Below are positions 1 through 42,289 of a DNA stretch of 42,289 nucleotides, in pieces. Below the pieces are notes generated by a model. That model was given only the letters and a program-made list of their open reading frames with translations, was not told the origin of the DNA and ran no database searches. Origin of the DNA: Acidimicrobiales bacterium (GTDB lineage Bacteria > Actinomycetota > Acidimicrobiia > Acidimicrobiales > MedAcidi-G1); NCBI GenBank assembly GCA_016845305.1, contig JAERSW010000134.1, positions 1-42,289 of the forward strand, written 5' to 3'. Every line of letters starts with the position of its first letter. Within the stretch, counting starts at the first letter, position 1. The position numbers and the translations under genes are program-made.

Positions 1-1
1 C

Positions 2-628
2 ACGGCGACCGACCCCTGCCCGGCGGCCGACAAGTCCGACGCCCCCCGCCTGACGTTCCCCCACCGACCCACCTGGTGCCTGGCCAACGGCGTGGAGTAC
101 ACGGCGGTGTTCGACACCACCGAGGGCGAGGTCCGCGTGGCGCTCGACCGGGACACCACCCCGGAGACGGTCAACAACTTCGTGGTGCTGGCCCGGTACG
201 GGTACTACGACGGCACCCTGCTGTTCCGCTTCGACCCGTCGATCGACATCATCCAGGGCGGCGCCCCGCACACCAACAGCTGGTCCGACCCCGGTCCCGG
301 CTACACCATCCCCGACGAGGGCGGCGAGTTCACCCGCCTGGCCGGCGGCGGCCTGGTCGGCCCGTTCACCTACGGGGCCGGCGACCTGGTCATGGCCCGC
401 TCGGCCGGGCCGGACAGCTCGGGCGCCCAGTTCTTCTTCGGCTCCGGGCCCCGGGTCTCGCTGCTGGACGGGCAGGGCACCTACCTGCGGTTCGGGCGGG
501 CCGACGAGGCCGGTCGGGCCGTGCTGGCCTCGATGATGGGCCTCTACCGGGTGGACGAGACGTCGCCGTACGGCGGCGGGCCGAGCCGCGAGGTCTTCCT
601 GCGGTCGGTCACCATCGAAGAGGGCTGA
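2..628 (+). CDS. Cyclophilin-type peptidyl-prolyl isomerase, 5'-truncated by window
   Basis: Peptidyl-prolyl cis-trans isomerase of the cyclophilin family, which catalyses proline isomerisation during folding. The reading frame is open to the window edge, so the N-terminus is missing; 208 residues are visible. A GTG at 92 could start a shorter form, but the upstream codons read naturally (CPAADKSDAPRLTF) and resemble the region after the lipobox/linker in actinobacterial cyclophilin lipoproteins, so the gene most likely begins before base 1. Family marks are TVNNFVVLARYGYYDG, FRFDPSIDIIQGG (the catalytic Arg and QGG region) and SGAQFFFGSG (equivalent of the NGSQFF signature). It is probably extracytoplasmic and membrane-anchored, but the signal peptide itself is not visible. 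The stop is 17 bp before aat. Confidence 0.85.
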   Translation, partial: TATDPCPAADKSDAPRLTFPHRPTWCLANGVEYTAVFDTTEGEVRVALDRDTTPETVNNFVVLARYGYYDGTLLFRFDPSIDIIQGGAPHTNSWSDPGPGYTIPDEGGEFTRLAGGGLVGPFTYGAGDLVMARSAGPDSSGAQFFFGSGPRVSLLDGQGTYLRFGRADEAGRAVLASMMGLYRVDETSPYGGGPSREVFLRSVTIEEG

Positions 629-645
629 GCCACCGGCGCCGTCCC

Positions 646-1338
646 GTGGCCCCTCCCGTCGAGCCCCCGCCCAGCCCCTGGGCCTTCCCGCCGGCCGACA
701 CCGCGGACCCCGACGGCGTGGTCGGCGTGGGTGCCGACGTCGAACCGGGCACCCTGCTGGCCGCCTACCGCTCGGGCCTGTTCCCCATGCCGGTAGAGAC
801 CGGCGGCCCGATGGCCTGGTGGTCGCCCGACCCACGGGGCGTGCTCGAACCCGACCGGCTGAAGGTCAGCCGGTCGCTGCGCCGCTCGCTGGACCGCTAC
901 GAGGTGCGGATCGACACCGCCTTCGACGCCGTGATCGACGCCTGCGCCGATCCGGCGAGGGACCGGGGCTGGATCGACGACCGGATCGCCGCGGCGTACG
1001 TCGGCCTCCACGAGTTGGGCTGGGCCCACTCGGTGGAGGCGTGGGACGACGACGGCCTGGCCGGCGGCCTGTACGGGGTGTCGATCGGCGGCCTGTTCGC
1101 CGGCGAGTCGATGTTCCACCACCGCACCGACGCCTCGAAGGTGGCCCTCCACGGGCTCGTCGACCTGCTGCGGACCGCCGGGGGCGAGCGCCTGGTGGAC
1201 GTCCAGTGGTGCACGCCCCACCTGTCCCGCCTGGGGGCCCGGGAGGTGTCGCGGGACGACTACCTGGATCGGCTGGCCGTCCTCCTCGACGTCGACCTGC
1301 CCGACTGGCCGGCCGGTCCCCTCGGGTCGTCCGGCTGA
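646..1338 (+). CDS. aat: Leucyl/phenylalanyl-tRNA--protein transferase
   Basis: Transfers Leu or Phe from aminoacyl-tRNA to proteins with N-terminal Lys/Arg, marking them for ClpS/ClpAP degradation (bacterial N-end rule); cytoplasmic. The 230-residue product has the family's order of motifs: FPPADTADPDGVVGVGADV, the GLFPMP motif near residue 48, the WWSPDPRGV segment, GWIDDRIAAAYVGLHELGWAHSVE, and GGLYGVSIGGLFAGESMF with the GNAT-like core. The frame is open far upstream through the cyclophilin gene, but that part is shadow; the GTG at 646, just after the cyclophilin stop, gives the normal length. It is likely co-transcribed with the cyclophilin gene and converges on accE with a 13-bp gap. 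Confidence 0.93.
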   Translation: MAPPVEPPPSPWAFPPADTADPDGVVGVGADVEPGTLLAAYRSGLFPMPVETGGPMAWWSPDPRGVLEPDRLKVSRSLRRSLDRYEVRIDTAFDAVIDACADPARDRGWIDDRIAAAYVGLHELGWAHSVEAWDDDGLAGGLYGVSIGGLFAGESMFHHRTDASKVALHGLVDLLRTAGGERLVDVQWCTPHLSRLGAREVSRDDYLDRLAVLLDVDLPDWPAGPLGSSG

Positions 1339-1351
1339 GCGGCGGCGTCGG

Positions 1352-1585
1352 TCAGCGACCCGGCGGCGAGGGTCGCCGACGGGCACGGGCGCCGTCGTGC
1401 CACCACCGGCCGGAGAAGCGCCACGGGGGCGGCGGTGCGGGCACCACGACCGGCGCCTGCTCGGTCGGCCACAGGGCCTCGACGGCGGCGACGATGGCCG
1501 CCAACTCGGCCCCGGTCGCCCCGGGTGCCTCGACCCGGATGGGGGTCGTCCCGCCCTCGGTGGGGCTGTCCACCTGCTCGCTCAC
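1352..1585 (-). CDS. accE: Acyl-CoA carboxylase epsilon subunit
   Basis: Small 77-residue protein matching the actinobacterial acyl-CoA carboxylase epsilon family, which stabilises the alpha-beta carboxylase complex. The N-terminal part IRVEAPGATGAELAAIVAAVEAL is the recognisable helix, followed by a Pro-rich linker and a C-terminal WRFSGRWWHDGARARR segment like the WRRSARLR ending of the family. The GTG start at 1585 lies 14 bp after the pccB stop on the same strand, the usual arrangement for this subunit. It is short and easily missed because the frame runs as an open shadow back through pccB. No biotin-carboxylase alpha subunit is in the window. Confidence 0.8.
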   Translation of the reverse strand: MSEQVDSPTEGGTTPIRVEAPGATGAELAAIVAAVEALWPTEQAPVVVPAPPPPWRFSGRWWHDGARARRRPSPPGR

Positions 1586-1599
1586 CGTCGACCGGCCGC

Positions 1600-3156
<1,557 letters not shown>

Positions 3157-3222
3157 GGTGGCCCGAGCGTACCGGTCGCAATCGCCGTGCTCGGGCGTCG
3201 GACCCGGCGGTACGGTCCGGCG

Positions 3223-3834
3223 ATGGCCGACCCGAGCAGCACCCGGACCCGCGCCCTGGGCGTGTTCTGCGGGTCGCGCGCCGGCACCGACGACGCCGTC
3301 CACGACCTGGCGCGTGGCCTCGGTGCGACCCTGGCCGGAGCCGGCGTGGACCTCGTGTACGGCGGCGCCGGCATCGGGGTGATGGGCACGTTGGCCGACG
3401 CGGTCCTCGACGCCGGTGGCCGTGCCATCGGCGTGATCCCGGTGGGGCTGTTCAGCCGGGAGGTCCCCCACGACGGCCTGACCGAGCGGATCGAGGTGGC
3501 CGACATGCACGAGCGCAAGCGCCTGATGTACGAACGCTCCGACGCCTTCTGTGCCCTGCCCGGCGGCTACGGCACCCTCGAGGAGGTGTTCGAGGCGGCC
3601 ACGTGGACGCAGCTCGGCCTCCACGGTCGGCCCAAGCCGGTCGGGCTGCTGGACGGTGCTCCCGCCGGTGAGGTGGGTGGCCAGCCGGGTGGCGACGCGG
3701 GGTTCTGGGCGGGGCTGGAGGCGTTCCTGGACCGGGCGGTGGCCGACGGCTTCGTGAAGCCGGAGAACCGGTCGATCGTGCGCCGGGTCAGGTCGGTGGC
3801 CGAGGCGGTGTCGCTGGCGACCGCCGACGCCTGA
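3223..3834 (+). CDS. LOG-family protein (cytokinin riboside 5'-monophosphate phosphoribohydrolase-like)
   Basis: 203-residue Rossmann-like protein of the LOG / 'lysine decarboxylase-like' family. Family members release the base from nucleoside 5'-monophosphates; lysine decarboxylase activity is a historical misnomer. The key motif PGGYGTLEE is at residues 113-121 and the MHERK segment at 95-99, both conserved catalytic/nucleotide-binding parts. The nucleotide-binding Gly-rich [10 protein letters not shown] is at 46-55. ATG at 3223 starts 66 bp from the divergent pccB start, leaving a compact shared promoter region. The physiological substrate in this organism cannot be read from the sequence. 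It converges on the exonuclease gene with a 12-bp gap. Confidence 0.88.
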
Positions 3835-3846
3835 ACGACCGGCGGG

Positions 3847-4755
3847 TCAGTCCGACCGGTCAGCGGCGAGCCGTCGTGCCCGTTCGGCGACCCGGGGGGC
3901 GTCGAGGTGGGCGCACACCGACTCGAGGTGGTCGGCCGGACCGGTCCATCGGAGGTCCTCGACGTCGTCCATGACCGGGGCGTCGAGCGCCAGGGTGGCC
4001 AGGCGTCGGTAGAGCCCGGCGTCGGCCCGCCGTTCGGCCAGCGTGGCGGCCAGGCGTGCCGCCCCTCGGACCGGGACGTCCCACTCCTCGGCGTCGTCGG
4101 GGATGGTCTCGAGGTGGCCGTAGCGGGCCAGGATCGTCGAGGCCGACTTGGCGCCCCAACCGGGGAGGCCGGGGATGCCGTCGGCCGTGTCGCCGACCAG
4201 GGCCAGCCAGTCGGGGATCGACGCCGGCTCGACGCCGAACTTGTCGACCACGCCGGCCCGGTCGTAGACGACCTCCTTGCGCCGATCCACCTGGGCGATG
4301 CCCGCCGCGTCGTCGACGACCTGGGCGAGGTCCTTGTCGGGGGTGCAGACGTGGACGGCGCCCACCCGGGGATCGGCGGCCGCCTTCACCGCGGCGGCGG
4401 CCATGGCGTCATCGGCCTCGTGCTCGACCATGGCGAACACGGTGAACCCGGCGGCCTCCAGCGCCGCCTCGACCAGGGGGAACTGGGCGAACAGCTCGGG
4501 CGGGGTGCCCTCGCCGGTCTTGTAGCCGTCGAACAGGTCGTTGCGGAATGACTCGACCACCCGGTCGGTGGCCACGCCGACGTGGGTGGCGCCCTCGGCC
4601 AGCAGCCGCAGCATCGAGCCGAGGACGGCCCGGGTGGCTGCCACCTCGACGCCCTCGGCCGTCACGTGGGACGGCACAGCGAAGTGGTGCCGGAACAGCT
4701 CGTAGGTCCCGTCGACCAGGTGGACGACGGGGATCGTGGTCGTGGGCCCGGTCAC
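3847..4755 (-). CDS. 5'-3' exonuclease, Pol I N-domain/flap-endonuclease type
   Basis: 302-residue stand-alone 5'-3' exonuclease related to the N-terminal domain of DNA polymerase I and to ExoIX; the family cleaves 5' flaps and RNA primers. Metal-binding acidic residues are visible in HLVDGTYELFRHHF, EHEADDAMAAAA, CTPDKDLAQ and GDTADGIPG, and the helix-3-turn-helix DNA-binding element is GIPGLPGWGAKSAS. No polymerase domain follows, so it is a separate enzyme. The start is GTG at 4755, whose GTGA overlaps the TGA of the epimerase gene (4752-4754), implying translational coupling; pairing with a metabolic gene is probably only positional. Confidence 0.88.
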   Translation of the reverse strand: MTGPTTTIPVVHLVDGTYELFRHHFAVPSHVTAEGVEVAATRAVLGSMLRLLAEGATHVGVATDRVVESFRNDLFDGYKTGEGTPPELFAQFPLVEAALEAAGFTVFAMVEHEADDAMAAAAVKAAADPRVGAVHVCTPDKDLAQVVDDAAGIAQVDRRKEVVYDRAGVVDKFGVEPASIPDWLALVGDTADGIPGLPGWGAKSASTILARYGHLETIPDDAEEWDVPVRGAARLAATLAERRADAGLYRRLATLALDAPVMDDVEDLRWTGPADHLESVCAHLDAPRVAERARRLAADRSD

Positions 4756-5153
4756 TCCTGGACCAGCTCGATGAGGGTGCCGAACGAGCCCTTGGGGTGG
4801 ACGAAGGCGACGGTGGTCCCCCGCGAGCCCGGACGGGGTTCTGGGTCGATGGCCCGGCCGCCGGCGGCCACGATGGCGGCCAGCGCCTCGGCGCAGTCGT
4901 CGACCCGGTAGCCGACGTGGTGGATGCCCTCGCCGCGCTTGGCGAGGAAGGTGGTGATGGCCGAGTCGTCACGCGTGCCCGTGGTGAGCTGGAGGTACGA
5001 CTCGCCGACCTTCAGCAGCGCCTCGTCGACGCCATCTCGTTCGACGACCTCGCGGTGGTGGACCTCGGCACCGAAGGCCCGTCGGTAGTAGTCGATGGCG
5101 GCCTCGAGGTCGTGCACGGCGATGGCCACGTGGTCGATCTGGGTCAGCAGCAT
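4752..5153 (-). CDS. mce: Methylmalonyl-CoA epimerase
   Basis: 133-residue vicinal-oxygen-chelate fold enzyme that interconverts (2R)- and (2S)-methylmalonyl-CoA between propionyl-CoA carboxylase and methylmalonyl-CoA mutase. Motifs: IDHVAIAVHDLEAAIDYYRRAFGA at the N-terminus with metal ligand His8, GIHHVGYRVDD in the second repeat, and the final GTLIELVQE with Glu129. An in-frame upstream ATG at 5207 would add 18 residues, but ATG 5153 is preceded by a GGGGAGAAT ribosome-binding site at proper spacing and gives the family N-terminus (MLLTQIDHV). It supports the reading of pccB as a propionyl-CoA enzyme. Confidence 0.9.
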   Translation of the reverse strand: MLLTQIDHVAIAVHDLEAAIDYYRRAFGAEVHHREVVERDGVDEALLKVGESYLQLTTGTRDDSAITTFLAKRGEGIHHVGYRVDDCAEALAAIVAAGGRAIDPEPRPGSRGTTVAFVHPKGSFGTLIELVQE

Positions 5154-5217
5154 GGGATTCTCCCCGGTCGGGTGACGGCCCGTCCTCCGGCGCACCCCAC
5201 GGTGCATTCGGCGGGCC

Positions 5218-5463
5218 TGTGGACAAGCCTGTGGGTGACGACGGTCGTGTCCACGGTGGTCCTCCTGTGGACAGACCTGTGGACAACGAGGCGACTTCGC
5301 AACAATTCCGGGGCTGATCGTGCCCGACTTGTCATGAGGTCGTCACTGTCGTAATGTGATCGCAACAGTTGGGAACCACCCCTCCACCCAACTCGGAAAC
5401 GGCCCCTCGGGGAGGCGGAAGCCCCCGGGGGGCGTTTCCACGTTCGGGCCCCTGTCGTCCACA
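5218..5463. promoter_or_regulatory. DnaA-box cluster in a gene-free segment
   Basis: The 331-bp stretch from 5154 to 5484 carries no convincing gene. It holds two perfect actinobacterial DnaA boxes TTGTCCACA on the minus strand (5218-5226 and 5278-5286), one 8/9 box on the minus strand (5266-5274, CTGTCCACA), one 8/9 on the plus strand (5455-5463, TCGTCCACA) and a 7/9 match (5247-5255). The segment around 5296-5390 is noticeably richer in A/T than its surroundings. This could be a DnaA-controlled promoter region, a DnaA-titration site or part of an origin. No dnaA or dnaN gene is in view. Confidence 0.5.
5395..5439 (-). terminator. Strong hairpin downstream of recR
   Basis: About 17 paired positions with one bulged base (5395-5412 against 5423-5439) and a 10-nt loop, placed about 46 bp after the recR stop. 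It most likely ends the dnaX-recR transcript. There is no T-run, as is common for high-GC actinobacterial terminators, so it could also be an mRNA-stabilising hairpin. Confidence 0.5.
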
Positions 5464-5484
5464 GGCCCGAGGTCGCCCGTCCGG

Positions 5485-6087
5485 TCATCCTCCGGCCAAC
5501 TTCCGTCGGCCCTCCAGGGCCCGGCCCAGGGTCAGCTCGTCGGCGTACTCCAGGTCGCCCCCCACCGGCAGGCCGCTGGCGATCTTCGTCACCTCGATGC
5601 CCAGCGGATCGAGCAGCCGGGCCAGGTACATGGCCGTCGCCTCGCCCTCGATGTTCGGGTTGGTGGCCAGGATCACCTCGGCCACCCCCTCATCGTCGAG
5701 GCGGGCCAGCAGTTCCCGGACCCGCAGCTGGTCGGGTCCGATCCCCTCGATGGGGCTGATGGCCCCACCCAGGACGTGGTAGCGGCCACCGAACTCTCCG
5801 GTGCGTTCCACCGCCACGACGTCCCGTGGCTCCTCGACCACGCACAGCACCGAGGCGTCCCGCCGGTCGTCGGCGCACACCGGACACAGTTCGGCCTCGG
5901 CCACGTTGAAGCAGCGGTCGCAGAACCGGACCCGGGCCTTCATCTCGTCGATGGCCGCCGTCAGTCGGGCCGTGTCCTCCGACGGGAGCTTCATGAGGTG
6001 GAAAGCCAGCCGCTGGGCCGACTTGGGTCCGATGCCCGGCAGGCGCCCCAACTCGTCGATCACCGCCTGGACGGCGTCTGCGTACAC
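5485..6087 (-). CDS. recR: Recombination mediator protein RecR
   Basis: 200-residue RecR, which with RecF/RecO loads RecA onto gapped DNA. Visible elements in order: helix-hairpin-helix [20 protein letters not shown] (about residues 13-32), zinc finger cysteines C56, C59, C68 and C71, then a TOPRIM domain with [26 protein letters not shown] and a C-terminal [21 protein letters not shown]. The GTG at 6087 gives the standard N-terminus ([20 protein letters not shown]) and has GAGGG upstream. The gene follows dnaX by 8 bp; the small ybaB/ebfC gene that usually sits between the two is absent. Confidence 0.95.
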
Positions 6088-6095
6088 CGGCGCCC

Positions 6096-7892
6096 TCAGT
6101 CCGGATCGACGAGGGTGGCGCCCGGAAAGGCCCGGGTCACGGCATCCACCGCCGAGCCCTCGGCGGCATCGGCGTCGACGAGGTCCGACAGGTCGACCTC
6201 TTCCTCGGCCTGCGGCTCCGGAGCCTTCGCCGCGGTGGCCTGCTGCTCGACCGGATCGGGCGGCACCGACCCGTCGTCGACCACCAGTCGGACCGGGACG
6301 GCCGTACCGAAACGGGCTGCCAGCACGGACTCGAGCTCGCCACGGAGGTCCTCGCACCGCTTGCGGTGCGGCTCGTTGGGAAGCGCCATGACCGCCGCGC
6401 CGTCCTCGACGGCGGTGAACCGGCCGGCGGCGAAGCGGGCCCGCCCCTTGCGGCTCATCCGGTCGAGGAGGTCGTCGCCCCAGGCCAGGACCAACTCGTC
6501 CCGGGTGGGAACGGTGCCGCCCGTCGGGACCGGGGCCGGCTCCTCGGCCGTCGGGGCCTCGGCCGGGGGCGTCGCCGCTCCGGGCGCGGTCGGTTCCGGA
6601 GCCGGCGGCGGTGCGGGTGACGCGTCCTTCGCCTCGGCCAGACGCGCCCGACCGGCGGCGGCCGGACCGGTCGACGACCGCCCGGGTGGAGGTGGAGGAG
6701 GCGGCGGCGGGGCGGCTGACGACGCGGGCGACGAGCCGCCACCGCCCGTGGAGCCTGCGGCCAGCGCGGCCTCCAGACGCTCGACGCGCCGGGTCAGCTC
6801 GGCGATCGTCCCGGCATCGGCCGACGCACCCCCGGTGGCCGGTCCACCGGCCGGCGACGGGCCCGCGGTGAGCCGGACCAGGGCCACCTCGAGGTCCACC
6901 CGGGGATCCGGCGATCGGCGCATGTCGACCAGGGCGGTCCCCAGGACCTCGAGGGCCCGGGTGATGACGGCCGGCGTGACCTCGGCGGCGAACCACTCCG
7001 CCCGCTCCCGGTCGGCCTCGGCCAGCTGCGTTGGTGGCACGCCCATGGCCACCAGGAAGGCCTCCCGCAGGGCGGCCAGCAGCGCCTCGCCGGTGACCCG
7101 GGGCTCGCGACCCCGACCGATGCCGTCGGCCAAGGCGGCCAGGGCGATCCCCGCGTCGCCCGAGGCGAGCGCCTCCAGCAGGCCGCGCACCGCACCGTCG
7201 TCGTCGCCCACCCCACCGGCCACGACACGGTCCAGCGCCGAGAGGGTGTCGCGGGCCGATCCCCGCCCGGCCCGCACGGCGTGGGCCATGCCCGCGTCGT
7301 CGACCTCGAGGCCGGCATCGGCCACCACGTCGCGGACCAGCGACTCCAGCACGTCGGCCGGCAACAGGTTCAGCTCCAGGTGCTGGGAACGGCTGCGGAT
7401 GGTCTCGACCACCTTGTGGGGCTCGGTGGTGGCCAGCACGAAGACCACGTGGTCGGGCGGCTCTTCCAGCGTCTTGAGCAGCGCGTTCTCGGCCCCCGGG
7501 GTGAGCATGTGGACCTCGTCGAGCAGGTACACCTTGGTACGGCCCGGCGTGCCGAGGGCGACCTTGGCCAGCAGGTCGCGCATGTCGTCGACCTTGTTGT
7601 TGGACGCTGCGTCCAGCTCGTGCAGGTCAAAGGAGGTGCCGTCGTCGATCGACGTGCACGACGGACACTCGCAGCACGGCTCTCCACCGTCGACGGCGAC
7701 GCAGTTCAGCGCCTTGGCCAGGATGCGGGCCGCGGTGGTCTTGCCCGTGCCCCGGGGCCCGCTCAGCAGGTAGGCGTGCAGGACCCGGTCGTCGGCCACC
7801 GCGTTGCGCAGGGCGGCCACGACGTGCTCCTGGCCCCGCATCTCGGCGAACCGGCGGGGCCGGTAGCGACGGTAGAGCGAGGTGTAGGCCAC
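6096..7892 (-). CDS. dnaX: DNA polymerase III subunit gamma/tau
   Basis: 598-residue clamp-loader ATPase of the replicative polymerase. AAA+ elements: Walker [10 protein letters not shown] at 45-53, zinc-binding cysteines around 64-79, Walker B/DEVH at 126-129, and an SRSQ arginine-finger (sensor) motif. The AAA+ and collar regions (to about residue 350) are followed by an Ala/Pro-rich low-complexity linker with a run of nine prolines (about 390-400) and a C-terminal tau-like domain containing [22 protein letters not shown]. The ATG at 7892 starts the canonical [12 protein letters not shown]. Co-transcribed with recR. Three GAACCTCGG repeats lie just upstream. Confidence 0.96.
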
Positions 7893-7922
7893 GAGCCGAC
7901 CCTACAACCGGGGTCCGGCGTG

Positions 7923-7961
7923 GAACCTCGGCACCGAACCTCGGTACGGAACCTCGGCTGG
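7923..7961. repeat. Three 13-bp direct repeats upstream of dnaX
   Basis: GAACCTCGG occurs at 7923-7931, 7936-7944 and 7949-7957, each followed by four variable bases, giving an exact 13-bp period between the dnaX start and tRNA-Ser. They may be binding sites controlling dnaX or merely local slippage; nothing here decides. Confidence 0.6.
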
Positions 7962-7987
7962 GGGCTCCGGAAGGGGACACCGGTCGG

Positions 7988-8074
7988 CGGAGGGAGTGGG
8001 ATTCGAACCCACGGTGACCGTGAAGCCACACACGCGTTCCAGGCGTGCCGAATCGTCCGCTCTCGCATCCCTCC
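7988..8074 (-). tRNA. tRNA-Ser (anticodon GGA)
   Basis: 87-nt class II tRNA on the minus strand. Acceptor arms GGAGGGA (8074-8068) and TCCCTCC (7995-7989) pair fully. The anticodon stem cacgc/gcgtg encloses loop CTGGAAC with anticodon GGA, and the T-loop GGTTCGAATCC and a long variable arm are present. CCA is not encoded (CCG follows the discriminator base). Confidence 0.93.
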
Positions 8075-8138
8075 GGGACCCGGCCGGGGCCGGGATCCGG
8101 GCGCCAAGGGTATCGTTGCGGGGCACCCGTTCTGGAGT

Positions 8139-8244
8139 GTGGCGGTCGGGTCCTGTGCGACCGGGGCCCGTGAACCGAGTCAGGGCCGGAAGGCAGCAGC
8201 TCTCAGCGGAATTCCCGGAGTGCCGCAGATCACCTGGCCGCCAC
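8139..8244 (+). ncRNA. ffs: Signal recognition particle RNA, small bacterial type
   Basis: The conserved helix 8 sequence is plain: GTCAGGGCCGGAAGGCAGCA followed by the complementary TCTCAGCGG. The ends GTGGCGG (8139-8145) and CCGCCAC (8238-8244) close a long terminal helix, giving about 106 nt. The RNA binds Ffh for co-translational membrane targeting. Exact ends are estimated from pairing. Confidence 0.88.
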
Positions 8245-8301
8245 GCTCGAGGACGGGTGCCGTCGCGCCCGTGCCCGGGTGGCGCACGTAGGGTCGCCGA
8301 C

Positions 8302-8769
8302 GTGGACCCCGAGCCGAGCCGCGACGACCTGCACGCCTGGATGGGCGTCGCCCTCGAGGAGGCCGCAGCGGCCGGTGCCGCCGGCGACGTGCCCGTGGGG
8401 GCCGTGGTGGTCGTGGACGGTGCCGTGGTGGCCCGACGCCACAACGAACGCGAGGCCACCGGCGATCCCACCGCCCACGCCGAGGTGCTCGCCCTGCGCG
8501 ACGCCGCCGGGGCCGTGGGCTCGTGGCGGCTCGACGGCGCCACGTTGGTGGTGACCCTGGAACCCTGCCCGATGTGCGCCGGCGCCGCCTGGGCGTCGCG
8601 CCTGGGACGGGTGGTCTGGGGGGCGGCCAACGACGACGCCGGCGCCATGGGCAGCCTGTACCACCTGGGCGCCGACCCCCGCCTCAACCACGAGGTCCCC
8701 ACCGTCATGGGCGTCCGGGCCGAGGAGTGTGCGGCGGTGCTCACCGACTTCTTCGCCGACCGTCGCTGA
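8302..8769 (+). CDS. tadA: tRNA(adenine34) deaminase
   Basis: 155-residue zinc-dependent deaminase that converts A34 to inosine in tRNA-Arg(ACG). The zinc and proton-shuttle residues are in HAE (59-61) and PCPMC (88-92, ligands C89 and C92), followed by the usual AGAAWASRLGRVVWGAANDDAGAMGS. The GTG at 8302 is chosen because of AGGGT 8 nt upstream; an ATG at 8341 would still keep the full deaminase domain. The gene starts 57 bp after the SRP RNA on the same strand, a neighbourhood (tRNA-Ser, ffs, dnaX, tadA, recR) often seen in actinobacteria. Confidence 0.92.
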   Translation: MDPEPSRDDLHAWMGVALEEAAAAGAAGDVPVGAVVVVDGAVVARRHNEREATGDPTAHAEVLALRDAAGAVGSWRLDGATLVVTLEPCPMCAGAAWASRLGRVVWGAANDDAGAMGSLYHLGADPRLNHEVPTVMGVRAEECAAVLTDFFADRR

Positions 8770-8842
8770 CCCGCCCACCCGGCGCCGGCCCGGTCGGCCC
8801 GTCCGGTTGGCCGGTCCGGGGGACCTCAGTAGCCTCGTCGGT

Positions 8843-8932
8843 GGAAGGTTGCCAGAGCGGACGAATGGGGCGGCCTCGAAAGCCGTTGTGGCCTCCGGGT
8901 CACCGTGGGTTCGAATCCCACACCTTCCGCCA
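8843..8932 (+). tRNA. tRNA-Ser (anticodon CGA), CCA encoded
   Basis: Class II tRNA: acceptor GGAAGGT/ACCTTCC, discriminator G at 8929 and encoded CCA at 8930-8932. The anticodon stem gcggc/gccgt encloses CTCGAAA (anticodon CGA). A long variable arm and the GGTTCGAATCC T-arm are present. Confidence 0.94.
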
Positions 8933-8989
8933 GTCGATCGGTGCCCGGGCCCCTGGTCCGGGCATCGTCGCGTCCGGGCCGACGTCGCC

Positions 8990-9037
8990 TCAGCGCTTCG
9001 GGATCCAGCGCACCCGGATTCAGCGAACCCAGATTCA
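8990..9037. repeat. 15-bp tandem array spanning the stop codon of the next gene
   Basis: Units beginning CAGCG at 8991, 9006, 9021 and 9036 recur at an exact 15-bp period. Read on the minus strand they repeat the end of the lipoprotein gene (Val-Arg-stop), so in-frame stop codons recur at 9035-9037, 9020-9022 and 8990-8992, with one unit mutated to Trp. Confidence 0.75.
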
Positions 9038-10522
9038 GCGCACGTTGACCGGCGTCGAGAGCGGCACCCAGAAGCCGACGTCGCGGTCCCACTCGGCCAG
9101 GGTGAGGGTGTCACGGGCATCGGCCTTGCCCGGGCCCAGCGAGGCGTAGGGCACCCCGCTGATCGAGAACGTGCCCAGCGCCTCGGCGGCGGCCCGGAAC
9201 GACTCGTTGGTCAGGTCGGGCCCCGCCGCGGTGGCGATGTGGCGGAACAGCTCGAACGACTTGCAGGTGTTCTGGGCGGCCGCCCAGTAGTTCGTCTCGC
9301 CCTCGGCGAGCAGCTCCGGTGACAGCACCTGGTGGCCGAGGCCGCCCTCCACGATGGCCAGGCAGCCGGCCATGTCCTCGTCGCCGTGGGCCTCGAAGGA
9401 CTTGTTGGTGAGCAGGCGACCGGCCCGGTCGATGCCCTCCGGCGGCGACGCCGCCCACCGGTTGGTGGAGTCGCCGTTGAGGATCAGCACCGTGAACTCG
9501 TCGCCCAGGGTGAACAGGTACTGCAGCGCGTAGGCCGCCTCGCCGACGGTGAAGATCGTCTCCACGCCCTCGCTGCGGGCCCGTTCCAGCAGCACCTCGA
9601 GATACGCGATCGAGGCGGCCTCGTCGCCGGTGTTCGGGTTGGCCACCACGAGCGGCACCTCGGCGCCGGCCGTCACCAGGGTGTCCTCGACGTCGTCCAT
9701 CATCGGCTCGTACTCGGGGTTGGCGCCGAGCACGAGGATCGGGCCCAGGTCGTCGAGCTCGCCGGTCTCCACGAGCAGGTTCACGAAGGCCCGACCCCGT
9801 CGGCCGAGGCTGATGTCGTACGAGATCCACGGCGCCGTGGACTGGTCCAACTGCTCCGCGGTGGGTCGGCCACCGACGAGGATCGTGTCGTAGGTGGCGG
9901 TGAAGCAGGCGTTGACCCCCTCGGCGCCGGGACCGGCGAAGCCGTTCATCACGGCGAACACCTCGTGGTCCTGGGTGAGCTCGATGCAGGCCGCCTCGGC
10001 GGTCACCGGGCCCACGGGCAGGAAGTGGGCGTGGACCACCTCGACCATGCGGCCGAGGATCCCCCCGGTGGCGTTGATGTGCTCGACGTACACGTCAACC
10101 GTGTCGTCGTAGTTGGCGTAGGTGAGGTTGAAGCCGAACGTCTCGTTGAAGCCCTCGAAGTCGATCGAGGAGAAGCCCACCTTGATGGTCTCGGCGGTGA
10201 CGCCCCGGAACGAGTCGGTCAGCACGATGGTCGTGGTGGTGGTGGTCTCGACCGGAGCGGCCGTCGTCGTGGTGGCCAACGGCTCGTCCGGAGCCTCGGT
10301 CGTGGTCGGGGCGGCCGTCGTCGTGCTGGCCAACGGCTCGTCCGGGGCCTCGGTCGTGGTCGGGGACGCCGTCGTGGTCGGAGCGGCCGTCGTGGCCGGA
10401 GCGGCCGTCGTCGGCGCGGCGGTGGTCGGCGCCGGTTCGGCCGAGTCACCCCCGCCACAGGCCGCCGCCACCAGGGCCGTCGCCAGCAACGTCCCGAACC
10501 AGGTCCTCGTCATCCGCCCCAT
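9035..10522 (-). CDS. Substrate-binding lipoprotein, type I periplasmic-binding (branched-chain amino acid-like)
   Basis: 495-residue lipoprotein with an ABC-type periplasmic-binding protein fold (LivJ/Peripla_BP_6-like). The signal peptide (TWFGTLLATALVAAAC) has lipid-anchor Cys22, followed by a roughly 70-residue Thr/Ala/Pro linker with two copies of TTTEAPDEPLA, then the ligand-binding domain from about residue 95 (VTAETIKVGFSSIDFEGF... GILGRMVEVVHAHF). The ATG at 10522 is favoured because GAGGGG lies 9 nt upstream; ATGs at 10531 and 10513 are alternatives. No permease or ATPase genes are adjacent, so the ligand and partner transporter are unknown. Next upstream on the same strand is a sugar-isomerase-like gene, 61 bp away. 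Confidence 0.85.
   Translation of the reverse strand: MGRMTRTWFGTLLATALVAAACGGGDSAEPAPTTAAPTTAAPATTAAPTTTASPTTTEAPDEPLASTTTAAPTTTEAPDEPLATTTTAAPVETTTTTTIVLTDSFRGVTAETIKVGFSSIDFEGFNETFGFNLTYANYDDTVDVYVEHINATGGILGRMVEVVHAHFLPVGPVTAEAACIELTQDHEVFAVMNGFAGPGAEGVNACFTATYDTILVGGRPTAEQLDQSTAPWISYDISLGRRGRAFVNLLVETGELDDLGPILVLGANPEYEPMMDDVEDTLVTAGAEVPLVVANPNTGDEAASIAYLEVLLERARSEGVETIFTVGEAAYALQYLFTLGDEFTVLILNGDSTNRWAASPPEGIDRAGRLLTNKSFEAHGDEDMAGCLAIVEGGLGHQVLSPELLAEGETNYWAAAQNTCKSFELFRHIATAAGPDLTNESFRAAAEALGTFSISGVPYASLGPGKADARDTLTLAEWDRDVGFWVPLSTPVNVR
10257..10364. repeat. 54-bp tandem duplication in the lipoprotein linker
   Basis: Two adjacent 54-bp units (10257-10310 and 10311-10364) differ at only a few bases. 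They encode an 18-residue Thr/Pro-rich repeat in the linker after the lipobox and keep the frame. The near-identity indicates a recent duplication that varies linker length. Confidence 0.75.
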
Positions 10523-10583
10523 GGCACCCATCCCCTCGTTCCCGGATTCCGGTCGCGACGGTAGACGCGGCCGCCCGACGCCG

Positions 10584-11456
10584 TCACGCCCGGGCGTCGG
10601 ACCGACCGGCCAGGACGGTCCGGGTGGCGGCCACCATGCGGGCTGCCGCCGGTCCCACGCCGCCGGCCACCAGATCCCGGTTGAAGACCTCCGGACAGAC
10701 CATGGGCGTGGCGCCGATGCCGGCCAGCAGGTCGAGGAGGTGCCCGTGGTCGACGACGCCGTCGCCGGGCAACGGGCGGGCCGCCATGCACTCGGCCATC
10801 GGGTCGTCCCACGGCTCGGGACCCGCATCGCAGACCTGGAGGATCGGCACCGCCCAGCCCGGCATCGACGCCAGGGTCTCGGCGTGGCGTCCGTGCGGAC
10901 CACCGGGCTGGCGGTGCCAGTGCCACGAGTCGACCATGACGCCGACGTTGGTGCGCTCCGTGCGTTGCAGCAGGTCCCAGCAGGTGCTGATGTCGCCGAT
11001 GCCGGACCAGGGCAGGAACTCGACGCAGATCGTCACGTCGACCTCGGCGGCCCGGTCGGCCACGGCGGCCAGGTTGGCCGCGGCGGCGTCGACCGACGCC
11101 AGCTCCGGCTCGAGGCAGACGGCCACCAGGTTGGGGGCGCCGTGCGCCGCGGTCAGCTCCAGCCACGGCTCGGCGTCGGCCACCGCGGCGTCGGTCGACC
11201 CGGCATTGGCCCAGCCGTGGAGTGCCTCCACGCAGCCCACGGTCAGCCCGGCGTCGGCGAACCTCGCCCGCACGTCATCCGCGGTCAGGCCCTCGTTGGC
11301 CAGCAGCAGCTCGTGCAGGGTCCACCACGAGAGGCCGTCGGCCCCCGCGGCCACGAGGGCGTCGACCGCGGCGTCGAAGGTGGCGCCGTCGATCGAGAAC
11401 GGGTCGGCGAGCAGCGTCGACAGGCAGGGCAGGACGGGCTGGTCGTGGGTGGTCAT
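10584..11456 (-). CDS. Sugar isomerase/epimerase-like TIM-barrel protein
   Basis: 290-residue protein of the xylose-isomerase-like / AP endonuclease family 2 TIM-barrel superfamily. Likely divalent-metal ligands sit at the ends of successive strands: E146 (ICVEFLPW), D176 and H179 (MVDSWHWH), D210 (LQVCDAG) and E256 (CPEVFN). Family members isomerise or epimerise sugars, dehydrate inositol derivatives or cleave ring compounds; the substrate is not determinable here. Its ATG (11456) overlaps the TetR stop (ATGA), so it is co-transcribed and probably controlled by that regulator. The operon is divergent from the UGSC selenoprotein operon, suggesting a shared process. Confidence 0.8.
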   Translation of the reverse strand: MTTHDQPVLPCLSTLLADPFSIDGATFDAAVDALVAAGADGLSWWTLHELLLANEGLTADDVRARFADAGLTVGCVEALHGWANAGSTDAAVADAEPWLELTAAHGAPNLVAVCLEPELASVDAAAANLAAVADRAAEVDVTICVEFLPWSGIGDISTCWDLLQRTERTNVGVMVDSWHWHRQPGGPHGRHAETLASMPGWAVPILQVCDAGPEPWDDPMAECMAARPLPGDGVVDHGHLLDLLAGIGATPMVCPEVFNRDLVAGGVGPAAARMVAATRTVLAGRSDARA

Positions 11457-12031
11457 GCGGGGGCCTCCTCGGCGACGGGCAGTTGGTCCATGAGGGCGCC
11501 GACCAGGTGGTCGACGCTGGTCGACGGACGGGGCGAGAGGGTGAGGCGGCCGTCGCGGACGAGGGCGGCGAAGCCGGTGGTCAGGGCCAGCTGGAGGCGG
11601 ACCCAGTGGACCCGCTGGTCGGCGTCCAGGCCCAGCGAGGCGAGGACGGTCTGCAGGGGGCCGCCGGCCCGGTCGATGGCGGCCCGCAGGTCGGCGTCGT
11701 CGCCGGGTGGGTGGACGGTGGCCTCCGATCGGCCCGGATGTCCGAGGGCGAAGTCGAGCTGGGCGCGCACGATGGCCTCGACGGCGTAGGGGCCCGATCG
11801 CCCCACGGCGGCCGTCGTCACCAGATCGGCCAGCTGGTCGAGGCACCGGAGGGCCAGGAGCCGGCGCAGGCCGTCGGCGCCGTCGACGTGGGCGTAGAGC
11901 GACTGGCTGCGGATGCCGAGGCGGTCGGCGACGGCGGCCGGGCGCACCGCGTCGACGCGTCCAGCCTCGTCGAGCAGGTCCAGCGCGGCCTCGGCCACCT
12001 GTTCGACGGTGACCCCTCGACGTGCTGCCAT
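11453..12031 (-). CDS. TetR-family transcriptional regulator
   Basis: 192-residue TetR repressor. The N-terminal helix-turn-helix is visible in VEQVAEAALDLLDEAGRVDAVRPAAVADRLGIRSQSLYAHVDG (about 9-51); the C-terminal ligand domain contains FALGHPGRSEATVHPPGDD and RVHWVRLQLALTTGFAALVRDG. The ATG at 12031 lies 8 nt after a good -10 box and has no ribosome-binding site, so the mRNA is probably leaderless. It overlaps the downstream TIM-barrel gene and probably represses both divergent units through the palindrome at 12075-12090. Confidence 0.9.
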   Translation of the reverse strand: MAARRGVTVEQVAEAALDLLDEAGRVDAVRPAAVADRLGIRSQSLYAHVDGADGLRRLLALRCLDQLADLVTTAAVGRSGPYAVEAIVRAQLDFALGHPGRSEATVHPPGDDADLRAAIDRAGGPLQTVLASLGLDADQRVHWVRLQLALTTGFAALVRDGRLTLSPRPSTSVDHLVGALMDQLPVAEEAPA

Positions 12032-12039
12032 GGCCGTCG

Positions 12040-12068
12040 ATTCAACCCGGCCTTGCCACCGCTGTCAA
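12040..12068 (-). promoter_or_regulatory. Promoter of the tetR/TIM-barrel operon (leaderless)
   Basis: Minus-strand -35 TTGACA (12068-12063, perfect), 17-nt spacer, -10 TTGAAT (12045-12040). The ATG at 12031 starts 8 nt further on, where transcription itself should begin. Confidence 0.6.
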
Positions 12069-12101
12069 CGCCTGTCAGACTCATGTCTGATGTCTGTAGA
12101 C
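12053..12101 (+). promoter_or_regulatory. Promoter and operator of the UGSC operon
   Basis: Plus-strand -35-like TTGCCA (12053-12058), 17-nt spacer, -10-like CAGACT (12076-12081), with the ATG at 12090 only 8 nt later. A perfect inverted repeat TCAGAC-N4-GTCTGA (12075-12090) covers the -10 and reaches the start codon, and a second short palindrome GTCTGTAGAC (12092-12101) follows. This is a likely TetR operator. Confidence 0.5.
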
Positions 12102-13181
12102 ACCCGACCCTCCGAAGCGCCCTCCGGCGACCTGCCCGGCGACCTCCTCGACGTGGCGGAGGGCGAGGACCTCGTCGACGCGCTGGCCGCCCACGGCTGG
12201 GGCGACGGCCTGCCGCTGGTCGCCCCCACCCCCGAGCGGGTCGACGCCATGCTCGCCGGCTGCCCCGACGCCGATCCCGACGAGGTGGTGGCCGTGCTGC
12301 CGCCCCGCTTCGGCGAGGCCACCCGCCGCACCCTCGCCGTCAACGCCGTGATGACCGGTTGCCGACCCGAACACCTCCCCGTCCTCGTGGCCGCCGTCCG
12401 CGCCCTGGCCCGACCCGAGGTCAACCTGCGCGGCGTCAACGCCACCACCCACAACGTGGCCCCCCTCGTCGTCGTGCACGGCGAGGTGGCCCGCACCGCC
12501 GGCTACCACGGCGGACTCGGCGCCCTCGGCCCCGGCAACCGGGCCAACGCCGCCACCGGCCGGGCCCTGCGCCTGGTCCTGCTCCACGTGGCCGGCGCCA
12601 CGCCCGGCGACGGCGACGCCTCGACCCAGGGCGGACCGACCAAGTACGGCCTCTGCGTGGCCGAGAACGCCGGCGCCTCGCCGTGGCCCGCCTACCCGTC
12701 GGCCGTCGGAGTGGACGCTCCCTCGGCGGTCACCGTCCACTGCGGCGAGGCACCCCACAACGTGCACGACATGGAGTCGGACGACCCGGCCCGCATCCTC
12801 GACAAGGTGGCCTCGGCCATGGCCACCACAGCCCAGAACAACGCCTGCATCAGCCAGGGCGAGTACCTGGTGCTGCTGTGCCCCGAGCACGCCGCCACCT
12901 GCGCGGCGGCCGGCTGGTCGCGACGCGACGTGTCGTCCTACCTGTTCCAGAAGGCCCGCCTGCCGGCCGCCGAGCTGAAGCAGGCCTTCCAGCTCCGGGC
13001 CTGGGCACCGTGGATGAACCGCCTGGCCGACGACGACCCGGCGCCCATGACCGAGCACCCCGACAACATCCGGGTGATGGTGGTGGGCGGCCCCGGCAAG
13101 CACAGCTCGGTGGTCCCCAGCTGGGGCATGACCCGCACCGTGACCGTTCCCCTCGACGAGACAGGACCCCGATCGTGCTGA
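12090..13181 (+). CDS. Uncharacterised protein encoded with the UGSC selenoprotein
   Basis: 363-residue protein of no assigned function. Recognisable conserved blocks are AHGWGDGLPLVAPTPERVDAML (about 34-55), GEATRRTLAVNAVMTGCRPEHLPV (75-98), GLGALGPGNRANAATGRALRLV (142-163), the AENAGASPWP segment and a C-terminal VMVVGGPGKHSS. It is Cys-rich for a cytoplasmic protein (C58, C91, C189, C218, C253, C264, C271 and the last residue C363), suggesting redox or metal chemistry. I recall similar GWxDGLPxVxPT proteins as unnamed neighbours of UGSC proteins. No signal peptide or membrane segment. ATG 12090 lacks a ribosome-binding site (leaderless promoter 8 nt upstream). Its end overlaps the selenoprotein GTG by 7 bp, so the two products are likely partners. 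Confidence 0.7.
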   Translation: MSVDTRPSEAPSGDLPGDLLDVAEGEDLVDALAAHGWGDGLPLVAPTPERVDAMLAGCPDADPDEVVAVLPPRFGEATRRTLAVNAVMTGCRPEHLPVLVAAVRALARPEVNLRGVNATTHNVAPLVVVHGEVARTAGYHGGLGALGPGNRANAATGRALRLVLLHVAGATPGDGDASTQGGPTKYGLCVAENAGASPWPAYPSAVGVDAPSAVTVHCGEAPHNVHDMESDDPARILDKVASAMATTAQNNACISQGEYLVLLCPEHAATCAAAGWSRRDVSSYLFQKARLPAAELKQAFQLRAWAPWMNRLADDDPAPMTEHPDNIRVMVVGGPGKHSSVVPSWGMTRTVTVPLDETGPRSC

Positions 13182-13699
13182 TCCACCGACCCGACGGCGG
13201 CGTCGCCCAGGCGCCGGCCGAGCTCGCCCCGTCGCCACCCGTGCTGGCCGGGCGACGCATCGGCATCCTCGACAACCGCAAGCCCAACGCCGACGTGCTC
13301 CTCGAGCGCCTGGCCGACCGCCTGGTCGAACGCACCGGCGCGACGGTGGTCCGCACCGAGACGAAGAACGCCGCCATCGCCTGCTCCGACCAGGTGCTGG
13401 GCCTGCTCGCCGAGGAGGTCGACGTCATCCTCACCGGCACCGCCGATTGAGGGAGCTGCACGTCGTGGAGTGTCCACGACTCCGTCCACCTCGAGGCCGC
13501 CGGCCGACCCACGGTGCTGGTCGCCACCGGTGCCCTACGTGAGCTCGCCGACCAGACCGCGACCGACCTGGGCCTGTCCGACCTGAGGGTCGTGTCGGTC
13601 GCCCATCCGATCGGCGGCGTCGACCCCGACGAGATCCGACGTCGGGCCGACGGCGTGGTCGACGAGGTCCTCGCCCTCTTGACCGGCGGGGCCGCGTGA
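13175..13699 (+). CDS. UGSC-family selenoprotein (TGA at 13448 read as selenocysteine)
   Basis: 174-residue protein whose frame is crossed by one TGA at 13448-13450. Reading it as selenocysteine gives U92-G93-S94-C95, the motif that names the UGSC (seleno)protein family. The frame stays open and family-like after it (TSWSVHDSVHLEAAGRPTVL) to the stop at 13697. The N-terminal half (AGRRIGILDNRKPNADVLLERLADRL) is also typical. A perfect 8-bp stem with a 3-nt loop (13462-13480) starts 11 nt after the TGA, as expected for a bacterial SECIS. GTG 13175 overlaps the upstream stop; the stop overlaps the next gene as TGATG. A redox active site built on U92/C95 is likely, but function is unknown. A naive gene call would stop at 13450 and miss 83 residues. 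Confidence 0.85.
13448..13480 (+). promoter_or_regulatory. Selenocysteine TGA codon with SECIS-like hairpin
   Basis: The TGA at 13448-13450 is followed, after 11 nt, by a perfect 8-bp stem (13462-13469 with 13473-13480) closing a GTG loop; alternative outer pairing GGAG/CTCC may extend it. Bacterial SelB recruits Sec-tRNA at such a stem-loop close behind the UGA. Structure is inferred by eye. Confidence 0.65.
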
Positions 13700-14571
13700 T
13701 GGCCGTCGCCATCGACCACACCGGCCGTCGGGCCCTGGTCACCGGGGCCGGGGCCGGGATCGGCCGCGAGGTGGCCCGCTGGCTGGCCCGGGCCGGCGCC
13801 GCGGTGGCCGTCAACGACCTGGTCGCCGAACGGGCCGAGGCGGTCGTCGCCGAGATCGCCGACGAGGTGGCCGCCACCGGGGGAACCGGCTCGGCCGTGG
13901 CCGTCCCCGCCGACTGCCGGGACGACGACGCCGTCGACGCCCTCGTGTCCACCACCGTCGAGCGGCTCGGCGGGCTGGACGTGGCCGTCAACAACGTCGG
14001 CATGCTCCCCGCCGGACGCCGCCCCAAGCCGTTCGTGGCCAACCGGGCCGACGACTGGCGGGACATCGTCGACCAGAACCTGGTGGTGGCCGCCCTGTGT
14101 GCCCGCGCCGAGGCCGAGGCGATGCTGGCCCGGCCCGCCGGTCCCGACGGCGAGCGTGACGACGCCACGATCCTGTTCGTGACGTCCGGGGAGACGACCC
14201 GGCCGGCCCCCTACAACGCCGTGTACGCGGCGGCGAAGGCGGCGGTCAACCACCTGGTCACCACCATGGCCGTCGAGCTGGGCCCCGAGGGGATCCGCGT
14301 CAACGCCATGGCGCCGGGCACGACGCTGACCGAGACGGTGGCCGCCGCGTTCACCGAGGACCGGGTGGCGTCACTGGTGGCCTCGACGCCACTCCGGCGC
14401 ATGGTCGAGCACGACGAGCTGGCCCGCATGGCCGTCTTCCTGACCAGCGACCTGGCCCGCTGCGTCACCGGGCAGTTCGTGTTGGCCGACGCCGGGGCGT
14501 TCCTGGCCCGCAACCGTCCCGCCAACGACGAGGGGCTGGTGTCGAAGCTGTCGGGCGCCCATTCCCGCTGA
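13699..14571 (+). CDS. Short-chain dehydrogenase/reductase
   Basis: 290-residue classical SDR: nucleotide-binding TGAGAGIG near the N-terminus, NNVG in the central strand, catalytic Ser in FVTSGE and YAAAK (Tyr/Lys), and a C-terminal region ending in a short tail. It oxidises or reduces an alcohol/ketone with NAD(P); the substrate is unknown. ATG 13699 overlaps the UGSC stop (TGATG); an in-frame GTG one codon upstream (13696) is the alternative. It is third in the leaderless UGSC operon, so its substrate is probably connected to the selenoprotein pathway. Short GGACGGGTCC tandem copies follow the stop. Confidence 0.88.
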   Translation: MAVAIDHTGRRALVTGAGAGIGREVARWLARAGAAVAVNDLVAERAEAVVAEIADEVAATGGTGSAVAVPADCRDDDAVDALVSTTVERLGGLDVAVNNVGMLPAGRRPKPFVANRADDWRDIVDQNLVVAALCARAEAEAMLARPAGPDGERDDATILFVTSGETTRPAPYNAVYAAAKAAVNHLVTTMAVELGPEGIRVNAMAPGTTLTETVAAAFTEDRVASLVASTPLRRMVEHDELARMAVFLTSDLARCVTGQFVLADAGAFLARNRPANDEGLVSKLSGAHSR

Positions 14572-14583
14572 GCGCGGCGGGGG

Positions 14584-14617
14584 CCCGGACGGGTCCGGAC
14601 GGGTCCGAGGAGCCCGG
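14584..14617. terminator. Possible bidirectional hairpin between convergent SDR genes
   Basis: The 49-bp gap between two convergent SDR genes contains two overlapping copies of the self-complementary GGACGGGTCC and an outer GGGC/GCCC pair. It could fold into short hairpins ending both transcripts; no T-run. Confidence 0.3.
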
Positions 14618-14620
14618 GGT

Positions 14621-15541
14621 TCAGAGCCCCATCTGGTGGTGGGGCGGCAGGTCGAGGGTGGCGATGGCGTCGGCCCGACGGCGGAGCAGGTCGACGGTGT
14701 CGTCGAGGTCCCGGCCGATGATGTACTGCCGGCGGACCGTGCACTCGACCACCCAGCGGCCCATCTCGTCGAGGTCGGCGACCTTCACGTCGCGGCCCGA
14801 CTTCTCCAGCAGGCCCTTCATCTCCTGGAAGCTCATGGACTTCCGTCCGGTGCCGCCACGGACCCGCTCGAGCTCGGCAGGTCGGTTGCGCTGCGAGGTG
14901 AACAGACCCGTGTCCATGAGCCCGCCCGACGGGTAGAAGACCGACGCCCCCACCCGGTCGGAGTCCTCGGCCAGCTGGTGGGCGAGTGCCTCGGTCAGGC
15001 AGCTGACGGCCGCCTTGGACGAGGCGTACACGCCGGCGTTGGGCACCGGGGCGAAGCCACCGTCACCGGACGACGTGTTGACGACGTGTCCCGGTTCGCC
15101 GGATTCCAGCATCCGGCCCACGAACGACATGATCCCGTTGGCCACGCCGAAGACGTTCACCGAGTAGCACCAGCGCCAGTCGTTGGGCTCGTGCGTCCAC
15201 ATGCGTCCGCCACCGCCGGAGCCCACTCCGGCGTTGTTGAACAGCAGGTTGCAGCGTCCGTGGGCGGCGAAGACGTGGTCGGCCAGGGCATCGGTCGAGT
15301 CGTCGTCGGTGACGTCGGTGACCACGCCGGTGATCCGGCCCGGGTGGCTGGCCGAGAGGGCGGCCACCGTGGTGTCGAGCACGTCCTGTTCGATGTCGGC
15401 CACCACGACGGTGGCGTCGGCCTCCAGCAGCGCCCGGACGATGCCGCGGCCGATGCCGTTGGCCCCTCCGGTGACGACGGCGACCGAGCCGGCCACCTCC
15501 AGGGGCACCATGGTCTTCGCCTCGTCCGTCCCGGCGCCCAT
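14621..15541 (-). CDS. Short-chain dehydrogenase/reductase
   Basis: 306-residue classical SDR with TGGANGIG cofactor motif, NNAG (in LLFNNAGVGSGGGG), Ser in NTSSGDGG and YASSK catalytic pair. The C-terminal extension of about 60 residues (RKSMSFQEMKGLLEKSGRDVKVADLDEMGRWVV...) is longer than in minimal SDRs. ATG 15541 overlaps the upstream amidohydrolase stop by one base (TGATG on the minus strand); an internal ATG 10 codons later is a weaker alternative. Last gene of a three-gene operon with two amidohydrolases, so probably acts on the same carbon skeleton before or after hydrolysis or decarboxylation. Confidence 0.87.
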   Translation of the reverse strand: MGAGTDEAKTMVPLEVAGSVAVVTGGANGIGRGIVRALLEADATVVVADIEQDVLDTTVAALSASHPGRITGVVTDVTDDDSTDALADHVFAAHGRCNLLFNNAGVGSGGGGRMWTHEPNDWRWCYSVNVFGVANGIMSFVGRMLESGEPGHVVNTSSGDGGFAPVPNAGVYASSKAAVSCLTEALAHQLAEDSDRVGASVFYPSGGLMDTGLFTSQRNRPAELERVRGGTGRKSMSFQEMKGLLEKSGRDVKVADLDEMGRWVVECTVRRQYIIGRDLDDTVDLLRRRADAIATLDLPPHHQMGL

Positions 15542-16845
15542 CAGGCGGCCACGATCGGGACGGGCGGCACCTGGTTCTGCGGGGCCATGCCGGGGCAGCC
15601 CTTGGCGGTGTCGGGCACCTCGGCGTAGTCGATGCCCGACGCCACGTGGGCCTTGGTCGGGCAGTGCTCGTCGGCCAGGGCCTGCAGGGCGGCCACGTCG
15701 AACTTGTAGAGCTTCGCCGCGTTGGTGGTCAGCACCTTGGTGGCCTCCTCCTCGGTCATCCGACCGAAGGTGAGGCGGAGGTGCTCGTCGGTGTTCGGGT
15801 GCGAGCCTTCGATGTGCGGATAGTCCGAGCCCCACATGACCTTGTGGGCCCCGATCTCCCGCACCACGTCGGTCTCGCTGGGACGCAGGAAGCTGGCCCC
15901 CACGTGGCACTGGCGCTGCCAGTACTCGCTGGGGATGAGCGACATCCCGGCGACGGCCATGCCGCCGAAGATGGCCTCCGAGCCGTACTCGGAGTACTTC
16001 ATCCGCTCGTGGAACGAGTCCAGCTTGGCGAGGGTCTCGGGCACCCAGGCCGTGCCCGTCTCGGTGTTCACCCACTGCAGGTCGGGATGGCGCTCGAAGA
16101 CGCCGGAGAACATGAGGTGCCACAGGGCCCGCTGGCTCCACCAGGTGACCTCGAGCATGAACATGGCCAGCGACGCCGGGAAGTGGTTGCCGAAGTTGGG
16201 CGTGGCGCCACCGGAGTGGTGGTTCAGCGGCATCTCACAGGCCTCGGCCGCCGCCCAGATGGGCTCGTACTTCTTGGCGTACAGCGGCTCGAAGGGCGAG
16301 TCGGGCGGCGTGCCCGGCACGAGGACCCCACCACGCAGGCCGTTCTCGGCCGCCCACTTGATCTCGGCCACCGAACCCTCGACGTCACCGAGGAAGATCT
16401 GGCAGATGCCGGCCCGGCGCTCGGGGGCCTGCGACACGAAGTCCAGCAGCCACCGGTTGTGGGCCTTCAGGCCGGCCCACCGGTGGTCCATGTCATCGCT
16501 GTAGGCGGGTGCCTCGAACTGGCTGGCCGCCGCCGGGGCGAACGGGGGCTGGGTGTTGGGGAACAGCACGGAGGCCACCACCCCGTCGGCCTCCTGCTCG
16601 CGCAGGCGCCGGTCGGAGTCGTAGTTCCGGTTGCCGTCCACGGCCGGATCGCCGTCGACGCCGACGTTCAGCGGGGACCGGTCGGCGTCCTTGAACGCCT
16701 CGGCGGTCCGCCGCTCCGTCTCCTCGATGCCGGTGGCCCACTCGTCGAAGTCCGCGTGGTACTTCGACGGCAGGTACTCCTTGTAGTCCCACAGCCCGGC
16801 CCCACAGTGGGTGTCGGCCGAGATGACGACGTGGTGCTCGCTCAT
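15541..16845 (-). CDS. Amidohydrolase-family (ACMSD-like) TIM-barrel enzyme
   Basis: 434-residue member of amidohydrolase family 2, whose members are metal-dependent decarboxylases or hydrolases. The N-terminal metal motif usually written HxH reads DTH (residues 11-13, ISADTHCG); further metal/active residues are in PLNHHSGG, the WVNTETG strand and MWGSDYPHIEGSHPN, where the Asp of GSDYPH is the usual catalytic base. Substrate unknown. ATG 16845 is preceded by GAGGGAGA. It is a paralogue of the next upstream gene (17-bp gap), sharing the RAHNRWL/KAHNRWL and PSEYW/PSEYF segments, so the operon seems to have arisen by duplication with divergence. Confidence 0.85.
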   Translation of the reverse strand: MSEHHVVISADTHCGAGLWDYKEYLPSKYHADFDEWATGIEETERRTAEAFKDADRSPLNVGVDGDPAVDGNRNYDSDRRLREQEADGVVASVLFPNTQPPFAPAAASQFEAPAYSDDMDHRWAGLKAHNRWLLDFVSQAPERRAGICQIFLGDVEGSVAEIKWAAENGLRGGVLVPGTPPDSPFEPLYAKKYEPIWAAAEACEMPLNHHSGGATPNFGNHFPASLAMFMLEVTWWSQRALWHLMFSGVFERHPDLQWVNTETGTAWVPETLAKLDSFHERMKYSEYGSEAIFGGMAVAGMSLIPSEYWQRQCHVGASFLRPSETDVVREIGAHKVMWGSDYPHIEGSHPNTDEHLRLTFGRMTEEEATKVLTTNAAKLYKFDVAALQALADEHCPTKAHVASGIDYAEVPDTAKGCPGMAPQNQVPPVPIVAA

Positions 16846-16862
16846 GACTGGCTCTCCCTCGC

Positions 16863-18143
16863 TCAGGCGTACTGCATCTCGCAGCCGTACTCGTCCAGCC
16901 ACCAGCGGGCCGTCCGGGTGGCATCGGCCGGCGTCCGGTCGTCCAGGGACTGGCCCAGGTCCTCGGGGGTCGGGCCGATGCGGTCGGCCACGGCCTGCAG
17001 GCCGGCCTCGTCCAGGCCGTAGCAGTCCACCGCGTTGAGGCCGAGCAGGCGCCGGGTGTCCTCGATGGTGGCGTCCTGGAAGTCGTTCTTCAGGCGGGCC
17101 CGGGTGTTGGGCCACGACCCCTCGGGGTGCGGGTAGTCGGTGCCCCACATGAGGGCGTCGATGCCGTTGACGTGGCGGCGACGGACCTCCTCGCGCGACA
17201 TGGTCGACGCCCCGATGAAGACGTTGTCCCCGAAGTACTCCGACGGCAGCCGGGAGATCAGGCCCTTCATCCGCGAGCCCATCTTCTTGACCTTGAAGCT
17301 GGCGCCGAAGTTGACGTCGGCCTTCCACAGCAGGTCGCCGACCCAGTACGAGCCGCACTCCACGACGGCGTACCGCAGGTTCGGGTACTTGTCGAACTTC
17401 CCGGAGAACAGGAGCTGCCACAGGATCCGGTGGGTCCAGAACGGGACCTCGGAGATGTACATGGCCACGTTCTCGCCGTAGGCGTCGAAGTCGGCCTCGC
17501 CGGAGTGGGTGTGGACGACCAGGCCGGCATCGGCGCACGCGGCCCAGAAGCGGTCGTAGTGGTCGGAGCCGTACGGCGGGTGGCCGTGCCAGAGGGTCGG
17601 GACCATGACGCCGCGGATGCCGGGCTTGCCGGCCAGGGCCTCGACCTCCTTGACGGCCTCGTCGACGTCGTGGACCACGGGCACGAGGGCCACGCCGGCG
17701 CGGCGCACCGGGTCGGTGGCGCAGAACTCCTCCAGCCAGCGGTTGTGGGCCCGGGCGCCGCCGAAGGCCTGGCGGGGGTCGGTGATCTGCCCGGCGGCCA
17801 GGCCGGCGCCGAAGGGCGGCGACTCCTGGCCGGTGACGGCGTCGCCGTCGGCGAAGATGATCTCGCCGGCCACGCCGTCGGCGTCGAGCACGGGGTCGCG
17901 CACCTCGGGGTCGTAGGCGCCCTTCAGGCCCCACTCGTTCTCGCGTTCCCACTGCTCGACGAACTCGCCGTTGAGCTCCTCGGCGACACGGCGGTGCTCG
18001 TGGCGCTCGGCCACGTAGTCGTCGAACTCGGCGTGCAGGGCCGGGTCGAGGTACTCGCGGTACTCCTCGCACTGCAGGCCGGCGTGCGTGTCGGACGAGA
18101 CGACGATGTACGGCTCGCTCCCGGTGCTGACTTCCCGTTCCAT
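16863..18143 (-). CDS. Amidohydrolase-family (ACMSD-like) TIM-barrel enzyme, paralogue
   Basis: 426-residue paralogue of the downstream amidohydrolase. Metal motif DTH at 18-20 (VSSDTHAGLQ), VVHTHSGE, the AVVECGSYWV strand and LMWGTDYPHPEGSWPN are seen. The ATG at 18143 is preferred over the ATG two codons upstream (18149) because GGAGGA lies 6 nt before it but would touch 18149. First gene of the operon, divergent from a TetR gene that probably represses it through the inverted repeat at 18214-18240. Two parallel but non-identical enzymes suggest two related substrates or a hetero-oligomer. Confidence 0.85.
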   Translation of the reverse strand: MEREVSTGSEPYIVVSSDTHAGLQCEEYREYLDPALHAEFDDYVAERHEHRRVAEELNGEFVEQWERENEWGLKGAYDPEVRDPVLDADGVAGEIIFADGDAVTGQESPPFGAGLAAGQITDPRQAFGGARAHNRWLEEFCATDPVRRAGVALVPVVHDVDEAVKEVEALAGKPGIRGVMVPTLWHGHPPYGSDHYDRFWAACADAGLVVHTHSGEADFDAYGENVAMYISEVPFWTHRILWQLLFSGKFDKYPNLRYAVVECGSYWVGDLLWKADVNFGASFKVKKMGSRMKGLISRLPSEYFGDNVFIGASTMSREEVRRRHVNGIDALMWGTDYPHPEGSWPNTRARLKNDFQDATIEDTRRLLGLNAVDCYGLDEAGLQAVADRIGPTPEDLGQSLDDRTPADATRTARWWLDEYGCEMQYA

Positions 18144-18197
18144 CGACATTCCTCCGGGTCCTCCGGGCGTCGCCCGGGCTTCGGACGCCGCTCCCTC

Positions 18198-18240
18198 TTG
18201 GACAGCGTCACATGATCTCTTGTACACTGTCGCAGAGATC
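18198..18240. promoter_or_regulatory. Divergent promoter/operator between amidohydrolase operon and tetR
   Basis: Inverted repeat GATCTCT-N13-AGAGATC (18214-18220 and 18234-18240) surrounds a plus-strand -10-like TACACT (18223-18228); a TTGGAC at 18198-18203 may be the -35 with a long 19-nt spacer. A GACAG/CTGTC pair also flanks it. Likely binding site of the adjacent TetR protein. Confidence 0.45.
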
Positions 18241-18285
18241 GCGCCGGATGGCAACCCGGACGCAGGAATCCGAGACGGAGACGCA

Positions 18286-18993
18286 GTGTCAACGAACGAC
18301 GAGGGGGCCACGAACGGGGACCGGGTCGGCACCGGACCCGGTCGCCGCGCCGGGCTGGAGGCCGACGAGATCCTCGACCGCGCCATCGCCCTCGTCGAGG
18401 CCGAGGGTGCCGACGCCCTGACCATGCGCCGCCTGGCCGCCGAGCTGGGGGTGGCCACCACCACCATCTACTGGCACGTCGGCAACCGCGACGACCTGGT
18501 CACCGCGCTGGTCCGTCGCCACGGCGAACGGATGGCCCGCACCCCCGTCGACGGCGGGACGGCACGCGAGCGCGTGCTCGAGGTGGCCCGGCTCATCTGG
18601 CGGACCTCGCTGGACCATCGCGAGGTCACCCGCCTGGCCGCCGCCCACGGTGCGTCGACCCTGCACGCCCGTCGCCTCGAGCTGGCCATGGCCCGCGAGC
18701 TCCAGGACGCCGGCGTGGTCGGCACGGCGGCCCGTGACGCCATGCGGGCCATCACCGCCTGCGTGGGCGGGTTCATCGTGGCCGCCCTGCGCGACGACCT
18801 CACGCCCGAGGCGCTGCGCCGGACCACGGTGCTGGCCGACGGGGGACCCGACGGCGAGGCCGCCGACCTCGACCCGGCCACCGTCGAGGCACTCGCCGAG
18901 GCCGCCGACCTTCCCGCCGTGTTCGACTCGACGCTGCGGGCCGTCGTCGACTCGGTCGTCCCCGCCGACCTCACGGCCCACGCGTATCTCTAG
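18286..18993 (+). CDS. TetR-family transcriptional regulator
   Basis: 235-residue TetR repressor. The HTH is in EADEILDRAIALVEAEGADALTMRRLAAELGVATTTIYWHVGNRDDLVTAL (about 22-73), with a YWHVGNRDDL recognition-helix end; the C-terminal domain holds LIWRTSLDHREVTRLAAAHG and resembles TetR_C-type ligand domains. The frame is open far upstream, but GTG 18286 with GGAG upstream gives a normal protein with a short disordered N-tail. Divergent from the amidohydrolase operon, which is its likely target. Converges on abiEii with a 22-bp gap. Confidence 0.85.
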   Translation: MSTNDEGATNGDRVGTGPGRRAGLEADEILDRAIALVEAEGADALTMRRLAAELGVATTTIYWHVGNRDDLVTALVRRHGERMARTPVDGGTARERVLEVARLIWRTSLDHREVTRLAAAHGASTLHARRLELAMARELQDAGVVGTAARDAMRAITACVGGFIVAALRDDLTPEALRRTTVLADGGPDGEAADLDPATVEALAEAADLPAVFDSTLRAVVDSVVPADLTAHAYL

Positions 18994-19015
18994 AACCGGC
19001 CTCTGGGACTGGCCT

Positions 19016-19918
19016 CTATGGCCCGTCGGCCTGCCAGCGACGGCGCGTCGGATTCCACGTCGCTCCGTCGACCCGGCCGTCGAGCGCCGGCTGGGCGAAG
19101 TCGACGATGCCCTCAATGACGGCCTGGTACGAGGACGTCAGGTCAGCGGACAGCCCGGCACGGCCGAGGAACGCGGTCCAGTTGGCCTGCCGTCGCTCTC
19201 CGAGGCCCGCGAGGGCGACTTCCAGGTCGCGAGGTTCCGAACCTCGATGGGCCAGCGTCGCGGCGAGGGCGCGCACCAGCATCCGACCCTCGACCTCGAA
19301 CCGGCCGCTGAGGAGGTGGACGTCTGCGAAGTCCCGCTCCCGGGTCGTCAACGCCCCACGTTCGAGCATCGTGGCGATCTTCTCCGCGAGGACGGTCTCC
19401 ACCGGCGAACCCGTGAGCTCGAACGGTTCCCCCAGGAGCGCCGGATACCGGACGGTCATCGGTCCCGGGGTCACGGGGTCGCCGATGTTCACGTCGACCC
19501 GGAGGACCGCCTTCGCGCGGTCGATGGTCGCAGGCACCACCACGCGCACCCCCGGGTACCGGTCACCCTCCCGAATCACCGACGTGTCGATCCGGTCGGT
19601 CGCGAAGGCGACCCCGTCATCGCTCGGGACGGCGAGGACCTCGGCCACCATCGCCGCGACGGACGCGTGGTCTCCCGGAAGGCCGCGGGCCAACAGATCG
19701 ACGTCGGCGGTCGGCCGGCGAGCACCGAGCGCAGCCAGGAGCAGGCCGCCCTTGAGGACCAGGTCGTCCCGGAGTCGGGAGTTGGCGACCCGCCACAGGA
19801 ACCGATCGAGCACGTGGGTCCGGAGCACCTCATCGGTCGGCCGCCCCGTCCTCCTGGCCAGGCGCTGGAGGTCGAGGTAGGCCCGACCGCCCGGGGTCGA
19901 CCGGCTGACCGGACTCAC
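19016..19918 (-). CDS. AbiEii-type nucleotidyltransferase toxin
   Basis: 300-residue nucleotidyltransferase of the AbiEii/AbiGii toxin family, toxin half of a type IV-like toxin-antitoxin or abortive-infection module; related toxins modify tRNA or use NTPs to stop growth after phage entry. The fold signature is VLKGGLLLAALGARRPTADVDLL (54-76), with the GG and the D-x-D acidic pair, then LRVDVNIGDPV (third acidic residue) and a helical C-terminal half containing VETVLAEKIATMLERG and FADVHLLSGRF. Start is GTG 19918, overlapping the antitoxin stop (GTGA). Codon usage and GC match the neighbours, so transfer is not obvious from composition. Confidence 0.85.
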   Translation of the reverse strand: MSPVSRSTPGGRAYLDLQRLARRTGRPTDEVLRTHVLDRFLWRVANSRLRDDLVLKGGLLLAALGARRPTADVDLLARGLPGDHASVAAMVAEVLAVPSDDGVAFATDRIDTSVIREGDRYPGVRVVVPATIDRAKAVLRVDVNIGDPVTPGPMTVRYPALLGEPFELTGSPVETVLAEKIATMLERGALTTRERDFADVHLLSGRFEVEGRMLVRALAATLAHRGSEPRDLEVALAGLGERRQANWTAFLGRAGLSADLTSSYQAVIEGIVDFAQPALDGRVDGATWNPTRRRWQADGP

Positions 19919-20514
19919 GACAGGAGGAGACGCAGCGCCACCGTGAACGCCTCCCCGGCACGGAGACGGCCACCGAACTCGGTGAGCGCAGGGAGGTCGG
20001 GTTCTGCCCGTAGGTACCGTCGCAGCCCCTCGTAGGCCAGACCCTCGCCGACGAGATGCCGAAGTCGGAACGCATCGACCACCGTCCGCTCGCGGTTCGT
20101 GATCCAGAACCGCTCCCGCTCGCCGTGGACGACCTCGATCCGACCCAGGTCGAATGTGGCGGCACCGAACACGTGGACCTCGGTGGGCGGATGGTCGATC
20201 CTCGGCCGGTGTGCGCCGGTGGCGACCGCGACATGGACGACCGGTGGGATCTCGTCGACCAGGTCCCAGTGGGCGAGCGCAGAATCCAGGCAGATCGTTC
20301 CCCCGGGCACCCGGGCCGAGACGGTGATGAAGTCGATGTCGTCGACACCGGCCGCCTCGGCCACCTGGAAGAGGCCCCTCGACAACTCCAGGAGATCGCC
20401 AGCGTCCCGCAGCCGGTACAGGTCGCGCCACGACACGCCCGCGGCGACCGCATCACCCGATCGGAAGATCGGCCCGATCCTCCGGAGGACGTCGTGGTGC
20501 ACGGTGCCGACCAT
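19915..20514 (-). CDS. AbiEi-type antitoxin / transcriptional regulator
   Basis: 199-residue AbiEi-family antitoxin. The N-terminal winged-helix (about 1-55: LRRIGPIFRSGDAVAAGVSWRDLYRLRDAGDLLELSRGLFQV) binds promoter DNA, and the C-terminal domain (GTICLDSALAHWDLVDEIPPVVHVAV... RTVVDAFRLRHLVGEGLAYEGLRRYL) neutralises the toxin in characterised systems. ATG 20514 lies 7 nt after a TAGGAT -10 box and lacks a Shine-Dalgarno, so it is probably leaderless. Co-transcribed and overlapping with the toxin gene. Autorepression at short palindromes upstream is expected from the family. Confidence 0.85.
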   Translation of the reverse strand: MVGTVHHDVLRRIGPIFRSGDAVAAGVSWRDLYRLRDAGDLLELSRGLFQVAEAAGVDDIDFITVSARVPGGTICLDSALAHWDLVDEIPPVVHVAVATGAHRPRIDHPPTEVHVFGAATFDLGRIEVVHGERERFWITNRERTVVDAFRLRHLVGEGLAYEGLRRYLRAEPDLPALTEFGGRLRAGEAFTVALRLLLS

Positions 20515-20521
20515 GTCGGCA

Positions 20522-20543
20522 ATCCTACAGAGGTAGAGTACTC
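20522..20543 (-). promoter_or_regulatory. abiE promoter -10 and possible operator
   Basis: The minus-strand -10 TAGGAT (20527-20522) sits 7 nt before the abiEi ATG. Just upstream lies the perfect 8-bp palindrome GAGTACTC (20536-20543), and CTAC/GTAG arms overlap the -10, as expected for an autorepressed leaderless promoter. No clear -35. Confidence 0.45.
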
Positions 20544-20583
20544 ACATGGAGGTTTTCATACACCGACACTGCGGTCGACGGCG

Positions 20584-20613
20584 CTCCTGGATCCTCCAGA
20601 GGAGGATCCGGGG
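20584..20613 (-). terminator. Hairpin downstream of the soeA-like gene
   Basis: Perfect 9-bp stem GGATCCTCC-aga-GGAGGATCC (20589-20609), extendable by about three pairs, only 8 bp after the stop of the molybdoenzyme gene. It likely ends that operon and insulates the abiE promoter. No T-run. Confidence 0.55.
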
Positions 20614-20620
20614 AGGGACG

Positions 20621-23434
20621 TCAGCCCTCGTAGCGGTAGGCGGTGGCCAGGGGCTTGACCGGGCGGGCGAACCACAGGGGGCGCCGCAGGTTGCCGGGCC
20701 CGGGACCGGGCCGGGTCTTGGCCAGCCACTCCTCGAAGATCCGGTGCGACGCCTCGGTGTCGACCACCACGTCGCCGTAGGCGTCACCCGCCTCGGCCGG
20801 CGCCACCGTCACCCGTTGCAGCCAGCAGTGCATGCCGCTGATCGGGTCGGGCTGGACGGGGAACGTCAGGTTCTGGTGCACGCCGGTGTCGGTCCACCAG
20901 ATCAGGCCGGTGTCCGGCTCGTCGCTCTCGTACGGCCCGTGGTCGTGCTCACGGCGTAGCCGCCAACGGCCGTCGTCGTCCCGTTCGATCGAGGCCTTGC
21001 CGGCCCCCCACGACCGGGCGGCGTCGTCCTCCAGACGCCAGCGGCCCATGTGGTGGCTGGCGGCCACGACGCCGGGCCGGATGCCCTCGGTCCGCCAGGC
21101 GTGGATCACGAAGTGGCCGGTCCGGGTCGTGATCCGCACTAGGCCCTCCTCCTCGATGCCCAACTGCTCGGCGTCCGAGGGGTGCAGCCACAGCGGGTGG
21201 CGGTGGCTGATCTCGTTCAGCCACTGGCTGTTGGCCGACCGGGTGTGGATCAGGGTCGGAATGCGGAAGGTCGGCACGAGGATCCGCTCGCCGGCCGACA
21301 TGTCCAGGTCCTCCCAGTGGACCTGGCTCCGGATGAACGCCGGCATCGAATACTCGGGCCAGCCCCAGTCGCGCAGCGTCTCGGAGAAGAACTCCAGCTT
21401 CTTGGACGGCGTCGGGAAGCCGAACTTGGCCTCCCCGTCCACGTCGATGGCCGGCGAGCCGTCGCCGATGAACGGCATGTGCCCCCGGATGTCCTCCAGC
21501 GACCCGTGCGAGCCGGCCGTACCGGGCCGACGCCACACCCCGTCGGCGTCGCGCTCGGCGCCAGCCAGGTCCGCCTCGGGCACGTCGCGCTCGTACACCC
21601 GGTACTGGTCGCCGGGCAGCGAGAACGAGCCCTTGCGGCGCATGTACTCCAGCGGCGTGAGCCCCACGGCCTCGGCCGCCTCGGGCAGGCCGGGCACCGA
21701 GCCCTCGAACAACATCGAGTAGTACTCGTCCAACGACAGCGGCGTCCCCGGTTCGTCACGGCTCTCGAACTGCGAGCGGATGCCCAGCGACCCGTCGGGG
21801 TCGATCCGCCACGACAGGTCGATCCAGAACTCCTGCTCCTCCCACACCTCGCCGGGGTTGGCCTCGTGGGTGCGGTCGAACGTCTCGCCGTCCAGCTCGC
21901 GGTGGCGGCGGGCCACCGGCTGGCGGAAGCCGATCCACCGACCGTTGTGGGTCTCGAAGCTGGCCACGTCGTGCCGTTCGGAGGCGATGCCCATGGGCAG
22001 GACGTAGTCGGCGAACCACGCCGACTCGTTCCAGGTGGGGGTCAGCGCCACGTGGCAACCGATCATCTCCGGGTCGCGCAACGCCTCCATCCACGTGAAC
22101 CCGTCCGGGTTGGTCCACAGCGGGTTGTAGACGCGGGTGAAGTAGGTGTCGATGCGGCCCCGCCCGGCCTTGAGGAAGTGGGGCAGCAGGATCGACAGCT
22201 CGTGGTGGGTGAGCGGGTACTCGATCGGCCACTGCATCTCGTTCCACCGGCCCTGCGGCTCGGGGTGGATGGGGGTGACAGGGATGAACTTGTTCCAGCC
22301 GTTGGCGTTGGTGCCGCCCTCGGTGCCCACCGAACCGGTCAGCACGTTCAGGAACTGCAGGCACCGCGACACCATCCAGCCGCCCTCGTTGCCGGCCGAC
22401 GAGGCCCGCCAGGTGTGCGAGGCGAACTTCCCGAGGCCCCGGCCGATGACGGCGGCCACCTCGCGGATGGTCGACTCCTCCACGCCGCACACCCGCGCCG
22501 CCTCGGACGGCGTGTACTCGGCGTACTGGTCGATGAGGGCCTGGCGCACGTTGGCGAACGTGCACTCGAGGTCGGGACGGGCCTCGCGGAGGAAGGTCTC
22601 CCAGTTGACCCACCGCTCGAAGAAGGCGGCGTCCCACGTGTCGGCCTCGAGCAGCAGGCGGGCGATGGCCAGCAGCAGGAACGCCTCGGTGCCGGGCCAC
22701 GGCGACAGCCAGTGGTCGGCCTTGGCCGCCGTGTTGGACAGGCGGGGGTCGACGCAGACGACGGTGGCGCCGTTCTTCTGGCCCTCGATGATCCGCTGGG
22801 CGTGCGGGTTGAAGTAGTGGCCGGCCTCGAGGTGCGACGAGATGAGGAAGATGACCTCGGCGTTGGCGAAGTCGGCCGACGGGCGATCGAAGCCCATCCA
22901 CGAGGCGTAGCCCACCCGGGCGCCGCTGGAGCAGATGTTGGTGTGGCTGTTGTGGCCGTCGATGCCCCAGCTGTGGAGCACCCGCTCCATATAGCTGTCG
23001 TCGCCCATCCGGCCCACGTGGTACATGACCTCGTGGTGGCGGTCCTCGCGGAACGCCGCCCCGATGCGGTCGCCGATCTCGTCGAGGGCCTGCTCCCAGG
23101 AGATGCGCTCCCAGAGGCCCTCGCCGCGGTCGCCGACCCGCTTCATGGGATGGAGGATCCGCTCCGGGTCCTCGACCTGGTTGATGGTGGCCGGGCCCTT
23201 GGCGCAGTTGCGGCCCCGGCTGGCCGGGTGCACCGGGTTGCCCTCGAACTTGGTGATCCGACCCGTCGACTTGTCGACCCAGGCCAGCAGGCCGCAGTTG
23301 GCCTCGCAGTTGAAGCAGGTGGTGGGCACGAGGCGGTGGGCGCGGCGCACCTTCGTGGGCCAGGCGGCCGGGTCGAGGGACTCGACGTGGTCCCAGGACT
23401 CCTCGGGCGGGTAGCTGGACAGGGTGTCGGTCAT
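20621..23434 (-). CDS. SoeA-like molybdopterin oxidoreductase catalytic subunit
   Basis: 937-residue enzyme of the DMSO reductase superfamily (bis-MGD). The N-terminal [4Fe-4S] site is C40-x2-C43-x3-C47-x29-C77; the Mo-ligand region HTNICSSGARVGY places Cys168 as the probable ligand, so this is not a Sec enzyme. The C-terminal molybdopterin-binding domain (WLNEISHRHPLWLHPSDAEQLGI onward) is complete. There is no Tat signal, so the enzyme should face the cytoplasm, unlike PsrA/PhsA but like the cytoplasmic sulfite dehydrogenase SoeA, which it resembles in size and partner set (family assignment from memory). Probable reaction: sulfite to sulfate with electrons to the quinone pool. ATG 23434; the partner subunit is 46 bp upstream. 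Alternative: another cytoplasmic PSR-type enzyme. Confidence 0.75.
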   Translation of the reverse strand: MTDTLSSYPPEESWDHVESLDPAAWPTKVRRAHRLVPTTCFNCEANCGLLAWVDKSTGRITKFEGNPVHPASRGRNCAKGPATINQVEDPERILHPMKRVGDRGEGLWERISWEQALDEIGDRIGAAFREDRHHEVMYHVGRMGDDSYMERVLHSWGIDGHNSHTNICSSGARVGYASWMGFDRPSADFANAEVIFLISSHLEAGHYFNPHAQRIIEGQKNGATVVCVDPRLSNTAAKADHWLSPWPGTEAFLLLAIARLLLEADTWDAAFFERWVNWETFLREARPDLECTFANVRQALIDQYAEYTPSEAARVCGVEESTIREVAAVIGRGLGKFASHTWRASSAGNEGGWMVSRCLQFLNVLTGSVGTEGGTNANGWNKFIPVTPIHPEPQGRWNEMQWPIEYPLTHHELSILLPHFLKAGRGRIDTYFTRVYNPLWTNPDGFTWMEALRDPEMIGCHVALTPTWNESAWFADYVLPMGIASERHDVASFETHNGRWIGFRQPVARRHRELDGETFDRTHEANPGEVWEEQEFWIDLSWRIDPDGSLGIRSQFESRDEPGTPLSLDEYYSMLFEGSVPGLPEAAEAVGLTPLEYMRRKGSFSLPGDQYRVYERDVPEADLAGAERDADGVWRRPGTAGSHGSLEDIRGHMPFIGDGSPAIDVDGEAKFGFPTPSKKLEFFSETLRDWGWPEYSMPAFIRSQVHWEDLDMSAGERILVPTFRIPTLIHTRSANSQWLNEISHRHPLWLHPSDAEQLGIEEEGLVRITTRTGHFVIHAWRTEGIRPGVVAASHHMGRWRLEDDAARSWGAGKASIERDDDGRWRLRREHDHGPYESDEPDTGLIWWTDTGVHQNLTFPVQPDPISGMHCWLQRVTVAPAEAGDAYGDVVVDTEASHRIFEEWLAKTRPGPGPGNLRRPLWFARPVKPLATAYRYEG

Positions 23435-23480
23435 CGGGTCACCGGGGGGTCGTCGAGCGAAGGGTCTGCGGGCGGGGGCC

Positions 23481-25016
23481 CTACGAGAGGGGAACCGTCT
23501 GGCCGGCCCGGACGTAGGCGTCCTCGTAGGCGAACAGGCCGTGGAGCACGAAGGGGGCGGCCACGGCGGGCAGCAGCGGGTCGTCGGCACCGAGCGCGAT
23601 CGACACGACCACGAGCACCAGCGGCATGGCGAGGCCGTCGAGGCGCCAGTGGCGGAACGACCGGCGGCCGATGCCGTCGGTCATCTCGGCCAGCGCCATG
23701 GCCACGTGGCGGCTGTGGCTCCCCCGGAACTCGGCCAGGACCAGCAGGCCGTTGGCCACCAGGCCTCCCAGGAGGGTCCACTGGATGGCGGCCGTGCCGG
23801 GCACGTCGGCGAACAGGTCGAGCACCGAATAGGTGGCACCACCGGCGACGACGGCCTGGGCCAGGAGCAGCGGCAGCAGGATGGGCTGCTGCCACAGGTC
23901 GCGCCCCTCGCACTGGCCGAACAGGAACGCCGTGTACCCGGCCGTCCCGAGGGCCAGCAGCACCGTGGGCACGGCCAGCCACGGAAGGGCACCGCCGGCG
24001 TCGGCCAGGCCGGCGATCCACCAGGCGGCGAGGCAGGCGGCGAAGGCCCCTAGCACATACGCCCCCTTGACCAACCACGAGGTGCGGTTGCCCCTGGTGA
24101 TGAGGTACAGGAAGCGCTTCGGCTGCTTGAGGTCGCCGACCAGCAGGGCGCCGGTGGCGGCCAGCATGGCGCCGGCCACCATGGCCGGAGCGGTACTGAC
24201 GAGGGTGTCGTCCCCGTGGCCGAGGGCCACCAGCAGGGCGGCCACCAGCATCACGCCCGCCGCGATGGCCTTGGTGACGAGGTAGCCCGACACCATCGAA
24301 CCCCAGACCGGCGGGTGCTGGGTGGTGTAGGCGGTCCGGGCCATGGCCTCGCCGTCGGTGCGGTCGGGGGCGGCCGACAGCGCCACCGGCGTCGGCGTGG
24401 AGTGCGCGGGGGTGGTGTCGGCCCAGATCATCCCGTCGGGGGCGATGGCCGAGGCCAGCGGATCCAGCGACGAGGCGGTGGCGCCGGTGTAGACGACCTT
24501 GGGCCGGGTGTTCTGCTCCGGCGAGCGCACCAGGCCGCCGTCGGCGTGGAGGCGGGCGATCTCGCTGTCGGGGTCGTCGAGGTCGCCGACCCGGATGGCC
24601 TGGGTGGGGCACACGATGACGCACGAGGGTTCGAGCCCGTCTTCGAGGCGGTGGTTGCAGAAGTTGCACTTGTGCGCCGTCTTGGTCTCGGGGTTGAGGT
24701 AGATGGCGTCATACGGACACGCGTTCATGCAGGCCTTGCAGCCGATGCAGTCGTCGTCCTGGAAGTCGACCACCCCGTTGTCGGTGCGGTGAAGCGCCGA
24801 GGTCGGGCAGATGGTCATGCACGGGGCGTCGTCGCAGTGATTGCAGCGCATGACCGAGAAGGCCCGGTCGGTGTCGGGGTGCGAGCCGGTCTCGACGTAC
24901 TTGAGCCAGGTGCGGTTGACGCCGAGCGGCACGTCGTGCTCGCTCTTGCAGGCGACGGTGCAGGCATGGCAGCCGATGCAGCTGCCGGAGTCCAGGACGA
25001 ATCCGAGGCGGGTCAC
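23481..25016 (-). CDS. Fused FeS electron-transfer/NrfD-type membrane subunit (SoeB-SoeC fusion)
   Basis: 511-residue fusion. Residues 1-about 165 are a four-cluster ferredoxin subunit with Cys groups 13/16/19/23, 58/61/66/70, 90/93/96/100 and 117/120/132/136. A roughly 50-residue linker follows, then residues about 220-511 form an NrfD/PsrC-like quinone-interacting membrane domain with about eight hydrophobic segments. In SoeABC, PsrABC and DmsABC these are usually separate proteins. No Tat or Sec signal precedes the FeS part, matching a cytoplasm-facing complex. GTG 25016 has GAGGA 7 nt upstream. First gene of the molybdoenzyme operon, 53 bp after the tetR stop on the same strand, so all three genes may share a transcript. 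Confidence 0.85.
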   Translation of the reverse strand: MTRLGFVLDSGSCIGCHACTVACKSEHDVPLGVNRTWLKYVETGSHPDTDRAFSVMRCNHCDDAPCMTICPTSALHRTDNGVVDFQDDDCIGCKACMNACPYDAIYLNPETKTAHKCNFCNHRLEDGLEPSCVIVCPTQAIRVGDLDDPDSEIARLHADGGLVRSPEQNTRPKVVYTGATASSLDPLASAIAPDGMIWADTTPAHSTPTPVALSAAPDRTDGEAMARTAYTTQHPPVWGSMVSGYLVTKAIAAGVMLVAALLVALGHGDDTLVSTAPAMVAGAMLAATGALLVGDLKQPKRFLYLITRGNRTSWLVKGAYVLGAFAACLAAWWIAGLADAGGALPWLAVPTVLLALGTAGYTAFLFGQCEGRDLWQQPILLPLLLAQAVVAGGATYSVLDLFADVPGTAAIQWTLLGGLVANGLLVLAEFRGSHSRHVAMALAEMTDGIGRRSFRHWRLDGLAMPLVLVVVSIALGADDPLLPAVAAPFVLHGLFAYEDAYVRAGQTVPLS

Positions 25017-25069
25017 GGGCGGTTCCTCGTGGGATCTCTCAGGTGGGCGGCGGAAGGCGGGCGGCCGGG

Positions 25070-25645
25070 TCAGGCGGGCACGACGGCCATCTGGCGGATG
25101 CCGGCGCACAACAGGTCGACGAGCCGGTCGAAGCTGTCGTCGAGGTCGACGGGATGGGGGTGGCCGTCGCCGGACTCGAGGTGGGCGAAGCCGTGGAAGG
25201 CGCTGCGCATCGACCGCGCCGCGTGCACCCGTTCGGCGTCGCCGAGGCCGTAGGCGGCCAGCGCCTGTCCGAGCACCTGGACGACCCGTTCGACGGCGTC
25301 CTCCAGCTGGGCGTCGCCGGCGCACGGGTAGCGGTCGGTGGCCGCGTACAGGCCGGGGTGGTCGCGGACCATGGCCCGCCAGGCCCGACCCATGGCCCGC
25401 ACCGCGTCGTCGCCGGCCAGACCAACGGCGGCCTCTCCGAGGCGGGCGGCGAGGATCTCCCGGCCCCGCAGACCGAGGGCCCGGATGAGGGCGTCGTAGC
25501 TGTCGACGTGCCGGTAGAGGGCCGGCTGGCGCACGCCGAGGCGTTCGGCGACCCGGGTGAGGGTGACGGCGTCGAGGCCCTCGTCGTCGGCGAGGACCGA
25601 CGCCGCGTCGACGACCTGTGCGGTGTCCAGCGTCCGTCGGCTCAT
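25070..25645 (-). CDS. TetR-family regulator of the putative sulfonate block
   Basis: 191-residue TetR protein: HTH in LDTAQVVDAASVLADDEGLDAVTLTRVAERLGVRQPALYRHVDS (about 5-48), then a WHG-type C-terminal ligand domain (YAATDRYPC, RSMRSAFHGFAHLES). ATG 25645 follows a TAGGAT -10 by 6 nt with no ribosome-binding site (leaderless). The spacer of that promoter is filled by the 15-bp near-palindrome also found at 30707-30721, so the protein probably represses itself, the soe-like genes downstream and the aminotransferase/dehydrogenase pair. Confidence 0.88.
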   Translation of the reverse strand: MSRRTLDTAQVVDAASVLADDEGLDAVTLTRVAERLGVRQPALYRHVDSYDALIRALGLRGREILAARLGEAAVGLAGDDAVRAMGRAWRAMVRDHPGLYAATDRYPCAGDAQLEDAVERVVQVLGQALAAYGLGDAERVHAARSMRSAFHGFAHLESGDGHPHPVDLDDSFDRLVDLLCAGIRQMAVVPA

Positions 25646-25651
25646 GGCCGG

Positions 25652-25680
25652 ATCCTAGCGTTAGAGGCTCTCACGTTCCA
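25652..25680 (-). promoter_or_regulatory. tetR promoter with embedded operator
   Basis: Minus strand: -35-like TGGAAC (25680-25675), 17-nt spacer, -10 TAGGAT (25657-25652). The spacer contains GTGAGAGCCTCTAAC (25674-25660), a 15-bp palindrome with one mismatched pair, ideally placed for repression. Confidence 0.6.
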
Positions 25681-25724
25681 GTTAGTGCCCGTTCGCCACC
25701 GGTGAGAGAGGCCGCCAGATCGCC

Positions 25725-25751
25725 TCACCAGACCACCCATCACCAGACCAC
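25725..25751. repeat. 12-bp direct repeat spanning the EamA stop codon
   Basis: TCACCAGACCAC occurs at 25725-25736 and 25740-25751 (period 15). On the minus strand each copy reads Val-Val-Trp-stop, so an in-frame second stop follows the true one. Confidence 0.75.
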
Positions 25752-26537
25752 GAGCGCGGCACCGACGGTGACGAGCACCGCCCCCCACATGGCCCGTGGC
25801 CCGAGCGCCTCGCGGGCGAGCATCACGCCGAGCACCACCGACACCTGGCGCAGGCCGGCCACCTGCCCGGCCTGGGCCCGCTGGAAGGCCAGCAGGACCA
25901 GGGCGTAGGCGCCTCCCTGACCAAGTCCGACCAGCACCGAGTCGCTGACGCCGGATCGGAGCCGGGCCACGTCGGGGCGACGGACGACCAGCACCCCCAG
26001 CGAGCTCAGCACCATGACCACCGACAGGTAGCCCAGCGCTCCGGTCTGGTCGACGGCATCGGCGTCGACCAGGGAGTAGGCCACCGTGCACAGCCCGGTG
26101 ATGGCGGCCAGCACCACGGCCCGGCGTTCGGCCCGCTGCGCCCCCACCCCGGCCAGGGCCAGCAGGCCGACCACCAGGACCACCAGGCCGACCACGGTGG
26201 CCACCGACGGCGTCTCGTCCAGCAGCAGCCAGCCGCCGAGGCCGACCAGCAGCGGGGCGGTCCCCCGTGAGATCGGGTAGGCCACGCCGAGGCTGCCCGT
26301 CCGGTACGCCGACCCGAGCAGGCCCATGTACAGGCCCTGGGCCACCGACGACGCCAGCAGCCAGCCCACCACCTCGCCCGGCGGGTCGACCACCGCCGCG
26401 GGCAGCAGCACGATCCCGACGAACAGGTAGGCCAGCGCGATGACGACCTCCGGGTCGCCACCCTTGTGGAGGCGGGCGTTCCAGCCGGCGTGCAGGACCG
26501 TCGAGACCAGAACCAGCAGGACGGCGGACAGCGGCAC
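25740..26537 (-). CDS. EamA-family (DMT superfamily) transporter
   Basis: 265-residue, strongly hydrophobic inner-membrane protein with about ten membrane segments and the two-fold EamA repeat of the drug/metabolite transporter superfamily. Recognisable parts are LHAGWNARLHKGGDPEVVIALAYLF near the N-terminus, SRGTAPLLVGLGGWLLLDETPS at the end of the first repeat, and RQVSVVLGVMLAREALGPRAMWGAVLV at the end of the second. Most relatives export metabolites; substrate unknown. Start is GTG 26537. It is 60 bp from the phosphotransacetylase stop on the same strand and probably belongs to the same transcript, suggesting export of an intermediate or end product of that pathway. Confidence 0.82.
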   Translation of the reverse strand: MPLSAVLLVLVSTVLHAGWNARLHKGGDPEVVIALAYLFVGIVLLPAAVVDPPGEVVGWLLASSVAQGLYMGLLGSAYRTGSLGVAYPISRGTAPLLVGLGGWLLLDETPSVATVVGLVVLVVGLLALAGVGAQRAERRAVVLAAITGLCTVAYSLVDADAVDQTGALGYLSVVMVLSSLGVLVVRRPDVARLRSGVSDSVLVGLGQGGAYALVLLAFQRAQAGQVAGLRQVSVVLGVMLAREALGPRAMWGAVLVTVGAALVVW

Positions 26538-26597
26538 GGGGTTCCCGGGGTTCCTCGGAGCGGATCCTGGCTACAGGTGGCCGACGAAGGGGCCCGG

Positions 26598-27521
26598 TCA
26601 GCCGGCGGCGTGGGCCTGGAGCCCGGCGATCACGGCGACGTCCACGATGTCGGCCGCCGAGCAGCCCCGGGACAGGTCGTGCAGCACGCCGTCGAGGCCC
26701 TGCAGCAGCGGCCCGTAGGCACGGGCGCCGCCGAGGCGCTCGGTGACCTTGTAGGCGATGTTGCCGCTGTCCAGGTCGGGAAAGACCAGCACGTCGGCCG
26801 CCCCGGCCACCGACGATCCCGGCGCCTTGGCGGCGGCCACGGCCGGCACCATGGCGGCGTCGAACTGCAGCTCGCCGTCGACGTCCAGGTCGGGGCGGGC
26901 ATCGGCCAGCAGGCGGGTCGCCTCGCGGACCTTGTCGACCCGCGGGTGCTCGGCGCTTCCCTTCGTCGAGAACGACAGCATGGCCACCCGCGGCGCCCGG
27001 TCGCCGGTGCCGGCACCAATACCGACCAGAGCCGACCAGGTGTCGGCCGTCGACGCCGCGATCGACGCCAACTGGACGGCGTTGGGATCGGGCACGACCC
27101 CGCAGTCGCCGTAGGCCACCGCCCGGCCGTCGGCCAGCAGCATCAGGAAGCTGCTGGACACCACGTCGGCGCCGGGAGCCACGCCCAGCACCTTCAGCCC
27201 GGCACGGAGCACGTCGGCCGTGGACCGCGACGCCCCGGCCACCGCGGCGTCGGCCACGCCGGACCGGACCAGTACGGCGGCCGCCACGACCGGGTCGGAC
27301 GGGTCCAGGCCGGCCGCGGTGGCCCGCCCGATCGCCTCGGCCTGCCGCTCGTCGTCGGGATCCACGATCGGGTGGACCGGCTGGACCAGTCCCTCGTCGA
27401 CCAGCTCGATGGCGGCGAAGTCGGCCCGCGGGTCGCCGAGGTCGGCCAGCACCACCCGTGCGGGGTCGGCTGCGGCGCGGCGGCGCCAGTCGGCGACCAG
27501 CGGCGCCAGGTCGGTCGACAC
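26598..27521 (-). CDS. pta: Phosphate acetyltransferase (phosphotransacetylase)
   Basis: 307-residue short-form phosphotransacetylase interconverting acetyl phosphate and acetyl-CoA. Family blocks: SSFLMLLADGRAVAYGDCGVVPDPNA, VAMLSFSTKGSAEHP with DKVREAT, DGELQFDAAMVPAVAAAKAPGS, and ADVLVFPDLDSGNIAYKVTERLGGARAYGPLLQGL. The gene has no acetate kinase beside it. Instead it follows a TauBC-type transporter and an aminotransferase, the setting of Pta in taurine degradation, where acetyl phosphate comes from sulfoacetaldehyde acetyltransferase. GTG 27521 with GGGGAG upstream is chosen; it is 23 bp after the permease stop. Confidence 0.88.
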   Translation of the reverse strand: MSTDLAPLVADWRRRAAADPARVVLADLGDPRADFAAIELVDEGLVQPVHPIVDPDDERQAEAIGRATAAGLDPSDPVVAAAVLVRSGVADAAVAGASRSTADVLRAGLKVLGVAPGADVVSSSFLMLLADGRAVAYGDCGVVPDPNAVQLASIAASTADTWSALVGIGAGTGDRAPRVAMLSFSTKGSAEHPRVDKVREATRLLADARPDLDVDGELQFDAAMVPAVAAAKAPGSSVAGAADVLVFPDLDSGNIAYKVTERLGGARAYGPLLQGLDGVLHDLSRGCSAADIVDVAVIAGLQAHAAG

Positions 27522-27544
27522 GAGGGCCGGCTCCCCGGTCCCGG

Positions 27545-28393
27545 TCAGCCCTTGCCCCGCCAGGGGATGAGGCGCTTCTCCAGGAACCGCATGGTGAGGT
27601 CCATGGCCACGCCGATGACCCCGATGATGATGATCGACACGACCACGATGTCCATCCGGAAGAACTTCGAGGCGGCGAAGATCATGGCGCCGAGGCCGGT
27701 CGTGGTGCCGGTCAGCTCGGCGGCCACCAGGGTCCCCCAGCACACGCCGAGGGCGACGCGCATGCCGGTGAAGATGTCGGGCAGGGCGTTGGGCAGGATC
27801 ACGTAGCGCAGGATCTGCCACTTGTTGGCGCCCAGCGAGTAGGCGGCGTGCACCTTGGAGCCCCGCACGCCGAGCACGCCGGCCCGGGCCGCGATGACCA
27901 TGATCCACACGGCGGCGAAGAACAGCAGGTTGACCTTCGAGCCCTCGCCAATGCCGAACCACACGATGAACAGCGGCAGCAGGGCCAGCGGCGGCACGGG
28001 GCGCAGCAGCTCGACGATGGGGTCGAAGATGCCGCGCAGGCGGTTCGACAGGCCCATGGCGAAGCCGACGGGCACGCCGACGACCACGCCGTAGACGAGG
28101 CCCTTGAGCACCCGCCACAGGCTGGCCCAGGTGTGGTCCCACAGGCCGACCCGGCGGTACCCGATGTCGACCAGTTCGAAGAAGGCGTCCCAGGTCTGGC
28201 GCATCGACGGGAAGGTCCGGTCGTTGATGATGGGCTCCGGTCCCCGCTTGATCCACCACCACACCAGGCCGACGAACAGCAGCGAGGTGACGCTCCACAG
28301 CGGGGCGCCGCGCACCTCGCTGGCGTCGCCGAAGGTGACGGTCTTGCGGGCATCGGCGCCCTTGCGGCCGGTGAGTCGGTCCACGACGCTCAC
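27545..28393 (-). CDS. ABC transporter permease, nitrate/sulfonate/taurine type
   Basis: 282-residue permease of the SsuC/TauC group, with about six membrane segments. The conserved EAA-like cytoplasmic loop lies in HAAYSLGANKWQILRYVILPNALPDIFTGMRVALG; the core also has LLRPVPPLALLPLFIVWFGIGEGSK, a typical TauC/SsuC segment. GTG 28393 overlaps the ATPase stop by GTGA. Together with TauB-like ATPase it makes an importer lacking an adjacent binding protein; the TauA-type half of the fused lipoprotein at 35559-37871 is a candidate partner. Confidence 0.9.
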   Translation of the reverse strand: MSVVDRLTGRKGADARKTVTFGDASEVRGAPLWSVTSLLFVGLVWWWIKRGPEPIINDRTFPSMRQTWDAFFELVDIGYRRVGLWDHTWASLWRVLKGLVYGVVVGVPVGFAMGLSNRLRGIFDPIVELLRPVPPLALLPLFIVWFGIGEGSKVNLLFFAAVWIMVIAARAGVLGVRGSKVHAAYSLGANKWQILRYVILPNALPDIFTGMRVALGVCWGTLVAAELTGTTTGLGAMIFAASKFFRMDIVVVSIIIIGVIGVAMDLTMRFLEKRLIPWRGKG

Positions 28394-29196
28394 GACATCG
28401 CCCCCTCGTGGCCCATGATCTGCTCCTCCATCTCCCAGATGAGCGAGAGCAGTTCCTCGCGCTTGTCGATGAACTCCGGCGAGGCCTTCATCTCCCGGGG
28501 GTCGACGTGCAGGCCCTTCTCGGCGAACGGAAGCTCGTACTCGCGCTCGACGCGGCCCGGGCGGGGCGCCATGACGAAGAGCCGGTCGCCCAGGTAGAGG
28601 GCCTCCTCGACGCTGTGGGTGACGAGGATGATCGTCTTGCCGGTCTCCTGCCAGAGCTTCAGGATGAGGCCCTGCATCTTCTCCCGGGTCAGGGCGTCGA
28701 GGGCGCCGAGCGGCTCGTCCATGAGGATGACCTCGGGGTCGTTGGCCAGGCACCGGGCCAGGGCGACGCGCTGCTGCATGCCGCCCGACAGCTCGTAGAC
28801 GGCCTTGTCGCCGAAGCCCTGGAGGCCGACGGTCGACAGCAGGTCCTGGACCAGCTCGTTGGTCTCGGACCGCTTCTTCCGGTTCATCCGCGGCCCGAAG
28901 GCCACGTTCTGGGCCACGCTCTGCCACTCGAAGAGCGCCCCCTGCTGGAACACCATGCCCCGTTCCTGGCCCGGCCCGGTGATGGGGTCGCCACCGAGGG
29001 TCACGGAGCCCGAGGTGGGCGCCAGGAACCCGGCGATGATGTTGAGCAGCGTCGTCTTGCCGCACCCCGAGGGTCCGAGCAGCGTCAGCAGCCGCCCGGC
29101 CTCGAGGTCGAACGACACGTCGTGCAGGGCCTGGACCGAGCCGCCCTTCGGCAGCTCGTACACCATGCCCAGTCCGTCGACCTTCAGGTCCTTCAC
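28390..29196 (-). CDS. ABC transporter ATP-binding protein, nitrate/sulfonate/taurine type
   Basis: 268-residue ATPase of the TauB/SsuB group. Walker A GPSGCGKT (41-48), Q-loop MVFQQGALFEWQSV, signature LSGGMQQR (136-143), Walker B VILMDEPLGALD (156-167) and H-loop VTHSVEEA are all intact. A short C-terminal tail (GLHVDPREMKASPEFIDKREELLSLIWEMEEQI) is predicted helical. It is coupled to the permease by a GTGA overlap and follows the aminotransferase by 74 bp, so the likely operon is aminotransferase-ATPase-permease-pta-eamA. Confidence 0.92.
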   Translation of the reverse strand: MKDLKVDGLGMVYELPKGGSVQALHDVSFDLEAGRLLTLLGPSGCGKTTLLNIIAGFLAPTSGSVTLGGDPITGPGQERGMVFQQGALFEWQSVAQNVAFGPRMNRKKRSETNELVQDLLSTVGLQGFGDKAVYELSGGMQQRVALARCLANDPEVILMDEPLGALDALTREKMQGLILKLWQETGKTIILVTHSVEEALYLGDRLFVMAPRPGRVEREYELPFAEKGLHVDPREMKASPEFIDKREELLSLIWEMEEQIMGHEGAMS

Positions 29197-29252
29197 GTCG
29201 GTTCCCCCTCGTCCTGTCTCGTCGTTTCCGGCGGTCAGTCGTTGTCCGCCAG

Positions 29253-29288
29253 CTACTCGTTCTCGGCCAGCTACTCGTTCTCAGCCAG
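29253..29288. repeat. 18-bp tandem duplication at the aminotransferase 3' end
   Basis: CTACTCGTTCTCGGCCAG (29253-29270) is repeated with one change at 29271-29288. On the minus strand each copy encodes Leu-Ala-Glu-Asn-Glu-stop, so the last five codons and the stop codon are duplicated in frame. Confidence 0.8.
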
Positions 29289-30641
29289 CCACGCGTCGAC
29301 CCGGTCGGCCACCCGGTCGACCCGGGCCACCAGGTCGTCGATGACCGCGTCGTCGGCCACCAGCGGCGGCGAGATGGTCAGGCCGGTGTAGCCCCGGTCG
29401 TCGGGGCGCACCGTCATCTTCTCCTCGCGCACGAAGCCGCCCAGCACGCCGCCCTGCAGGCCGGCCTGCTGGGTGGGGCTGAGGTCGCGGTCGGTGGCCG
29501 AGTCGGCGCAGATGTCCACCGCGTAGAAGTAGCCGGTGCCGCGCACCTCGCGCACCGACGGATGGGCGTCGCCCATGGCCCGCAGCTTCCCCGCGAACGA
29601 GTCCTCGGTGGCGAGCACGTGCTCCAGCACGCCCTCGTCGCGCATGGCCGACATGTTGGCCACGGCCACCGCGGTGGCGACGGGGTGGCCACCGAAGGTC
29701 GAGCCGTGGACGTACGAGCCCATGGGCGAGTCGTACAGCTCTTCGACCAGCGGGCCACGGATGACCACGCCGCCGAGCGGCTGGTAGGCCGAGGTCACGC
29801 CCTTGGCGAAGGTGATCATGTCGGGCACCACGCCGTTGCGTTCGCTGGCGAACCAGTGGCCGAAGCGGCCGAACGAACAGATGACCTCGTCGGCCACGAG
29901 GAGCACGCCGTACTCGTCGCAGATGCGGCGCAGCTCCTGCCAGTAGCCGGCCGGCGGGACCAGGGCGCCGCCGCCGTTCTGGATGGGCTCGGCGATGACC
30001 ATGCTGACCGTCTCCGGGCCCTCGGCCAGGATCATCTCCTCGATGGCCGTCACGCACGACAGCTCGGCGGCGGGCGTGCCGGCGGGCGAGGTGCACTGGC
30101 GGGTGTTGGGCACGTGGCGGGTGCCATCCCACAGGGCCGGGAGGTACGGGTTGCGGAAGTTGGGGATGCCGGTGACCGACAGGGCGCCGAGCGTGGTGCC
30201 GTGGTACGCCCAGTGGCGGGAGATGACCTTGTACCGGCCCTCGTCGCCACGGGCCAGGTGGTAGTTGCGGGCGAACTTGATGGCCGACTCGACGGCTTCG
30301 GAGCCGGAGCTCACGAAGAAGGTCTCGGACAGGTCGCCGGGGGCGAAGCCGGCGATCATCTCGGCGGCCTCGATGGCCGGCGGGTGGGCGAAGCCCCAGT
30401 TGGTGGAGAAGGCCAGGGTGTCCATCTGCTTGGCCGCCGCGGCCGACAGGTCGGGCCGTCCGTGTCCGATGTTGACGCAGAACAGGCCGGCCAGGCCGTC
30501 GAGGTACTCGTTGCCCTCGGTGTCGTAGAGGTAGCAGCCCTCGGCCCGGTCGATGATGGGCAGGGCGTCGTTGTACCAGGCGGCCTTCTTGGTGAAGTGG
30601 GGGACGAGGTGCTTCTGGGCGAGTTCCCGCTGGGTGCTCAT
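29271..30641 (-). CDS. Class III aminotransferase (taurine-pyruvate/omega-amino acid type)
   Basis: 456-residue PLP enzyme of aminotransferase class III. The Schiff-base lysine is K280 (DMITFAKGVTSAYQPLGGV), with the cofactor Asp at 251 (VADEVICSFGR); other blocks are LDGLAGLFCVNIGHGRPDL, FFVSSGSEAVESAIKFAR and HGSTFGGHPV. Such enzymes transfer omega-amino groups of taurine, beta-alanine, putrescine or GABA to pyruvate. Linkage to TauBC and pta favours taurine to sulfoacetaldehyde, but class III substrates cannot be read from sequence with confidence. ATG 30641 is preceded by GGGAGGA. Divergent from the FAD dehydrogenase with the shared operator at 30707. Confidence 0.85.
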   Translation of the reverse strand: MSTQRELAQKHLVPHFTKKAAWYNDALPIIDRAEGCYLYDTEGNEYLDGLAGLFCVNIGHGRPDLSAAAAKQMDTLAFSTNWGFAHPPAIEAAEMIAGFAPGDLSETFFVSSGSEAVESAIKFARNYHLARGDEGRYKVISRHWAYHGTTLGALSVTGIPNFRNPYLPALWDGTRHVPNTRQCTSPAGTPAAELSCVTAIEEMILAEGPETVSMVIAEPIQNGGGALVPPAGYWQELRRICDEYGVLLVADEVICSFGRFGHWFASERNGVVPDMITFAKGVTSAYQPLGGVVIRGPLVEELYDSPMGSYVHGSTFGGHPVATAVAVANMSAMRDEGVLEHVLATEDSFAGKLRAMGDAHPSVREVRGTGYFYAVDICADSATDRDLSPTQQAGLQGGVLGGFVREEKMTVRPDDRGYTGLTISPPLVADDAVIDDLVARVDRVADRVDAWLAENE

Positions 30642-30706
30642 GGGTCCTCCCGGAGGATCGGGTCGTACACTGCGCGGACCAGTGGCCGGTGACCGGCGTC
30701 ACTGGT

Positions 30707-30742
30707 GTGAGAGCCTCTAACCTAATCACGAAGCCTTCTAAC
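30707..30742. promoter_or_regulatory. TetR operator in the aminotransferase/dehydrogenase divergent region
   Basis: GTGAGAGCCTCTAAC at 30707-30721 is identical to the element in the tetR promoter at 25660-25674 (opposite orientation). A related half-site GCCTTCTAAC follows at 30733-30742. The 165-bp gap between the divergent starts (30642-30806) otherwise shows no gene. Confidence 0.65.
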
Positions 30743-30806
30743 AACAAGTCCTCTGACGGCACAGGGGCCCGAGCGCGCCCCTCCTCCTCTCCGGGAGTCC
30801 CACGCC

Positions 30807-33254
30807 ATGGCCAAGCAGGTCCCCGAACGCGCACAGGTGGTCATCGTCGGCGGCGGCATCGTCGGCGCCAGCATCGCCTACCACCTCGCCGAGCTGGGCT
30901 GGACCGACGTCGTCCTGCTCGAACGCCACACCCTCACCAGCGGCACCACCTGGCACGCCGCCGGTCTCGTCGGCTGCCTGCGGGCCACCCACAACATGAC
31001 CCGCCTCGCCGCCTACTCGGCCGACCTGTACGAGTCGCTGGAGCGCGACATGGGCCAGGCCACCGGCTTCCGGAAGGTCGGTTCGCTCAGCGTGGCCGAC
31101 AACGCCGAACGCATGGAGGAACTGGTGCGCGGCGCCGGCATGGCCAACGCCTTCGACGTGGACGTCGAGGTCATCGACGCCGACGAGCTCTGCGCCCGCT
31201 ACCCCCTGCTCAACCCCGACGGCATCGTGGGTGGCGTGTGGCTGCCCGGCGACGGCCAGGCCTCGCCGGTCGACACGACCATGGCCATGGCCAACGTGGC
31301 CAAGTCGAAGGGCGTGACGATCCTCGAGGGCGTCTCGGTGGCCCGAATCCTCACCGCCGACGGGCGGGCCGTGGGGGTCGAGACCGACCGGGGGCCCATC
31401 GAGGCCGAGCACGTGGTCACCGCCGCGGGCATGTGGTCGCACCAGCTGGGCCGCGACGTGGGCGTCAACATCCCGCTGCACGCCTGCGAGCACTTCTACC
31501 TCGTCACCGAGCCCATCGACGACCTCCCGTCGGGCCTGCCGGTGCTGCGCGACACCGACAACTGCATCTACGTCAAGGAGGAGGCCGGCCGCCTCATGGT
31601 CGGCGCCTTCGAACCGGTGGCCAAGCCGTTCGGCATGGACGGCGTGCCCACCGACCGGCCGTTCATGCAGCTCGACGAGGACTGGGAGCACCTGGCCCCC
31701 GTCTACGAAGCGGCCTGCGAGCGCCTGCCGGTCCTCGAGAACGTCGGCATCCGCCTGTTCTTCAACGGCCCCGAGTCGTTCACCCCCGACGACCGCTACC
31801 TGCTCGGCGAGACGCCCGAGCTGCGCAACCACTGGGTGGCCACCGGCTTCAACTCGATCGGCATGCAGTCGGCCGGCGGCGCCGGGAAGGTCCTCGCCGA
31901 GTGGATGGTGCACGGCCGACCCCCCATGGACCTGTGGGACGTCGACGTGCGCCGCATGCACCCGTTCCAGACCAACCGCCGCTACCTGCGCGACCGCTCC
32001 GTCGAGGCCCTCGGTCTGCTGTACGCCATGCACTGGCCCTTCCGCCAGGTCGAGACGGCCCGCGGCGTGCGTCGCTCGCCCATCCACGACCGCCTCGCCG
32101 ACCTCGGCGCCTGCCACGGCGAGAACGGCGGCTGGGAGCGTCCCAACTGGTACGCCCCCGAGGGCGTCGAGCCGACCTACGAGTACACCTACGGTCGCCA
32201 GAACTGGTTCGACCACTCGGCCGCCGAGCACCGGGCCTGCCGCGAGGGCGCGGCGCTGTTCGACCAGACGTCGCTGGCCAAGCTGCTCGTCCAGGGCCCC
32301 GACGCCTGCACCATCCTGAACCGGATCTCGTCGGCCGACGTGGACGTCGAGCCGGGCACGTCGGTGTACACCACGTGGCTGAACGACCGGGGCGGCATCG
32401 AGGCCGACCTGACCGTCAACCGCCTCGACGACGAGCGGTTCCTGGTCGTCACCGCCTACTCGACCCAGGTCAAGGACGCCGACTGGATCGCCCGCCACAC
32501 CCCCGACGGGGCCCGCATGACCGTCACCGACGTGACGTCGGGCTGGGCGGTGCTGGGCGTGTTCGGACCCGAGGCCCGCAACGTGGTCGCCCCGCTCACC
32601 GACGCCGACCTGTCCAACGAGGCGTTCCCCTTCGGAACCCTGCAGGAGATCGACCTCGGCTACGCCCGGTCCATCGCCGTGCGCCGCACCTACATGGGCG
32701 AGCTGGGGTGGGAGTTGTACGTGCCCACCGAGTTCGCCGTCGGCGCCTTCGACGCCCTGTGGGCCTCGGGCGCCCCGATGGGCCTCGTGCCGGCCGGGTA
32801 CCACGCCATGAACTCGCTGCGCATGGAGAAGGCGTACCGCCACTGGGGCGACGACATCGCCGAGGAGGACACCCCGGTGGAGGCCGGCCTGTCGTGGGGC
32901 GTGGCCTTCGACAAGCCCGGCGGCTTCATCGGCCGCGACGCCCTCGTGGCCCAGAAGGAGGCCGGCCCGACCCGCCGCCTGGTCCAGTTCCGCCTCGACG
33001 ACCCGGAGCCGCTGCTGTACCACGACGAGCCCGTGTACCGCGACGGCGTGCTGGTGTCGAGGATCACGTCGGGCATGTACGGCCACACGGTGGGTGGGGC
33101 CCTCGGCATGGGCTACGTCGGCTGCGAACCCGACACGCCCCGGGCCCAGGTGATCGAGGGGACCTTCGAGGTCGACGTCAACGGCATCCGGGTGCCGGCC
33201 ACGGCCTCGTTCCGCCCCTTCTACGACCCCGACAGCGAGCGCCCCCGCATGTAG
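30807..33254 (+). CDS. FAD-dependent dehydrogenase with GcvT domain (sarcosine/dimethylglycine dehydrogenase-like)
   Basis: 815-residue two-part enzyme. Residues 1-about 390 form a DAO-type FAD domain with Rossmann GGGIVG (15-20) and SGTTWHAAG, whose His50 matches the histidine that carries covalent FAD in mammalian sarcosine and dimethylglycine dehydrogenases. A short FAO_M-like segment follows, and from about residue 450 a GcvT/aminomethyltransferase-like folate domain (RACREGAALFDQTSLAKLLVQGPDA... RRTYMGELGWELYVP). Relatives oxidatively demethylate N-methyl amines and pass the C1 unit to tetrahydrofolate. Candidates are sarcosine, dimethylglycine or N-methyltaurine; the last would feed the neighbouring aminotransferase. 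ATG 30807 with GGGAG upstream. Confidence 0.88.
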   Translation: MAKQVPERAQVVIVGGGIVGASIAYHLAELGWTDVVLLERHTLTSGTTWHAAGLVGCLRATHNMTRLAAYSADLYESLERDMGQATGFRKVGSLSVADNAERMEELVRGAGMANAFDVDVEVIDADELCARYPLLNPDGIVGGVWLPGDGQASPVDTTMAMANVAKSKGVTILEGVSVARILTADGRAVGVETDRGPIEAEHVVTAAGMWSHQLGRDVGVNIPLHACEHFYLVTEPIDDLPSGLPVLRDTDNCIYVKEEAGRLMVGAFEPVAKPFGMDGVPTDRPFMQLDEDWEHLAPVYEAACERLPVLENVGIRLFFNGPESFTPDDRYLLGETPELRNHWVATGFNSIGMQSAGGAGKVLAEWMVHGRPPMDLWDVDVRRMHPFQTNRRYLRDRSVEALGLLYAMHWPFRQVETARGVRRSPIHDRLADLGACHGENGGWERPNWYAPEGVEPTYEYTYGRQNWFDHSAAEHRACREGAALFDQTSLAKLLVQGPDACTILNRISSADVDVEPGTSVYTTWLNDRGGIEADLTVNRLDDERFLVVTAYSTQVKDADWIARHTPDGARMTVTDVTSGWAVLGVFGPEARNVVAPLTDADLSNEAFPFGTLQEIDLGYARSIAVRRTYMGELGWELYVPTEFAVGAFDALWASGAPMGLVPAGYHAMNSLRMEKAYRHWGDDIAEEDTPVEAGLSWGVAFDKPGGFIGRDALVAQKEAGPTRRLVQFRLDDPEPLLYHDEPVYRDGVLVSRITSGMYGHTVGGALGMGYVGCEPDTPRAQVIEGTFEVDVNGIRVPATASFRPFYDPDSERPRM

Positions 33255-33287
33255 GACCGGCCCCACCTGGAGGACGGGCCCCGGTCC
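33254..33287. terminator. Bidirectional hairpin between the dehydrogenase gene and marR
   Basis: GGACCGG (33254-33260) pairs with CCGGTCC (33281-33287), continuing with CCC/GGG after a 2-nt bulge. It overlaps the dehydrogenase stop and separates two convergent genes. Confidence 0.5.
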
Positions 33288-33293
33288 GGGTCG

Positions 33294-33788
33294 TCAGTCC
33301 AGCGGCGCTTCGAGCAGCCGGTCCAGCAGGCCGGCGAGGACGGTCCGTTCCTCCGGCGAGAGGACGCCGTACTGGGCCCGTTCCACCTCGTGCTGGACCT
33401 CGTAGGCGTCGCGCACCAACCGACGGCCCCCGGCCGTCAGGGACACGGTGACCAGACGGCGGTCGTCCTGCTGGCGGGAACGCTCGACGAGCGCATTCCG
33501 TTCGAGGGTGTTGACCACGCTGGACACCGAGGCCCGCGACAGCCCGGCCAGCACGGCGATCCGGTGCGCCTCCAGGGATCCACAGGCCCACAGGGTGAAC
33601 AGCACCCGGAAGCCCGCCGTCGACAGGCCGCGGGGACGGTGCGCGGTGGACTCCACGTGCCGGGTGAACCGGTTGGCCGCCCGGGTGAGGACGAACGACA
33701 GGTGGAACAGGTCGAGGTCGGCGTCGAGGTCAGCGGCCACCCGGTCGGTGGCCTGCTCGAGGAACCGGTCGTCCCGCTCGTCGGTCAC
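33294..33788 (-). CDS. MarR-family transcriptional regulator
   Basis: 164-residue MarR regulator with central winged helix: GLSTAGFRVLFTLWACGSLEAHRIAVLAGLSRASVSSVVNTLERNALVERSRQQDDRRLVTVSLTAGGRRL in order, including the DDRR wing. It probably binds a phenolic, acyl-CoA or similar small ligand. Start is GTG 33788. It is the last gene of the acyl-CoA ligase/liv operon, 30 bp after livG, so it may autoregulate that operon. Confidence 0.9.
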   Translation of the reverse strand: MTDERDDRFLEQATDRVAADLDADLDLFHLSFVLTRAANRFTRHVESTAHRPRGLSTAGFRVLFTLWACGSLEAHRIAVLAGLSRASVSSVVNTLERNALVERSRQQDDRRLVTVSLTAGGRRLVRDAYEVQHEVERAQYGVLSPEERTVLAGLLDRLLEAPLD

Positions 33789-33818
33789 TGCTGAACCCTC
33801 GGCCCGCCGACCCGCCCG

Positions 33819-34633
33819 TCAGGACTGGGCGGCGGCCAGCCCCTCCTCGTCGCCCAGGTAGGCGGCGATGACCGCCGGATCCTGCTGGACGTCGGCGGGC
33901 ACGCCCTCGGCGATCTTCTGGCCGAAGTCCAGCACCAGCACCCGGTCGGCGATGTCCATGACCAGACCCATGTCGTGCTCCACGAGGATCATCGAGATGC
34001 CCAGTTCCTCGCGGATGTCGAGGATGAACCGGGCCATGTCCTCGGTCTCCTCGAGGTTCATGCCGGCCACCGGCTCGTCCAGCAGCAGCAGTTCGGGCTC
34101 CATGGCCAGGGCCCGACCCAACTCGACGCGCTTCTGGAAGCCGTAGGGCAGCAGGGCCACGGGGTGCTTGCGCCACTGCTCGATCTCGAGGAAGTCGATG
34201 ATGTCCTCGACGGCCTTCCGATTGGCCATCTCCTCCTTCTTGGCCGCCCCGAACCACCAGGACCCGGCCAGCCACGAGGTCCGCATGCGGATGTGGCGAC
34301 CCAGCAGGAGGTTCTCGAGCACCGTCATGTGCGGGAAGAGCTCGATGTTCTGGAAGGTCCGGGCGATGCCCCGCTCGGCCACCCGGTCGGGGCGGTCGCC
34401 CATGATGGACTCGCCCTTCCACCGGATGTCGCCTTCCTGGGGCCGGTACACCTGGCTGATGCAGTTGAAGATCGAGGTCTTGCCGGCCCCGTTGGGACCG
34501 ATGATGGCGAACAGCTCCTCGGCACCGACGCGGAAGGACACGTCGGTGACGGCCTTGACGCCCTTGAACGACAGGCTGATGGCGTCGACGTCCAGCAGCG
34601 CGTTGTCGAGTCGCCGCTCGGAGGGGTCCGGGC

Positions 34634-34637
<4 letters not shown>
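33819..34637 (-). CDS. livG: Branched-chain amino acid-type ABC transporter ATPase LivG
   Basis: 272-residue LivG-type ATPase. Walker A GPNGAGKT (47-54), Q-loop FQNIELFPHMTV, signature in the LivG variant form LLPYGFQKRVELGRAL, Walker B LLLLDEPVAGMN, H-loop VEHDM, and the C-terminal LDFGQKIAEGVPADVQQDPAVIAAYLG that is diagnostic of LivG. The extra insert HIRMRTSWLAGSWWFGAAKKEEM is usual for the family. The ATG at 34637 overlaps the livF stop (ATGA); a GTG at 34646 is an alternative. Confidence 0.93.
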
Positions 34638-35428
<791 letters not shown>

Positions 35429-35492
35429 CGACGGCCCTTCTCGGGTGGCCTTCGGGCAAAGGCCGGTTCGTGGTTCGGACGGTGGTGGCGGT

Positions 35493-35520
35493 GGGGGCGG
35501 CCGGCGGACCGGCCGCCCCC
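35493..35520 (-). terminator. Intra-operon GC hairpin between binding protein and livF
   Basis: Perfect 12-bp stem (35493-35504 with 35509-35520) and tetraloop, 38 bp after the binding-protein stop. Without a T-run it is more likely an attenuating or 3'-end-protecting hairpin than a full terminator. Confidence 0.55.
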
Positions 35521-35558
35521 TCCGTCACGTCGCGGTCCCCCTCAGGGGACCGACGGGA

Positions 35559-37871
35559 TCAGCTCGCCGAGAAGCAGGCCCCGTCGTACTCGTGCGCCGC
35601 AGCGACGGAGCCCATGTAGGACTCCTCGAGCAGCACCGAACCGAGGCTTCCGCCCTCGGTGATGGTCGCCTCGGGCGTGTAGATCGACGTGTCCAGCGTG
35701 AACAGCACGCTGCTCTTGACGACGTTCTCACCCGCGGTGCCACTCCAGCTCTGGTTCGGCGTGAGGCCGCCATAGTCGATGCTGACCTCGTTGGCGGCAG
35801 CCACGACCCCGGCACGGGTCATGTCCTTGTTCTTGGCCGCCTGCTCCAGGATCTGGTGTGCGGCCATGGCCTCCAGCCAGCCGATGACGTAGGAGTCGGA
35901 GATGACGCCGTCCGGACGGGCGGCCAGCATCTCCTGCTCCATCTCGACCATGCCCGGCGAGGCGCTCGAGCCCCACGTCAGGTTGTAGGTCGACACGAGG
36001 TAGTTGGCCTCGAGGTACGGCGCCAGTGGCGTGGCCAGCAGCACCGGGTTGTACGACGGGCTGTTGCCCGACCACACGGCCTGGAAGCCCTGGGCGGCGG
36101 CACCACCCATGATCTCCGCGGTCAGGCCCGGCGACGAGGTCAGCCACACCATGTTGGCGCCCGACTCGACCAGGCCGGTGATGACCGGGGTCTGGTCGGC
36201 GCCGGGAATGATGGCGGCCTCGCCGTCGTAGACGACCTCGATGCCGAGGGCCTCGGCGGCCATCTTGGCGCCCACGGCGCCGTCCTGGCCGTACTCGCCG
36301 GGGAACGAGATGACGGCCAGCTTGGGCTCACCGTCGATCATGTTGGCGGCGATGTACTCGACGCCGTTCATGCCCTCGTAGCAGTAGTTGGTGCCGTTCT
36401 CGAAGACGTTGGCGCCGTACTCCGCGTCCGGCCAACCCGAGTACCACGACAGCGGCACGGCGGCCAGGTCATCCTCGACCAGCATCTCGGAGATGGCCGC
36501 GGTGTGCGGCGACCCGGTGCTGTTGGAGAGGATGACGACGCCGTCGGCGCCGGTGTCGCGCATGGCCTCGTAGCGCTCGAGGTGGGTGGCCACGTCGTAG
36601 GCGTTGTCGAGCACGACGAACTCCACCTGCTTGCCGTCGATGCCGCCGTTGGCGTTCACCATGTCCCAGTAGACGCTCTGGGCGTCCACGATCTGGGTGG
36701 TGAGCGACGCGAACCGACCGCTCAGGTCGGCGATGGCGCCGACCCGGATGGTGGTGTCGGTGACACCGTGGTCATAGGCCGACGGGACGACCACGACCTC
36801 GACGTCGCTGATGGCCTCGAGGAACGAGGTGTTGACGAACGCGTCGTAGGAGTCGAGTGCCTCGGGGATCTCGCCCTGCTCGACGAAGAAGTCCATCTGC
36901 TGCTTCATCACGTCCTGGACGGTGCCGCCCAGCCACGCGTCGGACAGCTGGGTGGCCCGATCCGGGAACGAGAACATGTCCAGGAGGGCGTTGGAGCCCT
37001 CGACGGTCATGCCCGCCGCCTCGGCGATGCTGGCCTCCATCGAACCCCGGTCACCCGCGTAGGCCGCGTTGGCCTCCTCGGTGACCTGCAGGAACGTCTC
37101 CACCACGTCGGGGTGGTCGACGCCGAACTGGGTCGGGATCGAGATGATGTCGAACACGCGGATCCCGATGTCCTCCTGCTCGCCACCGGTCATCACCAGG
37201 TTGCCGCCGGCAGCCAGCATCGACAGGACGCCGCCACCGAACGCGCACGCCATGGCCACGTCACCGCTCTCGAAGGCGGCCACCGCAGCGGCACCACCGT
37301 CGGACGGCACGTGCTCGAAGCTGTCCAACGGCACCCCGAGATGGCCCAGCATCTTGAGCAGCTTGTAGTGGGTCACGTTGCCGACCGGCGCGTACACCTT
37401 CTGACCCGCCAGGGTCTCGGCCGCGTTCGCCGCCGTCACCCCGTAGTCCGGGTGCGCCACACAGTTGTCGGCGTCCGCGTAGCTCACGGCCACGCCGACG
37501 ATCTCCAGCTCGGAACCGGACGTCACGAAGTTCGCGAACGGCGTCAGGCCCTGCGAGTACGCGATGTCGATGTCGCCGGCCTCCATGGCCAAGGCCATGT
37601 CGCCACCGGAACCGAACGAATGCCAGTTCACGGTCATGCCCAGCGCAGCGTCATAGGTCTGCTCGATCTGGGCGACCTGGTTGGCCGTCGGCCACTCCAG
37701 GAAGTACGCCACGTTCAACTCGGAGAGCGACGCGGCCGGAGCCTCGGTCGCCGCCGGAGCGGCCGTGGTCGCCGGAGCGGCGTCACCGCCCCCGTCGTCG
37801 TCGCTGCCACAGGCCGCGGCGACCATCGTCAGCGTCAGCAACAGTGCCAACACCCTGGTCAATCGCTTCAT
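35559..37871 (-). CDS. Fused dual substrate-binding lipoprotein (TauA-type domain + LivJ-type domain)
   Basis: 770-residue lipoprotein with two different binding-protein folds in one chain. Signal peptide MKRLTRVLALLLTLTMVAAAC with lipid Cys21, Ala/Thr/Pro linker to about 50, then residues 52-355 resemble taurine/nitrate-type SBPs (LNVAYFLEWPTANQVAQIEQTYDAALG, GDIDIAYSQGLTPF). A short linker (356-372) leads to residues 373-770, a type I LivJ/Peripla_BP_6 domain (TTIRVGAIADLSGRFASLTTQIVDAQ, NANGGIDGKQVEF). There is no second signal peptide, and the frame is continuous. It sits inside the liv operon where a single LivJ-type SBP is normal. Both domains look complete. ATG 37871 follows an AGGGGAAA site. 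Confidence 0.87.
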   Translation of the reverse strand: MKRLTRVLALLLTLTMVAAACGSDDDGGGDAAPATTAAPAATEAPAASLSELNVAYFLEWPTANQVAQIEQTYDAALGMTVNWHSFGSGGDMALAMEAGDIDIAYSQGLTPFANFVTSGSELEIVGVAVSYADADNCVAHPDYGVTAANAAETLAGQKVYAPVGNVTHYKLLKMLGHLGVPLDSFEHVPSDGGAAAVAAFESGDVAMACAFGGGVLSMLAAGGNLVMTGGEQEDIGIRVFDIISIPTQFGVDHPDVVETFLQVTEEANAAYAGDRGSMEASIAEAAGMTVEGSNALLDMFSFPDRATQLSDAWLGGTVQDVMKQQMDFFVEQGEIPEALDSYDAFVNTSFLEAISDVEVVVVPSAYDHGVTDTTIRVGAIADLSGRFASLTTQIVDAQSVYWDMVNANGGIDGKQVEFVVLDNAYDVATHLERYEAMRDTGADGVVILSNSTGSPHTAAISEMLVEDDLAAVPLSWYSGWPDAEYGANVFENGTNYCYEGMNGVEYIAANMIDGEPKLAVISFPGEYGQDGAVGAKMAAEALGIEVVYDGEAAIIPGADQTPVITGLVESGANMVWLTSSPGLTAEIMGGAAAQGFQAVWSGNSPSYNPVLLATPLAPYLEANYLVSTYNLTWGSSASPGMVEMEQEMLAARPDGVISDSYVIGWLEAMAAHQILEQAAKNKDMTRAGVVAAANEVSIDYGGLTPNQSWSGTAGENVVKSSVLFTLDTSIYTPEATITEGGSLGSVLLEESYMGSVAAAHEYDGACFSAS

Positions 37872-37936
37872 GTCAGGTTTCCCCTCACTTGTCGGTACCC
37901 GCCCCCCGGGGACGAGATCTGTCGGTGGGCGGCGGT

Positions 37937-39190
37937 TCAGTAACTGAACGGCCAGCCCTTCCAGTAGTTGCGGACCTTGATCCAGATGCCGTACATGCCG
38001 AGTGGTTCGAACAACAGGAACACGATGATCAGCCCGCCGTAGATGATCTCGTCCAGGGCGCTGGCGGGCAAGGGGTAACCGAGCGCGGTCTCTGCCACCG
38101 AGATCAGACCACCATCGCCGCTCCCGCGGCTGATGACCAGGTCGAAGACCGGCGAGAACAGCCCGTCTCCCTCGGCCTGATGCTTTGCCCAGTCGACGAT
38201 CTCCTCGACGAAGCGGTGCGACATGACCACGAAGAAGCACCCCATGAAGACGCCGGAGATGCGTCCCATGCCGCCGATGAGGAGGGCGGCCAGGAAGGTC
38301 ACCGAAGCCCGCAGGCTCCACTGCTCGGGGGGGATCTGGCCCACGAACGAGGCGAAGAGGGCGCCAGAGACACCGGCGTAGAACGACGAGATGGCGAAGG
38401 CCGTTGTCTTGTACCGGTACTCGGGCACGCCCATGATCTCCGCCGCGATGTCCCGGTCGCGGATGGCCGCGAGCGCCCGTCCGGTCCGGGTCCGCCCGAG
38501 GTTGACGGCGAACCAGGCCATGAGGAGCACGAGGCCCAGCATGAGGAAGTAGGTCTTCTGGTGCTTCGTGACGTCGAACCACAGCCAGTGGCCGTCGCGG
38601 GAGAAGTCGATGAACGCCGACTCCTCCTTCCAGAGGCGCATCTCGAGGCGGGGCCACTTGCGGCCCAGGTCGCCGGGCCCGGCGATCTCCGGGAAGACCC
38701 TCGACAGGTGGAGGCCGATGAAGATGAGGCCGAGGGTCACGATGCCGAGGTAGAGGCCACGCACCCGCACGGCGGTGGGCGCCACGGCGATGCCCACCGC
38801 AGCGGCCACCACGCCGGCGGCCGGCAGCCACACCCACATGGGCAGGCCCCAGCCCCACAGATTGGCCGACGACTTCCCGCCCACCAGGACCGCCGTGTAG
38901 GCGCCCACGCCACCGAAGAAGGCGTGGCCCAGGGACAACTGCCCGGCCAGGCCACTCAGGATGTGCAGGCCCAGGGCGCCGATCGTGAAGATCAGCATCC
39001 TGTTCACCAGGCGCAGCCACACGCTGTCACCGAGGAAGCGGACCACCGGGATCTGGTCGACGACCCACAGGTCGAACGGCATCAGCACGAGGACGACCAG
39101 GAACAGGCCCAAGAGGACCTTCTTGGTCGCGGTCGGGAAGAGCTTCGTCTCCGCCTCGTACGAGGTGTAGAGGTTGGGCCGGCCCCTCAT
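37937..39190 (-). CDS. livM: Branched-chain amino acid-type ABC permease LivM
   Basis: 417-residue permease with about ten membrane segments. LivM marks are LGLHILSGLAGQLSLGHAFFGGVGAYTAVLV and GRTRTGRALAAIRDRDIAAEIMGVPEYRYKTTAFAISSFYAGVSGALFA. An insert of about 60 residues (DLGRKWPRLEMRLWKEESAFIDFSRDGHWLWFDVT) lies between membrane segments in the middle, and a second insert (KHQAEGDGLFSPVFDLVISRGSGDGG) lies near the end; these occur in relatives linked to acyl-CoA ligases. ATG 39190 overlaps the livH stop (ATGA). Confidence 0.92.
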   Translation of the reverse strand: MRGRPNLYTSYEAETKLFPTATKKVLLGLFLVVLVLMPFDLWVVDQIPVVRFLGDSVWLRLVNRMLIFTIGALGLHILSGLAGQLSLGHAFFGGVGAYTAVLVGGKSSANLWGWGLPMWVWLPAAGVVAAAVGIAVAPTAVRVRGLYLGIVTLGLIFIGLHLSRVFPEIAGPGDLGRKWPRLEMRLWKEESAFIDFSRDGHWLWFDVTKHQKTYFLMLGLVLLMAWFAVNLGRTRTGRALAAIRDRDIAAEIMGVPEYRYKTTAFAISSFYAGVSGALFASFVGQIPPEQWSLRASVTFLAALLIGGMGRISGVFMGCFFVVMSHRFVEEIVDWAKHQAEGDGLFSPVFDLVISRGSGDGGLISVAETALGYPLPASALDEIIYGGLIIVFLLFEPLGMYGIWIKVRNYWKGWPFSY

Positions 39191-40170
39191 ACCCGGCGCA
39201 CCTCCTCGGTGCCGAACATGCCGTAGGGCCGGATGAGGAGGCCGATCAGCATCACGACGTAGGGCACGACCTGCTGGTACCCGTACCCGAGGATCGAGGC
39301 GTGGTCGGCCAGGTACTGGCCGGCGAACACCTCGGCGAAGCCGATGATGAGGCCACCGACGAGGGCGCCGACCACCGAGTCGAGGCCGCCGAGCACCACG
39401 GCCGGCAGGGCCCGGAACACGAAGAAGGCGCCGTCACGGCTGGCCACGCCGGACGGCCCCCACGGTGCCATGGAGGCGAAGATGCCGGACAGGGCGGCGA
39501 TGGCCGCCCCCACGCCCCAGGAGATGGCGAACACCCGCCCGACGTTGATGCCCTGGGCGAGGGCCGCTTCCTGGTCGAAGGCGGTGGCCCGCATGGCGAC
39601 GCCGGCCCGGGTCTTGAAGAACCGCCACGTCCACAGGAACGCCGCGCCGGCCATGACGATGGCCGCCAGGTACGACCAGGCCACGATGGCCCCGCCGATC
39701 CGGAACGAGTCGGTTCCCCACGGCACGGCCAGCACCCGGGGCGTGAGGTGCACGGCGTCCACGGCGATGATGGTGATGACCACCTCGAGGCCGAGGGTGA
39801 CCATGGCCATGGTGAAGTGCGGTTGGCCGATGAGCGGCCGGATGGTGAGGCGTTCGACGACCAGCCCGATGGCGGCCGTCATGCCGGCGGCCAGCACCAC
39901 GGCCAGGCACCAGTGGAGCCACGTGGGGCCGCCCAGCCACCGGCCGGGCACGTCCCAGTCCACGAACACCATGGACAGGAACCAGGTTCCCGCGAGGGCC
40001 ATGGCGCCCTCGGCGAAGTTGACCGTCTGGGTGGCCTTGAAGATGAGCACGAAGCTCAGGGCCAGGAGGGCGTACAGCGAGCCGAGGGCGGCTCCCCGGA
40101 AGAAGGTCTGGACGAAGGTGTCGACGGCGTTGGCGGCCAGCACCACCGGGCCGAGGACCACGGCGGTCAC
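39187..40170 (-). CDS. livH: Branched-chain amino acid-type ABC permease LivH
   Basis: 327-residue permease with about eight membrane segments. LivH marks are FFRGAALGSLYALLALSFVLIFKATQTVNFAEGAMALAG and FFKTRAGVAMRATAFDQEAALAQGINVGRVFAISWGVGAAIAALSG, then ALPAVVLGGLDSVVGALVGGLIIG. GTG 40170 overlaps the ligase stop (GTGA), so translation is coupled to it. Confidence 0.92.
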   Translation of the reverse strand: MTAVVLGPVVLAANAVDTFVQTFFRGAALGSLYALLALSFVLIFKATQTVNFAEGAMALAGTWFLSMVFVDWDVPGRWLGGPTWLHWCLAVVLAAGMTAAIGLVVERLTIRPLIGQPHFTMAMVTLGLEVVITIIAVDAVHLTPRVLAVPWGTDSFRIGGAIVAWSYLAAIVMAGAAFLWTWRFFKTRAGVAMRATAFDQEAALAQGINVGRVFAISWGVGAAIAALSGIFASMAPWGPSGVASRDGAFFVFRALPAVVLGGLDSVVGALVGGLIIGFAEVFAGQYLADHASILGYGYQQVVPYVVMLIGLLIRPYGMFGTEEVRRV

Positions 40171-42050
40171 GCGTACATCTCCTCGATGAGCTCGCCGAAC
40201 ATGTCCTCCATGGCGGAGCGCTTGAGCTTCTGCGTGGCGGTCAGCTCGCCGTCCTCGTGGTCGAGTTCCTTGGGGATCATCCGGAACTTCTTGATGGTCT
40301 CCACCGAGGCGAACTTCTCGTTGGTCTCGTTCACCACCCCCTGGATGAGCTCCAGCACCTCGGGCTTCTCGCCCAGGTCGCGGTAGGTCGTGTAGGGGAC
40401 GCCCTGGCGCAGGGCCCAGTTGCCGACGGTGTCCAGCTCGATGCCGACCAGGGCGGTCAGGAACCTCCGGCGGTCGCCGATGACCATGGCCTCCTTGACG
40501 TACGGCGAGGCCTTGAGCGTGTTCTCGATCTCCGACGGCGAGATGTTCTTGCCGCCCGACGTGATGATGATGTGCTTGATGCGGTCGACGATGCGCACGT
40601 GGGTGCCGTCCACCCACTCGCCCACGTCGCCGGTCCTGAGCCAGCCGTCGTCGGTGAAGGTCTCGGCGGTCTGCTCGGGCTTGTTCCAGTAGCCGGCGAA
40701 CACGCCCGGGTGCCTGACCTGGATCTCGCCCGTCTCCTCGTCGATCCGGAAGTGCGAGTCGGGCAGGTCCATGCCCCCGAACGGCTCGCCCACCGTGCCC
40801 AACTTCATCCGGCCCGGGACGTTGATGGTGGCGATGGCCGAGTTCTCGGTCATGCCGTACAACTCGTAGACCGGCACCCCGATCCCGGTGAAGAACTCCA
40901 GGATCTCCGGGGCGATGGGGGCCGCACCGGTCCCGGCCCACTTGCAGCGACGCATGCCGATGCGCTCCAGCAGGGCCCGGAAGACCAGGGGTCGGCCGAT
41001 GGCGTCGAGGATTCGGCTCTTGAACGTATGGAGTCCGCCGTTGGCCACCTTCTCCCGGCCGATTGCCGTGGCCAGTCGGAGGCCGAACCGCCACCACAAC
41101 CGCTTGAACGGGGTGGCGTCACTGGCCCGGATCATCACGCCGGCGTGGATCTTCTCCCAGATGCGGGGCACGGCGAAGAACAGGGTGGGCTGGACCTCGC
41201 GCAGGTTGGCCTGCACGGTGTCGATGGACTCGGCGAAGTTGACCGTGAGGCCCATCTCGGCCACGTGGAAGGTGGAGAAGATGCGTTCGGCCACGTGGCA
41301 CAGCGGCAGGTAGCAGAGGATCTCGTCGTCCATGCTGGGCATGAAGCCCTCGCGGAGGGTGGGATGGCGGAACAACGACATGGAATAGGTGACGTTGCGG
41401 TGGGTGAGCATCGCCCCCTTGGGAGGCCCGGTGGTCCCCGACGTGTAGACGAGCGTCATCCCGTCGTCCCACCTCGCCTCGGACATCGTCTCCTCGACCG
41501 CACCCGGATGGACCGCCCGGTGCTCACGCCCCATGGCCAGGAAGTCCTCCCAGTCCAGCAGGCGGTCGTCGTCGTAGCGGCGCACGCCCCGCGGCTCGCA
41601 GTAGAGGATCCGACGAACGTTCGCGACCTCGGCCCGGTCGATCTCGAGCACCCGGTCGACCTGTTCCTGGTCCTCGGCCAGGTGGACCACCGACCCGCAG
41701 TCGGTCAGGAGGTACTCCACCTCTGCGGTCGGGTTGGTCGGGTAGAAGCCGACGGTGATGCCCCGCACGGCGATGGTGGCGAAGTCCAGGATCATCCACT
41801 CCGGGCGGTTCTCGGCCTGGATGGACACCCGGTCGCCCACCTCGACGCCGAGGGCCAGCAGGCCGTGGGCGGCGTCGAGCACCAACTCCCAGACCTCGGC
41901 CGCCGTGGACTCCTTCCACACGCCGAAGTCCTTCTCGCGCATGACCACGTGGTCGGGGGTGTCCACGGCATGGCCGTACATCTGGGCGGCGAGCGTCGGG
42001 ACCTGGTAGGCCGCGACGCCAGTAGTGGCCGCCGAGATCGTCGCCGTCAT
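40167..42050 (-). CDS. Long-chain fatty acid--CoA ligase (AMP-binding)
   Basis: 627-residue ANL-superfamily enzyme of the long-chain acyl-CoA synthetase group. The phosphate-binding loop is LVYTSGTTGPPKGAML (200-215); further core motifs are YGMTENSAIATIN, GWLRTGDVGEWVDG, IVDRIKHIIITSGGKNISPSEIEN (hinge and A8) and TATQKLKR near the end (catalytic Lys region). It activates a carboxylate with ATP and CoA. First gene of an operon with LivHMGF, a common pairing in actinobacteria that suggests import of a carboxylated compound followed by CoA activation. ATG 42050. Confidence 0.92.
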   Translation of the reverse strand: MTATISAATTGVAAYQVPTLAAQMYGHAVDTPDHVVMREKDFGVWKESTAAEVWELVLDAAHGLLALGVEVGDRVSIQAENRPEWMILDFATIAVRGITVGFYPTNPTAEVEYLLTDCGSVVHLAEDQEQVDRVLEIDRAEVANVRRILYCEPRGVRRYDDDRLLDWEDFLAMGREHRAVHPGAVEETMSEARWDDGMTLVYTSGTTGPPKGAMLTHRNVTYSMSLFRHPTLREGFMPSMDDEILCYLPLCHVAERIFSTFHVAEMGLTVNFAESIDTVQANLREVQPTLFFAVPRIWEKIHAGVMIRASDATPFKRLWWRFGLRLATAIGREKVANGGLHTFKSRILDAIGRPLVFRALLERIGMRRCKWAGTGAAPIAPEILEFFTGIGVPVYELYGMTENSAIATINVPGRMKLGTVGEPFGGMDLPDSHFRIDEETGEIQVRHPGVFAGYWNKPEQTAETFTDDGWLRTGDVGEWVDGTHVRIVDRIKHIIITSGGKNISPSEIENTLKASPYVKEAMVIGDRRRFLTALVGIELDTVGNWALRQGVPYTTYRDLGEKPEVLELIQGVVNETNEKFASVETIKKFRMIPKELDHEDGELTATQKLKRSAMEDMFGELIEEMYA

Positions 42051-42086
42051 GGATTCCCCTCCCCGGCCCCATCGGCCGACCGTCGG

Positions 42087-42116
42087 ACCGTACGCTCCCT
42101 AACGGTCGTTCGTCAA
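42087..42116 (-). promoter_or_regulatory. Promoter of the ligase-liv operon with palindromic operator
   Basis: Minus strand: -35 TTGACG (42116-42111), 18-nt spacer, -10 TACGGT (42092-42087). The spacer contains the near-palindrome AACGGTCGTT (42101-42110), a plausible repressor site. Upstream (42117-42286) I see A/T-rich bases near 42117-42130 and no gene. Confidence 0.5.
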
Positions 42117-42286
42117 TGGTTAAATCATCGGTCGTCCTACGTGACGATCGCCGATGCGTCAGATGACCGCCGGACGGTAGCCCCACCCCCGTGGGGGAGT
42201 CCAACGCCTGCCATGACGTTCTCGTGACGCCCCGACCGACGACCCGGCCACCTGCCGGCACCGATCGGCCTTCGGAGGCCACGACT

Positions 42287-42289
42287 ATG
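42287..42289 (+). CDS. Possible start codon of a divergent gene, cut by window end
   Basis: ATG at the last three bases is preceded by GGAGG (42274-42278) with 8-nt spacing. Only the start codon is inside the window, so the product is unknown and the call rests on the ribosome-binding site alone. Confidence 0.3.

Follow-up and report, generated by a model that had tools for sequence, protein, structure and literature searches.

The window analysed here, a stretch of 42,289 nucleotides from the genome of an Acidimicrobiales bacterium (contig JAERSW010000134.1), contains a gene of the UGSC family, which we call U, set between the gene of a partner protein, P, and a short-chain dehydrogenase (SDR) gene, with a TetR-type regulator gene running divergently (Table 1). 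The U frame extends from GTG 13175 to the stop TGA at 13697-13699 and meets a single internal TGA at residue 92. Read as selenocysteine (Sec), this codon gives the motif U92-G-S-C95, and the residues GSC are followed by TSWSVHD. An earlier note on this DNA had proposed this frame and motif, together with family-like coding sequence beyond the TGA. The translation bears out the former, and two curated profiles run across the TGA as expected from the latter: NF041046 of NCBIfam (139.5 bits, curated cut-off 125, residues 26-170) and PF24696 of Pfam (164.4 bits, curated cut-off 25, residues 5-170). By these matches the window's U gene is a member of the UGSC family, and as a selenoprotein gene it belongs to a kind that is already known. 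The start codon of U overlaps the stop of P by 7 nt, an overlap found identically in loci L023, L025, L028 and L031, and the stop of U shares bases with the ATG of the SDR gene (TGATG). Because of these overlaps, P, U and SDR look translationally coupled. Elsewhere the window carries a small SRP RNA gene and two tRNA-Ser genes, all of them ordinary.

Table 1. Features of the window (positions in the 42,289-nucleotide stretch)
Feature	Position	Strand	Remarks
tRNA-Ser gene	7986-8074	-	ordinary
Small SRP RNA	8144-8242	+	ordinary
tRNA-Ser gene	8843-8932	+	ordinary
Divergent TetR-type regulator (TetR_C_33)	11453-12031	-	possible operon regulator, a role suggested by position only
Partner gene P	12090-13181 (about)	+	conserved core at 12147-13145, in which Cys 72 and Cys 170 are conserved; start codon inferred
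UGSC-family selenoprotein gene (U)	13175-13699	+	174 residues, Sec at residue 92; NF041046 and PF24696 matches
Sec codon UGA of the UGSC motif	13448-13450	+	TGA at the same place in 30 fetched related loci
Bacterial SECIS hairpin	13462-13480	+	8-bp stem, 13462-13469 with 13473-13480; loop GUG
Short-chain dehydrogenase (SDR, adh_short_C2)	13699-14571	+	third gene of the probable operon

The comparison with related sequences makes it nearly certain, in our judgement, that SelB and tRNA-Sec decode UGA 13448 as Sec, using the hairpin that closely follows it. A UGSC match is present in 78 of 119 related genomes, and exactly one in-frame TGA occurs in 143 of the 149 matches listed from these genomes; six have none, two of them being fragments behind the Sec site. 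The earlier note had held that close homologues ending at the TGA would speak against its reading, and no such ending is seen among the 30 best-scoring related loci fetched, all of which read through the TGA with U-G-S/A-C. Cys at the Sec position, for which the note had suggested looking, is found in 54 loci (L065-L118) from a scan of named genomes for Cys forms, so that the Sec and Cys forms it had ascribed to the family both occur among the homologues. The named records that match best, L065 and L066, suggest that the window is akin to Acidimicrobiia. The hallmarks of a bacterial selenoprotein are therefore present: a conserved in-frame UGA, coding sequence on both sides and Cys homologues at the same site.

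The genome of the window (G000; 2.92 Mb, 98% complete) holds all four components of the Sec machinery that the note had proposed to search for. On contig C58 the gene for SelA (379 bits) immediately precedes that for SelB (269 bits), the same contig carries the tRNA-Sec (67.5 bits against a gathering threshold of 47; anticodon UCA according to ARAGORN), and SelD, itself with an in-frame TGA, is encoded on contig C121. Across the related genomes, a SelA match at E up to 0.001 accompanies the TGA-bearing UGSC gene in 70 of 75 genomes, compared with 19 of 44 others (Fisher P 2e-9), and the five without a match are 69-88% complete. On a plasmid of Paracoccus ferrooxidans (pFER4, CP038202.1; L155:8396-8965), a UGSC gene with an in-frame TGA and a hairpin of seven Watson-Crick pairs and one G-U sits between selA and selB. 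Its annotation breaks the gene at the TGA into two 'hypothetical proteins', the splitting that the note had predicted of standard gene callers.

The perfect stem-loop that had been described 11 nt behind the TGA is reproduced, with eight Watson-Crick pairs, 11 nt from the UGA to the stem and 19 nt from the UGA to the loop. In the bacterial SECIS (bSECIS) model as described in PMC13188914, a stem of 4-16 bp bears a loop of 3-9 nt that lies 16-37 nt from the UGA, with G in the first two loop positions and mostly the pattern N-G-[G/U]-N-N, the outer N being paired. Setting the energy criterion aside, the window hairpin fits this geometry (8 bp, GUG, 19 nt), and its loop region reads A-G-U-G-U. 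Hairpins of at least seven pairs at such spacing stand behind 10 of the 708 TGA triplets in the window, and all eight pairs were kept in 122 of 20,000 synonymous recodings. The folding energy is unexceptional (z -1.26), being at least as low in 25 of 200 shuffles and in 3,586 of 20,000 synonymous variants. The energy z-scores of Sec and Cys genes also differ little (medians -0.43 and 0.07, Mann-Whitney P 0.003). Folding energy, not significant for the window, was therefore dropped, and the case for a SECIS element is made from geometry and covariation rather than from stability. Thus, of the folding check that had been suggested, the fit to the published model stands and is joined by covariation, whereas plain folding energy lends nothing.

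Covariation was assessed in 32 distinct Sec segments, the window and 31 others. In these, 95.7% of the cells are paired and four of the eight pairs show double-sided changes. None of 500 shuffles equals the segments in the share of paired cells, in double changes or in covariation score, whereas their number of pair types is reached by 11 of the 500; related sequences may, however, exceed shuffles even without a structure. When the partner column is slid by 1-3 positions, pairing falls to 13-47%. Compensation is visible in the codons, where a change from Trp (TGG) to Cys (TGC) is paired with a change of Val from GTC to GTG that restores the pair, and where, at L054, a Cys-to-Ser change is matched by His to Leu. 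Seven or eight of the eight pairs are found in 31 of the 32 distinct Sec genes; among 57 distinct Cys genes, seven pairs occur in seven and eight pairs in none. For the Ser in the loop, 30 of 30 Sec genes use the codon AGT, which is seen in none of the 18 Cys genes having Ser there. Judged from these genes, the Cys homologues retain the protein motif, mostly without the hairpin.

If the TGA were a nonsense mutation or a true stop, the match downstream of it would be a decayed remnant. Beyond the TGA itself, and a folding energy that is unremarkable when taken alone, nothing speaks for such decay, and it is at odds with the single in-frame TGA in nearly all family matches of relatives, the complete Sec machinery of the genome, the covarying hairpin and the conservation of the protein after the TGA. 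We therefore reject the nonsense mutation and leave the decay reading only a vanishing chance. The selenoprotein reading of the earlier note is upheld, by profiles that cross the TGA, by the relatives, by the Sec machinery and by a hairpin that fits and covaries.

The gene upstream of U, which the earlier note had missed and which we add here, is a near-constant partner of UGSC. A tblastn search with the upstream protein recovered P from 29 of the 30 UGSC loci that had been fetched; the P-less locus, L018, begins at a contig end, and in L017 P lies about 1 kb from U. Searched over the same 119 genomes, a P profile (A6) gave 150 places. Of the 149 U matches in these genomes, 139 are accompanied by a same-strand P within 1.5 kb, 136 of them within 300 bp, in the order P-U in 122 pairs and U-P in 17. 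Ten of the 149 U matches and 11 of the 150 P matches stand without the other nearby, some of them at contig ends. U and P also adjoin in the 54 Cys-form loci, which come from haloarchaea, an Archaeoglobi MAG, sphingomonads, Streptomyces relatives and others, and 27 ORFs in 26 loci fuse them, in Cys form, into one U-P protein. This pattern argues strongly that U and P are subunits of one two-subunit enzyme, which we regard as very probable. Even with matches up to E 1 admitted, P drew from Pfam and NCBIfam only sub-threshold matches to unrelated families, and plasmid records annotate it as 'hypothetical protein' wherever the listed row names the feature. Among 102 P sequences, D20, G21, G71 and P246 are invariant; C72 is present in 97 of 102 and C170 in 93 of 101.

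Several loci depart from the simple pair. Tandem or extra P genes occur in L058 (G087:C14) and L057, in the order U-P-P or as P without U, which suggests P paralogues with another or a shared partner. On plasmids of Vibrio europaeus and Sporomusa termitida (L152, L153), ORFs of 561 and 574 residues carry P at their C-terminal end, and their N-terminal part is missed by the U profile. They adjoin genes for aconitase X and DUF126, a hint of a wider family and a pointer to the substrate class. In haloarchaea (L080, L082, L083, L147, L148) a DUF6282 protein (PF19799) is encoded directly after U-P and is a possible third component there.

A model of U with Cys read at residue 92 (pLDDT 91, pTM 0.85) has five strands alternating with helices, and residue 92 falls between strand 84-90 and helix 93-108. 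The predicted fold is thus an alternating beta/alpha, Rossmann- or receiver-like sheet. It is unlike the thioredoxin fold and argues against the latter, which a 2008 paper (PMC2398784) had judged likely for UGSC. The model of a natural U-P fusion, the 573-residue protein of L109 (Sphingomonas formosensis), has a pLDDT of 94.8 and a pTM of 0.94. Foldseek and VIA-align matches of U are generic Rossmann and receiver folds. The best of them, a chain of the methyl-coenzyme M reductase activation complex (Z 11.7, rmsd 2.9, 130 aligned), is tied with a designed protein (Z 11.2), and we therefore draw no function from these matches. The structure search with the fusion model covered almost only its U part. 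When the PDB was searched by sequence, neither the U profile nor the PrdB-like proteins described below gave a match, and the fusion gave three chance matches (E 0.068 and worse).

A thioredoxin or thioredoxin reductase gene (trxA, trxB) lies within 2 kb of U or P in 10 of the 67 loci in which U or P is flanked by 2 kb or more on each side, a set that is partly non-independent (L080 is the L148 record, and L084 is close to L088). In five of the 10 loci the trx gene is 12-54 bp from P, U or the fusion. The arrangements include trxB-trxA-P-U in Arthrobacter and P-U-trxB in Roseovarius. In an NCBIfam check of nine proteins from seven loci, thioredoxin or thioredoxin reductase models came out on top, several of them below the equivalog cut-off, and the trx proteins checked on three plasmids are as annotated. 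For trxB alone, eight of the 67 loci were observed against 0.08 expected, the expectation being based on the 30 thioredoxin reductase matches that score at least about 260 bits in 20 genomes totalling 138 Mb. No trx gene stands beside the U-P pair in the window. Among the stretches fetched from related genomes, only L058 has a trxB-like match, which is weak (105 bits), 99 bp from P and in a frame that holds a stop.

Other neighbours recur as well. A same-strand SDR gene follows U within 400 bp in 21 loci (from 102 U matches with room; L072 weakly), and it does so without exception at the 12 loci of the window's subtype that were fetched from the same genus; in this count L051 and L063 stand for L019 and L031. 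CoA-transferases, acyl-CoA dehydrogenases, hydratases, ligases, amidohydrolases and organic-acid transporters are repeatedly encoded near U-P, a list made without a background control. The all-against-all BLAST of neighbours used ORFs of 200 aa or more, and its largest cluster, which looks like antisense ORFs over U and P, was ignored.

The trx genes that adjoin U-P would also fit a general thiol/selenol oxidoreductase or peroxidase, reduced by thioredoxin and serving detoxification or thiol redox, in place of the GrdB-like substrate reductase discussed below. The thioredoxin-like fold proposed in 2008 (PMC2398784) points the same way, as does a report of GrdB peroxidase activity that appears, by its title, in the reference list of PMC3091704. 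Such a general role sits poorly with the predicted alternating beta/alpha, Rossmann-like fold and with the tight pairing to a second protein of about 330 residues. The CoA-transferase, acyl-CoA dehydrogenase, hydratase and ligase neighbours, counted without a background control, suggest a catabolic step instead. We consider an oxidoreductase or peroxidase of this kind unlikely, if still a serious competitor.

By eye, the tail of UGSC ('...VILTGTAD-U-GSCTS...AAGRPTVLVAT...DLGL...VAHPIG') parallels that of GrdB ('...VIATST-U-GTGT...AGIPAVLVT...SLGV...VTHPMG'). Like GrdB and PrdB, U carries its Sec behind a hydrophobic strand, the motif being UxxC or UxxCxxC in many relatives, and then shows 'G.P.V.V' and 'HP.G'. 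Many relatives read UGSCTSC or UGSCSSC, and the window's branch reads UGSCTSW. In hhalign, 97 U sequences compared with 13 PrdB-like selenoproteins of the related genomes gave a probability of 68% (P 4.6e-5), with Sec on Sec. With two true GrdB sequences added to the PrdB-like set the probability was 92.2% (P 5.9e-7), the Sec region being aligned, and with the two true GrdB alone it was 53.8% (P 1.3e-4). The misframed rows L123 (PrdB-like) and L157 ('GrdB') were left out of these comparisons. At the profile level, then, the GrdB/PrdB signal varies with the sequence set compared. As controls, 43 neighbour clusters, some of which may be spurious ORFs, reached 2.6% at most, save the Rossmann domain of a 2-hydroxyacid dehydrogenase (38%) and U's own TGA-cut ORF (97%). 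Because the Rossmann control reaches 38%, part of the U-GrdB signal may reflect a shared fold.

The differences are also considerable. A Pfam search of U at E<=0.001 returned UGSC only and no GRDB (PF07355) match. With about 174 residues, U is without the N-terminal part of GrdB. Compared with four GrdE sequences in hhalign, P gave a P-value of 0.58, that is, no relation, so that P as a GrdE-type subunit was discarded and the partner of U differs from pyruvoyl-type GrdE/PrdA as far as the comparison with GrdE reaches. Since the GRDB profile misses U and the partner is not GrdE-like, we do not file U as a member of GrdB/PrdB. In addition, UGSC is present in lineages living with oxygen (Sphingomonas, Paracoccus and Streptomyces relatives), a further difference from GrdB/PrdB. 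Tentatively, and at slightly less than even chances, we see in U a distant stand-alone relative of the GrdB/PrdB Sec domain. From such a kinship it would follow that reduction or reductive cleavage is the likely reaction, with P holding the substrate.

PrdB-like selenoproteins also occur in the genomes searched, for example at G000:C116:8483-8836 (L134:1075-2007), and 42 of 61 genomes have a GRDB match. At the PrdB-like loci L123-L143, 20 of 21 read U..C with an in-frame TGA, and the Pfam GRDB profile ends near the Sec. These proteins resemble U in the in-frame TGA (UPVC or UPLC) and in the Sec after a hydrophobic strand, and differ in their greater length and in a GRDB-type stretch that precedes the Sec. 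Two genomes of the same genus (L158, G011:C45; L159, G012:C24) carry GrdE-GrdB pairs with an in-frame TGA in GrdB, of the glycine/sarcosine/betaine reductase type.

Alternatively, the enzyme might be a lyase, transferase or isomerase without redox chemistry, in which Sec or Cys92 acts as a nucleophile or binds a metal; P would then supply the active-site residues, and thioredoxin would only keep the site reduced. The invariant residues and two conserved Cys of P would suit this, as would the replacement of Sec by Cys in many lineages, from which it follows that the selenol is not always essential. The UxxC arrangement, often UxxCxxC, is typical of redox proteins, however, and the linkage to thioredoxin genes tells in the same direction. 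Asp/Glu racemases (PF01177), one non-redox Cys family, reached a probability of 1% (P 0.056) when 15 of their sequences were compared with U in hhalign. A non-redox role thus appears improbable to us.

The explanation that we favour for the whole, with somewhat better than even confidence, is that U is the Sec-carrying subunit of a two-part enzyme, which is reduced by thioredoxin and acts on a small catabolic substrate by reduction or cleavage. Sec92, lying between a strand and the next helix of the predicted Rossmann-like sheet, would act with Cys95 as a redox pair that cycles between selenol/thiol and an Se-S bond. The site of reaction would be an activated carbon in a small organic acid or a CoA-linked catabolite, which P may bind in place of the pyruvoyl subunit GrdE/PrdA, and the SDR and amidohydrolase neighbours may handle substrate or product. 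The oxidised Se-S bond is probably re-reduced by thioredoxin, to judge from the trxA and trxB neighbours in other lineages. In glycine reductase, the driving system consists of NADPH, thioredoxin reductase and thioredoxin (PMC3091704). It is possible, though we hold this with less confidence than the kinship with the GrdB/PrdB Sec domain, that UGSC and P form a new class of two-subunit, thioredoxin-driven Sec/Cys reductases, in which U is a domain of the GrdB/PrdB line and P a new substrate subunit. If so, reductive bond cleavage of the glycine-reductase kind would extend to aerobic catabolism, in bacteria as well as in haloarchaea.

In the Global Ocean Sampling data, UGSC ranked fifth in abundance among 51 selenoprotein families, with 255 Sec and 21 Cys sequences (PMC2398784, Table 2). 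The window's U is like the 'UGSC-containing protein' of that paper and the NF041046/PF24696 family in scores, motif, Sec and Cys forms and single-domain gene, and differs from it in nothing essential. What we add are the partner family, the prediction of a Rossmann-like fold and the thioredoxin linkage. The 2008 paper mentions a UGSC/Unknown_1 fusion, in which Unknown_1 may or may not be P, and a 2026 review (PMC13188914) places UGSC among families of largely uncharacterised function. The available portions of PMC2398784, PMC13188914 and PMC9312934 report no partner beyond that fusion, no GrdB link and no function, in keeping with the earlier note's description of the function as undescribed. 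The partner gene, the fusions, the thioredoxin linkage and the GrdB/PrdB link would turn an 'unknown redox protein' into a concrete two-subunit enzyme. The job of a common aquatic selenoprotein thereby becomes testable, because the Cys form lends itself to expression and screening in ordinary E. coli. The window's genome itself encodes two more UGSC selenoprotein paralogues with P genes of their own, at G000:C18:33261-33764 and G000:C75:8960-9457 (L049 and L050), which belong to the subtypes UGSCSSC and UGSCTTC.
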